From Rhodothermus profundi (GTDB lineage: Bacteria; Bacteroidota; Rhodothermia; Rhodothermales; Rhodothermaceae), in the NCBI RefSeq assembly GCF_900142415.1, contig NZ_FRAU01000009.1, positions 1 to 64,000 on the forward strand: a DNA stretch of 64,000 nt. The letters run 5' to 3'. The notes beneath the pieces are model-generated. The model made no database searches, was not told the origin of the DNA, and saw only the letters and a program-made list of their open reading frames with translations. Below, piece after piece: positions 1-64,000 of this stretch (the stretch's first letter is position 1; every line of letters starts with the position of its first letter). The position numbers and the translations under genes were made by a program.

Positions 1-420
1 GTTTTCTCCAATAGATATGTGCTTCGCATTACTCTGGTATTTATTCTCATTGCAGGAATCTATGGAATGCTTAATGGTTTATTGTATGAGGATAGAAGAG
101 ATATTATGCATATTCTAATCCGTCCATTATACACAGCAAGAATCGTTTCTTTCTTTATATCATTTGAATTATTAATTATAGCTGCACTTACAAAAAAGAT
201 TGATTTAGCTTTAAATTCAAACAAAGATGTTTTATTCTGGTCTACCATAACCACTTATTATTTTTGGAGTATTTTGTTTTTTATTATTCGAATCACACAT
301 ATATTGTCTGCAGATTATACAATTATATCAATTACACTTTTTGCCATAATATTTATTATGTTTTTCTTGGCATTTTGTCTTGTTTATCGAATACAAAAAC
401 GGATGGAATCAGCACATTAA
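1..420 (+). CDS. Small AT-rich polytopic membrane protein, unknown function (5' end may lie outside)
   Basis: The reading frame is open from base 1, so the gene may begin to the left of the window. The first start codon inside is GTG at 19, giving 133 residues. The protein is almost wholly hydrophobic, with about four membrane segments separated by short charged loops and a short basic tail. I recognise no family. The DNA is strikingly AT-rich with AT-ending codons, unlike the GC-rich core genes from 1548 onward, which suggests horizontal acquisition. It resembles the protein at 851-1369 in size, topology and composition but I see no clear sequence match. Small membrane proteins of this kind often act as immunity proteins to membrane-active toxins; that role is inference from context only. 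Confidence 0.6.
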   Translation, partial: VFSNRYVLRITLVFILIAGIYGMLNGLLYEDRRDIMHILIRPLYTARIVSFFISFELLIIAALTKKIDLALNSNKDVLFWSTITTYYFWSILFFIIRITHILSADYTIISITLFAIIFIMFFLAFCLVYRIQKRMESAH

Positions 421-462
421 AAGAGCCTGAGGTGCAGTGCATGGGTAGAGGCGTTTGGGTCG

Positions 463-861
463 GTGGTTCGGGCGTTATTGAACGAGGCGGGTTGTAGCGG
501 GGGCATGGCGTGTTGGGGTATGCTGGGTGGAAGCGGTTGGCTTCGGCTGGCGCAGCAGAATGCGACGTGTGAGCTCAACAGCATGCCGCAGATTGGAGAT
601 TATCGGACCGAGGAAGGAGTGCTTGTGGCATTTGCAAAGGGTGTATTGGAGGGGTGTGGGATAGGAGGGTTATTCGGGGGTGTCGCCGGCTGTGTAGTAG
701 GAGTACCTTACGGTGTGGTTGCATCCCTGATAATCTGGCTATTAGAAACAAAAAATGATTACAAAGTAGATCTCACCCGTTGGTGCCAACAGAATTATAC
801 AAATTGTCAGAATAATGAGTATTATTTAAGAGTTTGTGCCGAATTGATTGATGTGGAATGA
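463..861 (+). CDS. Cys-containing glycine-zipper small protein, possible membrane-active toxin
   Basis: The frame is open from the stop at 420. Candidate starts are GTG 463, ATG 505 and ATG 583, and none has a convincing ribosome site. The central part is a glycine-rich hydrophobic stretch (about residues 60-95) with repeated G-x-x-x-G spacing and a terminal hydrophobic helix. The hydrophilic C-terminus carries three cysteines. Such glycine zippers occur in pore-forming peptides and class II bacteriocins, but I see no canonical double-glycine leader. The first part of the gene is GC-rich like the host genome while the end, from about 730, is AT-rich, so the gene looks chimeric. It overlaps the next gene, implying coupled translation. 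A tiny alternative ORF (441-497, 18 codons) lies in another frame after a GAGGTG motif. Function is unknown. Confidence 0.45.
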   Translation: MVRALLNEAGCSGGMACWGMLGGSGWLRLAQQNATCELNSMPQIGDYRTEEGVLVAFAKGVLEGCGIGGLFGGVAGCVVGVPYGVVASLIIWLLETKNDYKVDLTRWCQQNYTNCQNNEYYLRVCAELIDVE

Positions 862-1369
862 AAGGTATGTGGCCCGAATGAATAGCATGATGTCCCAGAT
901 TAAGAGAAAACCTGCATTGCGGGTTATCTTTACGTGGATGGGAATGGTAATTTTTCTTCTCATCACCAGGTTTGTTTTTCATTATTATGATAGATCTGTT
1001 AGATTCTATGACATTATGTTTTCAGCTATCAATACTTCAACTTTTGTTGTTATAGGTGTGATGGCTTTGAAATCGTATCTGGAATTACTTGGAAAGCAGA
1101 AATCAAAGAATAAGCATGTTTATTTCTTTTTTGCGACCGTTTTATCATTAATAGCCTTTCTTAGGCTAATATTTAATGATCTGGACAACATATTGTCTGT
1201 TATAAACGATAAAACAGATTTTATCATTATTGCTTTTGGGATTGCAAGTATATTCATCATATCGTATGTATGGATCTATTATATGTGGAAAGTAGGATGT
1301 AAAAAAACAAAGCGCCATCATCCATTTTTTCCTGATATTGAAGCAGGTGATTCGTCACCGTCAGGATAG
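851..1369 (+). CDS. Small AT-rich polytopic membrane protein, candidate immunity-like partner
   Basis: A start at ATG 851 overlaps the stop of the preceding gene (TGA 859-861), an arrangement typical of translational coupling. ATG 878 and TTG 848 are alternatives. The roughly 172-residue product has a basic N-terminus and about four membrane segments, with lysine-rich loops and a polar tail. No family is recognised. Base composition is AT-rich like 1-420 and unlike the core. Coupling to a glycine-zipper gene suggests a toxin and immunity pair, but no motif proves it. The stop codon falls inside a nested inverted repeat at 1322-1382. Confidence 0.55.
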   Translation: MWNERYVARMNSMMSQIKRKPALRVIFTWMGMVIFLLITRFVFHYYDRSVRFYDIMFSAINTSTFVVIGVMALKSYLELLGKQKSKNKHVYFFFATVLSLIAFLRLIFNDLDNILSVINDKTDFIIIAFGIASIFIISYVWIYYMWKVGCKKTKRHHPFFPDIEAGDSSPSG

Positions 1370-1382
1370 ATCGAAAAAATGG
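1322..1382. repeat. Nested inverted repeat at the right edge of the AT-rich patch
   Basis: Three nested pairs can be read directly: CCATTTTTTC (1322-1331) with GAAAAAATGG (1373-1382), CCTGA (1331-1335) with TCAGG (1361-1365), and GGTGA (1346-1350) with TCACC (1355-1359) around a TTCG loop. The arms have one shared base and unpaired stretches. There is no U-tract after the stem on either strand, so it is a poor intrinsic terminator. It spans the stop codon at 1367-1369. It may be an RNA structure closing the transcript or a scar at the island boundary. Confidence 0.5.
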
Positions 1383-1547
1383 CGCCTCATAATCTCAGAG
1401 GAGAAAGAGCCGAGACGGCCTGTCCTTTCTGAAGGCGGGGTTGCTCCTGATCCCACCGGTCGATGATCCGAAGGGGGGGCGGTGGCGCTCACCGGCTGGC
1501 CTTGTTCGGTGATCGGGTGGGCGGTGTCGGGGCGGCGGCCTGCGGGA

Positions 1548-2429
1548 TTATGGGTACGGGTAACGCCGCTGGGCAGCATGCAACGTGTTGCGCAGGAGCA
1601 GCGCAATCGTCATCGGGCCTACGCCGCCGGGCACTGGCGTAATCCAGCTCGCTTTGTCTGCGACGGCCTCGAAGTCCACGTCGCCCACCAGGCGGTAGCC
1701 ACGGGGATGCCCGGGATCGTCTACCCGGTTGATGCCCACGTCGATGACAACGGCCCCTTCGCGCACCATGTCGGCCGTAATATAGCGGGGGCGTCCGATG
1801 GCGGCGACCAGAATGTCGGCCGCCCGGGTGAGCGCGGCCAGGTTGCGTGTGCGGCTGTGGCAGACCGTAACGGTGGCATCGATCCCGCGATGCAAGAGCA
1901 GGGCGGCCAGCGGACGCCCTACAATGTTGGAGCGGCCCACCACGACAGCGTGTTTGCCGGTGGTTTCGATCCCGCTGCGCCGGAGCAGCTCCAGAATGCC
2001 GGCCGGTGTGGCGGGCACAAAACCGGGCTCCCCCAGCAGCAGGCGGCCGGCATTGACCGGGTGAAAGCCATCCACGTCCTTGTCGGGACGGATCGCGTTC
2101 AGCACGCGGCTGGGGTTAATGTGGTCGGGCAGGGGAAGCTGCACCAGAATGCCGTCCACGTTCTCGTCGGCGTTCAGGCGCGCGATTTCGGCCAGGAGGG
2201 CTGCTTCAGAGATCGACGGGTCGAAGTGGAGCGTATCGCTGGCAATGCCTACTTCAGCCGCCGCTCTGGTCTTGCCGCGTACGTAAGAGGCCGAGGCCGG
2301 ATTGTCGCCCACCAGGATGACGGCCAGATAGGGCGGGCGATGGCCGGCCTGCACCCATGCCTCAACCGCTGCCTTTACTTCGGCGCGCACCTGGGCGGCA
2401 ATTGCTCTGCCGTCGATAATCTGGGCCAC
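1548..2429 (-). CDS. folD: Bifunctional methylenetetrahydrofolate dehydrogenase / methenyltetrahydrofolate cyclohydrolase
   Basis: FolD interconverts 5,10-methylene-, 5,10-methenyl- and 10-formyl-tetrahydrofolate in the cytosol, using NADP+, to supply one-carbon units for purines and formyl-Met-tRNA. The 293-residue length is normal. The Y-V-x-G-K motif with the catalytic tyrosine and lysine lies near residue 50. The Q-L-P-L-P segment follows at about 98, the nucleotide-binding V-V-G-R-S-N-I-V-G-R-P motif is near 165, and P-V-P-G-G-V-G-P-M-T is near the C-terminus. The start is GTG at 2429 because the N-terminal M-A-Q-I-I-D-G is the usual FolD beginning. It is divergent from porU, with about 250 bases between them. 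Confidence 0.96.
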   Translation of the reverse strand: MAQIIDGRAIAAQVRAEVKAAVEAWVQAGHRPPYLAVILVGDNPASASYVRGKTRAAAEVGIASDTLHFDPSISEAALLAEIARLNADENVDGILVQLPLPDHINPSRVLNAIRPDKDVDGFHPVNAGRLLLGEPGFVPATPAGILELLRRSGIETTGKHAVVVGRSNIVGRPLAALLLHRGIDATVTVCHSRTRNLAALTRAADILVAAIGRPRYITADMVREGAVVIDVGINRVDDPGHPRGYRLVGDVDFEAVADKASWITPVPGGVGPMTIALLLRNTLHAAQRRYPYP

Positions 2430-2539
2430 GATACCTGCGGTTCGTTTCGCTGGATGAAATCCGGTCGCTATAAACTACGGAACAGGCCGGGTCATAAGCA
2501 TGCGAAACCTTCAGGAAATGCAAAAAAGCGCCAGCAGAC

Positions 2540-2567
2540 TTGACCTTGAAATAGATCGGTCGATAAC
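2540..2567 (+). promoter_or_regulatory. Possible sigma-70-type promoter for porU
   Basis: TTGACC (2540-2545) and GATAAC (2562-2567) are separated by 16 bases in the folD-porU intergenic region, about 110 bases before the porU start. Matches to the -35 and -10 consensus are 5/6 and 4/6. It is a motif match only; Bacteroidota promoters can differ from this pattern. Confidence 0.3.
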
Positions 2568-2676
2568 TTTGACACAACAACAAAAGGTAACCCATTCACC
2601 TTTCGGCTCCTGCGTATCGCAACAGAGGCTACCACGTTGGTCATCTTGAAGCGGCATCCAACAGGATGCCAGAACG

Positions 2677-5600
2677 ATGAAGGCGAGGGTGCAGACCTGG
2701 AGCAAGCGTATACGCAGGGGCGTGGCCTGTCTGCTGGCATGCGGGCTGGTGCTGGCGGTTGCAGCGCAGCCCGTCGAGATCCGTTCCCTGGATCGGGCGC
2801 CCCAGGGCGAAGTGCTGGAAGTGGTAGCGCACTGGTCGCAGCCGCTGGCTGCTGCGCTTGACTCGGCCGGCGTGCAGACGCTTTCGTGGCAGGCGGTCGT
2901 GGCAGCTACCGGCGGTGCCTGGGAGACGTCCGAAACGGTCTGGCTTCCGATACTGGCTGCCCCCCGCGTTGATCTCATCGCGGCCGACTACGAGGAAGTG
3001 CCGCTGCGTTTGGACGAGCAGGGCGCCTCGCTGGCGGCCTGGCTCAACCAGCCGCCTGTTGAAGTGGTGGGGGTGGGGATGGAACGACGCCGGCCGGCCG
3101 GTACGCTTAGCGCGCGGCTGCTGGTTTATGATGAAGCTCGACAGGTGCTCCGGCGCTATCGCCGTCTGCAGGTGCGCCTGCGCTACCCCGTAGCACAGGC
3201 TTCGGTGTTAGGCACCGGGTTGCAACCCGCCGACAACCCCCACCTGCAGGTGACGCAGAGCGTGCTGGCTGAAGGGTTAATCGTAAAATTCCCGGTTCGG
3301 GAAGAAGGCCTTTACCGCATCGACCGGGCCACGCTGGCCGAACTGCTGGCCCTGGTCGGGCGCTCAGTAGACGAGATCGATCCGCGTCGGTTGCAACTCT
3401 ATGGCAACGGCGGACGGCCGCTGCCAGCCCTGAACAGCGCGCCCCGGCCGGTCGACCTGATCGAAAATCCGGTGTGGCGCGTCGGACTCGACGATGGCTC
3501 CTTTGATGAAGGCGATGCGCTGATCTTCTATGCGGCTGGCGTGCAAGGATGGCGCTACAATGCGCAACACGGGGAATGGGAGCACTACACCCATCCCTTT
3601 TCAAACGCAAACTACTACTTTCTGAAAATAGGGGCGCAGGCAGGGCGTCAGATCGCGACCCTTCCGTTCCCAGACGCTCCGGACGCCCGGCCGGTTACGC
3701 AGTTGACTGGACGCTACGTGGTTGATCCCGAAGATTTTCTCTGGAGCAAGGAAGGAATCGCAGAGGGCAAGGGAAGTGGTCTGACCTGGGTGAGCGTCCC
3801 GATTAGTCCGGCTGGCCGATTGCGCATTTTAGAAGGCGTGTTGCCGCCGGGGCTGACGGCCGGGACGGTTACCTACCGCGCTCGCGTCGCCATTCAGTCG
3901 AATCCTGCAGCGTATGTTCGTTTTATCTCACGTGGACAGGAACTTGCGCGCGTTTCTGCAGGCGTTACCTTTCCGGATCCAGAAAGTCCAGTCGCACGCG
4001 CTGCCGAGGTGACGTTCACGCAGGCACTGGCTACGGCTGCCCCGCTAGAGCTGGAAATGACCCTGACGAATCCCGGCGGCGATCCGCGGGCAGCCCTAGA
4101 GTGGCTGCGCGTCTTCTATCCCATGCGGCTGGTCGCTACCGAAGACTATCTGCGCTTTTTTACACCGCCGGGTCAGACCGGCACCTTTGCGTTCTTGCTG
4201 GAAGGCTTTAGCGAACCGCCCCAGGTGTGGGACGTGACCGATCCCGGCACCATTGTGCGGTTGGAGGTGCGACCGGCTCCCGGCGGTTACCGCGTCCAGG
4301 TCGTCTGCAACGATCCGGAACGTCCCCGCGAACTGGTGGCCTTCACACCGGCGGCCGTGCGCCCGCTGGATCCAGCAGGGGCCCGCCGCGTGCCCAACCA
4401 GAACCTGCACGGCATTGATTTCTACCCGGACCTGGCCATCATTACGGCCGACACGTTCCGCGTTTACGCCGAACAGCTGGCTGAGCACCGGCGCCGGCAG
4501 GGATTGCGGGTGGTCGTGGCGACCGTCGAGCAGATCTACAACGAATTTTCAGGTGGGGTGCCCGACATGCGGGCTGTGCGCGACTATCTGAAGTTTCTCT
4601 ACGACCGCGCGCCCGACGAATCCTCGCTGCTTCGCTACGCACTGCTGTTTGGCGACGGACACTACAACTACCGCGAGCTCTGGCAAAAGCCGACGCTCAA
4701 AAACTGGGTGCCTCCTTACGAGACGGTCGACTCCTATCACCCGATTAACTCCTACACGAGTGATGATTACTTCGGGCTGCTCGATGACAACGAGGGGCTG
4801 TGGATCGACTACGGCGCAGGGGCCTACAGCACAGAACGACTGGACCTGGGCATCGGTCGCCTGCCCGTGCAGACGCCGGAAGAGGCGCAGCAGATCCTGA
4901 CCAAAATCTTTCGGTATGAAAGTCCAGAAACCTACGGGCCCTGGCGGCTGCGCTACACCTTTGTCGCCGACGACGGCCCGACCGGGGTGGCCGCCCAGCA
5001 AAACGACCTGGATCTGCACGTGCAGAACATCGACGTAGTCGCTGAAGAAGTAAAGCAGTTCTTCCCGGCCATTGATGTGCAAAAGATTTACGCCGTGTCG
5101 TACCCACGTGTGTTTATGGGCATCTGGCGCATCCCGGACGCTCGGCGTGACATTCTGCGGGTGCTGGAAGAGGGCACGCTGGTGTTTAACTATAGCGGGC
5201 ATGGCAGCAGTGATGTGCTGGCGCAGGAAGAGATCTTTACGAAAGAGGATGCGGCTGCGCTGTCCAACCGGGATCGCCTGGCCATTTTTATCACGGCCAC
5301 CTGCACCTGGGGACGGTGGGACATGACCGAGACGCAGAGTGGAGGAGAAGTTTTGCTGCTCAATCCTAATGGGGGCGCTGTAGCGGTCTTCAGCGCCGTC
5401 CGTCTGGTCTACACCTCACCGGATACCAGCGTGCTGAACGTAGGACTGAACCGCATGCTCAACAGGTATCTGTTGCAGCCAGAACCCGATGGGCAAATGC
5501 CGCGCCTGGGGGATGCGTTGCGCCGCATGAAGAATACGCGGGCTGGATTGCAGAACAACAACCGGCGGTTTAACCTGTTGGGCGACCCGACGCTACGCAT

Positions 5601-6720
5601 AGGCTTCCCGAGCCGCCGCCTGGTTGTCGAAAGTATCAACAATCAACCCCCTGATCCTGAGCAACCTGTGCCCATGCGGGCGCTGGAGCGCGTGACGGTA
5701 CAGGGCTATGTGCAGGAGGCCACCGGGCAGCCGGACGCAAGCTTCGACGGAGTGGTGACGCTCACGGTCTTTGATGCCGAACGGCAAAAACCATTACCCT
5801 ACTGGCGCTACATGCCCACGCCATACTATCTGGTACGCGAAGACCTCATCTGGCGTGGACAGGTTGACGTGCGTGGTGGGCGTTTTACTGCTACCTTTGT
5901 CGTTCCCAAAGATATCCTTTATAGCAACCGGCACGGTCGCATCTCTGCCTATGCCCACAACTTCGAAAGCCACGCGGCAGGCTTTACGGAAGGCTTTGTG
6001 GTCGGTGGCACAGCCGCCTCTATTCCGGACGACCGCGACGGCCCGGAGATCCGACTGTACTTGAATGATACGACGTTTGTCTCAGGAGGACTGGTCCCCC
6101 CGAATCCTCGCCTGATTGTGCACCTGTACGATGCGTCCGGTATCAACACGGTAGGGGCAGGACTGGGCCACGAACTGCTGCTGATCATCGACGGGGACGA
6201 AGCACGGGCGCAAAATCTGAGCAGCGCGTTTCGAAGTGAACCGAACTCCTATCAACGCGGACGGGTGGAGTGGACGCTGACAGATCTGGAGCCCGGACCG
6301 CATACGCTTACCGTACGCGCCTGGGATGTGCTGAATAATGTGAGCACTGCGTCGCTGGATTTTATCATCAGCGATGATGAGCAGCTCGAACTTCGAAACG
6401 TGTTCAACTACCCGAACCCCACGACGGGCCCCACCCGCTTCGTGTTCGAACATAACCAGCCGGCCGGTACGCCGGCCCGCGTGCAGGTGCGCATCTATAC
6501 GCTGGCCGGACGACCCGTGCGCACGCTCGATGGTATAGAGACGCTCCCCACCGGCGTGCTGCCTGCCAACATGGTCATCATCCCCTGGGATGGACGGGAT
6601 GAAGATGCCGATCCGCTGGCTACCGGTATTTACCTGTATCGCCTGCGCGTAGAAATTGAACGGCCAGACGGCTCGCGCCAGGTGGCCGAACATATGGACC
6701 GTCTGGCGATTATTCGCTGA
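2677..6720 (+). CDS. porU: Type IX secretion system sortase PorU (C25 family)
   Basis: PorU is the outer-membrane-associated cysteine protease of the type IX secretion system that removes C-terminal signals from cargo and attaches them to surface lipopolysaccharide. The 1347-residue protein has an N-terminal signal peptide (basic residues, then a hydrophobic stretch ending A-A-Q near residue 31). A gingipain-like C25 domain carries the catalytic His in N-Y-S-G-H-G (H842) and Cys in T-A-T-C-T-W-G-R-W-D (C876). A C-terminal FlgD-like beta domain begins Y-P-N-P near residue 1247 and ends in a W-D-G-R-D plus G-x-Y-x-Y-R pattern, as in type IX target domains. PorV follows immediately, as is common for this pair. 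Cargo proteases of the C25 family are the alternative, but the length and the porV neighbour favour PorU. Confidence 0.92.
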   Translation: MKARVQTWSKRIRRGVACLLACGLVLAVAAQPVEIRSLDRAPQGEVLEVVAHWSQPLAAALDSAGVQTLSWQAVVAATGGAWETSETVWLPILAAPRVDLIAADYEEVPLRLDEQGASLAAWLNQPPVEVVGVGMERRRPAGTLSARLLVYDEARQVLRRYRRLQVRLRYPVAQASVLGTGLQPADNPHLQVTQSVLAEGLIVKFPVREEGLYRIDRATLAELLALVGRSVDEIDPRRLQLYGNGGRPLPALNSAPRPVDLIENPVWRVGLDDGSFDEGDALIFYAAGVQGWRYNAQHGEWEHYTHPFSNANYYFLKIGAQAGRQIATLPFPDAPDARPVTQLTGRYVVDPEDFLWSKEGIAEGKGSGLTWVSVPISPAGRLRILEGVLPPGLTAGTVTYRARVAIQSNPAAYVRFISRGQELARVSAGVTFPDPESPVARAAEVTFTQALATAAPLELEMTLTNPGGDPRAALEWLRVFYPMRLVATEDYLRFFTPPGQTGTFAFLLEGFSEPPQVWDVTDPGTIVRLEVRPAPGGYRVQVVCNDPERPRELVAFTPAAVRPLDPAGARRVPNQNLHGIDFYPDLAIITADTFRVYAEQLAEHRRRQGLRVVVATVEQIYNEFSGGVPDMRAVRDYLKFLYDRAPDESSLLRYALLFGDGHYNYRELWQKPTLKNWVPPYETVDSYHPINSYTSDDYFGLLDDNEGLWIDYGAGAYSTERLDLGIGRLPVQTPEEAQQILTKIFRYESPETYGPWRLRYTFVADDGPTGVAAQQNDLDLHVQNIDVVAEEVKQFFPAIDVQKIYAVSYPRVFMGIWRIPDARRDILRVLEEGTLVFNYSGHGSSDVLAQEEIFTKEDAAALSNRDRLAIFITATCTWGRWDMTETQSGGEVLLLNPNGGAVAVFSAVRLVYTSPDTSVLNVGLNRMLNRYLLQPEPDGQMPRLGDALRRMKNTRAGLQNNNRRFNLLGDPTLRIGFPSRRLVVESINNQPPDPEQPVPMRALERVTVQGYVQEATGQPDASFDGVVTLTVFDAERQKPLPYWRYMPTPYYLVREDLIWRGQVDVRGGRFTATFVVPKDILYSNRHGRISAYAHNFESHAAGFTEGFVVGGTAASIPDDRDGPEIRLYLNDTTFVSGGLVPPNPRLIVHLYDASGINTVGAGLGHELLLIIDGDEARAQNLSSAFRSEPNSYQRGRVEWTLTDLEPGPHTLTVRAWDVLNNVSTASLDFIISDDEQLELRNVFNYPNPTTGPTRFVFEHNQPAGTPARVQVRIYTLAGRPVRTLDGIETLPTGVLPANMVIIPWDGRDEDADPLATGIYLYRLRVEIERPDGSRQVAEHMDRLAIIR

Positions 6721-6795
6721 ACTGGTCCTGTTTTTGTTTAAACTATAGAACCTGACCGGAAAACAATGGGTTATTCCTCAAAACAGAAGAACGTT

Positions 6796-7956
6796 ATGCG
6801 TACGATGCGACACACGCTGCGCACGTTTTGCGCACTGCTGGGGCTTGCACTGGGGCTGGGGCAAGGGCAACCCGCGCTTGCTCAGGTAGGAGGAGCGGCT
6901 GTCCTGTTTTTGCAGATAGAACCGGATAGCCGGGCGGCCGGCATGGGGAATGCCGGAGTAGCCGTAGCAGACAACGCCTACGCCTTGTTCTGGAATCCCG
7001 CAGGCCTTGCTTTCCAACCGGCAGCCGTTGAAGTGTCCCTGACGCATTCAAACTGGTTGCCGGAATTCAATGCAGGCCTGTACTATGAATACGTAGTCGG
7101 ACGGTTCTCGGTGGGCAAGCTGGGAAATATGGGAGCCCATGTGACGCTGCTCAACATGGGAGAGCACGAATGGCGGGATGAAAACAACAATCCGCTCGGT
7201 ACCTTCCGTTCGTATGACATCGCGGTGGGCGTCTCCTACGGCTATCCAATCAACGAGCGCCTGGCCCTGGGGGTAGGTATCCGGTACATCTACTCCAATC
7301 TGGCCTCGGGTATTGAAGTCGAAGGGCGCGAAACCAAAGCAGGAAAGTCCTTCGGCATGGATCTGGGTCTGCTGTACCGAACCGAACCATTCAGCCTGGG
7401 AGGACAGGCAAAAGGGCAGTTCTCGGTGGGCTTCAACCTGAACAACATGGGGCCCCAGATCCAGTACTCCGATGGCGCTCAGAAGGACCCCATTCCGACC
7501 AATCTGCGCTTCGGCTATGCTTTTACCATTGACCTGGATCCCTACAATCGGATCACGTTCGCCAACGACTTCACGAAGCTGCTCATTCGGGTGCGCAGCG
7601 ACTCAACAGGATCCCGGGCCGATCCGTTTTACAAGGCAATCTTCACAGCCTGGCGGCCGATCAAAGTGCGCACCAATGCGCTCAACGAGGAAGATGCGCA
7701 GTACCGCACGCTGAATATCTTTGAGCAGCTTATGATCGGGATGGGGCTGGAATACTGGTATAACCAGCTCTTCGCGCTGCGGGGAGGATTCTTCTATGAG
7801 AACCCCTACAATGGGAACCGGCAGTTTCTGACGTTCGGGGCGGGGCTGCGCTACAATATCCTGGGTGTCGACTTCTCTTACGTATACGCCCTCAAGGAAA
7901 ACCACCCGCTGGCCAATACCATGCGTTTTTCGCTGCTGCTGAGTTTTAAGAAGTAA
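6796..7956 (+). CDS. porV: Type IX secretion system outer-membrane protein PorV
   Basis: PorV is a FadL-like outer-membrane beta-barrel that collects cargo from the translocon and presents it to PorU. The mature protein begins with the recognisable pattern E-P-D-S-R-A-A-G-M-G-N-A-G-V-A followed by F-W-N-P-A-G-L, typical of the PorV/LptO family. Beta-strand repeats with alternating aromatic residues run to the end. Of the possible starts (ATG 6766, 6796, 6805) I prefer 6796: it gives a short basic N-terminus, a hydrophobic core and an A-L-A-Q cleavage site. It lies 75 bases after porU on the same strand and is followed by a strong terminator, so the two probably form an operon. Confidence 0.92.
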   Translation: MRTMRHTLRTFCALLGLALGLGQGQPALAQVGGAAVLFLQIEPDSRAAGMGNAGVAVADNAYALFWNPAGLAFQPAAVEVSLTHSNWLPEFNAGLYYEYVVGRFSVGKLGNMGAHVTLLNMGEHEWRDENNNPLGTFRSYDIAVGVSYGYPINERLALGVGIRYIYSNLASGIEVEGRETKAGKSFGMDLGLLYRTEPFSLGGQAKGQFSVGFNLNNMGPQIQYSDGAQKDPIPTNLRFGYAFTIDLDPYNRITFANDFTKLLIRVRSDSTGSRADPFYKAIFTAWRPIKVRTNALNEEDAQYRTLNIFEQLMIGMGLEYWYNQLFALRGGFFYENPYNGNRQFLTFGAGLRYNILGVDFSYVYALKENHPLANTMRFSLLLSFKK

Positions 7957-7980
7957 GAGGGCTAGCAGTGGACCAATCAG

Positions 7981-8009
7981 GCGCTTGCCTTTCGGGCAAG
8001 CGCTTTTTT
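7981..8009 (+). terminator. Rho-independent terminator after porV
   Basis: A perfect 9-bp stem, GCGCTTGCC (7981-7989) with GGCAAGCGC (7995-8003), is followed by a six-T run. It ends the porU-porV unit and argues against any start for the next gene before 8010. Confidence 0.88.
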
Positions 8010-8054
8010 ATTTACCTCATAGTTTTCATAGGCTTACCCGATGAAGACGATCCG

Positions 8055-9293
8055 ATGCGCCTGCGCCTGATGACGGCGGCGCATGTGCTGGCGCCGCGCG
8101 TTTCAGTCAACTGGATCATCAATCAGCGGGCAGATCTGCTCTGGTTCATTGGAGGAGCCTTGGCCGGCTATTTGCTGTTTTTCATGCATGCCGGTCTCGG
8201 CTGGGACATGATCACGATCTGGTTTCTATGGGTTATTTTTCTTGACAGTCCGCACTTCTTTGGAACCATCAGCCGAACCTATCTGGACAAGCAGGAATTT
8301 CGCCAGCGCAAGAAGCTACTCACCTGGAGTCTGCTCTGGTTTGCCGCTGGTCCGTTCATGATCCTGGTTTCCTGGGGGTTGTACCATCTGGGCGTAGAGA
8401 ACTATCAGCTTCCCTGGAAGGCCTTTCTGGTATTTTTTGGCCTGTGGGCCTACTGGCATGTGGTGCGGCAGCACTATGGGTTCATGCGACTCTACCATCG
8501 AAAAAACAATGACCTGGATCGCATAGACTATCGCATTGACAGTGCGCTGCTGTATGGAGGACTGTTGTTACCGTTTCTGGCTTTTGTGGTGCGTCATCCA
8601 GAAGCTCGGCGAGGGCTTGGGTTGCCCGAAGCCTTTCCGGATTACCCGCCGCTACCGCATGGTAGCCGGCTGGCGGCGCTGTTTGACCTGAACTACCTGC
8701 AGGCGGTTACCTGGGAGCAATGGGTGGTGGCGTTTACCGCAGCCGCTGTCGGCACACTGGCCGTTGTCTTTGGGATACGCCAGCTCGTCAGGATAATTCG
8801 CGGTGAGCCTATTAATTTGCCGAAGATCCTGTTTATGCTGGCCGTGGTACCTCTCCATGTGTACATATGCTATGCCCCGGCCGTTCTCACAGCGCCATTG
8901 CTGGCTTTTGGAGCGTTTGTGACTATCTTTCACGACATCCAGTATCATGCAATCGTCTGGTTTCACCATCGCAATCGGTATCACCGGCCCGGCGTAGATC
9001 CGCGTCAGTTTGGACTGGCGCCAAAAATTTCGCGCAGTCTGCTCACCTATTTTGGGTGCGCCATCTTTTTTGCAGCGATTTTTCGGCTGCTGGGTTGTAC
9101 GCTTGACGTGCATCCGGGCTGCGCCCCGTTTGTAATTACCAGCGAAGTGCCTCTTTTTGGAGAACTGAACACCGATGCGTTGCTGAAAGGTTTTTTGATA
9201 GGTTTTCCGCTGCATCACTACTTTGTTGATCAGTACATATGGAAACCTAGTAAAAGCAAATCCCTGCGCAGGGATCTGAAGCTTGAAGCCTGA
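8055..9293 (+). CDS. Histidine-rich polytopic membrane protein, unknown function
   Basis: The frame is open from 7968, but that stretch contains the porV terminator, so ATG 8055 (or 8070) is the likely start, giving 412 residues. About eight to nine hydrophobic segments are visible. Histidines cluster at predicted membrane edges: S-P-H-F-F-G-T, Y-W-H-V-V-R-Q-H-Y-G, F-H-D-I-Q-Y-H-A-I-V-W-F-H-H-R and L-H-H-Y-F-V-D-Q-Y-I-W. Such spacing resembles the di-metal histidine boxes of membrane desaturases, hydroxylases or carotenoid-cleaving enzymes, but the exact signatures do not match a family I can name. It sits alone between two terminator-like hairpins, so it is probably its own transcription unit. 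A metal-dependent membrane enzyme is inference. Confidence 0.75.
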   Translation: MRLRLMTAAHVLAPRVSVNWIINQRADLLWFIGGALAGYLLFFMHAGLGWDMITIWFLWVIFLDSPHFFGTISRTYLDKQEFRQRKKLLTWSLLWFAAGPFMILVSWGLYHLGVENYQLPWKAFLVFFGLWAYWHVVRQHYGFMRLYHRKNNDLDRIDYRIDSALLYGGLLLPFLAFVVRHPEARRGLGLPEAFPDYPPLPHGSRLAALFDLNYLQAVTWEQWVVAFTAAAVGTLAVVFGIRQLVRIIRGEPINLPKILFMLAVVPLHVYICYAPAVLTAPLLAFGAFVTIFHDIQYHAIVWFHHRNRYHRPGVDPRQFGLAPKISRSLLTYFGCAIFFAAIFRLLGCTLDVHPGCAPFVITSEVPLFGELNTDALLKGFLIGFPLHHYFVDQYIWKPSKSKSLRRDLKLEA

Positions 9294-9336
9294 ATTTGCG
9301 GGGCAGTGGGCCGGCTTCGGCGGCCAGGCTTTTTTA
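9286..9336 (+). terminator. Terminator-like hairpin after the histidine-rich membrane protein
   Basis: AAGCCTG (9286-9292) can pair with CAGGCTT (9325-9331). An inner GGCCG (9309-9313) to CGGCC (9321-9325) stem overlaps the outer pair by one base. A T-run follows at 9330-9335. The structure begins within the stop region of the gene. Confidence 0.55.
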
Positions 9337-9423
9337 CAGAACAATGGATGGAAGGGCTTGCAATCGTACGTGGCATTTTGGTTCTTTGGGCATCATCCGG
9401 GAAGTTAAAGTACCAGGTGCACA

Positions 9424-10737
9424 ATGCCGTGGTATCGTAAGCTGCACTGGCAGATTCTGATTGGGTTGCTGCTGGGCCTGTTGTTTGGTCTGCTCGCGGC
9501 GGCGCAGGGCTGGAGTGGTTTTGTAACGCGCTGGATCGCTCCATTCGGAACGATTTTTATCAACCTGTTGAAGTTAATAGCCGTTCCGCTGGTGCTGGCC
9601 TCGCTGATTGTGGGGGTAACGTCACTGTTCGACCTGAAGCGCCTCTCCCGCATCGGGGGCAAGACCATTGCCATCTATATAGCTACGACTGCTGTGGCCA
9701 TTACGATTGGCCTGGGGATTGTCAACGTGCTGCGTCCGGGGCATGCCGTGCCTCCTGAAATGCGGGCACGCCTTCAGCAAGCGTATGAAGCCGATGTGGA
9801 GGCGCGGACGGAGCTGGCCGAGCAGGCCCGCCAGCGAGGGCCGTTGCAGGTGTTGGTGGACATTGTGCCGGAAAACGTCTTTAGCGCCGCTTCCAACAAC
9901 CGCAACATGTTGCAGGTTGTTTTTATTGCGCTGTTTGCGGGCATTGGGCTTTTGATGATTCCAACGGAAAAGGCGCAGCCGGTTATTGCCTTTTTCGATG
10001 GCATCAATGCCCTGGTTATCCGCCTGGTAGAGTTGATCATGCGCATTGCGCCCATTGGCGTTTTTGCACTGCTGGCTGACACCATCACGTCTATTGCGCG
10101 CGACAACCTGCAACAGGTTTTTGAGCTGCTGGCGGCGCTGGGCTACTACAGCCTGGCTGTTGTGCTGGGATTGCTAATTCAGATGCTCGGGACCTACCCG
10201 TTGCTGCTCAAGGTGCTGGCCGGCGTGCCGTTGAAAACGTTCTTTGCGGGTATAGTCCCGGCCCAGCTCGTAGCGTTTTCTACCTCCTCGAGTGGGGCAA
10301 CGCTGCCGGTAACCATGGAGTGCGCGGAAAAGAATCTGGGGGTCTCGGAGGAAGTATCCTCGTTTGTGCTGCCGCTTGGCGCTACGATTAACATGGATGG
10401 GACGGCACTTTACCAGGCGGTAGCCGCTGTGTTTATTGCCCAGACGCTGGGCCTGGGGCTGGACCTGAGCGCGCAATTGACGATTCTGCTCACGGCCGTG
10501 TTGGCGTCGATCGGTACGGCTGCGGTCCCCAGCGCCGGGATTGTAATGCTGGTGATCATTCTGGAGTCGGTCGGGGTTCCCAGTGCAGGGATTGCGCTGA
10601 TCCTGGGCGTAGATCGGGTCCTGGACATGTGCCGCACGGTAACGAATGTAACCGGTGATTTGACCGTAGCTACCGTAGTAGCCGCTACGGAAGGCCAGTT
10701 GGTGATGCCCGTAGCTGAAACGAGAAGCGCCTCCTGA
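9424..10737 (+). CDS. Dicarboxylate/amino acid:cation symporter (DAACS family)
   Basis: This secondary transporter family (GltP, DctA, Glt-Ph) takes up acidic amino acids or C4-dicarboxylates with Na+ or H+. The 437-residue length fits. Family hallmarks are visible: the serine-rich re-entrant hairpin F-S-T-S-S-S-G-A-T-L-P near residue 285, N-M-D-G-T at residues 323-327 (the cation-binding motif), and the second hairpin G-T-A-A-V-P-S-A-G near residue 362. It ends with N-V-T-G-D, which contributes substrate and ion contacts. The N-terminus has repeated hydrophobic segments. I cannot choose between glutamate, aspartate or dicarboxylate as substrate. It is monocistronic as far as I can see. Confidence 0.92.
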   Translation: MPWYRKLHWQILIGLLLGLLFGLLAAAQGWSGFVTRWIAPFGTIFINLLKLIAVPLVLASLIVGVTSLFDLKRLSRIGGKTIAIYIATTAVAITIGLGIVNVLRPGHAVPPEMRARLQQAYEADVEARTELAEQARQRGPLQVLVDIVPENVFSAASNNRNMLQVVFIALFAGIGLLMIPTEKAQPVIAFFDGINALVIRLVELIMRIAPIGVFALLADTITSIARDNLQQVFELLAALGYYSLAVVLGLLIQMLGTYPLLLKVLAGVPLKTFFAGIVPAQLVAFSTSSSGATLPVTMECAEKNLGVSEEVSSFVLPLGATINMDGTALYQAVAAVFIAQTLGLGLDLSAQLTILLTAVLASIGTAAVPSAGIVMLVIILESVGVPSAGIALILGVDRVLDMCRTVTNVTGDLTVATVVAATEGQLVMPVAETRSAS

Positions 10738-10756
10738 CCACCCAGGAAGGCGCTTC
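10724..10756 (+). terminator. Hairpin overlapping the symporter stop codon
   Basis: GAAGCGCCT (10724-10732) pairs with AGGCGCTTC (10748-10756), extended inward by CCTG/CAGG with a one-base bulge. The symporter stop codon lies inside. No T-run follows, so it may be a weak terminator or a transcript-stabilising structure. Confidence 0.4.
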
Positions 10757-10792
10757 CCGGCATCGCGTGCCGTGCGGGGATGAAGTGGAGGA

Positions 10793-10990
10793 TCAGTTGC
10801 GGGTTGTATACTGCCGGAACCGGACCCAGATGCGGCAGGCCATGTCGCTTTCGCCCAGCGGGCAGTTAAAGTGGCGGTAGGCAATCCAGCCCATCCGCTC
10901 CGAGACCACCCGAAGCCGCTTTGACAGTTCATTCAACTGGTTGGAAAGCTGCCGAAAAGCCTGGGCCATTCGTTCGTTGGGACGTTCCAT
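10793..10990 (-). CDS. Small hypothetical protein with amphipathic helix
   Basis: The start at 10990 is set by a strong ribosome site, AGGAGG, eight bases upstream on the minus strand. This is better than the TTG at 11026. The 65-residue product starts with a heptad-like amphipathic helix (R-Q-L-S-N-Q-L-N-E-L-S-K-R-L), then a short W- and C-containing tail ending in basic residues. I do not recognise a family. It stands alone, convergent with the symporter gene. Confidence 0.6.
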   Translation of the reverse strand: MERPNERMAQAFRQLSNQLNELSKRLRVVSERMGWIAYRHFNCPLGESDMACRIWVRFRQYTTRN

Positions 10991-11109
10991 AGAGCCCGCC
11001 TCCTGAACTATCCAGTCCTTAGTCAAATCCTTTCTGATAAAAAAGTGCAGGTATGTTCATGGAAAAACATGCGCTTCTGGCGCATTGATCTGCCCAGTCT
11101 CGGCGCATT

Positions 11110-11748
11110 TCAACGTCGCCGCAGCGGACGCACACTGATCTCTTTGAAGTAAACAACATCCTCTGGACCGTGATTTTGCAGGCCAATATAGCCTTTCAGG
11201 GGGCGCGGCCCGCGGTCTGGTTCATACCAGGCTTGTTTGGGCGGTACTGGATCGCCCTCCGTATAGTCGGTGACCAGCACACCGTTGACGTGCACCATCG
11301 TGCGGGGGCCATCCAGCGTAATTTCCATCACATTCCACTGCCCCGGACGCGCAGGACGGGCACGGGCTCTGGTAAGGGAATACAGTACACCGGTGCAGTG
11401 ATACGCATCTCCGTGATCATCAATCTGCACCTCATAGCCGCGATTGACGGGCATCCAGGGCTCTGTAGGAGGCTCTGGGATCCGGATAAATACTCCTGAA
11501 TTTTTACCACCAGGATTTCGATACACCACCCGAATGACAACGTTACCAAACGGCTGGCGCGTGTACCAGAGCAGCCCCATCCCCCCTTCGGTTTTGAGCA
11601 GGCCATTTTCGACGACGAAACGACCTTCACCGACGTGTTGCCAGCCGTCAAGATTTTTTCCATTAAACAAAGGAGTCCAGAGCGTGTCCTGGGCAAAAAG
11701 AGGCATTGAGGCCAGCAGCGACGGCAGCAGAAGATGGAGCAAACGCAT
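11110..11748 (-). CDS. Secreted DUF1080 / 3-keto-disaccharide hydrolase-like protein
   Basis: The 212-residue protein has a signal peptide (M-R-L-L-H-L then a hydrophobic core ending F-A-Q). It is followed by a single concanavalin-like jelly-roll domain of the DUF1080 family (PF06439): it opens with L-F-N-G-K-N-L-D-G-W and closes with G-Y-I-G-L-Q-N-H-G and V-x-F-K-E-I-x-V-R-P-L. Members cleave 3-keto-glycosides or bind glycans, acting outside the cytoplasm. ATG 11748 is chosen because the open frame beyond it runs into the tRNA-Arg gene. No sugar dehydrogenase partner is adjacent, so the substrate is unknown. Confidence 0.85.
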   Translation of the reverse strand: MRLLHLLLPSLLASMPLFAQDTLWTPLFNGKNLDGWQHVGEGRFVVENGLLKTEGGMGLLWYTRQPFGNVVIRVVYRNPGGKNSGVFIRIPEPPTEPWMPVNRGYEVQIDDHGDAYHCTGVLYSLTRARARPARPGQWNVMEITLDGPRTMVHVNGVLVTDYTEGDPVPPKQAWYEPDRGPRPLKGYIGLQNHGPEDVVYFKEISVRPLRRR

Positions 11749-11784
11749 GGAAGTATGCTGTTGTGGGTGGGTTACTGTAAGATA

Positions 11785-11817
11785 AAATAAAAAAGCCGGC
11801 TCGTAAGAGCCGGCTTT
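11785..11817 (-). terminator. Terminator downstream of tRNA-Arg
   Basis: On the minus strand an 11-bp stem (11792-11802 with 11807-11817) is followed by a T-rich run corresponding to bases 11785-11794. It separates tRNA-Arg from the DUF1080 gene on the same strand. Confidence 0.8.
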
Positions 11818-11821
11818 GGAG

Positions 11822-11894
11822 TGCGCCCGGCAGGATTCGAACCTGCGACACCCAGCTCCGGAGGCTGGTGCTCTATCCACTGAGCTACGGGCGC
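11822..11894 (-). tRNA. tRNA-Arg (anticodon CCG)
   Basis: A full cloverleaf can be folded on the minus strand: 7-bp acceptor GCGCCCG/CGGGCGC, D arm GCTC/GAGC, anticodon stem CCAGC/GCTGG with loop CTCCGGA (anticodon CCG, reading CGG), and T arm GCAGG/CCTGC with loop TTCGAAT. The discriminator is A and CCA is not encoded. Confidence 0.97.
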
Positions 11895-11909
11895 CTGAGA
11901 TCAGGCCAA

Positions 11910-11939
11910 AATATAGGCGTGCGCTTCGGTCTTCGTCTA
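11910..11939 (-). promoter_or_regulatory. Possible promoter for tRNA-Arg
   Basis: On the minus strand TATATT (11910-11915) stands 15 bases before the tRNA 5' end, with TAGACG (11934-11939) 18 bases further upstream. The -10 match is good and the -35 moderate. The short gap to the tRNA end fits stable-RNA promoters. Confidence 0.4.
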
Positions 11940-12077
11940 TGCATTCATCGTGAAGAGCACTTCCTGCGCACGCGGCGAGGATACGCCTGGAGGGGGGACG
12001 GCGTTCCCGGCCCCGCTGGCTTTCCTGGCAAGACTGGCTGCCGTATCTTCGTGCCAGAGAACCGAACGGCAGAATCT

Positions 12078-12983
12078 ATGACGCATCGCAGTGCCTGGCT
12101 AAATGGTCCCTTAGAGCGGGCCCAGTGGCCTCCCTTGCTGACGGCAATCCTGGGATTGTTGCTGGCGTTTGTGCTGTTTCAACTGGTCATCAGCCCGCTG
12201 GTGCTGGTGCTGGGAGTGCTGAGCCTTGGATATGAGCTGTCTGTGCTGATGGATCTGCCGCAGTTGATGCGCGGGCAGCCTGGATTGCTCATGCTGGCTA
12301 ACACAGCCGGACAGGTACTGGGGCTGGCACTGCCGGCCTGGCTGCTGACCTTGTTGCATACCCGTGAGGCGCAGCGTTTCCTGCGGTTGCGGCCCATTCA
12401 GGCAGGCGATCTGGGATGGGCGTTGCTGGGCCTGGCCTTTTTGATGCCGGTGGTGCAATGGCTGGGACGCGTAAACGAGGCGCTGCCGCTGCCCGAGTCA
12501 TGGCGGGCGCTGGACGCGATGCAGATGGAACTTATCGAAGCAGCGCTGCAGGGAGGACTTCCGGTCGTCGTCAACTTGCTTGTGCTGGCTGTAGTGCCTT
12601 CATTCTGCGAAGAAGTGTTGTTCCGGGGGTATGTGCAGCGGCAGGCCGAACGAGGATTGGGAGCCCTTGGCGGCGTGCTATTCTCTGGAATTGTCTTTGG
12701 CCTGTACCACCTGCGGCTTACCCAGGTGTTACCCTTATGCGTACTGGGCGTATACCTGGCCTATCTGGTCTGGCGTACCGGCAGTCTCTGGAGCGCCGTG
12801 GCCGTTCATCTCGCCAACAATGCATTTTCGGTGCTCCTGGCTGCGTATGCCGAGTATCATCCGAAGCTGTCCTGGCAGGATCTGGAGCACCTGACCGTGC
12901 CCTGGTATCTGGTCGGGCTGGGACTGATCGGCTTTAGCTGGGTATGCTACCGGCTTGAGCGGCGCGCTCGCTTTATGACATAA
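12078..12983 (+). CDS. CPBP family intramembrane metalloprotease
   Basis: This is a membrane protease-like protein of the CPBP (CAAX protease and bacteriocin-processing, PF02517) family. About eight hydrophobic segments are visible in 301 residues. The family motifs are present: E-E-V-L-F-R (residues 178-183, motif 1, glutamates and arginine), F-G-L-Y-H-L (motif 2 histidine) and V-H-L-A-N-N-A (motif 3 His-Asn). The frame is open back into the tRNA-Arg gene, so ATG 12078 is used. Substrate is unknown; bacterial members are linked to peptide maturation or self-immunity. It is followed 17 bases later by a DUF2007 gene and may be co-transcribed with it. Confidence 0.88.
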   Translation: MTHRSAWLNGPLERAQWPPLLTAILGLLLAFVLFQLVISPLVLVLGVLSLGYELSVLMDLPQLMRGQPGLLMLANTAGQVLGLALPAWLLTLLHTREAQRFLRLRPIQAGDLGWALLGLAFLMPVVQWLGRVNEALPLPESWRALDAMQMELIEAALQGGLPVVVNLLVLAVVPSFCEEVLFRGYVQRQAERGLGALGGVLFSGIVFGLYHLRLTQVLPLCVLGVYLAYLVWRTGSLWSAVAVHLANNAFSVLLAAYAEYHPKLSWQDLEHLTVPWYLVGLGLIGFSWVCYRLERRARFMT

Positions 12984-13000
12984 CCTGAAGGGACCTTGCG

Positions 13001-13375
13001 ATGGCTGATGCTTCTAAACACGAAGAATGGATTGTGGTCTTTCAAAGCAGCACGGACTATGAGGCCGACATGGTGCGCGACCGGCTGGACGCTGCCGGCA
13101 TTCCAGCCATTGTCTTTACGCAGCGCGACCACGTTTTCAATCTAAACGTGGGAAATCTGGCGCAGGTCAGCGTGCGCGTGCCGGCTTCCTATGCGGAAGC
13201 AGCCCGTCAACTTCTGGCTGAAACGGTAGACGACGAGACCCTGCGACGGGCTGCTGAAGCCGCCCATCCTCATGCTCCACCTGCGCACGATCCGGAAACA
13301 GAAGCCCGTCTCGACTCAGGAGCGGATCATCTGGGACTGGACTTACCCGATGATGAAGCATCTCCGACGGATTGA
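13001..13375 (+). CDS. DUF2007 domain protein
   Basis: A soluble protein of 124 residues. The N-terminal 70 residues match the DUF2007 (PF09413) pattern: V-V-F-Q-S-S-x-D-Y-E-A-D-M-V-R-D-R-L-D-A-A-G-I-P-A, then V-x-V-R-V-P-A-x-Y-A-E-A-A-R-Q-L-L. The acidic, histidine- and proline-rich tail looks disordered. The family is described as a putative signal-transducing domain with no known reaction. AAGGGA lies seven bases before the start. Its 3' end overlaps cdsA, so the two are translationally linked. Confidence 0.85.
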   Translation: MADASKHEEWIVVFQSSTDYEADMVRDRLDAAGIPAIVFTQRDHVFNLNVGNLAQVSVRVPASYAEAARQLLAETVDDETLRRAAEAAHPHAPPAHDPETEARLDSGADHLGLDLPDDEASPTD

Positions 13376-14210
13376 ACGGGCACGCCGCGCTGCCTCCAAT
13401 CTGTGGCTCCGAATAGGGACGGCCCTGCTGGGCATTCCGTTGTTGGTAGGGGCACTGTGGCTGGGCGGCTGGGTGTTCACCGGGGTAGTTCTGATGCTGG
13501 CCGGTGCAGGCATTATGGAAAGCTATCGGCTACTACGTCTGGCAGGATTGCCGGCCTACCGGAGCGGAGGACTGGTGCTGGGACTGTTGCTGGTACTTAT
13601 GCCAGTCTGGCCGCCCGCACTACCGCTGGCTATTGTCTGGGGCGTTGGCTTACTGGTGCGGGCGCCTTTCCGCCAGGTCCCGCTTTCAGAAGCGCCGGTG
13701 CGGCTGGCTGCCACGGCTTTTGGGGCGCTGTATCCGGCCGCCCTGCTAAGCAGCCTGCTTGCATTGCGTCTGCACCCGGGGCCTACAGACCAGCAGGCTT
13801 TCTGGATTACGCTGGGGCTGCTGGTAATGATCTGGGCAGCCGATACGCTGGCGTATGCTACGGGACGGCTGCTGGGAAAAAGGCCGCTAGCCCCGCGCAT
13901 TTCACCGGCAAAAACCTGGGAGGGATTTGTGGGCGGACTGCTCGGCGCGTTAGGGGCAGCCATCATCCTACGGCTGAGCGCCCTCCATTTCCTTGCCTGG
14001 CCTCATGTGCTTGTGCTCGGCGTGCTCTGCGGGAGCATCGGGCCACCGGGCGATCTGGCTGAAAGCCTGCTCAAGCGAGCCGCCGGCGTCAAAGATTCTG
14101 GCAACTTGCTGCCCGGACATGGTGGCGTGCTCGACCGATTTGACGCCCTGATGGTGGTGGCCCCCCTGGCTTACTGCTACCTGCGCTGGGTGGCCGGTGT
14201 GTATGGCTGA
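13350..14210 (+). CDS. cdsA: Phosphatidate cytidylyltransferase
   Basis: CdsA makes CDP-diacylglycerol from phosphatidic acid and CTP at the inner membrane, the branch point for phospholipid synthesis. The 286-residue product has seven to eight hydrophobic segments. The CDS signature near the C-terminus is clear: K-D-S-G-N-L-L-P-G-H-G-G-V-L-D-R-F-D. The upstream S-P-A-K-T-W-E-G motif and G-D-L-A-E-S-L-L-K-R are also present. The open frame extends to 13272, but ATG 13350/13353 inside the end of the DUF2007 gene gives the normal length. Confidence 0.93.
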   Translation: MMKHLRRIERARRAASNLWLRIGTALLGIPLLVGALWLGGWVFTGVVLMLAGAGIMESYRLLRLAGLPAYRSGGLVLGLLLVLMPVWPPALPLAIVWGVGLLVRAPFRQVPLSEAPVRLAATAFGALYPAALLSSLLALRLHPGPTDQQAFWITLGLLVMIWAADTLAYATGRLLGKRPLAPRISPAKTWEGFVGGLLGALGAAIILRLSALHFLAWPHVLVLGVLCGSIGPPGDLAESLLKRAAGVKDSGNLLPGHGGVLDRFDALMVVAPLAYCYLRWVAGVYG

Positions 14211-14270
14211 GCAGTGGAACGGCTGGCCAGACGCCCTGTATAAACCCCGGAGGTAACAATCAGGCAGGTT

Positions 14271-14477
14271 ATGGGCATCTTCCTTCCTGGACGTAGGGTG
14301 ACGCCCCGGCGCTTTTCCTATGAGCCGCGCTATTACAATCCAGAGCGCGAAGAACGGCTGCGCCGACGCCTGCGCATCGAACGGCGGGCGCTGTCCAAGC
14401 GCCGCAATCCACTCAGCCTGGTTTATTTCATTATTCTGCTGCTGATGGCCCTCTACGTCTATAATGCCCTGGGCTGA
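14271..14477 (+). CDS. Small single-span membrane protein
   Basis: A 68-residue protein with a very basic N-terminal half (R-E-E-R-L-R-R-R-L-R-I-E-R-R) and a C-terminal membrane span (L-V-Y-F-I-I-L-L-L-M-A-L-Y-V-Y). It lies between cdsA and mutL on the same strand with short gaps, which supports it being real. An N-in, tail-anchored topology is likely from the positive-inside rule. I know no function. Confidence 0.65.
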   Translation: MGIFLPGRRVTPRRFSYEPRYYNPEREERLRRRLRIERRALSKRRNPLSLVYFIILLLMALYVYNALG

Positions 14478-14503
14478 ACCTGCACCTGGAGACAGGCAAA
14501 CCA

Positions 14504-16336
14504 ATGACGCCGGAAACGGAAGCCACCGACAGCCTGATTCGGATCATGCCAGAATCCCTGGCGAACAAAATTGCCGCCGGGGAGGTGGTGCAACGTCCGG
14601 CCTCCGTGGTTAAGGAACTTGTTGAAAATGCGCTGGATGCCGGGGCTCGTCAGATCACTGTTATCCTCAAAGATGCGGGCAAAACGTTGGTGCAGGTGAT
14701 CGACGATGGGTGTGGCATGAGTCCGGCTGACGCCCGGCTGTGCTTTCAGCGACATGCCACCAGTAAGATTCGAACCATTGAGGACCTTGAACGCATTCGC
14801 ACGCTGGGCTTCCGGGGAGAAGCGTTGGCCTCTATTGCCGCCGTCGCTCGGGTCGAGCTGAAGACAAAACGCGCCCATGACGAAGCGGGCTACCGGGTCC
14901 AGATTGAAGGCGGCCGTCTGATAGCAGCCGAACCCTGCGCAACAGCCAATGGCACCTCCGTAGCTGTGCGCAACCTGTTTTACAACGTCCCCGCCCGCCG
15001 CAACTTCCTTAAAACGCCGGCGACAGAGTTCAAACACATTGTGGAAACGTTCCAGGTGCTGGCGCTCTCGCATCCCGAGGTGGGGTTCACGCTGATGCAT
15101 GATGACGTAGAAATTTATCGGCTGGTACCGGAAACCGATCCGTCCCCTGCGGAACGTCTGCGCCGACGCATCGGCACGCTCTTTGGGCCAGAATATGCCT
15201 TGCAAACCATTCCCGTCGAAGAAACCACCAGCTATCTGTCGGTACGCGGCTTTCTCGGCCGGCCAGAACTGCATCGGAAAAGCCGCGGCGAACAGTTCTT
15301 CTTTGTCAATCGTCGCTATGTGCGTCATCGCTATCTGGAGCATGCCGTCACGAGTAGCTATGAGCAGTTGATTCCGGAAGGAACGCATCCGTTTTTTGTA
15401 CTCTTCCTGGAGCTGGACCCCAGGCATGTCGACGTCAATGTGCATCCCACCAAAGCAGAGGTCAAGTTTGATGATGAGCGGGGCATTTACGGGGTGCTGC
15501 GCGCCATTGTGCGGCGGGCGCTAAGTATGGCCGACCTCATTCCCCAATTGACGGCAGCTCCTCCGGCATCGGTGCCGGCTACAACGGATGCTGCTACCGA
15601 GCGACCCAATCGGCGCGTTGACCTACCCGGGGCCACGCCGCTGCGCATTGCGCCGGGCGAGATAAGTCGCCGGCTTTATGCGGTCGAACCGGCGGAGGTT
15701 GAACCAGCGCCCCAGCCGACGGTACTGCCGTCAAGCGTGCGGCCGGAAACCGACGAGGAAGCACCCGAGCACGATACGCTGATCTGGCAGGTGCACGAGC
15801 GATACATCCTGACCCAGATCCGCTCGGGGCTGCTGCTAATCGACCAGAACGCCGCCCACGAACGCATTCTGTACGAACGGGCCCTTCGTAACCTGGAAAG
15901 TGGCTTTGGGCTATCCCAGCAATTGCTCTTTCCACAGACACTGGAATTTTCACCGGCCGATTTTGCACTCATTGAAGAGTTGTTGCCCGAGCTGCGCGCC
16001 CTGGGCTTTGATCTGGAGCTATTCAGCGGTCGCACGGTAGTGGTGCGTGGCGTGCCAGACGATATTCGACCTGGCGACGAACGCACCATGCTGGAAGACC
16101 TGCTGGCGCAATACAAGGCCAACTTGCCGCTACGCCTTTCCAGCCGAGAGAACCTGGCGCGTAGTATGGCCCGCCGCAACGCCATTCGTCCCGGCACGCG
16201 CCTGACGGAAAAGCAGATGCGGACGCTGATTGACCAGCTTTTCCTCTGTGAAACGCCCTACGTCTCGCCTACGGGTCGGCCTACGATGATACGCCTTACG
16301 CTTGAAGAGTTGGATCGGCGCTTTGGACGCGCTTGA
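14504..16336 (+). CDS. mutL: DNA mismatch repair protein MutL
   Basis: MutL couples mismatch recognition by MutS to strand removal. The 610-residue protein has the GHKL ATPase domain: E-L-V-E-N-A-L-D-A-G-A (catalytic Glu41), D-D-G-C-G-M near 73 and G-F-R-G-E-A-L near 106. A transducer domain follows. A proline-rich linker (about 345-410) leads to the C-terminal dimerisation domain. The endonuclease motif D-Q-H-A-x2-E-x4-E is altered to D447-Q-N-A-A-H-E-R-I-L-Y-E. The zinc-site motifs are also changed: A-C-x becomes M-A-R-R-N-A-I-R near 555, and C-P-H-G-R-P becomes S-P-T-G-R-P at 588-593. Nicking activity is therefore doubtful. tilS overlaps the stop by four bases. Confidence 0.95.
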   Translation: MTPETEATDSLIRIMPESLANKIAAGEVVQRPASVVKELVENALDAGARQITVILKDAGKTLVQVIDDGCGMSPADARLCFQRHATSKIRTIEDLERIRTLGFRGEALASIAAVARVELKTKRAHDEAGYRVQIEGGRLIAAEPCATANGTSVAVRNLFYNVPARRNFLKTPATEFKHIVETFQVLALSHPEVGFTLMHDDVEIYRLVPETDPSPAERLRRRIGTLFGPEYALQTIPVEETTSYLSVRGFLGRPELHRKSRGEQFFFVNRRYVRHRYLEHAVTSSYEQLIPEGTHPFFVLFLELDPRHVDVNVHPTKAEVKFDDERGIYGVLRAIVRRALSMADLIPQLTAAPPASVPATTDAATERPNRRVDLPGATPLRIAPGEISRRLYAVEPAEVEPAPQPTVLPSSVRPETDEEAPEHDTLIWQVHERYILTQIRSGLLLIDQNAAHERILYERALRNLESGFGLSQQLLFPQTLEFSPADFALIEELLPELRALGFDLELFSGRTVVVRGVPDDIRPGDERTMLEDLLAQYKANLPLRLSSRENLARSMARRNAIRPGTRLTEKQMRTLIDQLFLCETPYVSPTGRPTMIRLTLEELDRRFGRA

Positions 16337-17751
16337 ATCAACGGATGCGTATGCTGCTTCCCGAGCGGGTGCGCCGTTTCATTCAGACCAGGGCTTTGCT
16401 GCAGCCAGGCCAGCGCGTGGTCGTGGGGGTAAGCGGCGGGGTGGACTCCATGGTTTTGCTTGAAGTGCTGCGGCGCCTGGGCTATCAACCGGTGGCTGCT
16501 CACGTTAACTACCGCCTGCGGGGTGCTGATTCCGAGGCAGATGAAGCGCTGGTGCGCCAGTTCTGCCGTCAGCATCGCCTGCCGCTCCGCGTAGCGCGCA
16601 TTGATCTCAAGACGCACGCCCACGGACGATCTGTTCAGGCTGTGGCGCGCAGCGTACGCTATGCGTTCTTCAAGCGAATTGCCCAGAAGGAAGGCATCGA
16701 TACTGTAGCGGTCGCCCATCATCGCGATGATCAAGCCGAAACGTTGCTGTTGAACCTGATGCGTGGCAGCGGATTGGAAGGCCTCCTGGCCATGCGACCC
16801 AAGCGTAAACTGGGCCCGCGCTGTGCCGTCTGGTTGGTGCGCCCTCTGCTGGAGCTGCCGCGTGCTGAAGTGGAAGCCTGGGCACAGGCTGAAGGCATTC
16901 CCTGGCGCGAGGATGTGAGTAACGCCAATCTGCAGTATCGACGAGCCTGGATTCGCCAGGAGCTACTACCCCTGCTGGCGCGCCGTTTAGGACCCGACGT
17001 TGCGGAGCGACTGGCCCATACGGCCGCGTTGTTGCAGGCGTACTACGACGCCACGTTTGCTCCGGACCTGCACCGGCGGTGGCAGGAGGTGGCGGACGTC
17101 TCTACCTGTACGCTTGGCCTGGACGCGCTGCGAGCTCAGCCTGTGGTCTGGCAGCATCGTTTGATCCTGGAGGCCCTGCAACGATGGCTACCGGGCGCGC
17201 CGCGACGCCGTAAAGTGGTGGTGCAGGTGATGCGACTGATGCAAGCGCAGCCAGGAAAACGGCTGGAATTACCGACAGGAACCATCTGGCGCGACCGGAA
17301 CGCATTGCACTTTCGCTTGCGGCAAACCGCCCGCCATCCTGACAGAGGGCTTCTCGAACCAGATCGACCGCTCGTGCTCGCTGGCGGCACGCTCACGGCA
17401 ACGCTCCTGGATACCGTACCCGAACGTCTGGACGAAGGGACGCCGCTTGTTGCTTATGCGGACGCTGCGCGTATCCGCTGGCCGCTGCAGGTGCGACGCT
17501 GGGAGCCCGGCGACCGCATGCAACCGCTCGGCATGACCGGCCACAAAAAAATCAGTGACCTGCTTACGGATCTGAAAGTACCTGTTAGCCAGCGAGACCA
17601 ATGCTATGTAGTGTGCCAGGATGATGAAATTATCTGGCTGGTCGGCTACCGACTGGCTGAGCCTTTTCGCGTGCGCTCCACGACCCGTCGCGTAGTGAAA
17701 CTCCACTGGCAACCTGAGGCGCCGCTGTCAAAAAAAGTCTGCAATGCTTAA
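16333..17751 (+). CDS. tilS: tRNA(Ile)-lysidine synthase
   Basis: TilS uses ATP and lysine to convert cytidine 34 of the CAU-anticodon tRNA-Ile to lysidine, so that it reads AUA. The PP-loop S-G-G-V-D-S is at residues 34-39 and is followed by H-V-N-Y-R-L-R-G and the A-H-H-R-D-D-Q-A-E-T-L-L-L-N-L-M-R-G-S-G-L motif. The C-terminal TilS domain includes the R-x-W-E-P-G-D-R-M-Q-P-L-G pattern with K-K-I-S-D-L-L. Length (472) is typical. The TTG start at 16333 overlaps the mutL stop; ATG 16345 or 16351 is equally possible. Confidence 0.95.
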   Translation: MNQRMRMLLPERVRRFIQTRALLQPGQRVVVGVSGGVDSMVLLEVLRRLGYQPVAAHVNYRLRGADSEADEALVRQFCRQHRLPLRVARIDLKTHAHGRSVQAVARSVRYAFFKRIAQKEGIDTVAVAHHRDDQAETLLLNLMRGSGLEGLLAMRPKRKLGPRCAVWLVRPLLELPRAEVEAWAQAEGIPWREDVSNANLQYRRAWIRQELLPLLARRLGPDVAERLAHTAALLQAYYDATFAPDLHRRWQEVADVSTCTLGLDALRAQPVVWQHRLILEALQRWLPGAPRRRKVVVQVMRLMQAQPGKRLELPTGTIWRDRNALHFRLRQTARHPDRGLLEPDRPLVLAGGTLTATLLDTVPERLDEGTPLVAYADAARIRWPLQVRRWEPGDRMQPLGMTGHKKISDLLTDLKVPVSQRDQCYVVCQDDEIIWLVGYRLAEPFRVRSTTRRVVKLHWQPEAPLSKKVCNA

Positions 17752-17862
17752 ATTGGGCACCATCCCCGCAGCGAGTCGTTGGAAAGCGCACTTGCAGCAG
17801 GAAGGCGAAAGTAGCGCTGCGGTACATGCCCACATGATAAACCGCTTTAACTCCGTTTAAAA

Positions 17863-18441
17863 ATGGCCTGTGCGAATACGACCGTTGCCTTTAACGAGAC
17901 ACCGGAAGTCGTAGAGTGCCGGGGAGAACGCTTCCGACTTTTTCTGGATGCGGCGACGATTCAAAAACGCGTGGCCGAACTGGGACGCCAGATCAGTCGG
18001 GATTATGCAGATCGCCAACCCATCCTGATCGGGGTCCTGAACGGGGCGTTTATGTTTCTGGCCGATCTGATGCGCTATCTTACCATTGATTGTGAGGTGG
18101 ACTTTTTAAAGCTTTCGTCATACGGAGCGGCGAAAGTGTCGAGTGGGCAGGTGTATGAGCTGAAGAAGATTGATGCGGATATTCAGGGACGGCATGTGCT
18201 GGTGGTGGAAGACATTGTCGATACAGGGCTTTCCATGCAGTTCATTCTGGAGCGGCTGCAAGCCTATGAGCCGGCCTCTGTGGCCACGGTCACGCTGCTG
18301 CACAAAGCGGAGGCGACCCAGGTCGACGTGCCTCTGGATTATGTAGGCTTCCAGATCCCAAACAAGTTTGTTATCGGCTATGGACTGGACTACGGCCAAC
18401 TCGCCCGTAACCTGAACGCGATTTATATTTTAGAAGAGTAA
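17863..18441 (+). CDS. hpt: Hypoxanthine phosphoribosyltransferase
   Basis: This cytosolic purine-salvage enzyme forms IMP or GMP from hypoxanthine or guanine and PRPP. The PRPP-binding loop V-V-E-D-I-V-D-T-G-L-S is at about residues 114-124. The P-loop-like I-G-V-L-N-G-A-F-M-F and the substrate-side Y-V-G-F-Q-I-P-N-K-F-V-I-G-Y-G-L-D-Y are also clear. The 192-residue length fits. About 110 bases separate it from tilS. The 213 bases after it contain no evident gene and lead to the zinc-finger/helicase unit. Confidence 0.95.
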   Translation: MACANTTVAFNETPEVVECRGERFRLFLDAATIQKRVAELGRQISRDYADRQPILIGVLNGAFMFLADLMRYLTIDCEVDFLKLSSYGAAKVSSGQVYELKKIDADIQGRHVLVVEDIVDTGLSMQFILERLQAYEPASVATVTLLHKAEATQVDVPLDYVGFQIPNKFVIGYGLDYGQLARNLNAIYILEE

Positions 18442-18578
18442 TTTTAGATATTTTCACCAACATAGCTGACGCCAACAACACGCTGGTGACGGTAGCCTTG
18501 TATTGAAGCAGGCGCTGACGGCTAAGCTCGTGCCAGAAGTGCGGTAGCTTCTCTTCTGCATCAATCGCACCTGGCGGG

Positions 18579-18584
18579 TATAAA
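18579..18584 (+). promoter_or_regulatory. Possible -10 element before the zinc-finger/helicase unit
   Basis: TATAAA stands 70 bases before the ATG at 18655 in the 213-base gap after hpt. No good -35 hexamer lies 16-18 bases upstream. I saw no strong hairpin in this gap. Confidence 0.25.
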
Positions 18585-18654
18585 GCATCCTTGTCGTGAT
18601 AGAGCCTTCTGGTTCAGCGAAAACGTGCTAAAAATACCCGGCAGGTGCGTCGTC

Positions 18655-21060
18655 ATGCTTGGAAGATTGCGAAGGTGGTGGCAGAGCTGGGGCTTCCGGC
18701 AGTCGGAGATAGAGGGAGAAGGCACGTCTTTGCAGGCTGAGCTGGAACAGCTGGCAGAAAAACTGGATCATCTCTGGTCGTTTCTGGCCCAACGCATGGG
18801 ACAGTGGGAAGCGGAGCGGCGCCGAATTAAGGAGCTTGAGGCCCAGATAGCCTATCTGAGGCAGCGTTGTCAGGCTCTGGAGGAGCGGTTGTCCAAACGA
18901 GAAGCGCCTGTTTCAACTGGACAGCAGGCAGAACCGACCTCGCAGAAGTCTGAATCTTCGGAATCTGATCCGATCGCGTTTCAAGCTGCCACATTGCAGG
19001 ATGAGGAAAGAAGGCGCCAGGAGGCAACAGAGGCAGGGGCAGTTGACGCAGCGCCCCTAACTGTTCCCTTGAAGCGCGAAGCTGAGCCGGAGGCGCAGGA
19101 GTCTGGGGCTTCTGCGGAGAATGCCGAAAGGCGGGCTGCTACCGGTCGGTCGCATAGACAACGGCGGTCACCAGAAAGACGGGGTGGGCGTCCTCGGAAG
19201 ACGCTGGCCGAGAAAGTCCAGGCTAAGACGGCGCCTCGGGCGACAATTTCTGAGCGGCGCGGTGAGCGGATAGAGCTCATGTGCTGGCAGCGGGGGGGCG
19301 TGTGGGAATGCTGGCTCTTCTGGGACCAGCCATTTGCTGATAATGCCTTCGTGCAAATGCGGCAAGGGGATCAGTGGCTGGAAGGAAATGGGGATACTGG
19401 ATGGCGCCTCGCATCGCTGACAGAGGTGGTCGAAATCGTGCAAGTGGATGCGAGTGGGCAAAGCCAGGCGCGGCCGATTTGGAAAGGACTCCCCGAGGAT
19501 AGGGGGCTGCTGTTTCGGCTCGATCGACAGACGGGCCGGGGGCGGCGAGTAGCTCGCGTTTCACGCGGATGGTATCTGGCTATGGTGCCCGCGCACTGGG
19601 AATGTGCAGACGCGCCGCCCGTGGCTCCAGAGCCTACCGCATTTTCTGGATATCGAGCCCACTACTTTTACTTTGAGCGTCCAGAAGAGGCGCATATCCG
19701 CTTTCGTATCCATGGTCGGGAGCGAACGCTATGGCAACGTGTGGTGCTGGAACTACGAGGGGAACGCCTTCCAGACGCGGCTGTCCTGGAGGGAAGAGGG
19801 CCCCTCTTCCGCAGCCCTCCCGTAATATGGGCCGAGCCGCGGCTATGGCAGACAATCCGAACCATTGTAATCGTAGAAGAGGGAAAAGACAAGCAGCAGC
19901 GATGGCGCATGCAGTTTACTCCCAACTCCGAACCGGCGCAGCCCTTGCCGCAGGAACTGGCCGAACGCGGAGGGGGATGGTATGCCCTGCGGTTTTATGA
20001 TGCCAACGAGCAGTTAATTGAAAGTCTGGACTTTCGTTTTCTAGAAGCACTGGAAGCGATTCAGATAGATCCAGAGACTGCCGTCCTGATTCCTACAGAG
20101 CAGGGGCATTCGACCGTTCGGTTGATTTTTCGGCATCAGCCAGCCTGTCGAATTGAACCGCAGCAAGCATTTCCCGAGGAACTCATCCAGCGGCTGCCAA
20201 ACCAGACTCTCGTGCAGCTTCCCGCTGATAAGCCGCAGTGGGACCGTACCTATTGGCAGGCAAGCGTAGGCAGCGTAGCTGTTGAGCTGTGTGTGGACCT
20301 GCCCCGGATCTGGTGGGCGCTCGCCCGCGGATCTGAACAGAAAGGGGCGAAGCATTTGACCTGGCAGGCACAGCCTCTGCAGCTAACGCGTCAGGATTTT
20401 TCGGCCGTTTCGGATACGATCCTCTATCTGAAGTTGCCGGCTACAGTGCGCCAGGTTTGTTGCGGATTTCCAGAAGATCTTCGTCCTTTTCAACGGCCGG
20501 CTGGCGCTAAAGAGGTTAAGGTACCACTGCGAGAATTTTATGACATAGCACCACACTATCAAACAGGCACTATACCCTTTCTGATGCAGATTGATATGCT
20601 GACGCCTGTGGAAGTGGCCCGTCTGATCCTCTCTCGGCAGTGTGCCTTCTGCGAATTTACCACGGAGCAGGAGCAGGCGCTTCTGGCCCACCTTTTAGAA
20701 GAACATGGCACCCAACTATATCGAAAAGCTGAATGGCATGAGCTCCGCCAGAAAAAGTCAGAGTTACCCAGGGAGATATATCAATGTAAATACTGTGATG
20801 AATATGTTGAGGTGCGAGGAAATTATCCTACCAGTGAAATGCTCAGGCATCAGGAGCAGTACCACAAAGGAAAACAAGAGCGGTTCGAAGTGGTGAGTGA
20901 TCCAGATGTGATTAGAGAGAAAATAACTAAATACAAGGATTTGCCTCGATTTTATGTCTGCAAGCTATGCGGGACGTTTCTGGATATCAGCAGGGACGAA
21001 GGGGTGCTTCGACAGCACATGAGGAGGTGTCACTGGGATGCCATAAGTCGATGGATTTAA
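18655..21060 (+). CDS. Coiled-coil, AT-hook-like, three C2H2 zinc-finger protein, helicase partner
   Basis: The 801-residue product has four visible parts. Residues about 20-85 form a charged heptad coiled coil. About 86-190 is a low-complexity polar linker ending in R-R-G-G-R-P-R-K (175-182), which resembles an AT-hook. A central region of about 450 residues is rich in beta-prone, tryptophan-containing sequence and unknown to me. The C-terminus carries three C2H2 fingers: C-x2-C-x12-H-x4-H (663-684), C-x2-C-x17-H-x4-H (711-737) and C-x2-C-x15-H-x4-H (769-793). The finger-coding DNA (about 20560-21060) is visibly more AT-rich than the rest. ATG 18655 follows a GCAGGTG motif; GTG 18625 is an alternative. 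It ends one base before the helicase gene, so the two form an operon. A DNA-binding or sensing subunit is inference. Confidence 0.85.
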   Translation: MLGRLRRWWQSWGFRQSEIEGEGTSLQAELEQLAEKLDHLWSFLAQRMGQWEAERRRIKELEAQIAYLRQRCQALEERLSKREAPVSTGQQAEPTSQKSESSESDPIAFQAATLQDEERRRQEATEAGAVDAAPLTVPLKREAEPEAQESGASAENAERRAATGRSHRQRRSPERRGGRPRKTLAEKVQAKTAPRATISERRGERIELMCWQRGGVWECWLFWDQPFADNAFVQMRQGDQWLEGNGDTGWRLASLTEVVEIVQVDASGQSQARPIWKGLPEDRGLLFRLDRQTGRGRRVARVSRGWYLAMVPAHWECADAPPVAPEPTAFSGYRAHYFYFERPEEAHIRFRIHGRERTLWQRVVLELRGERLPDAAVLEGRGPLFRSPPVIWAEPRLWQTIRTIVIVEEGKDKQQRWRMQFTPNSEPAQPLPQELAERGGGWYALRFYDANEQLIESLDFRFLEALEAIQIDPETAVLIPTEQGHSTVRLIFRHQPACRIEPQQAFPEELIQRLPNQTLVQLPADKPQWDRTYWQASVGSVAVELCVDLPRIWWALARGSEQKGAKHLTWQAQPLQLTRQDFSAVSDTILYLKLPATVRQVCCGFPEDLRPFQRPAGAKEVKVPLREFYDIAPHYQTGTIPFLMQIDMLTPVEVARLILSRQCAFCEFTTEQEQALLAHLLEEHGTQLYRKAEWHELRQKKSELPREIYQCKYCDEYVEVRGNYPTSEMLRHQEQYHKGKQERFEVVSDPDVIREKITKYKDLPRFYVCKLCGTFLDISRDEGVLRQHMRRCHWDAISRWI

Positions 21061-21061
21061 C

Positions 21062-24000
21062 ATGATGGACGCGTTTGCTTTATCCCAGGAGATCGTAGCG
21101 CGTTATCAGCGCTACCTATGGACAACGTTTTCGTTTCGGGATGCCGCGCTGCAGGCCTCTTTTGAGCAGGCATTGAACAGGTGGCCATTGAGTCGCGGTC
21201 CGTTTGTCGAAGCTACGCCGCCTTTCCGACGGGGGCGAACGCCTCGGGAGCTTTTTTCGGCGCTACTGGATCCGCCGCCCGATGAAGGCTTTTTGCAGGC
21301 CCTCTATGGGGATCGCCCGCTTTATCAACATCAGGAGGAGGCTATCCAAAAGGTGTGGGAAGGGCAGAACGTGATCGTGGCCACCGGTACGGGCAGTGGA
21401 AAGACGGAGGCCTTTCTCTATCCGATTCTGCTTCACCTTTACCGAGAGTATCAACAGGGACAGTTAGGGCCAGGGGTGCGGGCACTGGTGCTGTATCCCA
21501 TGAATGCGCTGGCCCATGACCAGCGAGAGCGTCTGGGTACGATTTGTCAACGCCTGGAGGCATTTGGATCACCCTTCCGCTTCACGTTCGGACAGTATAT
21601 CGGAGAAACGCCTGAAAATGAAGGGGATGCGCATCGGAAGCTCAGGGAGCGGCTGCCTGGTGAGCTGATTTTTCGCCGAGAGATGCGTGAAACGCCCCCG
21701 CATATTCTGCTGACGAATTATTCCATGCTGGAGTATTTGTTGTTGCGGCCAGACGATAGTCCGCTCTTTGATGGAGGGCGGGCGCGCTGGTGGACGTTTC
21801 TGGTGCTGGACGAAGCGCATCAGTATCGGGGAACGCGGGGGACCGAGATGGCGCTGTTGCTGCGCCGCCTGAAACATCGTCTGCGCCAGGGAGGACGTCG
21901 GGGCGCTTTTCGCTGCGTGGCTACGAGTGCGACCCTGCTGCGGGGAGAAAAGGACCGGGAAGCGGTGGCGCGTTTTGCGACGGATCTTTTCGGGGAGCCG
22001 TTCTCTTCTGCAGGCGTGGTGCTAAGCGTGCGGGAGGCTATTCCAGAGCCTGAGAACGGATTGGCGTTAGAAGTCGCTGACTATGAGCGCCTGTTACAAG
22101 GAGTGTTGAATGCGGAGTGGTCAGAAGAGGACCGGGAGTGGCTGAATGCCCTGGGACGTCGGGCGGGGCGTCCTTGCCCGACCTGGTCGGCTGCAATGGA
22201 AAAATGGGCGCAATGGGTGGGCGGCATTCTGGAGCAGGATCGCCGAGCAGCTATGCTGCGGCGGCTGCTTGCGCAGCATGTCCAGGAAGCTCGAACGCTC
22301 GCCCGCGCCCTTTTCCCGGAGCTGGAGGCCGCTCCAGAGCAGGAAAAAGCGTTGCACACGTTGCTGCGCCTGTTAGTGCGGGCCCGTCATCCAGAAACCG
22401 GAGCGCCTCTCCTCACCGTGCGGTATCATCTTTTCCTGCGTGCTCTGGAAGGGGTTTTTCTGCGCTGGCAACAGGGATCCTGGGAAGTCACGTTGGAACG
22501 TGCCCAGGAGTCCGAAGCGGAACGTGTGTTTGAGGTGGCTTTGTGCCGGTCCTGTGGGCAGCACTATCTCGTAGGACAGGTCCGCGGATCCCGGTGGCAG
22601 GAAGCTGTGCGCGATCCTGGACGCGAGGATTTCGGCGTGCAGTATCTGCGTCCCCTGGCAGCAACCGATGAAGAGAATCAAAAAGGCCCAGAGAAGACGG
22701 GGCTGCTCTGTCTGCGCTGTGGCGCCATCAGCATGTCAGACCGGCATCAGCCGCCCTGCTCCCATGATGCTACACACTGGTTGCGGGTTGTTTTAGAAGA
22801 GGCGCCCGAAGATGCAACGCGGGCTGATCAACTGGCCCGGTGCTCCGTGTGTGGCTATACCGCCGGCGGCCGTGACCCAGTGGGCGAAGTGACGTATGGC
22901 GACGAAGGACCGCATGTAGTAATGGCTACCACGCTGCATCAGTGCCTGCCGGTCTCACGTCGGCGGGTGCTGGCGTTTGCTGACGGACGGCAGCAGGCCG
23001 CTTTTTTTGCCTGGTATTTGGAAAAGACCTATCAGGATATTCTGGAACGACAGCTTCTGCTCGAAGCGGCACGCCGCCAGGCGTTGGCCGCAACCTCTGA
23101 AGGGCTCTCGCTGAGCGACCTGGCGGCAGCATTGCTGCCCCTGCTACGAACCCATCGGATTCTACCGGAGTCGGCCAGTGCGCTGGATCGGCAGCGCCAG
23201 AGCTGGCGGATGATTTACCGAGAATTTCTGGCCGAGGGAGACCGAATTTCATTAGAAGGGGTGGGATTGATTCGGTGGCACCTCCGTTTTCCTGACTGGC
23301 TGGTGTTGCCCGAGGAGCTCCTCGAGGGACCCTGGAAGTTTTCCGCAGAAGAAATCTATCAACTGTTGCAGGTGTTGCTGGATACGCTGCGGAAAGAAGC
23401 CGCTGTCACATTGGTGGGCGATGCCTCCCTCATTACGCTGGACTGGCAGACGCTGGGGCTGCGCACTCGTCCGCTGTCGGTTCGCCTGGGTCCCCCGCGC
23501 GGTCGTTTGCAGATGCGAGACTGGGCAGGTCCTAAGGGGCGACGGGTCCAGCTTCTCCGACGGATTCTCCGGGCACGTGGCGTTGCGAAGGTCGATCTTG
23601 ATCGCGCTGCCCGCCACATCTTAGAGCTAATCTGGCAAGCGCTGGATGACACCGACCGACAGGCCCGCTCCCAGGAAGATCGGCTTTTGCTACCAGCCCG
23701 GGGAGGCAAGCAGTTGAATCCGCGCTGGTGGCGTCTGCAGTTAGTAAATCCCGAGGATCAGGTATATCACTGTGAAAGCTGCGGGCGGCTCCATCCCTTT
23801 CCGGTCGTTGCGGGATGTTGTCCAGCACCCCGATGCCAGGGGCAGCTACGTCCAGTGTTGCAGCAGGCGTTGCCCGAGAACCATTATCGAAGACTCTACC
23901 AGGAGCCCTTTGTGGGACTGTTACGGGTAGAAGAACATACCGCCCAGTTGAGTTATGAGCAAGCCCGGGCGTATCAACAGGACTTCCGGAAGGGGCGCAT

Positions 24001-25762
24001 TCATGTGCTGAGCTGCTCGACTACCTTTGAACTGGGCGTAGATCTGGGCGATCTGGACGTAGTCTTTTTACGCAATGTGCCCCCTGAACCGTTTAACTAT
24101 GCGCAGCGGGTAGGTCGGGCGGGGCGTCGCCAGGAGCCCGGTTTTGCCCTGACCTATTGCCGGCGCACCTCACATGATTTGTATCACTTCCAGCAACCTG
24201 AACGCATGCTGGAAGGACATATTCGGCCTCCCGTGCTTTCGCTGACAAACGAGAAACTGCTGCTGCGCCACCTGATGGCGTGGGCCCTGGCCCGCTTCTT
24301 CCGCCGGTGTCCGGAACGCTTTGGGTCGGTAGAAGCGCTGGTGGGGGACTGGCAGCAGCCTACCTTGATGGCGCAACTGCAGATTTTCCTGGAGGATCAG
24401 GAACCCGAACTTCAGGAAGATTTTGCGCAAATGTTTCCGGAAGCCTGGCACGGGAACGCCCGGATGCTGCCAAAATGTTGGCGGCAGCAACTGCTGGATC
24501 CAGAAGGCCGGCTGGCGCTAGCGCTTGATGAGGTAGTGGCCGATTACCAGGCAGCCAGAGCGCTGCAGCGTCAGGCCGCAGAGCAAGAAGACTATGCGAG
24601 GGCCAGATGGGCAAAAAAACGGGCTGAAACCATTGCCAGCGAACCCGTGCTCTCCTTCTTGTCGCGCAAAGCGGTTATTCCTAAGTATGGGTTTCCGGTC
24701 GATGTGGTGGAATTAGATACGCACCAGACCGACCGGGCCGATGTGGTCCTGCAACGAGACCTTCAGATCGCTATCTCTGAGTTTGCGCCTACTGCTGAGG
24801 TGATCGCCAACAAGCGCCTCTGGAAGTCCTATGGATTGAAGCAGGTACCCGAGCGCGCCTGGCCGGTCTATCTGTATAAGCGATGCGACCGGCACAACAC
24901 GTTTGTCCTGTGGCCCCAGGAACGCCAGGCCAGTGGAGGGGAACAGGTGCTTCCCTGCGGCTGTGAGCAGCCCGCTCGCTGTTTTGTGGTTCCCCGTTTT
25001 GGCTTTGTAACCAGACGTGGCGAACCAGAAACGCCGAAGAGACGACCCCAGCGTCTTTTTTCCAGTCGTCCCTACTTTGGAGGAGGCATCGGGACTTCTC
25101 CGGAACGCATTCCCTTACCGGAGGCCGAAAACCCCTTGATCTGGGTTACGCCAGCAACTCCGGGTCGCATGGTGGTGCTCTGCGAAGGTTATCGGCGTGG
25201 AGGGTTTTATCTCTGCGAGCAGTGTGGCATGGCTACCCGGGGATGGCAGGCGTCCCACCAGACTCCTTATGGGTCGTCCTGCTCGGGGACGTTAAAATGG
25301 GTGGCGCTAGGGCATGAATTCGTCACGGATGTGCTGCGCCTGGAGTTCGTCTTTCCCCCTGACGCTGCTATTGGGGGAAATAGTGAAGGAGCAGCGCAGG
25401 GATTTGCGTACTCCCTGGCGTATGCCCTGGTGGAAGCCGCTGCAGAACTATTGGAGGTGCCGGCGACCGACCTGAATACCGTAGTAGCCTACAAGAAGAA
25501 ATCGCTGCAGATTCCCCCGATTTTGCTGTATGACGACGTGCCGGGTGGGGCCGGACTGGTCGCGCAACTTGGTAAAGAGCCCGCGATGTTGCGTAGCTGT
25601 CTGGAATTGGCCAAAGAACGGGTGCGGGGAACCTGTGGCTGTGGAGCGTTGACCAGTTGTTATGGATGTCTGCGCAGCTACCGCAACCAGTTTGTGCATG
25701 AACAGTTGCGTCGCGGACCTGTGCATGCCTATCTCCAGCAGCTGCTGAAACACTGGGCATAG
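21062..25762 (+). CDS. Large DEAH-box helicase with DUF1998-type zinc-binding C-terminus
   Basis: A 1566-residue superfamily 2 helicase. RecA1 motifs: A-T-G-T-G-S-G-K-T-E (Walker A, K114), Y-P-M-N-A-L-A-H-D-Q, L-L-T-N-Y-S-M-L-E-Y, D-E-A-H (250-253) and S-A-T (289-291). RecA2 motifs: F-A-D-G-R-Q-Q-A-A, T-T-F-E-L-G-V-D-L-G and Q-R-V-G-R-A-G-R-R (1015-1023). Between the lobes is a long insertion with CxxC pairs at 495/498, 550/553 and 594/597, plus another cysteine cluster near 905-925. The C-terminus has the DUF1998/MZB-like cluster C1525-x-C-x5-C-x2-C followed by L-R-S-Y-R-N-Q. This layout is shared by MrfA-type repair helicases and by the defence helicases DruE and DrmB-associated families. 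The length and the zinc-finger partner fit none of these exactly. It is probably a DNA translocase for defence or repair. Confidence 0.9.
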   Translation: MMDAFALSQEIVARYQRYLWTTFSFRDAALQASFEQALNRWPLSRGPFVEATPPFRRGRTPRELFSALLDPPPDEGFLQALYGDRPLYQHQEEAIQKVWEGQNVIVATGTGSGKTEAFLYPILLHLYREYQQGQLGPGVRALVLYPMNALAHDQRERLGTICQRLEAFGSPFRFTFGQYIGETPENEGDAHRKLRERLPGELIFRREMRETPPHILLTNYSMLEYLLLRPDDSPLFDGGRARWWTFLVLDEAHQYRGTRGTEMALLLRRLKHRLRQGGRRGAFRCVATSATLLRGEKDREAVARFATDLFGEPFSSAGVVLSVREAIPEPENGLALEVADYERLLQGVLNAEWSEEDREWLNALGRRAGRPCPTWSAAMEKWAQWVGGILEQDRRAAMLRRLLAQHVQEARTLARALFPELEAAPEQEKALHTLLRLLVRARHPETGAPLLTVRYHLFLRALEGVFLRWQQGSWEVTLERAQESEAERVFEVALCRSCGQHYLVGQVRGSRWQEAVRDPGREDFGVQYLRPLAATDEENQKGPEKTGLLCLRCGAISMSDRHQPPCSHDATHWLRVVLEEAPEDATRADQLARCSVCGYTAGGRDPVGEVTYGDEGPHVVMATTLHQCLPVSRRRVLAFADGRQQAAFFAWYLEKTYQDILERQLLLEAARRQALAATSEGLSLSDLAAALLPLLRTHRILPESASALDRQRQSWRMIYREFLAEGDRISLEGVGLIRWHLRFPDWLVLPEELLEGPWKFSAEEIYQLLQVLLDTLRKEAAVTLVGDASLITLDWQTLGLRTRPLSVRLGPPRGRLQMRDWAGPKGRRVQLLRRILRARGVAKVDLDRAARHILELIWQALDDTDRQARSQEDRLLLPARGGKQLNPRWWRLQLVNPEDQVYHCESCGRLHPFPVVAGCCPAPRCQGQLRPVLQQALPENHYRRLYQEPFVGLLRVEEHTAQLSYEQARAYQQDFRKGRIHVLSCSTTFELGVDLGDLDVVFLRNVPPEPFNYAQRVGRAGRRQEPGFALTYCRRTSHDLYHFQQPERMLEGHIRPPVLSLTNEKLLLRHLMAWALARFFRRCPERFGSVEALVGDWQQPTLMAQLQIFLEDQEPELQEDFAQMFPEAWHGNARMLPKCWRQQLLDPEGRLALALDEVVADYQAARALQRQAAEQEDYARARWAKKRAETIASEPVLSFLSRKAVIPKYGFPVDVVELDTHQTDRADVVLQRDLQIAISEFAPTAEVIANKRLWKSYGLKQVPERAWPVYLYKRCDRHNTFVLWPQERQASGGEQVLPCGCEQPARCFVVPRFGFVTRRGEPETPKRRPQRLFSSRPYFGGGIGTSPERIPLPEAENPLIWVTPATPGRMVVLCEGYRRGGFYLCEQCGMATRGWQASHQTPYGSSCSGTLKWVALGHEFVTDVLRLEFVFPPDAAIGGNSEGAAQGFAYSLAYALVEAAAELLEVPATDLNTVVAYKKKSLQIPPILLYDDVPGGAGLVAQLGKEPAMLRSCLELAKERVRGTCGCGALTSCYGCLRSYRNQFVHEQLRRGPVHAYLQQLLKHWA

Positions 25763-26184
25763 ACGAACGCTGCGGCCGGCCATGCATCGCGTTATTTCAG
25801 GGACATTTGTAACGCACCGGTTTAAATCGGGTGGAAACGATCCGGATCAGGCAAGGGTAAGGGCAAAAGAAAAACGGCTATAGGGGATGGTCGGGCGCAA
25901 AGGGGCACAGGCAGAGAAGAAGCCGGGCTTCTGGTGGCGTACGTACCATGTATTCCAGCGTGGGGCCCAGACGTCTGCCTGGCAGGTGCGGGCGCTGCTG
26001 AGTCGGATGCGGCTGGTACCAAAAGGCAAAGGAAGTGCCCGGCGCTGGTAAAGAGATGTGTTTGACCTGTGGCAACCGAAGAGGAAGGGCTTTTGCGTTT
26101 TACAAAACAGTGTGTGCAGGATAGAACCGCTTCGCTTATCAACGCTGCCGGTCTGGTAGCTAGCCGTGGGGTGAAAGCGGGGGC
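25763..26184. other. 422-base gap after the helicase, one doubtful small ORF
   Basis: This gap contains no gene I can support firmly, no tRNA and no clear terminator. One ORF of 54 codons lies at 25887-26051 on the plus strand and is listed separately. The remainder is unremarkable apart from a short palindrome GTTTTACAAAAC near 26095-26107. It may be the right-hand scar of the inserted helicase unit. Confidence 0.5.
25887..26051 (+). CDS. Doubtful small basic tryptophan-containing ORF
   Basis: ATG to TAA encodes 54 residues, basic at both ends, with W-W-R-T-Y-H-V-F-Q-R and a possible helix A-W-Q-V-R-A-L-L-S-R-M-R-L-V. An in-frame stop lies just upstream, and a G-run directly abuts the start, too close for a good ribosome site. 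It could be a remnant of a longer gene or chance. No family is recognised. Confidence 0.2.
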   Translation: MVGRKGAQAEKKPGFWWRTYHVFQRGAQTSAWQVRALLSRMRLVPKGKGSARRW

Positions 26185-27246
26185 TTAATGGAGGGGCATG
26201 TTGCGGCGGCGCACTTCCTCAAGGACGCGACGTGCGATCGTGCGTGCCAGATCGGGTGCGTTGCCCCAGGCTCGGTTGTTGGCGATGACGTTTACGATAA
26301 CTCCTTCCATAGCAGCTCGAAAGACAAGAGCTGTCACATCCAGCACCATCTCACGTGCCTGGCGGGTCTCGGCCAGTTCAGGTACCGGGCGGTCAAAAGG
26401 ATAGGCCCGCGCGTATGCCTCGGCATAAGTCATTTCTAAAGGCGTAAGGAGGCGAACGACAGCATTGCGGTCGGCTGCGGTGAAGCGTTCGCCGCAGAGA
26501 CGCCACTGGCGACGCAGCGAGGGAAGCCAGGTCCAGTGGCTGAAGACAAACCCCAGACCGCGGCGCGCCAGCCAGTCAAAGTAAACCGGGGTGAGCAAAT
26601 GAGGTGAGCGCAACTCCAGGTGCGCCTGTACGTCGCTGTCCAGCCGGTCAAAAAAGGCGTCCAGGGCGGCAACGTTGGCTGCCGGATCCGGACTATCATC
26701 TACGCGCCGGTACTCCTGCTCAAAAATGACGCCCAAGAGACGCGCGCCCAGCACTTCGCGGGCGGGTTCCAGAAACTGTTGGCGGCAGGCCTCGGCATCC
26801 AGATAGTGCGGATTGGGCTCGTAGGTTACAGTGCCGCTGCGCGAGCGGCGCAGCGTAGCTGCAAAAAACTGCTGCGGTGCCTTCAGCAGAAATCGAGCAT
26901 CTGGGGGGGCATGGAGCGCGTATTGCTGCAAAGTAAAGAGCGAGGCCGTCGGGCGGCCGTCTGCTTCGCGTAGGGGACGATAGAAGGTAAAGTCCAGCTC
27001 CAGCACGTCGAAGTGCGCAAAGTAGTCCCGCACAGAACTTACAGGAAGCATGCGCTCCTCGAACGTGCGGCCTTCGAGGCGGCGCGGTCTGGTTTTGATA
27101 GCACGTTGGTAATGTGCTGGATAGATCTGGCCAATCCAGCCCGCGTAGCGGTCGCTTGCGGTGCCCAGACGCAGATTAGGGTGCACGTGACGCAGCTCAA
27201 AGGCGTCAATGCGGGCGCGTTGCGCTTCGAAGGCGGTGGGCGTCAT
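26185..27246 (-). CDS. DUF72 family protein
   Basis: The 353-residue protein matches the DUF72 (PF01904) TIM-barrel family. It starts with L-R-L-G-T-A-S-D-R-Y-A-G-W, the equivalent of the G-x-S-G-x-x-x-x-x-W opening. F-D-V-L-E-L-D-F-T-F-Y follows near residue 80, F-L-L-K-A-P-Q near 120 and a middle H-L-E-L-R-S segment. The C-terminus has the N-N-R-A-W-G-N-A-P motif usual in the family. The biochemical role is unknown. ATG overlaps the stop of the upstream membrane-protein gene (ATGA, 27243-27246), so they are translationally coupled. Confidence 0.85.
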   Translation of the reverse strand: MTPTAFEAQRARIDAFELRHVHPNLRLGTASDRYAGWIGQIYPAHYQRAIKTRPRRLEGRTFEERMLPVSSVRDYFAHFDVLELDFTFYRPLREADGRPTASLFTLQQYALHAPPDARFLLKAPQQFFAATLRRSRSGTVTYEPNPHYLDAEACRQQFLEPAREVLGARLLGVIFEQEYRRVDDSPDPAANVAALDAFFDRLDSDVQAHLELRSPHLLTPVYFDWLARRGLGFVFSHWTWLPSLRRQWRLCGERFTAADRNAVVRLLTPLEMTYAEAYARAYPFDRPVPELAETRQAREMVLDVTALVFRAAMEGVIVNVIANNRAWGNAPDLARTIARRVLEEVRRRNMPLH

Positions 27247-28325
27247 GATTCCTGAGCAGGTTCAGGCGTCGGGCGCAGCCGGCGGCGCCGTCGCAGGCTG
27301 CGCTGCATGTGGTGTCCGGTCAGGAACAGTCCGATGCCAATGAACACATAGTAACTGAGCAAACGCCAGAGCAACAACGTGGGCGCCACAAAATGGCGCG
27401 GCATCAGCGGCCCGATAAACAACACGTACAGCCCTTCTACGCCCCCGGATCCACCCGGCGTAGGCAGCACCACTGATCCTAACGTCATGGCCAGGGTGCG
27501 CAGGAAAACCAGGATGGCCTCGGCTTCGGGATAGACGCTCCATACCAGAAAAACAAGCAGGAGATGACGACTGATCCAGGCAGCCGCCGTAAGTAAGAAG
27601 CCCTTCAGGAAGAAACCCAGGGGTTGGGAGCGGATAAGCCGGGTGCGCGCTTGCAAACTGAGCAATTCCTGAATGACGCGCTCTCGAAACCGGCGCAGGC
27701 GTCGAAAGCGCAAAATGCGTCGGGCGAGCCGCTCCAGCAGTTCCGGGCGAAAGAAGGTTGTGTAGGCAAAAAACGCGACCCATCCCAGCGCAAGCCCCAG
27801 GTAAAGCAAAAAAGTTCCCCCGCCTACTGTACCCAGGGCAGACGGTAGAACCGGCAGGAAAGGAAGGGCTACTAAAATCAAGATGATGGTAAAGGCAAAG
27901 AAGAGCTGGTCCAGTAGAATGGCAAATAATAGGATGGCGGTGGCTTCCCCGATAGGCAGGCGCTGGTCGCGGGCAATGAACAGGGCAGCAAAAGGTCCGC
28001 CTCCGATGGCAGAAGGCGTAATGTTCGATGAAAAATCCCACACGAGCTGGCAGCGGACGCCTGCCCGGAGCGTCAGGTGGCGATGGGAGACATAGTGGAG
28101 GCGCCAGGCGCCAAAAAGCACCCGTAGGCCCAGCGTCCCAATGCCCAGCGTTAGCAACAGGGGATTGACTTCATGCAGCGCTTCAACGAAAGCGCGCCAG
28201 TCAAAGGTGAAGTAGGTGACCAGGGCAACGACTACGAGGCTTAAGGCTACCGAGCCCAGCAGGCGAGCCCGCCAGGGCGAGGGGGCCTGGCCATTCGGGG
28301 AAGGAACCTGTGGCGGGAGAGACAT
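27243..28325 (-). CDS. YbhN/UPF0104-type lysylphosphatidylglycerol synthase transmembrane-domain protein
   Basis: An integral membrane protein of about 360 residues with six to eight spans. Family features (PF03706, the flippase-like domain of MprF and AglD) include the W-R-L-H-Y-V-S-H-R segment, G-G-G-P-F-A-A-L near residue 112 and the P-T-P-G-G-S-G-G-V-E-G-L-Y motif near residue 292. The tail is strongly basic. These proteins are thought to move lipids or lipid-linked groups across membranes. ATG 28325 lies five bases after the HIT stop; a TTG at 28376 would add 17 residues. It forms a three-gene unit with the HIT gene upstream and DUF72 downstream. Confidence 0.85.
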   Translation of the reverse strand: MSLPPQVPSPNGQAPSPWRARLLGSVALSLVVVALVTYFTFDWRAFVEALHEVNPLLLTLGIGTLGLRVLFGAWRLHYVSHRHLTLRAGVRCQLVWDFSSNITPSAIGGGPFAALFIARDQRLPIGEATAILLFAILLDQLFFAFTIILILVALPFLPVLPSALGTVGGGTFLLYLGLALGWVAFFAYTTFFRPELLERLARRILRFRRLRRFRERVIQELLSLQARTRLIRSQPLGFFLKGFLLTAAAWISRHLLLVFLVWSVYPEAEAILVFLRTLAMTLGSVVLPTPGGSGGVEGLYVLFIGPLMPRHFVAPTLLLWRLLSYYVFIGIGLFLTGHHMQRSLRRRRRLRPTPEPAQES

Positions 28326-28329
28326 GCGA

Positions 28330-28866
28330 TCAGGAGATCGTGGCGGGGGATTCGTGGTCGGACTCCAGGGCTTCAATGGCGGCGCGCAGCTTGCGGTACG
28401 TATCGCGGAGCGCTTCAGGGATTACCTTTGTTTCGGCCAGCGTAGGCATGAAGTTCGTATCCCCTTCCCAGCGCGGCACCACATGGAGATGCACGTGGTC
28501 CGGGATCCCGGCACCCGCCACCTTACCGATGTTCATGCCTACATTAAATCCGTCAGGTTTCAGGGCATATTTGAGCCACCGAATGCAACGAGCAAGCGTG
28601 TGCGCCATTTCACATTGCTCTTCCGGGGTGAGCGCTTCGTAATCGGCCACCTGGCGGTAGGGGACAATCATCAGGTGTCCGTTATTGTAAGGATATAAAT
28701 TCATGATAACAAAAACATGCTGCCCGCGCCAGAGGATCAGATTCGCTTCGTCGCGATTCTCAGCGGCCAGGCGAACAAACAGCGAGGGCTCACCGGGTTG
28801 GCTGAGTGGCCGCTCGACCATGCGTTCAATGTGCTGGGAGCGCCAGGGACTCCATAATTGCTTCAT
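28330..28866 (-). CDS. HIT family hydrolase / AP4A phosphorylase-like protein
   Basis: This is a cytosolic nucleotide hydrolase or transferase of the histidine-triad superfamily. The triad H-V-H-L-H-V-V-P-R-W lies near residues 123-132. The N-terminal L-W-S-P-W-R-S-Q-H-I-E and the conserved L-Y-P-Y-N-N-G-H-L-M-I-V-P-Y-R segment near 58-72 are typical of the Ap4A-phosphorylase-like HIT subgroup. Length is 178. Substrates are probably dinucleoside polyphosphates or adenylated compounds. It is the first gene of the HIT, YbhN-like, DUF72 unit on the minus strand and divergent from the PHP gene. Confidence 0.92.
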   Translation of the reverse strand: MKQLWSPWRSQHIERMVERPLSQPGEPSLFVRLAAENRDEANLILWRGQHVFVIMNLYPYNNGHLMIVPYRQVADYEALTPEEQCEMAHTLARCIRWLKYALKPDGFNVGMNIGKVAGAGIPDHVHLHVVPRWEGDTNFMPTLAETKVIPEALRDTYRKLRAAIEALESDHESPATIS

Positions 28867-28981
28867 GGGGCCATGCCGGTTGATTGGGCTTTCTTACGTG
28901 CTGATGCCAGAAAAAACCGGTTGTGCCTAAAACTAAACGGAAAGTTGCACGTTGCAAAGGGGCACTTGATGGAAATGTGGT

Positions 28982-29869
28982 ATGTTTGACCTGCGACGCG
29001 CCGATCTGCACTTGCATACGAGCTGCTCGGACGGCCAGCTAACACCGAGCGAGCTGGTGCGACGGGCTCAGAGGGCAGGTCTCTACTGCATTGCGATTAC
29101 CGATCACGATACGATCGAGGGACTGGCCGAAGCCCAGCAGACGGCTGCGCGTTGGGGTATGCAGATTGTGCCCGGGGTAGAGCTAAGCGTACAGGTAGCG
29201 GACGAAGAGGTGCATCTGCTGGGCTATTTTTTTGATCCAGCGCATCCGGTGCTCCAGGAGGCGCTGGCTGCGTATCGACGGGCTCGGGAACAGCGTCTGG
29301 CGACCATGATCGAGCGGCTGCACCGGTCGGGCGTGCCGCTTTCTATGGAACAGGTGCAGGCGGTTGTTGGTGAGGGAGTGCCCGGGCGTCCCCATGTGGC
29401 GCGCGCGCTGGTAGCTGCTGGCTATGCGGCCAGCTATGCAGAAGCATTTCAGCGGTATCTGCTGCCGCATGGCCCTGCCTACGTGCCGAAGCCTGCCTGG
29501 ACGGCTGCCGAAGCAGTGGCGGTGTTGCACGAGGCAGGGGGCATTGCGGTGCTGGCCCATCCCGGAGAACACCTGCAGGACCGGACCTTTCGGGCGCTGC
29601 TGGCGGCCGGCCTGGATGGCATTGAGGTGGTGCATCCAGCGCATAGTTACTACCTCATGCAGCACTATCGCCAGGTGGCTCGCGATTTTGGCTTGATAGA
29701 GACAGGGGGCTCTGATTATCATGGGCATCGGGCTGAAGAGGAAGCGCTGCTTGGCGCGTACACGATTCCTTATCCACGCGTAGAACGGCTGCGTCAAATG
29801 CGAAGCGTTCGTTCGGGGTCGTCTCGAAAAAAGCTATGCCCACGTACATCGAAGGACACTACCGGGTAA
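28982..29869 (+). CDS. PHP-domain phosphoesterase (TrpH/YciV-like)
   Basis: A metal-dependent phosphatase of the PHP superfamily. The N-terminal metal ligands are in [11 protein letters not shown] (H10, H12, D17), followed by A-I-T-D-H-D-T-I near 38-45 and P-G-V-E-L-S near 64-69. Later ligands are in L-A-H-P-G and G-S-D-Y-H-G-H. E. coli TrpH/YciV members hydrolyse 3',5'-nucleoside bisphosphates and trim short RNA 5' ends. Length 295 is normal. Its 3' end overlaps ribH by 34 bases in a different frame, suggesting coupled translation. Confidence 0.9.
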
Positions 29870-30303
29870 CGCAGGCGCGGCTGGCTATCGTGGTCAGCCG
29901 CTTCAATCAATTTGTTACGGAACGCCTGCTCGAAGGGGCGTTGGACACGTTACGCCGACAGGATATTGATCTGGATCAGGTTACGGTAGTGCGCTGTCCC
30001 GGAGCGTTTGAAATGCCGCTGGTGGCGCGCAAACTGGCTCGCTCGGGGCGTTACGATGCCGTCATCTGTCTGGGAGCCGTGATCCGGGGGGCCACCAGTC
30101 ACTTTGAATACGTGGCTGGCGGGGTTGCTCAGGGCCTTGCCCGCACCATGCTGGATACCGAGGTGCCGGTCATTTTTGGCGTGCTGACCACCGATACCAT
30201 TGAGCAGGCCATCGAGCGCGCAGGAACCAAGGCTGGTAATAAGGGAGCAGAGGCAGCGCTGACTGCACTGGAAATGATCGATCTGATGCGCAAGCTGGAG
30301 TAG
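29836..30303 (+). CDS. ribH: 6,7-dimethyl-8-ribityllumazine synthase
   Basis: RibH condenses 5-amino-6-ribitylaminouracil with 3,4-dihydroxybutanone phosphate in riboflavin synthesis, as an icosahedral or pentameric complex. Motifs are [10 protein letters not shown] near residue 20, G-A-F-E-M-P near 55, [15 protein letters not shown] near 80 (phosphate and catalytic His) and [12 protein letters not shown]. Length 155 is standard. No other rib gene is adjacent; it lies between the PHP gene and the porZ-like gene on one strand. Confidence 0.97.
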
Positions 30304-30306
30304 GTC

Positions 30307-32634
30307 ATGCAGGGACGATGGCTGTTGCTCTGGCTCGGGCTGGTTCATGGTGCGCTGGCACAACCGACCGGCCGGTGGCAGGCGCACACCTCTATGCGGC
30401 AGGTGACGGACCTGGCACTGGCCGCTTCGGCCATATGGGTAGCGACCGGAGGGGGCGTGTTTCGTTACCACCTGGCAGAAGGCAGCCTGCAACGCTTTAC
30501 AGCGGTCGAAGGACTGCACCAGGTCGCCGTGCAGGCGTTAGCCTGGGATGCCCGGCGGCAAGTCCTCTGGATCGGCTATAGCGATGGCGTAATCGACCGC
30601 CTCGATCCAGCTACCGGTACTGTCCGCGCCTACTTTGACATTGCACGCGCCGAACGCTTTCCGGATCGACAGATCTATCGGCTACGTATGCACGGCGACT
30701 CGTTGCTGATCGCTACCGCTTTCGGCGTGGTCGTATTTGATCCGGTAGAAGGCGTCGTGCGAGACACCTATACGCAATTTGGCGCTTTTTCTGACATCGC
30801 CGTTTACGACCTGACAGTTGGTCCCGGGCCTGACGGAAAACCGACGCTCTGGTTGGCCACAGCACAGGGGGTGGCCCATGCTCCCCGCGCGCATCCCAAC
30901 CTGAAGGATCCCGGAGCTTGGACGCTGGAACGACAGGGACTGGACGGCAAGCTGCCAGTGCGCTCAATCGCGTTGCATGGCCAGCGGCTGTACATTGGGC
31001 TTACGCAGGGACTCGCCCTGCGTAAGCAGGATGGCCGTTATGAACGCCTCTGGGAAGGCGCCGCCGTAACCGACCTGCAGCCTGTAGCCGATCTGTTGTT
31101 GGGCGCGGCCGGTCAGCAGGTGCTGCTGGTCGATGCAGCCGCGTCGGTTCGACTCCTGGGCAGCGAGGAAGTGCGTCGCCCCGTACGCCTGGCGGTTCAG
31201 GACGATGTGCTCTGGATCGGTGATGCGGAAGCCGGATTGCTTCGGAGCGCCCTGCCGGAAGCGGATGCGTCAGACCTGGAGCTTCAGGAGGTGATTCGCC
31301 CCGACGGGCCATACGTAAACGTTTTTGCCGATCTGGCCGTTGACCCTTCGGGTAATCTATGGGCGACGGATGCTGCCACAGGGGCGCAGGCCGGTTTTCA
31401 TAAAATGAACGCAGCTGGACAGTGGACGGCCTATCTGCCCGATAGACTCGGTGGTCGCAAAGCGTTTCGTCCCGTGCACGCCGACCCGGGCGGACAGGTC
31501 TGGGTAGGTTCAGACGGCAACGGACTGGTGCAGATCGCGCCAGACGGCACCTTGCAGTTTTACGATGCCACCAACTCTACGCTGGAGCCTGCGGCGGGCA
31601 CCCGCAATTTCATTATCGTACGAGGGTTGGGTTCGGATGCGGAAGGGCGGCTATGGGTCGCTAACCTGACGGCTCCTAACCCGCTGCACGTGCGCCTGCC
31701 AGACGGCACCTGGCAGCGCGCGCCCATTCCTTCCTGCATTAATTCGCTCAGCACAACTCTGGGACACCTGCTGGTAGACGACTATGGGCAGCTCTGGATT
31801 ATCGCGGTGAGTCGCGGCAACCTGCGCGTTAATACCGGCCTGATCATTTACGACCCTGGCGATGATCCCACGCGGGCCGACGATGACGCCTGTCGCTACT
31901 TGAGCGAGCGAGGAGGTGGGGGCCAGGGACTGCCAGGCGTGGCTGTGCAAGCCCTGGCCGAAGATCGAGACGGGCGCATCTGGATTGGAACTGCGGAAGG
32001 ACTGGCCTACGTACTCAATAACCCATTTGCAGCGTCCGATCCAAACACAGTGCCCGTCTGGCCACTGGCAGCCGAACGGCAACCCGGGGCAAACCCCTTC
32101 CTGCTTACCGGGCTTTCGGTGAACGATCTGGCTGTTGATCCTGCCAACCGTCTGTGGGTAGCAACCGATGATGGCGTATATGTGATCGAGCAGACAGGCG
32201 TTGACTTTCGCATTGCTGCGCATTTTAACGAGGAAAACAGTCCTCTGCTATCTGATGTAGTGCGTGCAATTGCGGTGGACGAGCGGAGCGGACGCGTCTT
32301 TCTGGCTACAGCTGCCGGACTGGTCAGTTACCAGGGCGATGCGATCAAACCGGCGGAACAGGCGCGGCCGCTATTTGTTTACCCGAACCCGGTGCGCGTT
32401 GGTGCGGAGGAGGACGCGATTGTGTTCATTGAAGGCCTGGTTGAAGCTACCGAATTGCGAATTGTGACGGTAGATGGCCGGCTGGTGACGCGTTTTCCCA
32501 CGCGGGGCGGTCGTGTGCGCTGGGACGGAAGGGACCGCTATGGACGGCCTGTCCCCTCCGGTGTCTACCTGATCATCGCAGTCGGGCAGAACGGCGAAGG
32601 CGCTGCCTATGGGAAGGTGGCGATTCTTCGATGA
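30307..32634 (+). CDS. porZ: Type IX secretion PorZ-like beta-propeller protein with C-terminal sorting domain
   Basis: The 775-residue secreted protein has a signal peptide (W-L-L-L-W-L-G-L ... A-L-A-Q). Two beta-propeller-like regions of the two-component-regulator type follow, with repeats such as I-W-V-A-T-G-G-G-V-F, L-W-I-G-Y-S-D-G-V-I, I-W-I-G-T-A-E-G-L-A and L-W-V-A-T-D-D-G-V-Y. A C-terminal FlgD-like domain starts at F-V-Y-P-N-P-V-R near residue 693 and ends G-V-Y-L-I-I. PorZ has this plan and brings anionic lipopolysaccharide to PorU. The N-terminal W-Q-A-H-T-S-M also fits PorZ. GGAGTAGG precedes the start. A generic type IX cargo with propeller repeats is the alternative. Confidence 0.75.
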   Translation: MQGRWLLLWLGLVHGALAQPTGRWQAHTSMRQVTDLALAASAIWVATGGGVFRYHLAEGSLQRFTAVEGLHQVAVQALAWDARRQVLWIGYSDGVIDRLDPATGTVRAYFDIARAERFPDRQIYRLRMHGDSLLIATAFGVVVFDPVEGVVRDTYTQFGAFSDIAVYDLTVGPGPDGKPTLWLATAQGVAHAPRAHPNLKDPGAWTLERQGLDGKLPVRSIALHGQRLYIGLTQGLALRKQDGRYERLWEGAAVTDLQPVADLLLGAAGQQVLLVDAAASVRLLGSEEVRRPVRLAVQDDVLWIGDAEAGLLRSALPEADASDLELQEVIRPDGPYVNVFADLAVDPSGNLWATDAATGAQAGFHKMNAAGQWTAYLPDRLGGRKAFRPVHADPGGQVWVGSDGNGLVQIAPDGTLQFYDATNSTLEPAAGTRNFIIVRGLGSDAEGRLWVANLTAPNPLHVRLPDGTWQRAPIPSCINSLSTTLGHLLVDDYGQLWIIAVSRGNLRVNTGLIIYDPGDDPTRADDDACRYLSERGGGGQGLPGVAVQALAEDRDGRIWIGTAEGLAYVLNNPFAASDPNTVPVWPLAAERQPGANPFLLTGLSVNDLAVDPANRLWVATDDGVYVIEQTGVDFRIAAHFNEENSPLLSDVVRAIAVDERSGRVFLATAAGLVSYQGDAIKPAEQARPLFVYPNPVRVGAEEDAIVFIEGLVEATELRIVTVDGRLVTRFPTRGGRVRWDGRDRYGRPVPSGVYLIIAVGQNGEGAAYGKVAILR

Positions 32635-32684
32635 AGACTCACCGTCTGTCCACCAAAAGTTTATGACAGAACAGGGCAGGATCC

Positions 32685-32713
32685 TTGAGAAAATAACGCC
32701 GTTCTGCTAAATT
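32685..32713 (+). promoter_or_regulatory. Promoter for the tRNA-His/tRNA-Glu unit
   Basis: TTGAGA (32685-32690) and TAAATT (32708-32713) are spaced by 17 bases, with the -10 element 21 bases before the tRNA-His 5' end. The -35 is 5/6 and the -10 is 4/6 to the sigma-70 consensus. Position and spacing are ideal for a stable-RNA promoter. Confidence 0.6.
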
Positions 32714-32734
32714 GCAGAATCTCACCACAAAGTG

Positions 32735-32808
32735 GTGACCGTAGCTCAGTTGGTTAGAGCGCCAGGTTGTGGCCCTGGAGGTCGGGGGTTCAAGTCCCCT
32801 CGGTCACC
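32735..32808 (+). tRNA. tRNA-His (anticodon GTG)
   Basis: The cloverleaf has acceptor GTGACCG/CGGTCAC, anticodon stem CCAGG/CCTGG with loop TTGTGGC (anticodon GTG), and T arm GGGGG-TTCAAGT-CCCCT. Discriminator C at 32808 and a genomic G at 32734 (G-1) match histidine identity. The leader bases 32722-32728 can pair with 32732-32738 and could compete with the acceptor stem. Confidence 0.97.
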
Positions 32809-32824
32809 CTTTTATCACTGACCT

Positions 32825-32897
32825 GCCGCGTTCGTCTAGGGGTCTAGGACGCCGGTCTTTCAAGCCGGTAACACGGGTTCAAATCCCGTACGCGGCA
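32825..32897 (+). tRNA. tRNA-Glu (anticodon TTC)
   Basis: Acceptor GCCGCGT/ACGCGGC, D arm GTCT/GGAC with AGGGGTCTA, anticodon stem CCGGT/GCCGG (one T-G pair) with loop CTTTCAA (anticodon TTC), T arm ACGGG/CCCGT with loop TTCAAAT, discriminator A. It is 16 bases after tRNA-His and very likely on the same transcript. Confidence 0.97.
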
Positions 32898-32901
32898 CAG
32901 A

Positions 32902-32931
32902 AAGCCCGCCTCTTCAGGTGGGCTTTTTTTT
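32902..32931 (+). terminator. Rho-independent terminator after tRNA-Glu
   Basis: AAGCCCGCCT (32902-32911) pairs with AGGTGGGCTT (32916-32925) with one G-U pair and a CTTC loop, followed by an unbroken T-run to 32931. Confidence 0.92.
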
Positions 32932-32964
32932 ATGGCGGCGCGTAGCGGCAAGCGACGCAGCACA

Positions 32965-34146
32965 TTACGCACCCGGACGGTAGAGGCGAGCTGCCGTGCG
33001 CACGACCAGCAACAGGGCGATGGGTTGCAGCGCAGGGTGCAACGCCTGCGGCCAGTAAAACCATCCCAGAGCCAGCAGCAACGTAAGCGAGCCGGTCCCA
33101 AGGAGGTAGAACCGCTCCCATCGGGCAGGTATTGGGTAGCGCCAGAGGCGAACTGCCACCACCAGATGAGGAGGCCAGGCCCAGAGCAGGTTCCAGTTCC
33201 AGTCCATTACCGTGTGGAGGGTAGCCACCCAGAGCAGTAGCAGTAGCAGACCGATCAGGCCAACGATGCCAAAAAGCACCGCGTCCAGGCGCGTTACCAG
33301 GCGGTGGGTGCGTTTCCAGGTAACTACGGTGACTACTGCGCCGGCAGCAAAGAGCAACCAGCCCATCAGGGTAGGCCAGGGCCAGGCAGGAGGGGGGAGC
33401 GGTCGGTGGCCAGCCGGCCAGAAAACAGTGTCAGTGCGGGCAACCAGTGGAACCCAGGCGGTGTCGTGATGCACCTGCGCCTGGTCAAAGGCGCGCTGCA
33501 GTTCCAGCGGAAGAAACATAGCCTCGCGGGCAGTGGGCTGCCGATCGATGGGCTGGCCAAGGAGTAGATAAAAGCCAAGTTGGAGCAGCGGTCGGTCTGC
33601 CACATAGGCATCAAGCAAGCGACGGAAAGTCGTGCTCGGGGCAGAGTACGTAAAGCGTAACGCAGCGCCCAGCGTGCCTTCCAGCACGTCCCGGATACGC
33701 GTTGAACAGTTGTCAAACAGAAAATGGTAGCGATAGGTGCGGTTTTCCGGACGGGCGTTCCACATCAGAAAAGCTACCAGCGTATCCCGCTGCGCAGGCG
33801 TCAGGTTCAACCACTGTTCCAGAATAGGACGGCCTTCTACGTCACGGTAAAACCGTACGGAGCGCGCATAGTCGCTTACCGACAGAAAGTAGTCAAGCTG
33901 ACCATAAATGAATTTCGGAATGAACAAAGGATCGCTGAAGTCGAAAGTGCCGTAGTTGAAGAGCCAATCAATGCCCCGGGCCGGATCAACCACGCGTAAG
34001 GCACTGTGCCCAAAGGCGGCATAGAGGGCTCGTCCGGGCAGGATGGTGACCAGGGCCACGCGGGTGCTGTCGGAAAGCGACAACGGATAGGAAACGGCTG
34101 GCCTTGCACCCAGGACCAGCAGCAGCAACAGCAACGACCGGCGCAT
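32965..34146 (-). CDS. DUF4105 / Lnb-type N-acyltransferase-like membrane protein
   Basis: The 393-residue protein has an N-terminal signal or anchor, an extracytoplasmic domain of about 230 residues, then four to five membrane spans. The domain fits DUF4105 (PF13387, Lnb N-terminal periplasmic domain): A-F-G-H-S-A-L-R-V (H47), F-N-Y-G-T-F-D-F, Y-R-Y-H-F-L-F-D-N-C-S-T-R-I-R-D (C147). H and C are the expected catalytic residues of this papain-like fold. Lnb proteins move an acyl chain to make lyso-form lipoproteins; whether this one does so is inferred. It is convergent with the tRNA pair. Confidence 0.82.
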   Translation of the reverse strand: MRRSLLLLLLVLGARPAVSYPLSLSDSTRVALVTILPGRALYAAFGHSALRVVDPARGIDWLFNYGTFDFSDPLFIPKFIYGQLDYFLSVSDYARSVRFYRDVEGRPILEQWLNLTPAQRDTLVAFLMWNARPENRTYRYHFLFDNCSTRIRDVLEGTLGAALRFTYSAPSTTFRRLLDAYVADRPLLQLGFYLLLGQPIDRQPTAREAMFLPLELQRAFDQAQVHHDTAWVPLVARTDTVFWPAGHRPLPPPAWPWPTLMGWLLFAAGAVVTVVTWKRTHRLVTRLDAVLFGIVGLIGLLLLLLWVATLHTVMDWNWNLLWAWPPHLVVAVRLWRYPIPARWERFYLLGTGSLTLLLALGWFYWPQALHPALQPIALLLVVRTAARLYRPGA

Positions 34147-34293
34147 GGGTAGCGTACGTCGGGAGTCGGGTACGGCGGCTCCAACGACTGAGCCGATCAG
34201 GGGTTCATCTGATTCGAACAGTTTTTCAAAGGATTTTGATAACCCGGTTACTATTTTCCACGCGGTTCTTTACCTGGATAAAGCGCAAAACAG

Positions 34294-35136
34294 GTGGCAC
34301 GTGCTTCCCGGGCCTGGCAGGTACTGATGCGGTTGCGGCAGGTTATCAAGCGGCCGCAGACCGAACTGCGCCATGAGAATCCCTACCAATTACTGGTAGC
34401 CGTGATGCTTTCGGCGCAGTGCACCGATGCGCGGGTGAACCAGGTAACACCGGCGTTGTTTGCAGCGTTTCCTACGGTGGAGGCGCTGGCCGCTGCCGAG
34501 CCAGAGGATGTGCTGCCGTATATTCGCTCCGTTTCATATCCAAACAGCAAAGCTCGCCATCTGGTGGCCGCAGCCCGCCGCATTCGCGACGAATTCGGGG
34601 GAGCTGTGCCTTCATCTCTCAAAGCGCTCGAGTCGCTTCCAGGCGTTGGGCCTAAAACGGCACGCGTTGTGGCTTCGGTCGCTTTTGGCGTGGCTGCGCT
34701 ACCTGTCGATACGCACGTTTATCGGGTGGCGCATCGCATCGGATTGGTGCGGCGAGCTCGCACGCCCCGTGAGGTTGAGCGGCGGCTCAAACGCCAGCTT
34801 CCGTCTCACGTGTGGGGCGAAGCCCATCATTTGCTTATTCTACATGGACGCTACACCTGCACGGCCCGCCAGCCACGCTGCGCGCAATGCGTGCTCACCG
34901 ACCTGTGCGACCACTACCGGCGATTGCAACGATTACCTGCGCCGCTTACAGGTCTGGATCCCCGACAGGGACGCTACTTCTGCAAACGATGCCGCCGATA
35001 TTTCGATACGCCGGTGTACCGAACCGACCGTTTGGAAGTGGAACAGGTGAGCTGTCTGAACTGCGGCTCCCTGCAGGTATTTGATGCAAAGACCGGATGC
35101 TCCACAAGGCGTGTACCGGACTACCGCGTGCGCTAA
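34294..35136 (+). CDS. nth: Endonuclease III with extra C-terminal zinc ribbon
   Basis: A base-excision repair glycosylase/AP lyase for oxidised pyrimidines. The helix-hairpin-helix L-E-S-L-P-G-V-G-P-K-T-A with its catalytic lysine and the V-D-T-H aspartate are present. The [4Fe-4S] cysteines have the canonical spacing C189-x6-C196-x2-C199-x5-C205. Beyond the normal end there is an added module of about 70 residues with C230-x2-C233-x20-C254-x2-C257, a zinc-ribbon pattern not found in E. coli Nth (211 residues). The GTG start at 34294 aligns best with the E. coli N-terminus; ATG 34327 is an alternative. Confidence 0.93.
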   Translation: MARASRAWQVLMRLRQVIKRPQTELRHENPYQLLVAVMLSAQCTDARVNQVTPALFAAFPTVEALAAAEPEDVLPYIRSVSYPNSKARHLVAAARRIRDEFGGAVPSSLKALESLPGVGPKTARVVASVAFGVAALPVDTHVYRVAHRIGLVRRARTPREVERRLKRQLPSHVWGEAHHLLILHGRYTCTARQPRCAQCVLTDLCDHYRRLQRLPAPLTGLDPRQGRYFCKRCRRYFDTPVYRTDRLEVEQVSCLNCGSLQVFDAKTGCSTRRVPDYRVR

Positions 35137-35163
35137 CGCAGACGATCAACCGATTAACCCATA

Positions 35164-36702
35164 ATGGCCATGGATCCTCGAAAACGCCATCTGCTTGTTA
35201 TTCTTGACGGGTATGGCCTGGCCGAAGACCCGTCCGTGAGTGCCATTGATCATGCCCGCAAACCGTTTCTGGATCACCTGTTTGCCACCTATCCGCATGC
35301 GACCCTGAAAGCCTCCGGACTGGCAGTAGGACTGCCGGAGGGACAAATGGGAAACTCTGAAGTGGGACATCTCAATCTGGGCGCCGGACGCGTTGTCTAC
35401 CAGGAGATTACGCGCATCGACAAAGAAATTGAGGCCGGTACGTTTTTTACAAATAACGTGCTGGTGCAGGCTGCGCAGCACGCCCGTGCAAATGACAGTC
35501 GCTTACACCTGATGGGATGTTTCTCGGACGGAGGCGTGCATGCCAGCCTGAACCACCTGTTCGCCCTGCTGGAGCTAGCCCGGCGTGAAGGGCTGCGGCC
35601 GGAGCAGGTGTGCGTGCACGCGTTCACAGACGGTCGGGATACAGATCCAAAGTCTGGGATTCACTATGTGCAACAGTTTCAGGAAAAGGCGCGGGAAATC
35701 GGCGTTGGACGTATTGTCTCGATCGTAGGGCGCTACTATGCCATGGATCGGGACAAACGATGGGATCGAACAGAAAAGGCCTACCGGCTACTGGTCTATG
35801 GCGAAGGAGAAGTCTTTGGCGATCCCATCCAGGCCCTGGAGGCCAGCTATGCTGAAGGGATTACCGACGAGTTTGTCCGTCCGCGCCGCATTGACTATGG
35901 CGACGGGTATCCTACCCGCATTGCCGATGGTGATGCGGTAATTTTCTATAATTTCCGCGCCGACCGGGCCCGCCAGCTCACTCGAGCCTTTACGGAGGCA
36001 AACTTTGACGCCTTTCCGCGAGGTAACCGGCTGGATCTGCTGTTTGTTACCTTTACGCCCTATGATGAAACCTTTGATCTGCCGGTTGCCTTTGGTAAAG
36101 TTAACCTGCGCATGACGCTTGGCGAAGTGATCTCGGCTCTGGGAGGGCGGCAACTGCGCATAGCAGAAACGGAGAAGTACGCGCACGTGACGTATTTCTT
36201 TAGCGGGGGACGCGAGGAGCCTTTCGAAGGTGAAGACCGGATTCTGGTACCCTCTCCGAAGGTGCCTACCTACGATTTAAAGCCGGAGATGAGCGCTCCG
36301 GAGGTAGCCCGACGCTGCGCCGAAGCGATCGAGAAAAAGATATATAACCTGATCGTACTGAACTTTGCCAACCCCGACATGGTAGGGCACACCGGGGTGT
36401 TTGAGGCAGCCGTTCGCGCGATCGAGGCAGTTGACGCAGCTACCCGCGTCGTGGTCGAAGCTGCGCTGCAGCACGGCTATACAGTGACGATTCTGGCCGA
36501 TCATGGCAATGCGGACCGCATGAAGAATCCTGATGGCTCGCCGCACACAGCCCACACGACCGCACTGGTCCCGCACCTGATCATTAAGCCTGGCTTCCAT
36601 GGGCCCATCCAGGACGGTAAGCTGGGAGATGTAGCCCCCACGATCTTGCGTCTGCTGGGAGAAGACATACCGCCCGAGATGACCGGAGAAGTTCTTATCT
36701 GA
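35164..36702 (+). CDS. gpmI: 2,3-bisphosphoglycerate-independent phosphoglycerate mutase
   Basis: This cytosolic di-manganese enzyme interconverts 3- and 2-phosphoglycerate in glycolysis. L-V-I-L-D-G-Y-G near residue 11 supplies a metal-binding aspartate, and S65 in G-N-S-E-V-G-H is the phosphoryl acceptor. F-T-D-G-R-D-T, G-R-Y-Y-A-M-D-R-D-K-R-W, R-A-D-R-A-R and N-F-A-N-P-D-M-V-G-H-T-G follow in the family order, and A-D-H-G-N-A-D near 443 carries late metal ligands. Length 512 is typical. ATG 35164 or 35170 may be used. Confidence 0.97.
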   Translation: MAMDPRKRHLLVILDGYGLAEDPSVSAIDHARKPFLDHLFATYPHATLKASGLAVGLPEGQMGNSEVGHLNLGAGRVVYQEITRIDKEIEAGTFFTNNVLVQAAQHARANDSRLHLMGCFSDGGVHASLNHLFALLELARREGLRPEQVCVHAFTDGRDTDPKSGIHYVQQFQEKAREIGVGRIVSIVGRYYAMDRDKRWDRTEKAYRLLVYGEGEVFGDPIQALEASYAEGITDEFVRPRRIDYGDGYPTRIADGDAVIFYNFRADRARQLTRAFTEANFDAFPRGNRLDLLFVTFTPYDETFDLPVAFGKVNLRMTLGEVISALGGRQLRIAETEKYAHVTYFFSGGREEPFEGEDRILVPSPKVPTYDLKPEMSAPEVARRCAEAIEKKIYNLIVLNFANPDMVGHTGVFEAAVRAIEAVDAATRVVVEAALQHGYTVTILADHGNADRMKNPDGSPHTAHTTALVPHLIIKPGFHGPIQDGKLGDVAPTILRLLGEDIPPEMTGEVLI

Positions 36703-36797
36703 ATGCAGCGGGCGGAAGGCCGGTGGGGCTCCAGCGCAACACGTTCTTTTTGTGGAGTTGTCGTCAAATGTGTCCGGCACAGCCCGAAAGGGTTGCT

Positions 36798-36818
36798 TAT
36801 AATTTAGACATGATCTAA
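36798..36818 (+). promoter_or_regulatory. TATAAT box and palindrome before apbE operon
   Basis: A perfect TATAAT (36798-36803) is followed directly by TTAGACATGATCTAA (36804-36818), an inverted repeat with 5-base arms and a 5-base spacer, about 30 bases before the apbE start. No good -35 is seen. A palindrome at the expected transcription start suggests an operator. TTAGnnnnnnnCTAA-like sites are used by DtxR/MntR-type metalloregulators, so metal control is possible but unproven. Confidence 0.45.
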
Positions 36819-36848
36819 GTTTGCATCCCGTGCATCGCGCTTAGCGTC

Positions 36849-37820
36849 ATGAATCGGCGAACGTTCCTGCATCGGCTGGGTGGATGGATGATCGGAGGCT
36901 GGCTGGCTGGCTCGCCGTTTCGGTTGTTGGCCCGACCGGCTGAGTCCATGCCGCTGGTGCGTCTCTACCCTGTGATGGGGACGCTGGTGCGCTTTGAAGT
37001 TTATCACCCGGACCGGGCGGCGGCCCGGGACGCCGTCCGGCAGGCCAGTGCGTTGCTGTTTGAGGTGCACCGGCAGATGAGCGTGCAGGAACCCGCGTCG
37101 ATGCTGAGCCGATGGAACGCGAGTCCTTCAGGAGCTGAGCTGGTGTTGCCTGCGCTGACGCGGCAGGCCGTTGCCGAAGCCCTCCGCTGGCGTGAGATTA
37201 CGGCGGGGCGTTTTGATCCAACTGTTGGGGCGGCGGTAGCGGCGTGGCAGCAGGGACGCACGCCGCTCCCGCAGCCGGCGCGTCAGGTGGAAGTGGTAGG
37301 GGAGGGGCGGTTCCGCAAATGGGCCCCCGTGGCGCTTGACCTTGGAGGCAGTGCCAAAGGGTGGGCAGTGGACCAGGCGGTGGCTGTGCTGCAACAGGCA
37401 GGTTGTACGGCCGGTCTGGTCAATGCAGGAGGCGATCTGCGCGTGTTCGGCGCGCCGCCTGGAACGTCAGCCTGGCAGATTGGCATTCGCCATCCGCTGC
37501 GACCCGACGAAGTGCTGGTTACCGTAGCGTTGCGGGATGGGGCGTTGGCAACCAGCGGCGACTACGAGCCGGCTGGCTCCACGCTGGTAGATCCACGTGA
37601 TCTGAGGCGGGTTCGGCTCGAGGGAAGCGTTACGGTCTGGGCTCCTACCTGTGGCGCGGCCGATGCGTTAGCTACAGCGCTGGCTGTTGATCCAGATCCA
37701 CATTGGCTTCCCGATCCTGCCGGTGCGTTGGTGGCGCGGCGAAGCGCCGAAGGACTCCGCGTGCAGACCTATCGCTGGTCGTTCGCTTCATGCTGTAACC
37801 AAACGAAGAAATACCCATGA
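36849..37820 (+). CDS. apbE: FAD:protein FMN transferase
   Basis: ApbE attaches FMN covalently to a threonine of exported FMN-binding proteins using FAD and Mg2+, outside the cytoplasmic membrane. The N-terminus has a Tat-like R-R-T-F-L-H-R-L-G-G-W motif and a hydrophobic stretch. Family motifs are P-V-M-G-T near residue 41, F-D-P-T-V-G near 121, A-L-D-L-G-G-S-A-K-G-W-A-V-D near 162, N-A-G-G-D-L near 192 and A-T-S-G-D-Y near 236. Length 323 is normal. It starts a four-gene unit; the probable FMN-acceptor protein is two genes downstream. Confidence 0.95.
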   Translation: MNRRTFLHRLGGWMIGGWLAGSPFRLLARPAESMPLVRLYPVMGTLVRFEVYHPDRAAARDAVRQASALLFEVHRQMSVQEPASMLSRWNASPSGAELVLPALTRQAVAEALRWREITAGRFDPTVGAAVAAWQQGRTPLPQPARQVEVVGEGRFRKWAPVALDLGGSAKGWAVDQAVAVLQQAGCTAGLVNAGGDLRVFGAPPGTSAWQIGIRHPLRPDEVLVTVALRDGALATSGDYEPAGSTLVDPRDLRRVRLEGSVTVWAPTCGAADALATALAVDPDPHWLPDPAGALVARRSAEGLRVQTYRWSFASCCNQTKKYP

Positions 37821-39223
37821 TGCGTCGATACACGGGATGGCTGTTGCTGATGGCAGTTCTGGCCCTGCCAGCACGGGCTCAGGAAGCCGAAGAGCGAGCG
37901 CGCCTGGGGGGATATGGCGCAATCCGCTTTGAGGCTACCAATCTGGAGCGGCAGTACAACACGTTTACGTTCCGCCGGTTTGTGTTGACCACCGATGTCG
38001 CGATCACTTCGAATTTGCGATTTATTTCAGAGCTGGAGCTGGAGCGGTTCAGAAAGCTGGAGTTGGAGAAAGCGGTTGAAGGGGAGGGAGGCGTAACGGT
38101 GGAACAGGCGGTCGAAGGGACCGATCAGTCAGAGATTGCGATTGAGCAGGCGTGGCTGGAGTGGGCAATTGATCCGGCCTTTCGGCTGCGAGCTGGAGGA
38201 CTGCTTGTCCCTGTAGGACGCTTCAACATTCACCATGATGATAACCAGTGGATGTTTCCGCGACGGTCCCTGGTTGATCGGGGGGCTCCGGTCCTTCCTT
38301 CCAAATCGGCCTGGAATGAGTTAGGGCTGGGCATTGCCGGAGACGTACCGCTTGGGCTGCAAGGACTGCTGAGCTATGAATTCTACGTCGTAAATGGCGT
38401 GCAGCTTGACGTAGAAGTTGAGCAGAAGACCATTAGCCGTCCGGAGGGGGGCAGCAATCACGTGGACCAGGAGCTTGAGTTGAAGTTTGAGCCTTTCACC
38501 GGGACGTTTGGCAACGATACCAAGCAGGCCAAGACGGTAACGGGACGCGTGGCGTTGAGCCCCTCACTGGGCGTAGAGTTGGCGCTTTCGGGCTACTATG
38601 GTCGCTATACGCCGCAGTATCTGCCAGCTGCGTACGTGGGAAGTGTAGGGATTGATTTTCTGCTAAGCCGAGGCGCGCTGGCACTGGAAGGGGAGTATGT
38701 CTACACGTCCATGGGGGATGTGGAAACGGTAGCGCGGGGCTTTGCGCAGCGCGTCTATAATCAGGAAGGTGTCTCGAATGGGTTAGCGGCAGCCGGCGTG
38801 CCCCTTGAAAGCGAAGTTAAGGTGGAGCTGGTGGGGCTAAGCCGCGTGCGCCAGGGATACTGGATTGAGATGCGCTACGCCTTCTTCCCGGAGTTTTTGC
38901 GGGCAACGTTCTTTGGGCAGGGAACCCAGCCGCTCTGGTATGCGGGCGTGCGCTGGGAACAGGTCTGGTTTCGTGATTTGCTGAAGGAGGCGGCATTTGA
39001 GGCGGGCTTGCTGGAAGCGTTCGAGACGTCGGATCGCTGGGTGAACCGTCTGACGTTTGGGCTCACGTACCGTCCTACCCCACTGGTAGGCTTCCAACTG
39101 GCCTATGAGCTGACCTGGACGAATAAGGGGCGGAGCCTGGGGGATGTGACCAACTATCTGATTGCCGACGGCAATGAGGATGTGGCGCAGGCGTTTATCT
39201 TTGGCGTTGTCTTTGGATTCTGA
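37817..39223 (+). CDS. Outer-membrane porin-like beta-barrel protein
   Basis: A 468-residue protein with a signal peptide (W-L-L-L-M-A-V-L-A-L-P-A-R-A-Q). It continues as amphipathic beta-strands with aromatic belts, ending in phenylalanine as many barrels do. It resembles the phosphate-selective porin O/P or DcaP-like group in its early R-R-F-V-L-T-T-D-V-A and the L-L-V-P-V-G-R-F-N-I-H-H-D-D segment. The start codon overlaps the apbE stop (ATGA), so it belongs to that operon. The solute is unknown; in this setting metal chelates or electron shuttles are a guess. Confidence 0.8.
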   Translation: MMRRYTGWLLLMAVLALPARAQEAEERARLGGYGAIRFEATNLERQYNTFTFRRFVLTTDVAITSNLRFISELELERFRKLELEKAVEGEGGVTVEQAVEGTDQSEIAIEQAWLEWAIDPAFRLRAGGLLVPVGRFNIHHDDNQWMFPRRSLVDRGAPVLPSKSAWNELGLGIAGDVPLGLQGLLSYEFYVVNGVQLDVEVEQKTISRPEGGSNHVDQELELKFEPFTGTFGNDTKQAKTVTGRVALSPSLGVELALSGYYGRYTPQYLPAAYVGSVGIDFLLSRGALALEGEYVYTSMGDVETVARGFAQRVYNQEGVSNGLAAAGVPLESEVKVELVGLSRVRQGYWIEMRYAFFPEFLRATFFGQGTQPLWYAGVRWEQVWFRDLLKEAAFEAGLLEAFETSDRWVNRLTFGLTYRPTPLVGFQLAYELTWTNKGRSLGDVTNYLIADGNEDVAQAFIFGVVFGF

Positions 39224-39228
39224 GCAGG

Positions 39229-39269
39229 GGAGGGGCTGGGCTCGCGCCCTGCGCTGGCCCGGCCCCTCC
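39229..39269 (+). promoter_or_regulatory. Strong GC hairpin between porin and FMN-binding genes
   Basis: GGAGGGGCTGGGC (39229-39241) pairs with GCCCGGCCCCTCC (39257-39269): 13 bp with a single U-G pair and a 15-base loop. It starts five bases after the porin stop. No T-run follows, and a GAGG ribosome site for the next gene comes soon after. It probably stabilises the porin mRNA 3' end or sets differential expression in the operon. Confidence 0.55.
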
Positions 39270-39287
39270 TGGCTGCGAGGCAAAACG

Positions 39288-39860
39288 ATGCGTGGTATCG
39301 GCGTGTTGCTGATGCTGGGGATCGGGGTACCCGTCGGATGGGCCCAGGAGCAAGTTTTTCTGACGCCGGAGGAAGCGCTGGCCGAAGTGTTTCCTGAGGG
39401 ACGTTACGTGCAGCGCGATACGCTTCGGTTTTCACCGGCAGCCTTGCAGCAGGCGCAGCACGCCTTGCGTCGCAGCGAGCCGCTTGATTCGGTGCTGGTC
39501 GTCATGCGCGTCTATGATGCGAGCGGTAAGTTGCTGGGGTATGCCGTGATCACTGAAGAAGTAGGCAAATATCGCCCTATCACCTTCATTGTAGGCGTAC
39601 GCCCTGATTTCTCGGTCGAAAAAGTAGCTGTTATGGTTTACCGGGAATCCCATGGAGGGCAGGTTCGGCTGCCTCGCTTTCTCTATCAATACCGCGGTAA
39701 AACAATTCGGGACCCTATTCAGACCCATCGGGACATTGTCAATGTGAGTGGCGCCACCATTTCTGTTCATGCACTTAACCGAGGGGTCAAAAAGGTGTTG
39801 TATTTTGTGACCTCTTACTATCAGAAGCATCCACCGGCGTTGACCTACCATCCGAACTAA
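39288..39860 (+). CDS. Exported FMN-binding domain protein, likely ApbE substrate
   Basis: The 190-residue protein has a signal peptide (G-V-L-L-M-L-G-I-G-V-P-V-G-W-A-Q) and a single FMN-bind domain (PF04205, as in RnfG, NqrC and NosR). The flavinylation motif is N-V-S-G-A-T-I-S; T157 is the expected covalent FMN site. R-D-I-V-N before it and the following A-L-N-R-G-V are also typical. ATG 39288 is chosen over upstream starts because it follows GAGG by seven bases and begins a proper signal peptide. It would carry electrons in the periplasm together with the membrane protein encoded next. Confidence 0.9.
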   Translation: MRGIGVLLMLGIGVPVGWAQEQVFLTPEEALAEVFPEGRYVQRDTLRFSPAALQQAQHALRRSEPLDSVLVVMRVYDASGKLLGYAVITEEVGKYRPITFIVGVRPDFSVEKVAVMVYRESHGGQVRLPRFLYQYRGKTIRDPIQTHRDIVNVSGATISVHALNRGVKKVLYFVTSYYQKHPPALTYHPN

Positions 39861-39864
39861 TGCG

Positions 39865-40383
39865 ATGACGTTTTCACTGCGTTCGCTGCGTGGGACGGCC
39901 CGATGGCTGGTTACGTGGTTTGTGATTGTGGTAGGGGTGGGATACATGACTGGTATTTTGTTCGTGCAGCATACAACGCACAATACGCCGACAGGCGTGG
40001 TGCATCAGTTTCGGGGTAATGAAGACGTCCCCTTAGAGGAGGTAGCAGAGATCAAATACCCCAAAAGCCCCTATGAAATGCTCAATATTCTGCATGCGCA
40101 TATTACTTCCTTTGCGCTCATCTTTCTGGCTGTAGGCGGGCTGTTTCTGGGCACGTCGACTTCAGCGCGATGGAAGGCATTGCTGGTGTTGGAGCCGTTT
40201 GCGGCCACGCTGGTGCTGTTTGGTGGGATGGCAGCGGTGCGCTTCCTGCCAGAAGAATGGGCATGGCCGGCTGCCTGGATTATGCTGGTGGCGGGCATTT
40301 CCACCTTTGTCTGTCTGTATGCCATGATTGTTCGCATTCTGTGGGAGCTGTGGGGGCCCCATAGCCGGCGTGCTGTTGCATGA
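39865..40383 (+). CDS. Four-span membrane protein of the flavin cassette
   Basis: The 172-residue product has about four membrane segments with a periplasmic loop of about 50 residues after the first. A conserved-looking L-H-A-H-I near residue 74 and further histidines in the first loop (Q-H-T-T-H-N) could bind haem or metal. It starts four bases after the FMN-binding gene, so a joint role in transmembrane electron transfer is the simplest idea. No named family is recognised. Confidence 0.75.
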   Translation: MTFSLRSLRGTARWLVTWFVIVVGVGYMTGILFVQHTTHNTPTGVVHQFRGNEDVPLEEVAEIKYPKSPYEMLNILHAHITSFALIFLAVGGLFLGTSTSARWKALLVLEPFAATLVLFGGMAAVRFLPEEWAWPAAWIMLVAGISTFVCLYAMIVRILWELWGPHSRRAVA

Positions 40384-40456
40384 AACGAGGGGTTTTGTTT
40401 TTTTTAAACCTGCCTTCCTGCATTCAAGCCCCTTATCACCAAACCCCGAAGACACC

Positions 40457-40921
40457 ATGCGGTATTGGGCGACCGTCTTGCTGGGGCTGCTTCTGCTCGT
40501 GGGGTGTGGGCAGCAGCAGCGCGAGCAGCCGGCGGCTACGGCCGAACCGCCGCTTCCGGAGGGACGCCTGGCCGTGGAGGAACCGGTTGTCTATGCCACG
40601 GCCGCTGGTGACAGTGCTGTCGTTTCGCTGCGCATCGCCAATGGTACGGCTGAGGGGGATACCCTGGTGGGCGCCGAGGCGCTGGCTGTAGCGCGCGAGG
40701 TCGTCATGCGCGAACTGGTGGGAGATACGGTGCAGACGGCCCGTGAGGTTACGGCTGTAGTGATCCCTGCGCGTTCGCGTGTGGCCATACAGTTGGTGTT
40801 GCGCGATCTGCAACAGGCCATTGAGCCGGGCCAGATGGTGCTGGTTGATTTGCGGTTGGCCCGCCAGGGGCGGCTGCGCGTTCGGGTACCCGTGCGTGAG
40901 GCGCCGATGGCAGCCGAATAA
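40457..40921 (+). CDS. Hypothetical lipoprotein
   Basis: A 154-residue exported protein with a lipobox L-L-V-G-C-G near residue 19, a short Q/E/P-rich linker and a compact valine-rich domain predicted as beta sandwich. The long N-terminal extension of the open frame to 40328 overlaps the previous gene and is rejected. A T-rich stretch at 40398-40406 lies between it and the flavin cassette. Function is unknown; it converges on the M1 peptidase gene with 13 bases between. Confidence 0.7.
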   Translation: MRYWATVLLGLLLLVGCGQQQREQPAATAEPPLPEGRLAVEEPVVYATAAGDSAVVSLRIANGTAEGDTLVGAEALAVAREVVMRELVGDTVQTAREVTAVVIPARSRVAIQLVLRDLQQAIEPGQMVLVDLRLARQGRLRVRVPVREAPMAAE

Positions 40922-40934
40922 GGCCTACCTGAGG

Positions 40935-42932
40935 CTACTGTCCGGTGCTGGCCGGTGCGCGCCATACGTTGTTGCGCCGGTCGATATCAGGAAACCAGCG
41001 TTCGGGATCAATTTCGACCCGAGTGACGGCGGCGCCGGTCGGCACCGTCACGGTCACTCGACGTCGCCCTTCTAACCATACGTCCACCCCAATGGTATCC
41101 TGTACCTGCGACCCGTCGGCCAGCGTCAGCGTCAGATAGACCGGCATGGGGGCCAGCCCGTGGTCTTCTACGGTAATGCGCACGCCGCCCTCGGTGGGTT
41201 CGACGGCAGCGATGGCCTGATCGAGCGTCCACGTTTCCACATACCAGGCGTGCCAGAACCAGTCAAGGTCCTGGCCGCTGACGCGTTCAAAGGTGTTAAA
41301 CAAGTCGTAGGGATAAGGATGTTTGAACGCCCACTCCCGGATAAATGTGCGATAGGCACGCCAGAATACGTCCTCGCCCAGCAGGCCGCGCAGGGCTTCA
41401 AGAAGAATGGCGGGTTTGCTATAGGAGGCAATGCCAAACGCAAAACTGGAATAATGGTAATCTGAGCGGCGCATGATTTCGCCTTCTGCGCCCATACGGG
41501 CCAGCATCAGGTAGCTTTCCTGTTCGATCAGACGAGGCTGCGTGCCCGGGAAAAAGTCGGTGCGTGCCTGGTTTTCTGCAAAGGTGGTGCTGCCTTCGTC
41601 CATCCAGCTATAACGTCGTTCGTTAACGCCGACGATCATCGGAATCCACATATGGGCCAGCTCGTGCGCTGTTACGTAGTAGAGGGCGCTGTCGCCTGCC
41701 GCATTGTAGTCGCCGATGAGCGTCATCATCGGGAATTCCATGCCTCCTCCGATAATGCCGCCGCCTTCAACGGCCGTCATATGGGGCCAGGGGTACGGGA
41801 AGCCGGTTAGTTGCGAAAGGTAGCGAATGGCATGTTGCTGGTAGCGCGTAACGTGAGCCCAGCGGGGAGCGGTAGGGCGCCAGAACGTGTTGATGTGCGC
41901 ATAATCGATCTGACCGTCGCCATCGCGGTCACCCACCGGCGTGCGGGCGCCTTCCCAGAAGGCCTGGCGCACCAGACTGAAGGCCACGTCACGTACATTG
42001 GTAGCCTGGAAGCGCCACTGCAAACGGCCGTTCGTACCGGGTTGTGTGACCGGATCCGTGTCGGGTTCCGCAATGCGCACGGGGGTGTCGCTCTGGTAGG
42101 CCTGATGCATGCGGGCCAGCACGTTGGGGGCCAGCACCTCTTCGGGATTTTCGAGCGTACCGGTAGCCATCACGAGCCAGCCGGCGGGGGCGTCAATGGT
42201 GATGCGATAGTCTCCGTAGCCAAAGTAGAACTCAGCGCGGCTCAGAAAGGGGTCGGTGAACCAGCCGATGACGTCGTCATAAACCGCCATGTGCGGGTAC
42301 CAGTAGGCCAGAAAGTATAGATTGTCATCATAGCCCATGCGGCCACCGGCGCCGCGTTTGGGGATCGTGAAGGACCAGCGGAAGTCCAGTTGGACGGAGT
42401 CGCCGGGGGCAAGGGCGCGGGGCAGAAAGATGACCAGCCGGGTGCCATTGACGGCATAGCGGGGGGCGCCTTCGGGCGCGTCGGCTGGCCAGAAGGCCTC
42501 CTGTCCATCGACGGCCACGTAGTGGAGCGTTACGCCGCCTGTTACTTCGGCAGGTTCATTGCGCACCACACCCTCGGCGTGAACGTTCAGGGGCAGTTCC
42601 AGGAAAAGCTGGTGGAGCGTGTCGGGCGAGCGATTAAGGTAAAGGATCCGCCCTTCGCCGTCGAGGCGACGCGCGGCCGTGTCGATACGGGCAGTTAGAT
42701 CGTATCGGGCCTGCTGCTGCCAGTAGTTAGGTCCGGGCCGACCGTCAGGCGTGCGCGTGCCGCGTTGAATGGCAAGGGCAAACGACGGAGGAAGCGTGAG
42801 GGGCGCAGGCAATGGACGTTCCGGACGCAAAAGCGTGGGAGCTTGCGCCGAAGAAGCAGGCTCAATCGGACGCGAAGTGGTGCAACTGGCAAGCAGCAGC
42901 GCACTAAGCAGCACCGAGAAAGCGCGACGCAT
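40935..42932 (-). CDS. M1 family zinc metallopeptidase, lipoprotein
   Basis: This is an aminopeptidase-type enzyme attached to the envelope. The start at 42932 gives a lipoprotein signal (V-L-L-S-A-L-L-L-A-S-C). The frame beyond it carries no recognisable sequence. The zinc site is canonical: H423-E-L-A-H427 followed after 18 residues by E446 in W-M-D-E-G. The G-G-G-M-E-F-P-M substrate motif (the G-x-M-E-N equivalent) lies just upstream. The N-terminal half is the usual beta-saddle domain. Length is 665 residues. It is divergent from pstS. Confidence 0.92.
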   Translation of the reverse strand: MRRAFSVLLSALLLASCTTSRPIEPASSAQAPTLLRPERPLPAPLTLPPSFALAIQRGTRTPDGRPGPNYWQQQARYDLTARIDTAARRLDGEGRILYLNRSPDTLHQLFLELPLNVHAEGVVRNEPAEVTGGVTLHYVAVDGQEAFWPADAPEGAPRYAVNGTRLVIFLPRALAPGDSVQLDFRWSFTIPKRGAGGRMGYDDNLYFLAYWYPHMAVYDDVIGWFTDPFLSRAEFYFGYGDYRITIDAPAGWLVMATGTLENPEEVLAPNVLARMHQAYQSDTPVRIAEPDTDPVTQPGTNGRLQWRFQATNVRDVAFSLVRQAFWEGARTPVGDRDGDGQIDYAHINTFWRPTAPRWAHVTRYQQHAIRYLSQLTGFPYPWPHMTAVEGGGIIGGGMEFPMMTLIGDYNAAGDSALYYVTAHELAHMWIPMIVGVNERRYSWMDEGSTTFAENQARTDFFPGTQPRLIEQESYLMLARMGAEGEIMRRSDYHYSSFAFGIASYSKPAILLEALRGLLGEDVFWRAYRTFIREWAFKHPYPYDLFNTFERVSGQDLDWFWHAWYVETWTLDQAIAAVEPTEGGVRITVEDHGLAPMPVYLTLTLADGSQVQDTIGVDVWLEGRRRVTVTVPTGAAVTRVEIDPERWFPDIDRRNNVWRAPASTGQ

Positions 42933-43121
42933 GGTAATGGTAGGCTGATTCAACAGATGCCTCCAATATAGGAAGGGCCCAGACATTGTTGCCACATGCT
43001 GCGGCGGGGATGTTAACGATTTGATAATCTCTGAACGTGCATGATTTACCATTCGTTGACATGGGATTTGTTAGATTACCAGCCGAAGCAGAGCCGATGA
43101 TTCATCAACCATGCGGAAGAC

Positions 43122-44159
43122 ATGATAGGTAGCAGAATCCTGCTTGTGAGTGTGCTGCTCGGGGGCGTGCTGGTTGGCTGTGGCCGCGGACCGCAGCAGT
43201 CAGGGCAGCTCACCGGATCCGTGCATATTGACGGCTCCAGCACCGTCTATCCGTTAACCGAAGCGGTAGCGGAAGAGTTCATGAAGCAGTATCCTGGAGT
43301 GCGCGTGACCGTGGGCATTAGTGGGACCGGTGGCGGGTTTTCCAAGTTCTTGCGGAAAGAAACGGACATTAACGATGCGTCGCGTCCGATCCGTCCTGTA
43401 GAGGATTCGCTGGCGCGGCAAAATGGCGTGGCATACATCGAGTTGCCGGTGGCCTATGACGGAATTGCCGTGGTTGTACATCCTGAGAATGACTGGGTTG
43501 AATGCCTGACGGTGGAAGAGCTGCGCCGCATCTGGGAGCCGAACAGTACCATTACCCGCTGGCGTCAGGTGCGCGCCTCATTTCCGGATCGGCCGTTGAG
43601 CCTGTATGGCGCGGGAACGGATAGTGGCACCTACGACTACTTTACGGCGGCTATTGTGGGAGAGGAGCATGCCAGTCGCTCGGACTTTACCGCCAGTGAG
43701 GACGACAATGTGCTTGTGCAGGGCGTCAGCGGTGATCCCAATGCGCTGGGATTCATCCCGCTGGCTTACTATGAAGAGAACACGGATAAGCTCAAAGCCG
43801 TAGCGATCGACGACGGCAATCCGGATAATGGGGAGGGCTGCATTCTGCCAAGCCCTGAGACCGTCAACAACGGTACCTACCAGCCGCTTTCGCGTCCCAT
43901 TTTCATCTACGTGCGTGCGGACCGAGCTGATGATCCGGCTGTAGAGGCGTTTGTCACGTTTTATCTAAAGCAGGCGGCAGCGCTGGCGCCAGAGGTGGGC
44001 TATGTGCCGCTGTCGGCCGAGGCGTATGAGCTGGCGTTAGCGCGCTTTCAAAATCGGATAACGGGCAGTATCTTTGGGGGCGAAGGATCGCAGGTGGGCG
44101 TAATGGTTGAAGATCTGCTGCGGCTCGAACGGTCGTCTACAGAAAGTACGGCGGAGTAA
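43122..44159 (+). CDS. pstS: Phosphate ABC transporter substrate-binding lipoprotein
   Basis: PstS captures inorganic phosphate outside the membrane and delivers it to PstCA. A lipobox L-V-G-C is at residues 17-20. The phosphate-binding signature [11 protein letters not shown] begins the mature domain, followed by G-T-G-G-G-F-S-K-F and [12 protein letters not shown]. Length 345. It heads a complete pstSCAB-phoU set with 3-10 base gaps. The 190 bases before it hold no recognisable Pho box, although TTGACA occurs at 43069-43074. Confidence 0.95.
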
Positions 44160-44168
44160 TCGGTATCC

Positions 44169-45113
44169 ATGGCTTCAACGTCCAACGAATGGATCCGGCG
44201 TCAGGGATTCCCAGACCTGGCGCCGGATGCCAATCTATCACGCGGACCCAAGGAACGGCTGATTCAGGCATTCCTTGGGTTCTGTGCTTTCGTGACGGTG
44301 TTGACCACCCTGGGCATTGCTGCCATCTTAATTGGCGAGTCTATCGCCTTTTTCCAGCAGGTATCGCTGGCAGAGTTTTTTGGAGATACGAAATGGACGC
44401 CGCAGTTTGCGGAGAAGCACTTTGGCATCTGGCCGCTACTGGCTGGTACGCTGATGATCACGGTCATTGCGGCGCTGGTAGCGATTCCTATTGGACTAGC
44501 TGCGGCCATTTACATTTCTCAGTATGCACCCGACCGCGTGCGTCGCTGGCTAAAACCATCGCTGGAATTGCTGGCCGGGGTGCCAACCGTTGTCTATGGC
44601 TATTTTGCGCTGACGTTTGTTACGCCCCTTTTGCAACAGGTACTTCCCCAGATGCAGGTGTACAATGCGCTCAGCGCCGGCATTGTCGTGGGCATCATGA
44701 TCATTCCGATGGTAGCGTCTCTGAGCGAAGATGCGCTTCGGGCCGTGCCTCGTTCGCTGGCAGAAGGAGCCTATGCGTTAGGGGCCACCAAGTATGAAGT
44801 GGTGTTGCGGGTGGTGGTGCCGGCAGCGCTCAGTGGGATTATGGCCAGTTTCATTCTGGCGCTGAGCCGAGCGATTGGGGAGACCATGATTGTGACCCTG
44901 GCAGCCGGTGCTACGCCTCGTCTGACGCTTAACCCGCTGGAGTCAATCCAGACCATGACGGCCTATATTGTCCAAGTCAGCCTGGGCGATACCCCCCAGG
45001 GAACGGTCATCTATCAGAGCCTGTTTGCCGTGGGGCTGGTGCTGTTTGTACTGACGCTGGGGATGAACTTGCTGGCTCACCGTATCATTCTGCGTTTTAA
45101 AGAGAGCTACTGA
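44169..45113 (+). CDS. pstC: Phosphate ABC transporter permease PstC
   Basis: One of the two inner-membrane channel subunits of the high-affinity phosphate transporter. The 314-residue protein has six spans and the ABC permease EAA loop ([21 protein letters not shown]) near residues 199-219. It also has [13 protein letters not shown] near 237. The order S-C-A-B supports PstC rather than PstA. It lies nine bases after pstS. Confidence 0.95.
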
Positions 45114-45118
45114 GGCGT

Positions 45119-46012
45119 ATGACCGAAGTGCAACAGGCGGTGGCTACCCGGTTCGATCTGCGCCTGGAGCGGCGCCGGCGGTTTGGGCAGCTCCTGGCGG
45201 TCGTGCTGTTTTTTGCCACCTTATTTGGGCTGCTGGTGCTAACGGCGCTGCTGGTAGATGTGGTGCGCAAGGGAGCTCCGTGGCTGGACTGGCAATTTCT
45301 CACCTCGTATCCATCTCGGCGTCCAGAAGCGGCAGGCATCAAGTCGGCCATTGTCGGCTCGTTCTGGCTGATGCTGCTGACAGCGCTGTTTTCGGTGCCC
45401 ATCGGAGTAGGAGCGGCCGTCTATCTGGAAGAATATGCCCCGCGTGGCTGGTTGTTGCGGCTTATCCAACTGAACATTGCCAACCTGGCCGGTATTCCTT
45501 CCGTGATTTACGGGATTCTGGGACTGGGACTCTTTGTACGCTTTTTTGCGCTGGGGCGCAGCCTGCTCGCCGGGGCGTTGACCATGAGCCTGCTGGTCCT
45601 TCCGATAATCGTTATCAGTACCCAGGAAGCGCTGCGGGCCGTACCCCAGGGTATTCGGGAAAGTGCCTATGCCCTGGGAGCAACGCGTTGGCAGGTGGTC
45701 TCCAGCCATCTGCTACCCATTGCCGCACCGGGCATTCTGACCGGCATTATCCTGGCACTGAGCCGTGCCGTTGGAGAAACGGCGCCACTGGTTATGATTG
45801 GGGCGCTGACTTTTGTGGCCTTTCTTCCGAGCCATGTGCTGGATCCTTTTACCGTCTTGCCCATTCAGATCTTCAACTGGACGGCCCGCCCGCAAGAAAC
45901 CTTCCGGGGACTGGCTGCCGCTGCGATTATCGTGCTCATGGTCTTCCTGTTTTTGATGAACCTGAGTGCTATCCTGCTGCGCAACTACTACGAACGTCAT
46001 CGTCCGCACTGA
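45119..46012 (+). CDS. pstA: Phosphate ABC transporter permease PstA
   Basis: The second channel subunit of the phosphate transporter, 297 residues with six spans. The EAA loop reads [14 protein letters not shown] near residue 180. [13 protein letters not shown], the characteristic PstA segment, is near 219. [13 protein letters not shown] near 98 is also typical. It starts five bases after pstC. Confidence 0.95.
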
Positions 46013-46016
46013 ACCT

Positions 46017-46844
46017 ATGGCCGATCACGTTTCGTCTGCTGAAAAAGCGCCTGCGACTGCATTTGCCGGGCTGCACCGCGACAGCGCGTCGCAGCACGTG
46101 CAACCCAAGATGGAAGTGCGCAATCTGTACTTCTGGTATGGGGATAAACTGGCGCTAAAAGATATTTCCCTCCAGATTCTCCCCAATGAGGTAACGGCTT
46201 TTATCGGGCCCTCCGGCTGTGGTAAAAGTACGCTGCTGCGCTGCCTCAACCGCATGAATGAGCTGATTCCGAACACACGCATGGAGGGAACCGTGTTGCT
46301 GGACGGCCGCGATATCTACCGGGAGATGGACCCGGTCGTGGTGCGCCGCCGCGTAGGGATGGTCTTTCAGAAACCTAATCCGTTTCCCAAGTCCATCTAC
46401 CAGAACGTCGCCTGGGGCGCTCGCATAAATGGCTACCGCGGTAACATGGATGAGCTGGTTGAACGATGCTTGCGAATGGCTGCCCTCTGGGATGAGGTGA
46501 AAGACCGACTCCATGAAAACGCCTACGGGTTGAGTGGGGGGCAGCAGCAGCGCCTCTGCATTGCCCGCGCGCTGGCTGTTGAGCCTGAAGTGCTGCTCAT
46601 GGATGAACCTGCCAGCGCCCTTGACCCGATCGCAACCGCCAAACTGGAAGAGACAATTCTGGAACTCAAAAAATCTTATACGATCATCATCGTTACGCAC
46701 AATATGCACCAGGCTTCGCGCATCAGTGATACCACCGCCTTCTTTTACATGGGCGAATTAATTGAAATGAACCGCACAGACGAACTTTTTACGCGGCCCC
46801 GCGAAAAACGTACGGAAGATTATATTACAGGACGGTTTGGCTAG
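46017..46844 (+). CDS. pstB: Phosphate ABC transporter ATP-binding protein
   Basis: The ATPase that powers PstCA. Walker [10 protein letters not shown] is near residue 65. The Q-loop [13 protein letters not shown] follows, then the signature L-S-G-G-Q-Q-Q-R-L and Walker B V-L-L-M-D-E-P, with the H-loop in T-H-N-M. F-x-K-P-N-P-F is diagnostic of PstB. ATG 46017, four bases after pstA, is used; the open frame extending back into pstA is an artefact. The final codons overlap a possible TTG start of phoU. Confidence 0.96.
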
Positions 46845-46857
46845 GTATTCGGCGAAG

Positions 46858-47556
46858 ATGACGGTACATCGACACATAGACGACGAACTGCTCGTGCTGC
46901 AACGCATGCTGTTCGAAATGGCCGATCTGGTCGACGAACAGCTCTCAAGCGCTATTGATGCGCTCCTCCGGCGCGATCTGGCATTGGCCGAGCGCGTGCG
47001 GGCGCGGGATGACGAAGTGGACGCCTATGAGCTCAAAATCGATCGGCAGTGCGAACGGATCCTGGCGTTGCATCATCCCGTAGCGGCTGAGCTGCGCATG
47101 ATCATCACGGCGGTTAAGGTCAACACCGACCTGGAGCGCATCGGGGATCACTGTAAAAACTTAGCCAAGCATACCCCCCACGTTGTACAGGCCCCTGAAG
47201 CGCTGGCCCAGACGCGCATTGAAGAAATGGCCGATGCCTCCCGGGCTATGCTGCGCCAGGTGCAGGAGGCGTTCCTGAAACGCGACCGCCTGCTGGCGCG
47301 TCAGGTGCTGGCACAGGACCTCCAGATCGACCGATTGCATCGAGAAAACTTCGAACAACTGGTGCGTTTTGGGCAGCAGCATCCCGAACACCTCGAAGCG
47401 GTAGCTCATCTGATCACCGCAAGCAAGGCGCTGGAGCGTATTTCGGACCACGCTAAGAATATTGCGGAAAGCGTGGTCTTTCTGATTGAGGGGGTGGACA
47501 TTCGGCATCGCAAGCTTCGAGAACCGCAGGCGCAGGAGGGTGAGCAACACCGCTAA
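46858..47556 (+). CDS. phoU: Phosphate transport regulator PhoU
   Basis: PhoU restrains PstSCAB and transmits phosphate status to the PhoR/PhoB type two-component system. The roughly 232-residue all-helical protein shows two PhoU repeats with the metal-binding pattern: T-D-L-E-R-I-G-D-H-C-K-N near residue 90 and K-A-L-E-R-I-S-D-H-A-K-N-I-A-E near 194. ATG 46858 is preferred; a TTG at 46837 would overlap the pstB stop. It is the last gene of the operon and is followed by a terminator. Confidence 0.94.
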   Translation: MTVHRHIDDELLVLQRMLFEMADLVDEQLSSAIDALLRRDLALAERVRARDDEVDAYELKIDRQCERILALHHPVAAELRMIITAVKVNTDLERIGDHCKNLAKHTPHVVQAPEALAQTRIEEMADASRAMLRQVQEAFLKRDRLLARQVLAQDLQIDRLHRENFEQLVRFGQQHPEHLEAVAHLITASKALERISDHAKNIAESVVFLIEGVDIRHRKLREPQAQEGEQHR

Positions 47557-47564
47557 ACCATAAA

Positions 47565-47592
47565 AAACCCCGCCCTTTCAAGGCGGGGTTTT
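47565..47592. terminator. Bidirectional terminator between phoU and hsp20
   Basis: AAACCCCGCC (47565-47574) pairs with GGCGGGGTTT (47582-47591). A-rich sequence on the left and T-rich on the right allow termination of both convergent transcripts. Confidence 0.88.
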
Positions 47593-47613
47593 CTTTAGTC
47601 GCTGACAGGTTGC

Positions 47614-48054
47614 TTACGAGATCTTGATACGTACTGGCTTGCTTTCCTCCGTCTTGGGCGCTTCGATGATCAGGACGCCGTTTTCAAAGTGGGCCTTGAT
47701 CTTGTCCGGGTTCACGTTCTGGCCCAGATTGAACGACCGGAAGAAGCGGCCATACCACCGCTCCATCCGATGATACTGGGCGTCCTTGTGTTCCTGCTGC
47801 GGCCGCTCGCCACTTACCTGCAGCGTGCCGTTTTCAAAAGTGATCGTGACCTGATCCCGGCTTACGCCGGGCAGGTCCATGTAGATGAGATAGGCATCGT
47901 CAGTCTCCAACAGGTCCACCGTGGGCGTCCAGACCGCCGACTCGACTTCAGGCCGCAGCCAGCTCCCGAAGAAATTCTCAAACAGCCGGTCCACTTCCCG
48001 CTGCAGCTCAGACAGCAGCGATGTCGGCGACGTATAGCGCATCACCTCGGCCAT
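47614..48054 (-). CDS. Small heat-shock protein, Hsp20/alpha-crystallin family
   Basis: An ATP-independent holdase chaperone of 146 residues. The alpha-crystallin domain spans about residues 38-140, with V-D-L-L-E-T-D-D-A-Y, D-L-P-G-V-S-R-D-Q-V and the G-V-L-I-I-E-A-P motif near the end. The C-terminal K-P-V-R-I-K-I-S carries the I-x-I/V-type anchor. The start at 48054 is fixed by a GGAGGAGG ribosome site on the minus strand; the frame upstream of it is untranslated leader. A 12-bp hairpin at 48107-48134 lies in the leader or promoter region. Confidence 0.95.
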   Translation of the reverse strand: MAEVMRYTSPTSLLSELQREVDRLFENFFGSWLRPEVESAVWTPTVDLLETDDAYLIYMDLPGVSRDQVTITFENGTLQVSGERPQQEHKDAQYHRMERWYGRFFRSFNLGQNVNPDKIKAHFENGVLIIEAPKTEESKPVRIKIS

Positions 48055-48106
48055 GGCTCCTCCTCCGGTTTGGTTTGAGGGGTTACGCAATACGCCAACC
48101 GACTTC

Positions 48107-48134
48107 GTTGGTCCGACATCCTGTCGGAACCAAC
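48107..48134 (-). promoter_or_regulatory. Hairpin or palindromic operator upstream of hsp20
   Basis: On the minus strand GTTGGT-T-CCGACA pairs with TGTCGG-ACCAAC: 12 bp with one bulged base and a GGA loop, 53 bases before the hsp20 start. There is no T-run, so it is not a terminator. It does not match the CIRCE element. The Shine-Dalgarno bases are not part of the stem, so a simple thermometer is not evident. Confidence 0.45.
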
Positions 48135-48157
48135 CGGCCACTTTACTGAATCAACAA

Positions 48158-48181
48158 ACGGCATGCCTGGAAGCATGCCGT
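48158..48181 (-). terminator. Possible terminator after the S41 protease gene
   Basis: ACGGCATGC (48158-48166) pairs with GCATGCCGT (48173-48181). Read on the minus strand the stem is followed by TTTGTTG, a short T-rich run. It lies between the protease stop and the hsp20 leader. Confidence 0.5.
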
Positions 48182-48224
48182 CTGCCGGATCGGACACCGT
48201 GTCAGCGTGAACCTGTCAAGCTGA

Positions 48225-49895
48225 CTAGCGACCTTTGCGTAGCGGATTGTCGGCCTTCGGAGCAAAGTACGCAGCCAGCGCCTCCGCTCGGTCCCAGTAC
48301 TTCAGGGCAGCGTGCAGGACCGGATCGATCTGGTTAAACAGGCGAATAGATGCTTCCCGACCAAATAGTTGCCAGGCCAGGTAGGCTTTCAGCAACGTGC
48401 TCAGCGTCTCCCGCTGCGCTTCAGCCTGCGCTATGGTGAACCGGCGCGTGGCCGTTGAATCGGAGCCGAACAGATTCTGCGCCTGCGCATAGTCCAGGAA
48501 AGCCTGCCACATGACATCGTCCACCGTAAACGACGCCAGAAAGGCTTCCTGCCGGTTGGTCCACTGCTGTCGCAGTTCAAACTCGTGTTTGCTGAACCAG
48601 TCGCGCACGAAGTTGAACGCTAGCTGGCGGCGCGACACTTCGAGTAAGATTGAGTTGGTATCCGGAGGCACAATCACATCGGGGAGAATGCCGCCGCCTC
48701 CAAAAACCGTCCGTCCGTGAACGGTTTTGAATTTGAGCGAGTCGGGAATTTCATTGATATAGTCTTCAGGGTGAAAGACTGTGGTTTCGTAATTGGCAAA
48801 CTTCTGGCGATAGTAGTCTTCCAGATCTCCGCCGTGGTAAGGTGTTTGAATGAGTCGTCCAGAGGGGGTATAGTAGCGGGCCACCGTAAGCTGAATGACG
48901 CTGCCGTCTGAGAGAGGAAATTGATTTTGCACCAGTCCTTTTCCAAACGTGCGCAGGCCGACAATCAGGGCCCGGTCGTTGTCCTGGAGGGCCCCTGCTA
49001 CAATTTCGCTGGCGGAAGCCGAGTTGCGATTGACCAGAACGATCACAGGCTGGTATTCAAAGCGACCGCCTGAAGTAGAACGGCGTGTGATCTGGGCCTG
49101 GGCGATTCGTCCGCGCGTGTACACGATAGTGTAGCCTTCGGGAAGTAGCTCATCAACCAGCTCGACCGCGGTTTCCATGATGCCGCCTGGATTGTCGCGC
49201 AGGTCCAGCACCAGCCGTTGCATGCCCTGGCGTTTGAGCTGCTCCAGGTGTTCCAGGAATTCGTCATAGGTGGTCATAGCAAAACGGCTGATGCGAATAT
49301 AGCCGGTCTTTTCATCCAGCATATAGGCGGCATCCACCGTGTAAAGCGGGATGCGGGCACGTGTAATGACAAATTCAAGGGGTTCTCGGACGCCCAGCCG
49401 GCGAATGGTTACCTTGACCTGCGTGCCTTCAGGACCTTTCAGGCGCTTCTGAATTTCGCGCGAAGAGAGGCCAACCGCATTGGAATCTTCAATGGCAATA
49501 ATACGATCGCCCGGCATTAACCCAGCTGCTTCACTGGGACCGCCGCTGATGGTCGCCACCACGCGGGCCGTGTCGTCCACCACTTCGAACCAGATGCCCA
49601 CCCCGCCAAAGGAGCCCTGATAGCTCTCACGCAACTCTTTCATTTCCTCGGCCGTGATGTACACCGAGTGCGGATCCAGTTCCGTCAGCATTGCGCGAAT
49701 GGCTTCTTCAGCCAACGGCTCCGGCTTGACCGGATCGACATACCGCTGGGTGATGGTCAGAAAGGCTTCCTCCAACTTACGCAGGCTGGCCAGCGTATCG
49801 GTAGTCGACACAGCCTGCTGCAGATTCCATCCCAAGACAATACCCAGGGCCAACAGCAAAACGGCCGGGAGCGTGTAGCGCAGCGATTTTTTCAT
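48225..49895 (-). CDS. C-terminal processing protease, S41 family with PDZ domain
   Basis: A membrane-anchored periplasmic serine protease of the CtpA/Prc type, 556 residues. An N-terminal hydrophobic anchor (L-P-A-V-L-L-L-A-L-G-I-V-L-G) is followed by a short helical cap. A PDZ domain (G-S-F-G-G-V-G-I-W to about residue 190) precedes the S41 domain. The catalytic serine region N-S-A-S-A-S-E is at 291-297, and the lysine is in F-G-K-G about 25 residues later. L-D-L-R-D-N-P-G-G is also present. The helical C-terminal 150 residues are of unknown role. ATG 49895 is chosen because residues before it lack signal features. Confidence 0.93.
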   Translation of the reverse strand: MKKSLRYTLPAVLLLALGIVLGWNLQQAVSTTDTLASLRKLEEAFLTITQRYVDPVKPEPLAEEAIRAMLTELDPHSVYITAEEMKELRESYQGSFGGVGIWFEVVDDTARVVATISGGPSEAAGLMPGDRIIAIEDSNAVGLSSREIQKRLKGPEGTQVKVTIRRLGVREPLEFVITRARIPLYTVDAAYMLDEKTGYIRISRFAMTTYDEFLEHLEQLKRQGMQRLVLDLRDNPGGIMETAVELVDELLPEGYTIVYTRGRIAQAQITRRSTSGGRFEYQPVIVLVNRNSASASEIVAGALQDNDRALIVGLRTFGKGLVQNQFPLSDGSVIQLTVARYYTPSGRLIQTPYHGGDLEDYYRQKFANYETTVFHPEDYINEIPDSLKFKTVHGRTVFGGGGILPDVIVPPDTNSILLEVSRRQLAFNFVRDWFSKHEFELRQQWTNRQEAFLASFTVDDVMWQAFLDYAQAQNLFGSDSTATRRFTIAQAEAQRETLSTLLKAYLAWQLFGREASIRLFNQIDPVLHAALKYWDRAEALAAYFAPKADNPLRKGR

Positions 49896-50079
49896 CGTAG
49901 CATAAAAGCTTGACAATCCGTAGCTCTTAAAGATACAGCAACCACCAGCAAAACGCACGCCGCTTTATCTTAATGGTGCAGGCAGTGGTTTGTTGCGGAA
50001 CAGTTGCGTTTGGCTGAAACCCGAACTTTCGTGTGGGCGTAGGCCGGCCGAACGTTTGACCAACCCTGAAGCGATCTTC

Positions 50080-50682
50080 ATGCGCAGCAAAGGACTGCTC
50101 ACGCTGGTTGTGATCGTGCTGCTGCTCGGCATGGCAGGGTGCGCCGGTTGCAGCACGTATAACCGCATGGTCGAAGCAGATGAAATGGTAGCTCGGGCGT
50201 GGGCCGACCTGCAGGCGCAATATCAGCGCCGAGCCGATCTAATTCCCAATCTGGTACGTACGGTGCAGGCCTCGGCCACCTTTGAGCGGGAGACGCTGGA
50301 AGCTGTTACCAGTGCGCGCGCTCGCGCTACGGCCATTACGCTGAGCATTGAAGATCTGAGTGATCCGGAAAAGGTGCGGCAGTTTCAGGAGGCGCAGGCG
50401 CAGCTTTCAAGTGCGCTGGCCCGGTTGCTGGCCGTTGCGGAAAACTATCCGCAATTGCAGACAACAGAAGCCTTTCGAGACCTGCTCGTGCAGCTTGAAG
50501 GCACAGAAAATCGTATCGCCGTGGCGCGGCGCGACTACAACGAAGCAGTGCGTCGTTACAATACGCTGGTGCGGCGTTTTCCGACCGTGCTGGTGGCCCG
50601 CCTGACGGGGTTTATCCCCAAACAGCCGTTTGAAGCAGCCGAAAGCGCCCAGGAGGCACCCCAGGTAGAATTTAACCTTTGA
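50080..50682 (+). CDS. lemA: LemA family protein
   Basis: A 200-residue membrane-anchored protein with one N-terminal span or lipoprotein-like signal (L-L-G-M-A-G-C-A-G-C). The LemA helical domain includes Y-N-R-M-V-E-A-D-E-M-V-A-R-A-W-A-D-L-Q-A-Q-Y-Q-R-R-A-D-L-I-P-N-L-V in broken form across residues 25-55, the most conserved part of the family. A-E-N-Y-P-Q-L near 125 and I-A-V-A-R-R-D-Y-N-E near 148 are also diagnostic. Exact function is unknown; lemA is often beside htpX and TPM genes, as here. Confidence 0.93.
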   Translation: MRSKGLLTLVVIVLLLGMAGCAGCSTYNRMVEADEMVARAWADLQAQYQRRADLIPNLVRTVQASATFERETLEAVTSARARATAITLSIEDLSDPEKVRQFQEAQAQLSSALARLLAVAENYPQLQTTEAFRDLLVQLEGTENRIAVARRDYNEAVRRYNTLVRRFPTVLVARLTGFIPKQPFEAAESAQEAPQVEFNL

Positions 50683-50686
50683 ATGC

Positions 50687-51496
50687 ATGCAGCGAGCAAA
50701 CGGGTGGCTGGGATGGCTGCTGGGACTGCTACTTGGGTGGGGAGCCTTTGCCCAGCAAATTGAAGTCATTTCACCCACCGGCCAGTGGGTAACGGATCTG
50801 GCCGATCTGCTAACCCCGGCCGAAGAGCAAATGCTGAGCCGGAAGCTGGCTACCTACGCGGATACAACCTCAACGCAAATCGTTATTGTAACGCTGCCTA
50901 CGCTCAATGGCGTTCCGGCCGCCGACTATGCGGTGGCCCTGGGACGTCGCTGGGGAGTTGGACAAGCCGAATATGACAATGGGGTCGTTATTCTGGTAGC
51001 CCGTGAAGAACGCGAAGTGTTCATCGCGACGGGATATGGGCTCGAAGGAGCGATTCCGGATGCGCTGGCCGGAAGAATTGTGCGGGATATTATCATTCCC
51101 CGCTTCCGGCAGGGAGACTTTTACGGAGGGCTTTCGGCGGCGGTTGATGCCATCATCGCTGCCGCGCAGGGCGAGTTCCAGCCGCCTGAACGCTCAGGCA
51201 ATGAACGTAGTCTGTGGGACATAGGGGTTACTTTATTTGTATTGCTGGTGCTGCTGTTGTTTATCATGTCGGCGTCGCGAGGAATGGAGGGACCACCGCG
51301 AGGACGCAAGCGGCACCGGCATCCGTACCGCGTCTATCAACGCACCTCCGACTTTCCACCGATCATTATCTGGGGAGGGAGCATGGGCAGTGGCGGTGGC
51401 TGGAGCAGCGGGGGCGGATGGGGAGGAGGTGACTGGGGCGGCTTCTCTGGAGGCGGCGGTAGCTTTGGAGGAGGCGGCGCAGGAGGTCATTGGTAA
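50687..51496 (+). CDS. TPM domain protein (YgcG family) with Gly-rich tail
   Basis: A 269-residue envelope protein: signal peptide ending F-A-Q, a TPM domain (PF04536, about residues 35-160) with V-T-D-L-A-D-L-L, Q-I-V-I-V-T-L-P-T-L and G-Y-G-L-E-G-A-I-P-D, then one membrane span (V-L-L-V-L-L-L-F-I-M). The C-terminus is a glycine/serine repeat rich in G-G-G and W. TPM proteins are linked to photosystem repair in plants and to membrane integrity in bacteria. It begins four bases after lemA, so the two are co-transcribed. Confidence 0.88.
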   Translation: MQRANGWLGWLLGLLLGWGAFAQQIEVISPTGQWVTDLADLLTPAEEQMLSRKLATYADTTSTQIVIVTLPTLNGVPAADYAVALGRRWGVGQAEYDNGVVILVAREEREVFIATGYGLEGAIPDALAGRIVRDIIIPRFRQGDFYGGLSAAVDAIIAAAQGEFQPPERSGNERSLWDIGVTLFVLLVLLLFIMSASRGMEGPPRGRKRHRHPYRVYQRTSDFPPIIIWGGSMGSGGGWSSGGGWGGGDWGGFSGGGGSFGGGGAGGHW

Positions 51497-51499
51497 GGC

Positions 51500-51832
51500 A
51501 TGGCAAGAACAATGGACCGACTGGAACAGTTGCTCCAGTTCTATCAGGAAGATCCTACCGATGCCTTCACGCGTTTTGCGCTGGCCCAGGAGTACTGGAA
51601 GCGAGGCGACACGGCGCAAGCGCTGCGCTTCTTCGAGGAACTGGTGCGCGACCATCCCGACTATGTGGGGACCTATTACCACCTGGCAAAACTCTACCGA
51701 ACGCTAGGGCGCCTGGAAGAGGCGCGGCGCACCTACCAGCAGGGGATTGAGGTAGCTCGTCGGGTAGGCGACGCGAAAAGTCTGGCCGAATTGCAGGATG
51801 CGCTGATGGCACTAGAGCTGGGAGAGGAGTAG
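51500..51832 (+). CDS. Small tetratricopeptide repeat protein
   Basis: A soluble protein of 110 residues with two to three TPR units: [21 protein letters not shown] in part (residues 27-47) and [17 protein letters not shown] (58-74). Such repeats bind peptides or partner proteins. It starts three bases after the TPM gene and precedes htpX, so it is probably an adaptor in the same unit. ATG 51512 is an alternative start. Confidence 0.85.
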
Positions 51833-51954
51833 GCAGCGCTGTTGCGTCGTTTTTACAGGAGGATTCCTTGCTTTTGCGTAGAACCACCCCATCGTCCTGT
51901 CGTATATCTCCGCAACGTAATCTATCGAGGTGTTCAACCATCCCTGAAGGAGCT

Positions 51955-52809
51955 ATGTCGAGCGCGCTGCGTACAGCGGCTTTAATGGCCCTGCTAATGG
52001 TGCTTTTTGTGCTCATTGGTGAGGCAATCGGTGGCGAGCAGGGCATGATCATCGCCTTCTTTTTTGCCGTGGCGATGAACTTCTTTAGCTACTGGTTCAG
52101 CGACAAAATTGTGCTGATGATGTACGGCGCCCGGGAAGTTACCCGGGAAGATGCACCTGAACTTTACGACATGGTGGATCGTCTGCGGCAGCGGGCAGGG
52201 CTGCCCATGCCGCGCGTGTATGTCATTCCGTCAGAGCAGCCGAATGCCTTTGCCACCGGCCGCAACCCGAAGCACAGCGCCGTGGCGGTTACGCAGGGCA
52301 TTATGCGGCTGCTCAATCGGGAAGAGCTGGAAGGCGTTATTGCGCATGAGCTGGCCCACATCAAACACCGAGACATTCTGATTTCGTCAATCGCCGCTAC
52401 GCTGGCCGCGGCCATTACGATGCTGGCGCGTTTTGCCTTCTTCTTTGGACCGGCCGGTGATCGGGATCGGGGAAATGCGCTGGCCGGATTGCTTATGCTC
52501 ATTCTGGCGCCGCTGGCTGCCATGCTTATTCAAATGGCGATTTCACGAGCTCGTGAGTTTGCGGCAGACCGAGGAGGCGCGCTTATTTGTGGGCGGCCAC
52601 GGGCGCTGGCTCGGGCGCTGGAGAAGCTGGAAGCCGGGGTGGCCCATATTCCCATGGATGCCAATCCGGCGACTGCCCATATGTTTATTGTGCATCCGTT
52701 TAGCGGAGGCGGCGGCATTGCCCGGCTGTTTTCAACCCATCCACCTACCGAAGAGCGCATTCGGCGGCTGCTTGAGCTAGAACAGGAACTGGCGGGGGCT
52801 CGCGCCTAA
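51955..52809 (+). CDS. htpX: Protease HtpX, M48 zinc metallopeptidase
   Basis: A membrane-embedded zinc protease that degrades misfolded membrane proteins. The 284-residue protein has two N-terminal spans, the active site H-E-L-A-H near residue 141 and two later spans. The third zinc ligand is in [17 protein letters not shown] near 96 and [10 protein letters not shown] near the end are family marks. ATG 51955 follows AAGGAG. A TTG at 51868 has a better spaced AGGAGG but would add 29 residues with no membrane or signal feature. Confidence 0.94.
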
Positions 52810-52821
52810 TGGAACCTTCTG

Positions 52822-52852
52822 CAACGGCCGGCCATTTGTCTGCCGGCCGTTG
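52822..52852 (+). terminator. Terminator-like hairpin after htpX
   Basis: CAACGGCCGGC (52822-52832) pairs perfectly with GCCGGCCGTTG (52842-52852), followed by TGGTTTAA. The stem is very strong but the T-run is short. Confidence 0.6.
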
Positions 52853-52880
52853 TGGTTTAAAAACTAAACATTTGGCGGCT

Positions 52881-53471
52881 ATGGCACTGACCTACTCGCA
52901 AGAAATAGCCCTCGGTACCGAAGCCATTCCGTTTGAACTGCCGGTGGTTAATCCAGAAGCAGATGGACGCGACAAGCCTACGCGGAGCCTTGAAGATTTT
53001 GCCGGAGCGCAGGCGCTCGTTATCCTGTTCACATGCAATCACTGCCCCTATGCCCAGCATATCGAAGAGGCGCTGATCCAGGTGGCGCGTGCGTATCAGC
53101 CCAGAGGTGTGCAGTTCGTTGCTATCAATGCCAACGATCCAGCTCAGTACCCCGAGGATGCGCCGGAAGAAATGGCACGGCGCGCCCGAGAAAAGGGATA
53201 TCCATTTCCTTATCTGTTTGATGAAACGCAGGAAGTCGCCAAAGCATACGGAGCACGCTGCACGCCTGATCTGTACGTGTTCGACGCCAACCGACGGCTG
53301 GTTTACCACGGTCGCTTCGATGATACGCGGCCTGGCCAGGGACGTCCGGCTACCGGCGCGGATCTAAAGCGAGTCCTGGACGAGCTGCTGGAACATGGAA
53401 AGGTAACCGGGCCCCAGTATCCGTCGATGGGGTGTAATATCAAGTGGAAGCCGGGCAACGAGCCCCACTGA
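52881..53471 (+). CDS. Thioredoxin-like AhpC/TSA family protein
   Basis: A 196-residue soluble protein with the thioredoxin fold of the 'redoxin' type. L-F-T-C-N-H-C-P-Y-A near residue 53 contains the C-x2-C active site. G-A-R-C-T-P-D-L-Y-V-F supplies the cis-proline with an extra cysteine. A C-terminal insertion is typical of the thioredoxin family proteins annotated as thiol-disulfide isomerases in Bacteroidota. No signal peptide is seen. ATG 52881 is used since the upstream frame crosses the htpX hairpin. Confidence 0.87.
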   Translation: MALTYSQEIALGTEAIPFELPVVNPEADGRDKPTRSLEDFAGAQALVILFTCNHCPYAQHIEEALIQVARAYQPRGVQFVAINANDPAQYPEDAPEEMARRAREKGYPFPYLFDETQEVAKAYGARCTPDLYVFDANRRLVYHGRFDDTRPGQGRPATGADLKRVLDELLEHGKVTGPQYPSMGCNIKWKPGNEPH

Positions 53472-53480
53472 GTTGGCGGT

Positions 53481-54911
53481 ATGGATGGGCTCGTCTTGCT
53501 GCCGCCGATTGTGGCCATTGCACTGGCGCTGTGGACGCGTCAGGTTTACCTGTCGCTGCTTGTAGGCCTCTGGCTGGGCACCACCTTGCTGGAAGGGGGG
53601 CATCCGCTGCTGGGCTTGCGACGACTCGGTGATGAACTGGTAGCTGTATTTGCTGATGCCGGTAATACGCGGGTCGTTCTGTTCTGTCTGTTGGTGGGAG
53701 GCTTGATCGCGCTGGTGCAAGCCTCTGGAGGAGTGCAGGGATTCATTGCGTGGGCTCAGCGGCGAGGATGGGGAACGTCGCGGCGCGGCGCCGAACTGCT
53801 GGCCTGGCTGGTAGGCTTGGTCATCTTTGTAGAGTCCAGCATCACATCCTTAGTGGTCGGAGCAGTGGGGCGGCCGTTTTTCGACCGGTTGCGCTTGCCG
53901 CGGGAAAAGCTCGCCTTCTATTGCGATGCAACGAGCGCACCGGTCTGCATGATGATTCCACTCAACGGATGGGGCGCGTATGTCCTGGGGCTGCTGGCAG
54001 CGCAGGGCCTTACGGACGGAGCTGTGCGGCTGCTGGCCGAAGGGCTGCTTTACAATGTGTTTAGTTGGCTTGCGATTCTCTTTGCACTGCTGATTGCCTG
54101 GACTGGCTGGGGGTTTGGGCCGATGCGGGCAGCCGAGCAACGGGCCGCGACCACCGGCCAACTGTTACGCCCCAATGCGCAACCGTTGGTGGCTGAGGAG
54201 GTAGCCGGCATCCAACCCGTTGAAGGAGCTCCTTGCAAGGCCGCTGATTTTCTGGTACCGCTTGGCGTCATGGTAGGGATGATCTTCGTAGGGCTCTGGA
54301 TTACGGGGGAGGGTAACCTGATGGCTGGTAGCGGCTCGACAGCCGTTTTCTGGGCGGTTGCCTCTGCGGTGGGCGTAGCGATGGCGCTCTACGCATTACC
54401 TCGGCCGCTTCGGGGGGGACGCCCGCTCCTCTCGCTGGCGCGTTCGACAGCGCTGGTCCTGCGCGGGATGTCGGGATTGGTGGGCGTTACGGTGCTGGTC
54501 GTGCTGGCCTTTGCGCTGGGACAGGTATCCCGAGCGCTGGAGATGGGGCCCTACCTTGTGGGCCTGATTGATCCGGCGTGGCCTGTCTGGTGGCTGCCGG
54601 CCCTGGTATTTCTGGTGAGCTGTTTTATTTCGTTCACGCTGGGATCCTCCTGGACCACCTTTGCCATCTTGATTCCGGTTGCCATGCCGCTGGCTGAGGG
54701 GTTAGGCCTACCACTGCCGCTTATGCTGGGAGCGGTACTTTCTGGAGGTATTTTTGGCGATTATGCTTCGCCTCTGTCCGATACCACCATCATTTCGTCC
54801 ATGGCGGCTGCATGCGATCACATTGATCATGTAAATACACAACTCCCCTATGCGCTGCTCCTGGCCGGGGTATCGCTAGTGATCTATGTAGGGCTGGGAT
54901 TGGCTCTTTGA
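53481..54911 (+). CDS. NhaC-family Na+/H+ antiporter
   Basis: A 476-residue inner-membrane protein with about eleven to twelve spans. The pattern V-E-S-S-I-T-S-L-V-V-G near residue 114, F-Y-C-D-A-T-S-A-P-V-C near 146 and the later G-S-S-W-T-T-F-A-I and G-G-I-F-G-D-Y-A-S-P-L-S-D-T-T-I-I-S-S motifs match the NhaC branch of the ion transporter superfamily. It exchanges Na+ for H+ in pH and salt homeostasis; organic-anion exchange is possible in some members. It starts nine bases after the thioredoxin-like gene. Confidence 0.9.
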   Translation: MDGLVLLPPIVAIALALWTRQVYLSLLVGLWLGTTLLEGGHPLLGLRRLGDELVAVFADAGNTRVVLFCLLVGGLIALVQASGGVQGFIAWAQRRGWGTSRRGAELLAWLVGLVIFVESSITSLVVGAVGRPFFDRLRLPREKLAFYCDATSAPVCMMIPLNGWGAYVLGLLAAQGLTDGAVRLLAEGLLYNVFSWLAILFALLIAWTGWGFGPMRAAEQRAATTGQLLRPNAQPLVAEEVAGIQPVEGAPCKAADFLVPLGVMVGMIFVGLWITGEGNLMAGSGSTAVFWAVASAVGVAMALYALPRPLRGGRPLLSLARSTALVLRGMSGLVGVTVLVVLAFALGQVSRALEMGPYLVGLIDPAWPVWWLPALVFLVSCFISFTLGSSWTTFAILIPVAMPLAEGLGLPLPLMLGAVLSGGIFGDYASPLSDTTIISSMAAACDHIDHVNTQLPYALLLAGVSLVIYVGLGLAL

Positions 54912-54960
54912 GGGGATCCCGGCTACCAGCTGCTCGTTGGGAGCAGAAAACACCGGCCTC

Positions 54961-55167
54961 ATGTTTGATTCCGCCCCCTTCCGGTCCTTTCGTTTTGTGC
55001 TGCTGGGCGCAATTTTTCTAGCGCTACTCTTTGGACTGGTTGCGCTGATGGCTGAATGGGTCCTCACGGGACAGCCTCGCCTGACAGCCGATGTGGTGCG
55101 CCTGAGCGGCCTTGCCTTTGTCGGGTTCCTGCTGGTGGCTGCGCTGTTGCGACACCGTAATGAATAG
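54961..55167 (+). CDS. Small two-span membrane protein
   Basis: A 68-residue protein with two hydrophobic segments (F-V-L-L-G-A-I-F-L-A-L-L-F-G-L-V and L-A-F-V-G-F-L-L-V-A-A-L-L) and a short basic tail. ATG 54961 is favoured over TTG 54937. It lies 49 bases after the antiporter gene on the same strand. No family is recognised. The 290 bases that follow, up to the GH13 gene, contain no gene I can support. Confidence 0.6.
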   Translation: MFDSAPFRSFRFVLLGAIFLALLFGLVALMAEWVLTGQPRLTADVVRLSGLAFVGFLLVAALLRHRNE

Positions 55168-55457
55168 CAGGCAAGCCGCTGCATAACACCGGGACTTTCT
55201 CGGCATCCAATCTGTTGCCTCAGGTAGATGCCGGTTTCGCTGCATCCGCTAACGGCTACAGGAGGGCGCGTCTACCCGACAGCAGAAATGCGCAAACCCC
55301 TTGTTGAGTCGGGGCGTTGGGGCCAATCCACAAGCTTATCGCTACCCGCCTCCTTAAAATGCAGGAGCGTAAAGGAGGGTGAAGGTAGCGGTTGTGGTCG
55401 CATTGTGTTATACTTCCTGCTGAAAAAGTAAGCCCTTTCATCAACGTATCTGAGTTT

Positions 55458-56837
55458 ATGCGCACCATTATTTGGCTCTGGATCGGTATGCTGATGGTGG
55501 TCGGGTGTAACGTGCCGGCAGGGCAAGAAGCACCCCCGGTGCCCCCCGGAGTAGGACAGCCCGCATGGATCGCTGACGCCGTACTCTACGAGATCTATGT
55601 ACCGGATTTTTCGCCAGAAGGTACCTTTCAGGGCGTGATCAAACGGCTGGACTCCCTGCAGGCGCTGGGGGTCAATACGCTGTGGCTCATGCCCATTCAT
55701 CCGGTTGGAAAGAAGCGGGCCAAGACAGATATTGGTCCGCTGGGGTCGCCCTACGCCGTGCGGGACTACTACGCGGTCAATCCAGATTACGGCACGGAAG
55801 AGGATTTCCGGGCGCTGGTTGATTCGGTGCACGCTCGCGGAATGCACCTCATCATTGATCTGGTAGCGAACCACACAGCCTGGGATCATCCCTGGGTAAC
55901 AGCGCATCCTGAGTGGTACACGCCGGGGCCTATTGACGGCTTTACCTATCCAGTGCTCAACGGCGATACGACCGACTGGACCGACGTGGTGGAGCTTAAC
56001 TATGACAACCCCGAACTCCGGCAGGCAATGATTGATGTGATGCAGTACTGGGTACAGGAGTTCGACATTGATGGCTACCGGTGTGATGTGGCGCACGGAG
56101 TACCGTTGGATTTCTGGAGGGCAGCCATTGATTCCGTAGAAAAGATCAAGCCTGTATTGATGCTGGCCGAAGCGGCTGAGCCCGAAATGCATCTGGCAGG
56201 ATTTGACCTGACGTATGCCTGGCCCTTCTACCATCAACTCAAGGAAGTCTGGCGCGGTGCTCCTTTGCACCGACTGGTACAGCAGGTGGATTCAACGTTG
56301 AAATTGTTGCCACCGGGAGCGCGTCGGCTGCGGTTTACCACCAACCATGATGAAACCATGTGGGACGCGCCCCCGCCCGTGCTCTTTGGCGGAGAGGCAG
56401 GCTCCAGGGCAGCCTTTGTGCTGGCCACATCCATGCCGGGCGTCCCGTTACTCTATAACGGACAGGAGCTGGGCGTGCGAGAACGGATTTCGTTCTTTGC
56501 GCGCACGCCTTACAACTGGGAAGCTCCTGAAAGTCCGGCGCTTTACACATTCTACCGGCGCTATCTGAATTTCTACCGCCAGAGTGAGGCGTTGCGTTAT
56601 GGCGAGCTGACCGTGCTCAATCCGACAGCCGATGATGTGCTGCTGTACCTGCGCACTACGGAAACGGACACGTTGTTACTGATCGTTAACGTTCGCAACC
56701 GATGGGAAACGGTCGGGTTGCCAGAAGGTATACGCGGGCGTCGCTGGGTAGAAGTTTTTACCGCCGACACGCTGGCAACGGACACGCTGCGGCTTGGTCC
56801 GTACCACTACCGAATCTATCAGCCATGGCGGCCATGA
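55458..56837 (+). CDS. Alpha-amylase family (GH13) lipoprotein
   Basis: A 459-residue envelope glycoside hydrolase. The lipobox is M-V-V-G-C near residue 14. GH13 regions appear in order: I, D-L-V-A-N-H-T; II, G-Y-R-C-D-V-A-H with the nucleophile Asp; III, L-M-L-A-E-A-A-E with the acid Glu; IV, F-T-T-N-H-D-E. The N-terminal I-Y-V-P-D-F-S-P-E-G and the C-terminal beta domain are intact. It probably degrades maltodextrins or related alpha-glucans at the cell surface; the subfamily cannot be assigned by eye. The start at 55458 is set by the signal sequence. Its stop overlaps the acylphosphatase start. Confidence 0.93.
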   Translation: MRTIIWLWIGMLMVVGCNVPAGQEAPPVPPGVGQPAWIADAVLYEIYVPDFSPEGTFQGVIKRLDSLQALGVNTLWLMPIHPVGKKRAKTDIGPLGSPYAVRDYYAVNPDYGTEEDFRALVDSVHARGMHLIIDLVANHTAWDHPWVTAHPEWYTPGPIDGFTYPVLNGDTTDWTDVVELNYDNPELRQAMIDVMQYWVQEFDIDGYRCDVAHGVPLDFWRAAIDSVEKIKPVLMLAEAAEPEMHLAGFDLTYAWPFYHQLKEVWRGAPLHRLVQQVDSTLKLLPPGARRLRFTTNHDETMWDAPPPVLFGGEAGSRAAFVLATSMPGVPLLYNGQELGVRERISFFARTPYNWEAPESPALYTFYRRYLNFYRQSEALRYGELTVLNPTADDVLLYLRTTETDTLLLIVNVRNRWETVGLPEGIRGRRWVEVFTADTLATDTLRLGPYHYRIYQPWRP

Positions 56838-57127
56838 GCGCTCTGGATGCACAGGCGCGACTTGAGGCGCGGGTTACCGGGCGGGTGCAGGGCGTGGGCT
56901 TTCGGCAGTTTGTTCGCTGGCATGCCCGGCAGTTGGGGCTAACTGGCTGGGTACGTAATGAGCCAGACGGTTCGGTTTACCTGGTGGCCGAGGGGCCCCG
57001 CGAACGTCTGGAGCAACTGCTCCGTGCCGTGCAACAGGGTCCTCCGGCCGCACGGGTTGACGACGTGCAGGCACACTGGCTGCCCGCGCAGGGAGCCTTT
57101 GAGACGTTTGAAATTCGTTGGGGGTAA
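56834..57127 (+). CDS. acyP: Acylphosphatase
   Basis: A 97-residue cytosolic enzyme that hydrolyses acyl phosphates. The acylphosphatase signature is clear: V-T-G-R-V-Q-G-V-G-F-R with catalytic Arg24, then G-L-T-G-W-V-R-N-E-P-D-G-S-V with Asn42. The ATG at 56834 overlaps the GH13 stop (ATGA); ATG 56825 would add three residues. It ends 90 bases before the HiPIP start. Confidence 0.95.
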   Translation: MSALDAQARLEARVTGRVQGVGFRQFVRWHARQLGLTGWVRNEPDGSVYLVAEGPRERLEQLLRAVQQGPPAARVDDVQAHWLPAQGAFETFEIRWG

Positions 57128-57216
57128 AAAATGTACGGGCGGGTTGTTTTTAGAAAGCAGGCATGCTACCTTGTACCCAGGCAAGAGAACCCCTTGAACC
57201 AAGACCTGAAGCGCTC

Positions 57217-57612
57217 ATGGACGACAAACGCGTCACTCGTCGCGACTTTCTGCTGCGCGTTGGAGCTCTTGGGCTGGCCGGGCTAGGCGCCAGTTCATTG
57301 CTGAGCGCCTGTGGAGGAGGGCAGCAGCAACAACAGACAGCTCCGCAACCAGAGGCTGCTTCAGTCGATACGGCTGCTGCCGCCAGTGCAGACTTCTCCT
57401 GCACGGATGTGTCGGGTTTGACTGCGGAAGAAATTCAAATGCGCGAAAGCCTGCAATACACCGACCATTCGCCCTACCCCGACAAAACCTGCAGCAACTG
57501 CCAGCTGTTTATTCCGGCCGAGAGTCCTAACCAGTGCGGGGCCTGCCAGCTCATCAAAGGTCCCATCCATCCAGATGGGTACTGCACGTCGTGGGTGCAG
57601 AAGGTTAGCTAA
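57217..57612 (+). CDS. High-potential iron-sulfur protein (HiPIP)
   Basis: A small exported [4Fe-4S] electron carrier. In Rhodothermus marinus a HiPIP passes electrons from an alternative complex III to the caa3 oxidase, which makes this a useful taxonomic hint. The 131-residue precursor has a Tat signal (T-R-R-D-F-L-L-R-V-G-A-L-G-L-A-G-L) and a C-G-G-G sequence after it that could be lipidated. The cluster cysteines are in C-S-N-C, Q-C-G-A-C and Y-C-T-S-W near the C-terminus, with the G-x-C-x-S-W ending typical of the family. ATG 57217 gives the correct Tat leader. A terminator follows. Confidence 0.93.
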   Translation: MDDKRVTRRDFLLRVGALGLAGLGASSLLSACGGGQQQQQTAPQPEAASVDTAAAASADFSCTDVSGLTAEEIQMRESLQYTDHSPYPDKTCSNCQLFIPAESPNQCGACQLIKGPIHPDGYCTSWVQKVS

Positions 57613-57631
57613 CATTGCAATATGCTGCCAC

Positions 57632-57671
57632 AAAAAAGCCCCACCGCGCGATGGGGCTTTTTTTTTTTTTG
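57632..57671. terminator. Strong, probably bidirectional terminator
   Basis: AAAGCCCCA (57635-57643) pairs with TGGGGCTTT (57652-57660), with a T-run to 57670 on the right and an A-run on the left. It separates the convergent HiPIP and glucan phosphorylase genes. Confidence 0.92.
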
Positions 57672-57694
57672 ATAGGGCCATGGCAGCAAGCGGC

Positions 57695-59767
57695 CTACTT
57701 TCCGTTCGTTGTGGGAGTAGGGGCTGGCTCCTCTACGGGGCGATAAATTTGTTCCACGTACTCGCGCACCATACGTACGGCGTTGAACTGGGCAGGGATT
57801 GTGCGCAGCGCCTGTCGCATGCGAGCTAGCCATCGGATGGGCAGCCCTTCGCCATTGCGGTCGTAAAAAGCCGGCAGCACTTCGTATTCCAGCACCCGGT
57901 AGAGCGCTTCCCGGTCTTCCACATCCTGCGTCACGGGATCTTCGTAATAGCCAGTTGCCTCGCGGCCAAAGGCCCAGCCGTTTTGGCCGTTATAGCCTTC
58001 CGGCCACCAGCCATCCAACACCGAAAGGTTCAGCCCGCCGTGCACGGCCGTTTTCTGACCGCTGGTGCCGCTGGCCTCCAGTGGGCGACGTGGATTGTTC
58101 AGCCAGACATCGCACCCCGAGACGAGCATCCGCGCGATGTGCATGTCGTAGTCTTCCAGGAAGACGACTTTACCGCGAAAGGCTGGATGCTGGGTGATCT
58201 CGTAGATCTGCTGAATGAAACGTTTCCCGCCATCGTCGGCCGGGTGCGCCTTGCCCGCGTAGATCATCTGGATGGGCCGATCTTCCCGAGAGAAGAGCTG
58301 GATTGCTCGTTCCATATCCTCAAAGAGGAGAGGAGCCCGCTTGTAGGTCGCAAAGCGCCGCGCGAATCCGATGGTCAATACGTCAGGGTGCAGATGGGCC
58401 TCCTGGGGAAGCGACTGCTGTTTGACATATTCATTGACGAACTCAATCAACCGGCGGCGTAGCATGCAGCGGTACTGCCAGAGTTCGGCATCGGAAATCT
58501 CATCTACCTTTTTCCAGATTTCTACGTTGAAGCGACCTTCAAGCCAGTCGCCCAGGTGCTGCTCCAGAAAAGGGCGGGCATGGGCAACGATCCAGGTAGG
58601 CAGGTGCACGCCATTGGTAATGTGGCCAATAGGCACCTCGTTAACGGGGCGCTCCGGGTACAGGTGGTGCCACTGCCGGCGTGCTACCAGGCCATTGATG
58701 GCTGAAACTCCGTTGGCCTTACGCGACAGCTTGAGCCCCAGCACGGTCATATTGAAGGATTCTGTGCTGTCGCTGGGATTGACGCGGCCATAGGCCAGCA
58801 GGTCCGTTTCCGAGAGGCCAAGCTGGTGGCGAAACGTCTCCATTTGCTCCAGAAAGAGCGCCGGATCAAAGCGGTCGTGCCCGGCCATGACCGGCGTATG
58901 GGTGGTGAAGACGCAGCGCTGACGCACCCAGGCTTCGGCTGCTTCGCGTTCGTCGCCTGCAGCCAGTCGTTCCCGAAGCAATTCGAGCGCGACCAGTGCA
59001 CAGTGGCCTTCGTTCAGGTGGTACACCTCAAAGTCCTGTGCCAGCGCTCGAAGCAAGCGGACGCCGCCGATTCCCAGGATAATTTCCTGTTGCAGACGAA
59101 TGCGGCGGTCGCCCTGGTAGAGCCGACGCGTCAGGACGCGCAGCGGCTCAGGATTAGCGGCAAACGAGGCGTCGAGCAGATACAGCGGCACGCGGCCTAC
59201 GTCCAGCTTCCAGGCGCGCAGGTACAGGGGGCGTTGTCCGAGGTGAACGGTGATCACCAGGGGGTATCCGTCTGGGCCATGCACCAGCGACATGGGATGG
59301 TCCAGCGGATCCATGGCAGGGTAGTCGGCCAGTTGCCAGCCACTGGGGTCAAAGCGCTGGCGGAAATATCCTTCCCGCAGGAAGAGCCCTACCGCTGCCA
59401 TAGGCAGTCCGAGATCAGAGGCCGCTTTGATATGGTCGCCAGCCAGTACGCCCAGGCCTCCCGCGTAAAAAGGCAGGCTTTCGTGCAGGCCGTATTCCAT
59501 GCAGAAGTACACCGTGCGAGGAGCGTTCGGAATCCGCGCCGGACGGTTCAGATAGGCCTGAAAGGCTTCGTAGACGCGGTCAACCTCTTGCTGAAAAGGC
59601 CGGTCGTTCAGCACGGCCGGATCGGCGGCGCGAAGGGCTGCCAGGGGATTGTGGCGCGACGCCCGAAAAGCTTCGGGATTTAATTGCGCAAATAATTGGA
59701 GCGCTTCGGGATGCCAGCTCCACCACAGGTTGGCCGCCAGAGTCTCTAATTTATCACGGGTTGTCAT
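57695..59767 (-). CDS. glgP: Alpha-glucan phosphorylase (GT35)
   Basis: This PLP enzyme releases glucose 1-phosphate from glycogen or maltodextrins with phosphate. Conserved blocks: Y-F-C-M-E-Y-G-L-H-E-S-L-P and Y-A-G-G-L-G-V-L-A-G-D-H near residues 90-115, H-L-N-E-G-H-C-A near 250, T-H-T-P-V near 285, G-F-A-R-R-F-A-T-Y-K-R near 450. The PLP-lysine region E-A-S-G-T-S-G-Q-K-T-A is near 585. The 690-residue length is that of the short archaeal/thermophile-type branch. ATG 59767 is used; TTG 59773 adds two residues. It is monocistronic, with an SDR gene upstream on the same strand. Confidence 0.95.
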   Translation of the reverse strand: MTTRDKLETLAANLWWSWHPEALQLFAQLNPEAFRASRHNPLAALRAADPAVLNDRPFQQEVDRVYEAFQAYLNRPARIPNAPRTVYFCMEYGLHESLPFYAGGLGVLAGDHIKAASDLGLPMAAVGLFLREGYFRQRFDPSGWQLADYPAMDPLDHPMSLVHGPDGYPLVITVHLGQRPLYLRAWKLDVGRVPLYLLDASFAANPEPLRVLTRRLYQGDRRIRLQQEIILGIGGVRLLRALAQDFEVYHLNEGHCALVALELLRERLAAGDEREAAEAWVRQRCVFTTHTPVMAGHDRFDPALFLEQMETFRHQLGLSETDLLAYGRVNPSDSTESFNMTVLGLKLSRKANGVSAINGLVARRQWHHLYPERPVNEVPIGHITNGVHLPTWIVAHARPFLEQHLGDWLEGRFNVEIWKKVDEISDAELWQYRCMLRRRLIEFVNEYVKQQSLPQEAHLHPDVLTIGFARRFATYKRAPLLFEDMERAIQLFSREDRPIQMIYAGKAHPADDGGKRFIQQIYEITQHPAFRGKVVFLEDYDMHIARMLVSGCDVWLNNPRRPLEASGTSGQKTAVHGGLNLSVLDGWWPEGYNGQNGWAFGREATGYYEDPVTQDVEDREALYRVLEYEVLPAFYDRNGEGLPIRWLARMRQALRTIPAQFNAVRMVREYVEQIYRPVEEPAPTPTTNGK

Positions 59768-59891
59768 GGGCAATAGATGGTTTAGATTGTTTTCGGCGAA
59801 CGAAGCCCAAAGATAAGAAGGTAAGCGTTTACATCAATCCCTGTTTTAACCGACGGTCGCATTTTTTCGGTGGACGGTAAAAGGAGTGGGC

Positions 59892-60683
59892 TCAGGCGTC
59901 ATCGCGGGGACCCAGCAGTTGTTGCGTGATGGCCAGCCGCATCCGTCGGGGAGTAAGCTGGCTGAGATGGGCAACCACTGCATTGGCTGCGCCGCTAACG
60001 TGCACGATTTCGCCTCGCAGTAGGGCCCGCAGACCTGCTGCCGCTACCTTCTCGGGGGATTCCATCAGGCGCCGAAGGCCTTCAACCGGCATACCGGCAC
60101 GTTCCTGAAAGGCGGTGGTTGTGGGACCCGGACACAGGCAGGTTACCGTAATCCCGTGGGGGCTGTACTCTGCGTGGAGCGCTTCAGAGAAGGCAATGAC
60201 AAAGCTTTTGGTAGCCGCATAAACGGTCAGGTAGGGGATGCCCTGAAATCCGGCCGTTGAAGCTACGTTCAGGATGCCTGCATCGCCGCGTTCCAGCATA
60301 TGAGGAAGGCAGAGGTGGGTGAGCGCTACCAGGTTCTCAATGTTGAGCCGGAGCATTTCTAGCGTATCAGCCAGACTGATCTGATCGAAGCGGCCATATT
60401 TGCCGAAGCCTGCATTGTTGATGAGTACGTCCACCCGGTGGCCGTCCTCGGTGATGCGTTGGAACAATCTTTCGGCTGCGCCAGGTTGAGCTAGATCGCA
60501 TGGATAAGGCTGCGCCTGGACTCCCTGACGGTTCAAGGTCGCCGCCATGGTCTGCAGTTTTGCTTCCGAGCGAGCTACCAGCAGCAGTTTAACGGTTGGA
60601 TCAAGCAGTTGGTAGACCATGGCCTCTCCGATGCCGCTTGAGGCCCCGGTGATCAGGATGGTTTTATGTTTGAAAGTTTTCAT
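59892..60683 (-). CDS. Short-chain dehydrogenase/reductase
   Basis: A 263-residue NAD(P)-dependent oxidoreductase of the classical SDR type. The cofactor motif T-G-A-S-S-G-I-G is at residues 12-19, N-N-A-G near 88, catalytic serine in N-V-A-S-T-A-G and the Y-A-A-T-K catalytic pair near 150. C-P-G-P-T-x-T follows. The pattern of DltE/YqjQ-like fatty-acyl or ketone reductases is closest, but the substrate is not determinable. ATG 60683 follows AGGTG. It is divergent from prmC. Confidence 0.92.
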   Translation of the reverse strand: MKTFKHKTILITGASSGIGEAMVYQLLDPTVKLLLVARSEAKLQTMAATLNRQGVQAQPYPCDLAQPGAAERLFQRITEDGHRVDVLINNAGFGKYGRFDQISLADTLEMLRLNIENLVALTHLCLPHMLERGDAGILNVASTAGFQGIPYLTVYAATKSFVIAFSEALHAEYSPHGITVTCLCPGPTTTAFQERAGMPVEGLRRLMESPEKVAAAGLRALLRGEIVHVSGAANAVVAHLSQLTPRRMRLAITQQLLGPRDDA

Positions 60684-60732
60684 GGCACCTGGCTGGAAGC
60701 AAATCACGTAACGGACCGTTCATGAAAGCGGT

Positions 60733-61623
60733 ATGATCATGGCCAACGGACAGGAGGTGCGTCAGACCATCACGCAGGCTGAGCTATTGCAACAGGCTAT
60801 CCAACGACTGGAGGCAGCCGGAGTGCCCGACGCGCGTCGGAACGCTGAATGGATACTTTGTGAGGTGCTCGGGTGTTCTCGAGCGCAGCTTTACGCGTAC
60901 CCGGAGCGACCGGTCGATGCAGCCCGGCAGGCGCATGTTGCTGCGTTACTGACGCGGCGCCTGCGGCGTGAGCCGCTGCAATATGTGCTGGGATATGTGG
61001 AATTCTTAGGGCTTCGACTGGAGGTAGGACCCGGGGTGTTGGTGCCGCGTCCGGAGACAGAGTGGCTGACCGAGCAAGTGCTGCAGGAAATGCCTGCTGC
61101 TCCGGCACAACGCGTGCTGGACGTGGGGACAGGCAGTGGCTGCATTGCGCTGGCTATCAAACATCACCGACCGGATGCGGAGGTGTGGGCCTGCGACATC
61201 AGTCTGGACGCGCTAACGATTGCGCAGCGCAATGCCAGACGACTGAGGCTGAACGTGCACTGGGTGGTAGCTGATGTGCTGGCAACGTCGTTTCCGGAGA
61301 GCGTTCCTGGTTCGTTTGACCTGATAGTGTCCAATCCACCTTACCTGGCGTGGCACGAAGCGGATGAACTCCCCCCTGAAGTGCGAGATTACGAGCCTCC
61401 AATCGCCCTGTATGCGGGCGAGGACCCGCTCCGTTTCTACCGTGCGCTGGCCCGGCATGGCCACGTTCTGTTAAAGCAGGGCGGACGATTGGCCTGTGAG
61501 GTGCACGCGCATTACGGAAGCGACGTGGTCCGGCTCTTTGAACGGTCGGGGTATGAGAAGGTGCGGCTGGAGCATGATCTGGCCGGTAACCCTCGGCTGG
61601 TATGGGCCTGGAAGCTTTCATAG
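60733..61623 (+). CDS. prmC: Peptide chain release factor N5-glutamine methyltransferase
   Basis: PrmC methylates the glutamine of the GGQ motif in release factors 1 and 2, using S-adenosylmethionine. An N-terminal helical domain is followed by the SAM-binding V-L-D-V-G-T-G-S-G-C-I-A near residue 127 and the catalytic N-P-P-Y at 201-204. The Y-E-P-P-I-A-L-Y-A-G-E-D-P-L segment that binds RF is also intact, and P-R-P-E-T-E is near 105. Length 296 is normal. ATG 60733 or 60739 may be used. Confidence 0.95.
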   Translation: MIMANGQEVRQTITQAELLQQAIQRLEAAGVPDARRNAEWILCEVLGCSRAQLYAYPERPVDAARQAHVAALLTRRLRREPLQYVLGYVEFLGLRLEVGPGVLVPRPETEWLTEQVLQEMPAAPAQRVLDVGTGSGCIALAIKHHRPDAEVWACDISLDALTIAQRNARRLRLNVHWVVADVLATSFPESVPGSFDLIVSNPPYLAWHEADELPPEVRDYEPPIALYAGEDPLRFYRALARHGHVLLKQGGRLACEVHAHYGSDVVRLFERSGYEKVRLEHDLAGNPRLVWAWKLS

Positions 61624-61671
61624 GGGGGCTGAGGCGTTTCATGGAAGAAAGACAACCTTCCCACGACGCCA

Positions 61672-62133
61672 ATGGAAGCTTTGAATTTTCCAGCCTATTC
61701 GTTTCGATTGCAGCGGCGAGGCGGCCAGGTATATTTGCTGGATCCGTTGCGACGGCGCTGGGTGCGGTTGACGCCGGAAGAATGGGTGCGGCAGCATCTG
61801 GCGCAGTATCTGGTGCAGGCGCTGGGCTGCCCGCCTTCCCTGGTGGCCCTGGAGGTATCGTTTGCAGACCAGGGAATGGCGCGGCGGGCTGATTTGCTGG
61901 TGTATGACCGGCAAGGGCGTCCGTTATTGCTAGCCGAATGCAAGGCACCGTCAGTGTCGATCACGCAGGAGGTGGTGGAACAAGCCGGTCGCTACAACCG
62001 CGTAGTCCGCGCACCCTATCTGCTTGTTACAAATGGGCAGGTGCACTATGCCTGGCGTATTGATTCTGCGCGCCATACCATGACTCCCCTGACCCATCTT
62101 CCTTCGTTTGCGGAGATGATACGCAGGATGTAG
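61672..62133 (+). CDS. Stand-alone HsdR N-terminal-like PD-(D/E)xK protein
   Basis: A 153-residue protein resembling the nuclease domain of type I restriction HsdR subunits (HSDR_N_2, PF13588) without helicase or other subunits. The PD-(D/E)xK core reads A-D74-L-L-V-Y-D then L-L-L-A-E89-C-K91, followed by V-V-E-Q-A-G-R-Y-N near 104. Such single-domain proteins are widespread in Bacteroidota, often beside core genes, so it need not be part of a restriction system. It lies 48 bases after prmC on the same strand. Confidence 0.85.
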   Translation: MEALNFPAYSFRLQRRGGQVYLLDPLRRRWVRLTPEEWVRQHLAQYLVQALGCPPSLVALEVSFADQGMARRADLLVYDRQGRPLLLAECKAPSVSITQEVVEQAGRYNRVVRAPYLLVTNGQVHYAWRIDSARHTMTPLTHLPSFAEMIRRM

Positions 62134-62181
62134 CCAGCCAGCTGATGCGCCTTCTGAAGTCTTCTAGAGGTAGGGGACAAA

Positions 62182-62212
62182 AGGAGCGGCCCTGAACGTT
62201 GATGCCGCTCCT
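62182..62212 (-). terminator. Terminator after ftsK
   Basis: AGGAGCGGC (62182-62190) pairs with GCCGCTCCT (62204-62212). Read on the minus strand the stem is followed by TTTGTC. It lies between the convergent HsdR-N-like and ftsK genes. Confidence 0.6.
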
Positions 62213-62323
62213 GCTCTGGTCTTGTTCTGTTGGGAAGTGCGGGGGGCCTCCCCGGGGGAATGCCGGCAAATGGTGGGAGGAAGGAGCTGTTCGGTAGGCA
62301 GGGATTGCAGGAGCGCTGGCGAA

Positions 62324-64000
62324 TCAGGAAGGGGAGCGGAGCGTGCGAAGCAGTTCGTCAAGCTCAGCTTCGGTCTGCACGAGCACGCGGCGGGCTTTGG
62401 AGCCTTCAAACGGGCCTACAATGCCGGCGGCTTCGAGCTGGTCCACAATCCGCGCGGCCCGCGTGTAACCAATAGAGAGCTTGCGCTGGAGCAGCGAGAC
62501 CGATCCCTGCTGGCTGCGGACGATTATGCGGGCCGCTTCCTCAAAGAGTTCATCGTAGCTGTCGCCACTTCCGTTGCCGCCCACTTCATCGCTTTGCTCG
62601 TCTTCGAGACCGGGCAGCAAATAGGGACCGGGGCCTGGCTGCTCGGCAATAAAGCGTGTGACGCGTTCTACCTCGTCAATTGAGACAAAGGGACCCTGCA
62701 GCCGTACCAGGTGGCTACCCATCATGAAGAGCATGTCGCCATTTCCTACCAGGCCTTCGGCTCCGTTCTGGTCGATAATGGTGCGGGAGTCCACCTTGGT
62801 GGCTACTTGATAGGCAATGCGGGCAGGAAAGTTCGCTTTAATCAGCCCTGTGATGACGTCGACCGAAGGACGCTGCGTGGCTAGTACCAGATGAATGCCG
62901 ACGGCACGAGCCATCTGAGCCAGGCGAGCGATAGGACCTTCGATGTCTTTGCCCGCTGTCATCATGAGATCGGCCAGTTCGTCGATGATCACAACGATGT
63001 AAGGCAGGTGACGATGTCCTTCTTCCGGAGAAAGGGCACCTTCCTGGAGGCGACGGTTGTAATCTTTTATGCTTCGCACGCCAGCCTTAGCGAGCAGGTC
63101 GTAGCGTTGCTCCATTTCGCGCTCGCAGCTTTTCAGGACGGCCAGCGCCTGCGCACAGTCAGTGATGATCGGGTCTTCAGCGTTTTCTGGAAGTGCCAGA
63201 AAGTGATCGACCACGGTCGCGTATTGCTGCAGTTCAATTTTCTTAGGGTCGATCATCACGAATTTGAGGTTGGCCGGGTGGCAGGCGTAGAGCAGCCCGG
63301 TGATGAGGGCATTCAGACCTACCGATTTGCCCGAGCCTGTTGAACCCGCTATGAGCAGGTGAGGCAAGCGGGTCAGGTCCTGCAGAAACACTTCTCCTTC
63401 GATCGTCTTGCCCAGGGCAATGGGCAGTTCCATCTGCGCATCCCGGAAGCGGGCCGTGCCAATTACGTCACGAATGCGGACCAGCTCGCGGTGTCGGTTG
63501 GGAATTTCCACGCCAATGGCCGACTTGCCCGGGATAGGAGCAATCATGCGGATGCCAGGAGCGGCAAGGGCCATGGCAAGGTCGTCTTCCAGCGCCGTGA
63601 TTTTGCTGATCTTGACGCCGGGTGCAGGGGTTAACTCGTAAAGCGTGACGGTCGGTCCGACGATCGCATTGATTGAAGTGATTTCGATATTATAGGTGGC
63701 CAGCTTGTCCAGCAGGATGCGTTTGTTTTCTTCCAGTTCCTCGTAATCGATGCGGCGTTCGTGCGTTTCGGCTTCGTCGAGCAGATCAATGGGCGGTGGG
63801 GTGTACGGGGGGAGTGTAGCAGTAGCGGGAAGTGCTGCAGGGCGTTCGATGTGGTCGGCGCGTTCTTCCTTGATGCCCTGGCGGACGACCAGTTCAGGTT
63901 GGCGAGGAGCTGGAGGAGCGGAGGGCGGTGCGTCATGCATCAAGTTGCGCAGCAGTTCATGCCGCGGCACAGCTTCTTCTGAGGGAGTACTGTCTGTGAT
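62324..64000 (-). CDS. ftsK: DNA translocase FtsK/SpoIIIE family, N-terminal part missing at window edge
   Basis: FtsK pumps DNA at the division septum and activates dimer resolution. The open frame continues without a start or stop past base 64000, so the membrane-spanning N-terminus lies outside. Visible parts are the FtsK alpha domain (N-I-E-I-T-S-I-N-A-I-V-G-P-T-V), the motor with Walker A A-G-S-T-G-S-G-K-S-V-G, Walker B I-V-V-I-I-D-E-L-A-D-L-M-M, and A-T-Q-R-P-S-V-D-V-I-T-G. A C-terminal gamma winged helix (S-V-S-L-L-Q-R-K-L-S-I-G-Y-T-R-A) should read polar guide sequences. A GTG at 63970 is a chance internal codon, not the likely start. Confidence 0.95.
   Translation of the reverse strand: MTDSTPSEEAVPRHELLRNLMHDAPPSAPPAPRQPELVVRQGIKEERADHIERPAALPATATLPPYTPPPIDLLDEAETHERRIDYEELEENKRILLDKLATYNIEITSINAIVGPTVTLYELTPAPGVKISKITALEDDLAMALAAPGIRMIAPIPGKSAIGVEIPNRHRELVRIRDVIGTARFRDAQMELPIALGKTIEGEVFLQDLTRLPHLLIAGSTGSGKSVGLNALITGLLYACHPANLKFVMIDPKKIELQQYATVVDHFLALPENAEDPIITDCAQALAVLKSCEREMEQRYDLLAKAGVRSIKDYNRRLQEGALSPEEGHRHLPYIVVIIDELADLMMTAGKDIEGPIARLAQMARAVGIHLVLATQRPSVDVITGLIKANFPARIAYQVATKVDSRTIIDQNGAEGLVGNGDMLFMMGSHLVRLQGPFVSIDEVERVTRFIAEQPGPGPYLLPGLEDEQSDEVGGNGSGDSYDELFEEAARIIVRSQQGSVSLLQRKLSIGYTRAARIVDQLEAAGIVGPFEGSKARRVLVQTEAELDELLRTLRSPS

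What the first reader, a model, noticed from the sequence alone, without database searches (positions are those of the whole stretch)
18655..25762. Two-gene zinc-finger protein plus DUF1998-type giant helicase, a candidate uncharacterised defence or repair system
An 801-residue DNA-binding-looking protein and a 1566-residue DEAH helicase are separated by one base and flanked by housekeeping genes (hpt, DUF72). The helicase has the MrfA/DruE-like plan: split RecA lobes, cysteine-rich insertions and a C-terminal C-x-C-x5-C-x2-C plus S-Y-R-N. Known defence systems with such helicases (Druantia, DISARM) carry other partners; Druantia III is also two genes but its DruH partner is not known to me as a zinc-finger protein. 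The pairing seen here is not one I can name.
Basis: partly seen in the sequence, partly recalled or inferred. Interest (0 to 1): 0.88.

Follow-up and report, generated by a model that had tools for sequence, protein, structure and literature searches.

The report
Druantia-like pair with swappable sensor ends
A bacterium, probably a Rhodothermus, carries a rare two-gene, probably anti-virus system: a giant helicase related to the Druantia defence helicase, plus a previously unnamed partner protein whose tail has been exchanged between relatives for zinc fingers or for pieces resembling ribosomal proteins, as if it were an interchangeable sensor.

Summary
The two genes are real and at the stated coordinates. 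The 1566-aa helicase belongs to the Druantia/ARMADA branch of YprA helicases (best PADLOC profile DruE, 587 bits). Its catalytic motifs are intact, and it ends 27 residues after the zinc-binding domain, so no nuclease is fused. The upstream protein ("P" here) matches no Pfam, NCBIfam or PADLOC model, including DruH. I found it in about 20 genomes of many phyla, one archaeon among them. Where the contig continues, it lies directly upstream of the same helicase clade (SH-aLRT 100), which is separate from the helicases of Druantia I, II and III and of ARMADA. Most loci sit beside restriction-modification or other defence genes. P has a membrane anchor or amphipathic N-terminus, a coiled coil or disordered linker, an Ig-like core probably distantly related to DruH, and a C-terminal module that changes between close relatives: three C2H2 zinc fingers (here), a uS9-like domain, an eL13-like domain, or an unknown helical domain. 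Best reading: a Druantia III-like sensor-helicase defence pair with a new, modular sensor family. Defence and trigger recognition are inferred, not shown. It is a new variant of a known kind; the ribosomal-protein modules are the surprise.

The parts
18655..21060 (+). Partner gene P (801 aa), proposed sensor
   Evidence: conserved gene always directly upstream of the helicase; no Pfam, PADLOC or NCBIfam family
18655..18708 (+). Basic amphipathic N-terminus MLGRLRRWWQSWGFRQSE; a transmembrane segment in most homologues
   Evidence: hydropathy: no TM helix in this protein; TM segments in 11 homologues (KD19 2.0-3.3). Membrane contact in this member is inferred
18736..18909 (+). Coiled-coil stretch
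   Evidence: only weak coiled-coil matches over residues ~16-85
19177..19197 (+). RRGGRPR basic motif, AT-hook-like
   Evidence: (K/R)RGGRPR or RGGRPR in 10 of 21 homologues, degenerate GRSR/GRRSR/GGRRG forms in most others; DNA binding inferred
19267..20595 (+). Conserved core of tandem Ig/FnIII-like beta-sandwich domains
   Evidence: AF2 model pLDDT 87; Ig arrays lead Foldseek and VIA-align lists; weak profile match to DruH residues ~387-626
20641..20706 (+). C2H2 zinc finger 1
   Evidence: CAFC...H-x4-H, conserved in 7 homologues
20785..20865 (+). C2H2/C2HC zinc finger 2
20959..21033 (+). C2H2 zinc finger 3
   Evidence: weak zf-C2H2 and zf-BED hits
21062..25762 (+). DruE-like YprA-family SF2 helicase (1566 aa), no fused nuclease
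21326..21937 (+). DEAD domain (RecA1) with Walker A GTGSGKTE and DEAH
   Evidence: Pfam 3.1e-22; motifs
23921..24130 (+). Helicase_C (RecA2), QRVGRAGR
   Evidence: Pfam 1.1e-11
25415..25672 (+). MZB (MrfA Zn-binding, DUF1998)
   Evidence: Pfam 3.4e-10
17863..18441 (+). Flanking hpt-like gene; its downstream side is a variable site in the genus

Best explanation
The two genes form a Druantia III-like anti-phage pair. Shown: an Ig-array protein with an interchangeable C-terminal module is strictly linked to a nuclease-less DruE-like helicase, and the pair is patchy, horizontally moved and found beside defence genes. Inferred: P is the infection sensor. Its N-terminus holds it at the membrane or as a coiled-coil multimer. 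The Ig-like core is the scaffold that meets the helicase, and the C-terminal module (zinc fingers here) reads the trigger, a phage nucleic acid or nucleoprotein. Trigger binding lets the helicase load on 3'-tailed phage DNA and translocate. This blocks replication or circularisation and exposes the DNA to other nucleases, since none is fused here.
For: Helicase: DruE profile 3.9e-176; solved relatives 9tu7 (same molecule family as E. coli DruE) and 9wae. Linkage: the helicase follows P in every locus whose contig continues; in the class, helicase matches above 434 bits occur only in the five P genomes. P-linked helicases form one clade, SH-aLRT 100. Defence neighbours in ten of the loci tested, e.g. 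type III REase, type I, II and IIG R-M, Hma, SIR2, PDC-S06 and PDC-S18. Mobility: dS about 0.5 for both genes against 1.3 and 2.1 for neighbours in the same pair of genomes; present in 2 of 7 genomes of the genus. Module swapping: L034 (uS9) and L035 (zinc finger) have 62% identical cores and 74% identical helicases but unrelated C-termini, and are sisters in both trees (97/99; 99). Sensor role of the analogous DruH and 3'-tailed DNA loading by DruE: PMC13192584; need for both genes and replication block: PMC13316683.
Against: No phage assay exists for this clade. The loci in the window and in KatS3mg041 sit among housekeeping genes. Neighbouring genes were picked by size, so the defence enrichment has no random control. 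What the C-terminal modules bind is unknown.
Confidence: 0.66

Rival explanations
1. It is simply a very divergent Druantia type III: P is DruH that has drifted beyond recognition, with the same mechanism and an incidental C-terminus.
For: Same gene order, a two-gene unit, Ig-like domains in both, and a collinear profile match of the P core to DruH ~387-626 with hhalign P 7.7e-5 (2.8e-5 for the main P subset); 30 shuffles >=0.034, 10 other Druantia-type partners >=0.046.
Against: Probability only 62-74%; PADLOC's DruH models score nothing on P against 1830 bits for E. coli DruH. DruH's conserved N-terminal ~250 residues and its large C-terminal region have no detected counterpart. Helicases of the two partners fall in two separate clades. 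DruH and P do not share a genome in the class.
Confidence: 0.2
2. A DNA-repair pair of the MrfAB kind: the helicase unwinds damaged DNA and P is a DNA-binding loader.
For: YprA family membership; zinc fingers and an AT-hook-like motif; MrfA structure 6znp is a hit; housekeeping neighbours in the window.
Against: The helicase lies in the defence branch, nearest DruE, far above MrfA (587 bits to the DruE profile; 84 bits to MrfA). No MrfB-type exonuclease. Patchy distribution, defence neighbours, horizontal transfer and swapped modules are not features of a core repair pair.
Confidence: 0.08
3. The uS9-like and eL13-like modules are decoys: copies of ribosomal proteins that a phage factor attacks or binds, so that the attack triggers the helicase.
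For: Two unrelated ribosomal-protein-like domains at the same position; a second uS9 copy beside the normal ribosomal one in G190 and in the archaeon.
Against: eL13 is not a bacterial ribosomal protein and has no other copy in these bacteria. Zinc fingers fit a nucleic-acid-binding theme better. No phage factor is known to me.
Confidence: 0.06

Closest known systems
Druantia type III (DruH-DruE)
   Same: Two-gene operon, sensor-like gene first, DruE-family helicase second; Ig-like domains in the partner; some DruH-linked DruE proteins also lack a fused nuclease (29-31 residues after MZB in L059 and L074)
   Different: Partner not recognisable as DruH; separate helicase clade; helicase 1400-1600 aa against 1650-2100; swappable C-terminal modules and a membrane-type N-terminus
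Druantia types I, II and IV
   Same: DruE-family helicase
   Different: No DruA-D, DruM, DruF, DruG or DruL here; separate helicase branches for I and II; type IV is DruE+DruF+DruL (PMC8565338)
ARMADA
   Same: Related YprA-family defence helicase
   Different: No BrxHII-like helicase or PglX-like methyltransferase; the P-linked clade excludes the ARMADA-like operon helicase L069
MrfA/YprA repair helicases and DISARM DrmAB
   Same: DEAH core and MZB domain
   Different: Much weaker similarity; inserted Zn modules of the defence branch; no MrfB or DrmC partner

Membership tests
Druantia (any type): DruE helicase | DruE-family helicase with DEAD, Helicase_C and MZB | tested here: met
   DruE1 3.9e-176, DruE3 1.8e-154
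Druantia type III | DruH partner | tested here: not met
   No PADLOC DruH match for P or its homologues, while a true DruH gives 1830 bits. A remote relation of the Ig core remains possible
Druantia type III | DruE belongs to the DruH-linked helicase clade | tested here: not met
   Two separate clades, SH-aLRT 100 each
Druantia type III | C-terminal PLD nuclease domains on DruE (type III of E. coli) | tested here: not met
   27 residues after MZB in the window protein, 22-45 in the rest of the clade; also absent from some DruH-linked DruE
Druantia type III | Ig-like domains in the partner, as in the DruH structure | tested here: inconclusive
   Ig-like folds in the model; hhalign P 2.8e-5 to 7.7e-5; no direct superposition on 9tud was possible
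Druantia types I, II, IV | DruA-D, or DruM-F-G, or DruF and DruL genes in the operon | tested here: not met
   Only P and the helicase lie between hpt and the next convergent gene; P matches none of the PADLOC models
[quoted passage not shown]
   Only P and the helicase lie in the unit; helicase outside the ARMADA-like branch
MrfAB (YprAB) | Adjacent MrfB/YprB exonuclease | tested here: not met
   No such gene; P carries no nuclease domain by profile
Anti-phage defence system | Protection against phage | not testable with these tools
   Inferred from helicase branch and neighbourhoods only
uS9 and eL13 ribosomal protein folds (C-terminal modules of relatives) | Profile match above the curated cut-off | tested here: met
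   uS9: L036 2.7e-14, L034 1.9e-10; eL13: L031 2e-7, with L042, L043 and L045 linked to it by BLAST E 1e-6 to 1e-12. The window protein itself has zinc fingers instead

The most novel reading that the evidence does not exclude
A new immune sensor family in which the trigger-reading end is exchanged as a cassette between close relatives, and ribosomal-protein folds (uS9, eL13) as well as zinc fingers serve as those cassettes, so specificity is changed by domain swapping while scaffold and helicase stay.
Probability: 0.5. Interest if true: 0.85.

Novelty: new variant of a known kind. Interest (0 to 1): 0.72.

Why it matters
How Druantia-type systems recognise infection is open: DruH is only indirectly a sensor. 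Here nature has run the swap experiment, with nearly the same scaffold and helicase but different C-terminal ends in sister systems. That makes trigger recognition directly testable with chimaeras. It would also add ribosomal-protein folds to the parts list of bacterial immune sensors and define a further lineage of the YprA/DruE defence helicases, one without a fused nuclease.

Tried and rejected
P as DruH by single profiles: rejected. First hhalign run with seven DruH sequences gave only 5% probability; it rose with more rows, so the relation is kept as probable, not shown. The partner of a looser DruE relative in G020 and G240 (L047:6469-9348, L049) is neither P nor DruH by the same tests; an earlier 100% match of it to DruH was circular, as one sequence was in both alignments, and is discarded. 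P family in IMG/VR and in plasmids: none found. Fold of the fourth C-terminal module (L037-L039, L029, L083): low-confidence helical model, no convincing match. A search of structures did not list DruH 9tud among the top rows, which proves nothing, as the library may not hold it. Promoter and terminator scans gave no more than shuffles. A clean empty site could not be shown: genomes without the pair have other genes after hpt, and the gene after the helicase lies elsewhere. An AU test of P-linked plus DruH-linked helicases as one clade did not finish. Literature searches found no description of this pair, but supplements of PMC12458937 could not be read, so the clade may be listed there unnamed.

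Full report
WHAT IS THERE. The two frames are present as described. The upstream gene starts most plausibly at ATG 18655, which aligns with the start in the nearest relative, and the helicase ATG follows its stop after one base. The helicase carries DEAD, Helicase_C and MZB domains, intact Walker A, DEAH and motif VI, six CxxC knuckles, and stops 27 residues after the last MZB motif. PADLOC's DruE models score it at up to 587 bits; the next defence helicases (DpdJ, BrxHI, DrmA) score below 85 bits. Solved relatives are 9tu7, whose sequence matches E. coli DruE at 1026 bits, and 9wae; MrfA (6znp) is far weaker.

THE PARTNER IS A NEW FAMILY. P matches nothing in Pfam, NCBIfam or PADLOC beyond coiled-coil and zinc-finger noise, and no solved structure by sequence beyond a weak zinc-finger hit. 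In 245 genomes of its class it occurs in five. A scan of 84,980 species with an alignment of the core gave 20 loci, 19 with a recognisable P frame, from Bipolaricaulota, Planctomycetota, Thermodesulfobacteriota, Chloroflexota, Patescibacteria, Omnitrophota, Proteobacteria and a Methanophagales archaeon (most are metagenome bins, whose taxon labels can be wrong). One more was found in another class of the phylum. In every locus whose contig continues, a DruE-like helicase follows on the same strand, 1400-1600 aa long where complete.

STRICT PAIRING AND A SEPARATE HELICASE CLADE. Across 240 genomes of the class the helicases next to P score 592 bits or more (split or contig-end pieces lower); the best without P scores 434 and the rest under 215. 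In a tree of 31 helicases, the 11 linked to P form one clade with SH-aLRT 100, apart from DruH-linked, Druantia I, Druantia II and ARMADA-like helicases; the result holds with long branches removed. True DruH genes occur in other genomes of the class and never with P.

ANATOMY OF P. The AlphaFold2 model of residues 196-801 is confident (pLDDT 87). It is a string of beta-sandwich domains followed by fingers; Ig and FnIII arrays fill the Foldseek and VIA-align lists, at scores that show a common fold only. DruH also contains three Ig-like domains and is the proposed sensor of Druantia III (PMC13192584). Profile-profile comparison gives a collinear match of the P core to DruH residues ~387-626 with P 2.8e-5 (main P subset, probability 74%) or 7.7e-5 (all, 62%). 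Thirty column shuffles reach 0.034 at best, ten other Druantia-type partners 0.046, and an unrelated Ig-repeat protein 0.42. I read this as probable distant homology, not proof. N-terminally, eleven homologues have a clear transmembrane segment, others an amphipathic helix; the window protein has the basic, aromatic MLGRLRRWWQSW and a coiled coil. A (K/R)RGGRPR motif lies in the linker of many members.

THE C-TERMINUS IS EXCHANGED. Seven members, the window's among them, end in three regularly spaced C2H2/C2HC fingers. L036 and L034 end in a uS9-like domain (Pfam 2.7e-14 and 1.9e-10), L030/L031 in an eL13-like domain (2e-7), with L042, L043 and L045 related to it. L029, L037-L039 and L083 end in a helical domain of unknown kind. 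L034 (uS9) and L035 (fingers) share 62% of the core and 74% of the helicase but nothing at the C-terminus; likewise L033 (fingers) and L036 (uS9), 50% and 74%. Both pairs are sisters in both trees (the second pair with lower support, 89/83, in the core tree); the core tree needs eight changes of module where four is the least possible. The G190 genome and the archaeal genome each keep an ordinary uS9 as well, so the module is a second copy; the bacteria with an eL13-like module have no other eL13. L036 comes from a complete genome, so assembly error is unlikely there.

DEFENCE CONTEXT AND MOBILITY. Neighbouring large frames hit PADLOC models in ten of the loci tested: type I, II and IIG methylases or restriction enzymes, type III restriction enzymes, Hma components, SIR2/Argonaute-associated proteins, PDC-S01, S06 and S18, and an RmrA/CapP-like regulator. 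The frames were chosen by size and position, and there is no random control. The window and KatS3mg041 loci sit among ordinary genes. Between the two Rhodothermus genomes that have the pair, dS is about 0.5 for both genes but 1.3 for hpt and 2.1 for the next gene, the mark of recent exchange. The site after hpt is variable in the genus: one relative has a CRISPR array of over 60 repeats there.

HOW IT LIKELY WORKS. Shown: gene pairing, helicase type, absence of a fused nuclease, Ig-like core (predicted), module swapping. From literature: DruE loads on 3'-tailed DNA, DruH is the likely sensor (PMC13192584), and DruHE blocks phage DNA circularisation and replication (PMC13316683). Inferred: P senses infection with its C-terminal module and licenses the helicase. 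Because the helicase has no nuclease, the end result is block of replication or exposure to host nucleases rather than direct cutting.

WHAT IS KNOWN. The YprA survey (PMC12458937) describes a Druantia III-like branch that most often lacks a nuclease. It does not mention this partner in its text; its supplements were not readable here. Druantia IV is DruE, DruF and DruL (PMC8565338), a different set. I therefore rate this as a new variant of a known kind.

Noticed in passing
L047:6469-14267 (G020) and L049/L048 (G240): Another DruE-related helicase preceded by a ~960-aa protein that matches neither DruH nor the P family: a possible third kind of two-gene partner.
   Followed up: partly
L020:4548-9000 (G001): CRISPR array of more than 60 repeats (GAAATAATCGCACCTTTGTGGTATTGAAAT, spacing ~66) directly after hpt, the same site that holds the P-helicase pair in the window.
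   Followed up: partly
L037:4291-4761, L038, L039, L029, L083:8370-10694: Fourth kind of C-terminal module of P: basic, helical, no known fold found.
   Followed up: partly
L044, L045, L043: Nearly identical P cores in bins labelled Thiotrichales and Bacteroidetes from similar samples: transfer between phyla or mis-binning.
   Followed up: no
L074:1491-9919 (G050): A true DruH (1157 aa) with a 1652-aa DruE that lacks a fused nuclease, in the same class as the window genome.
   Followed up: no
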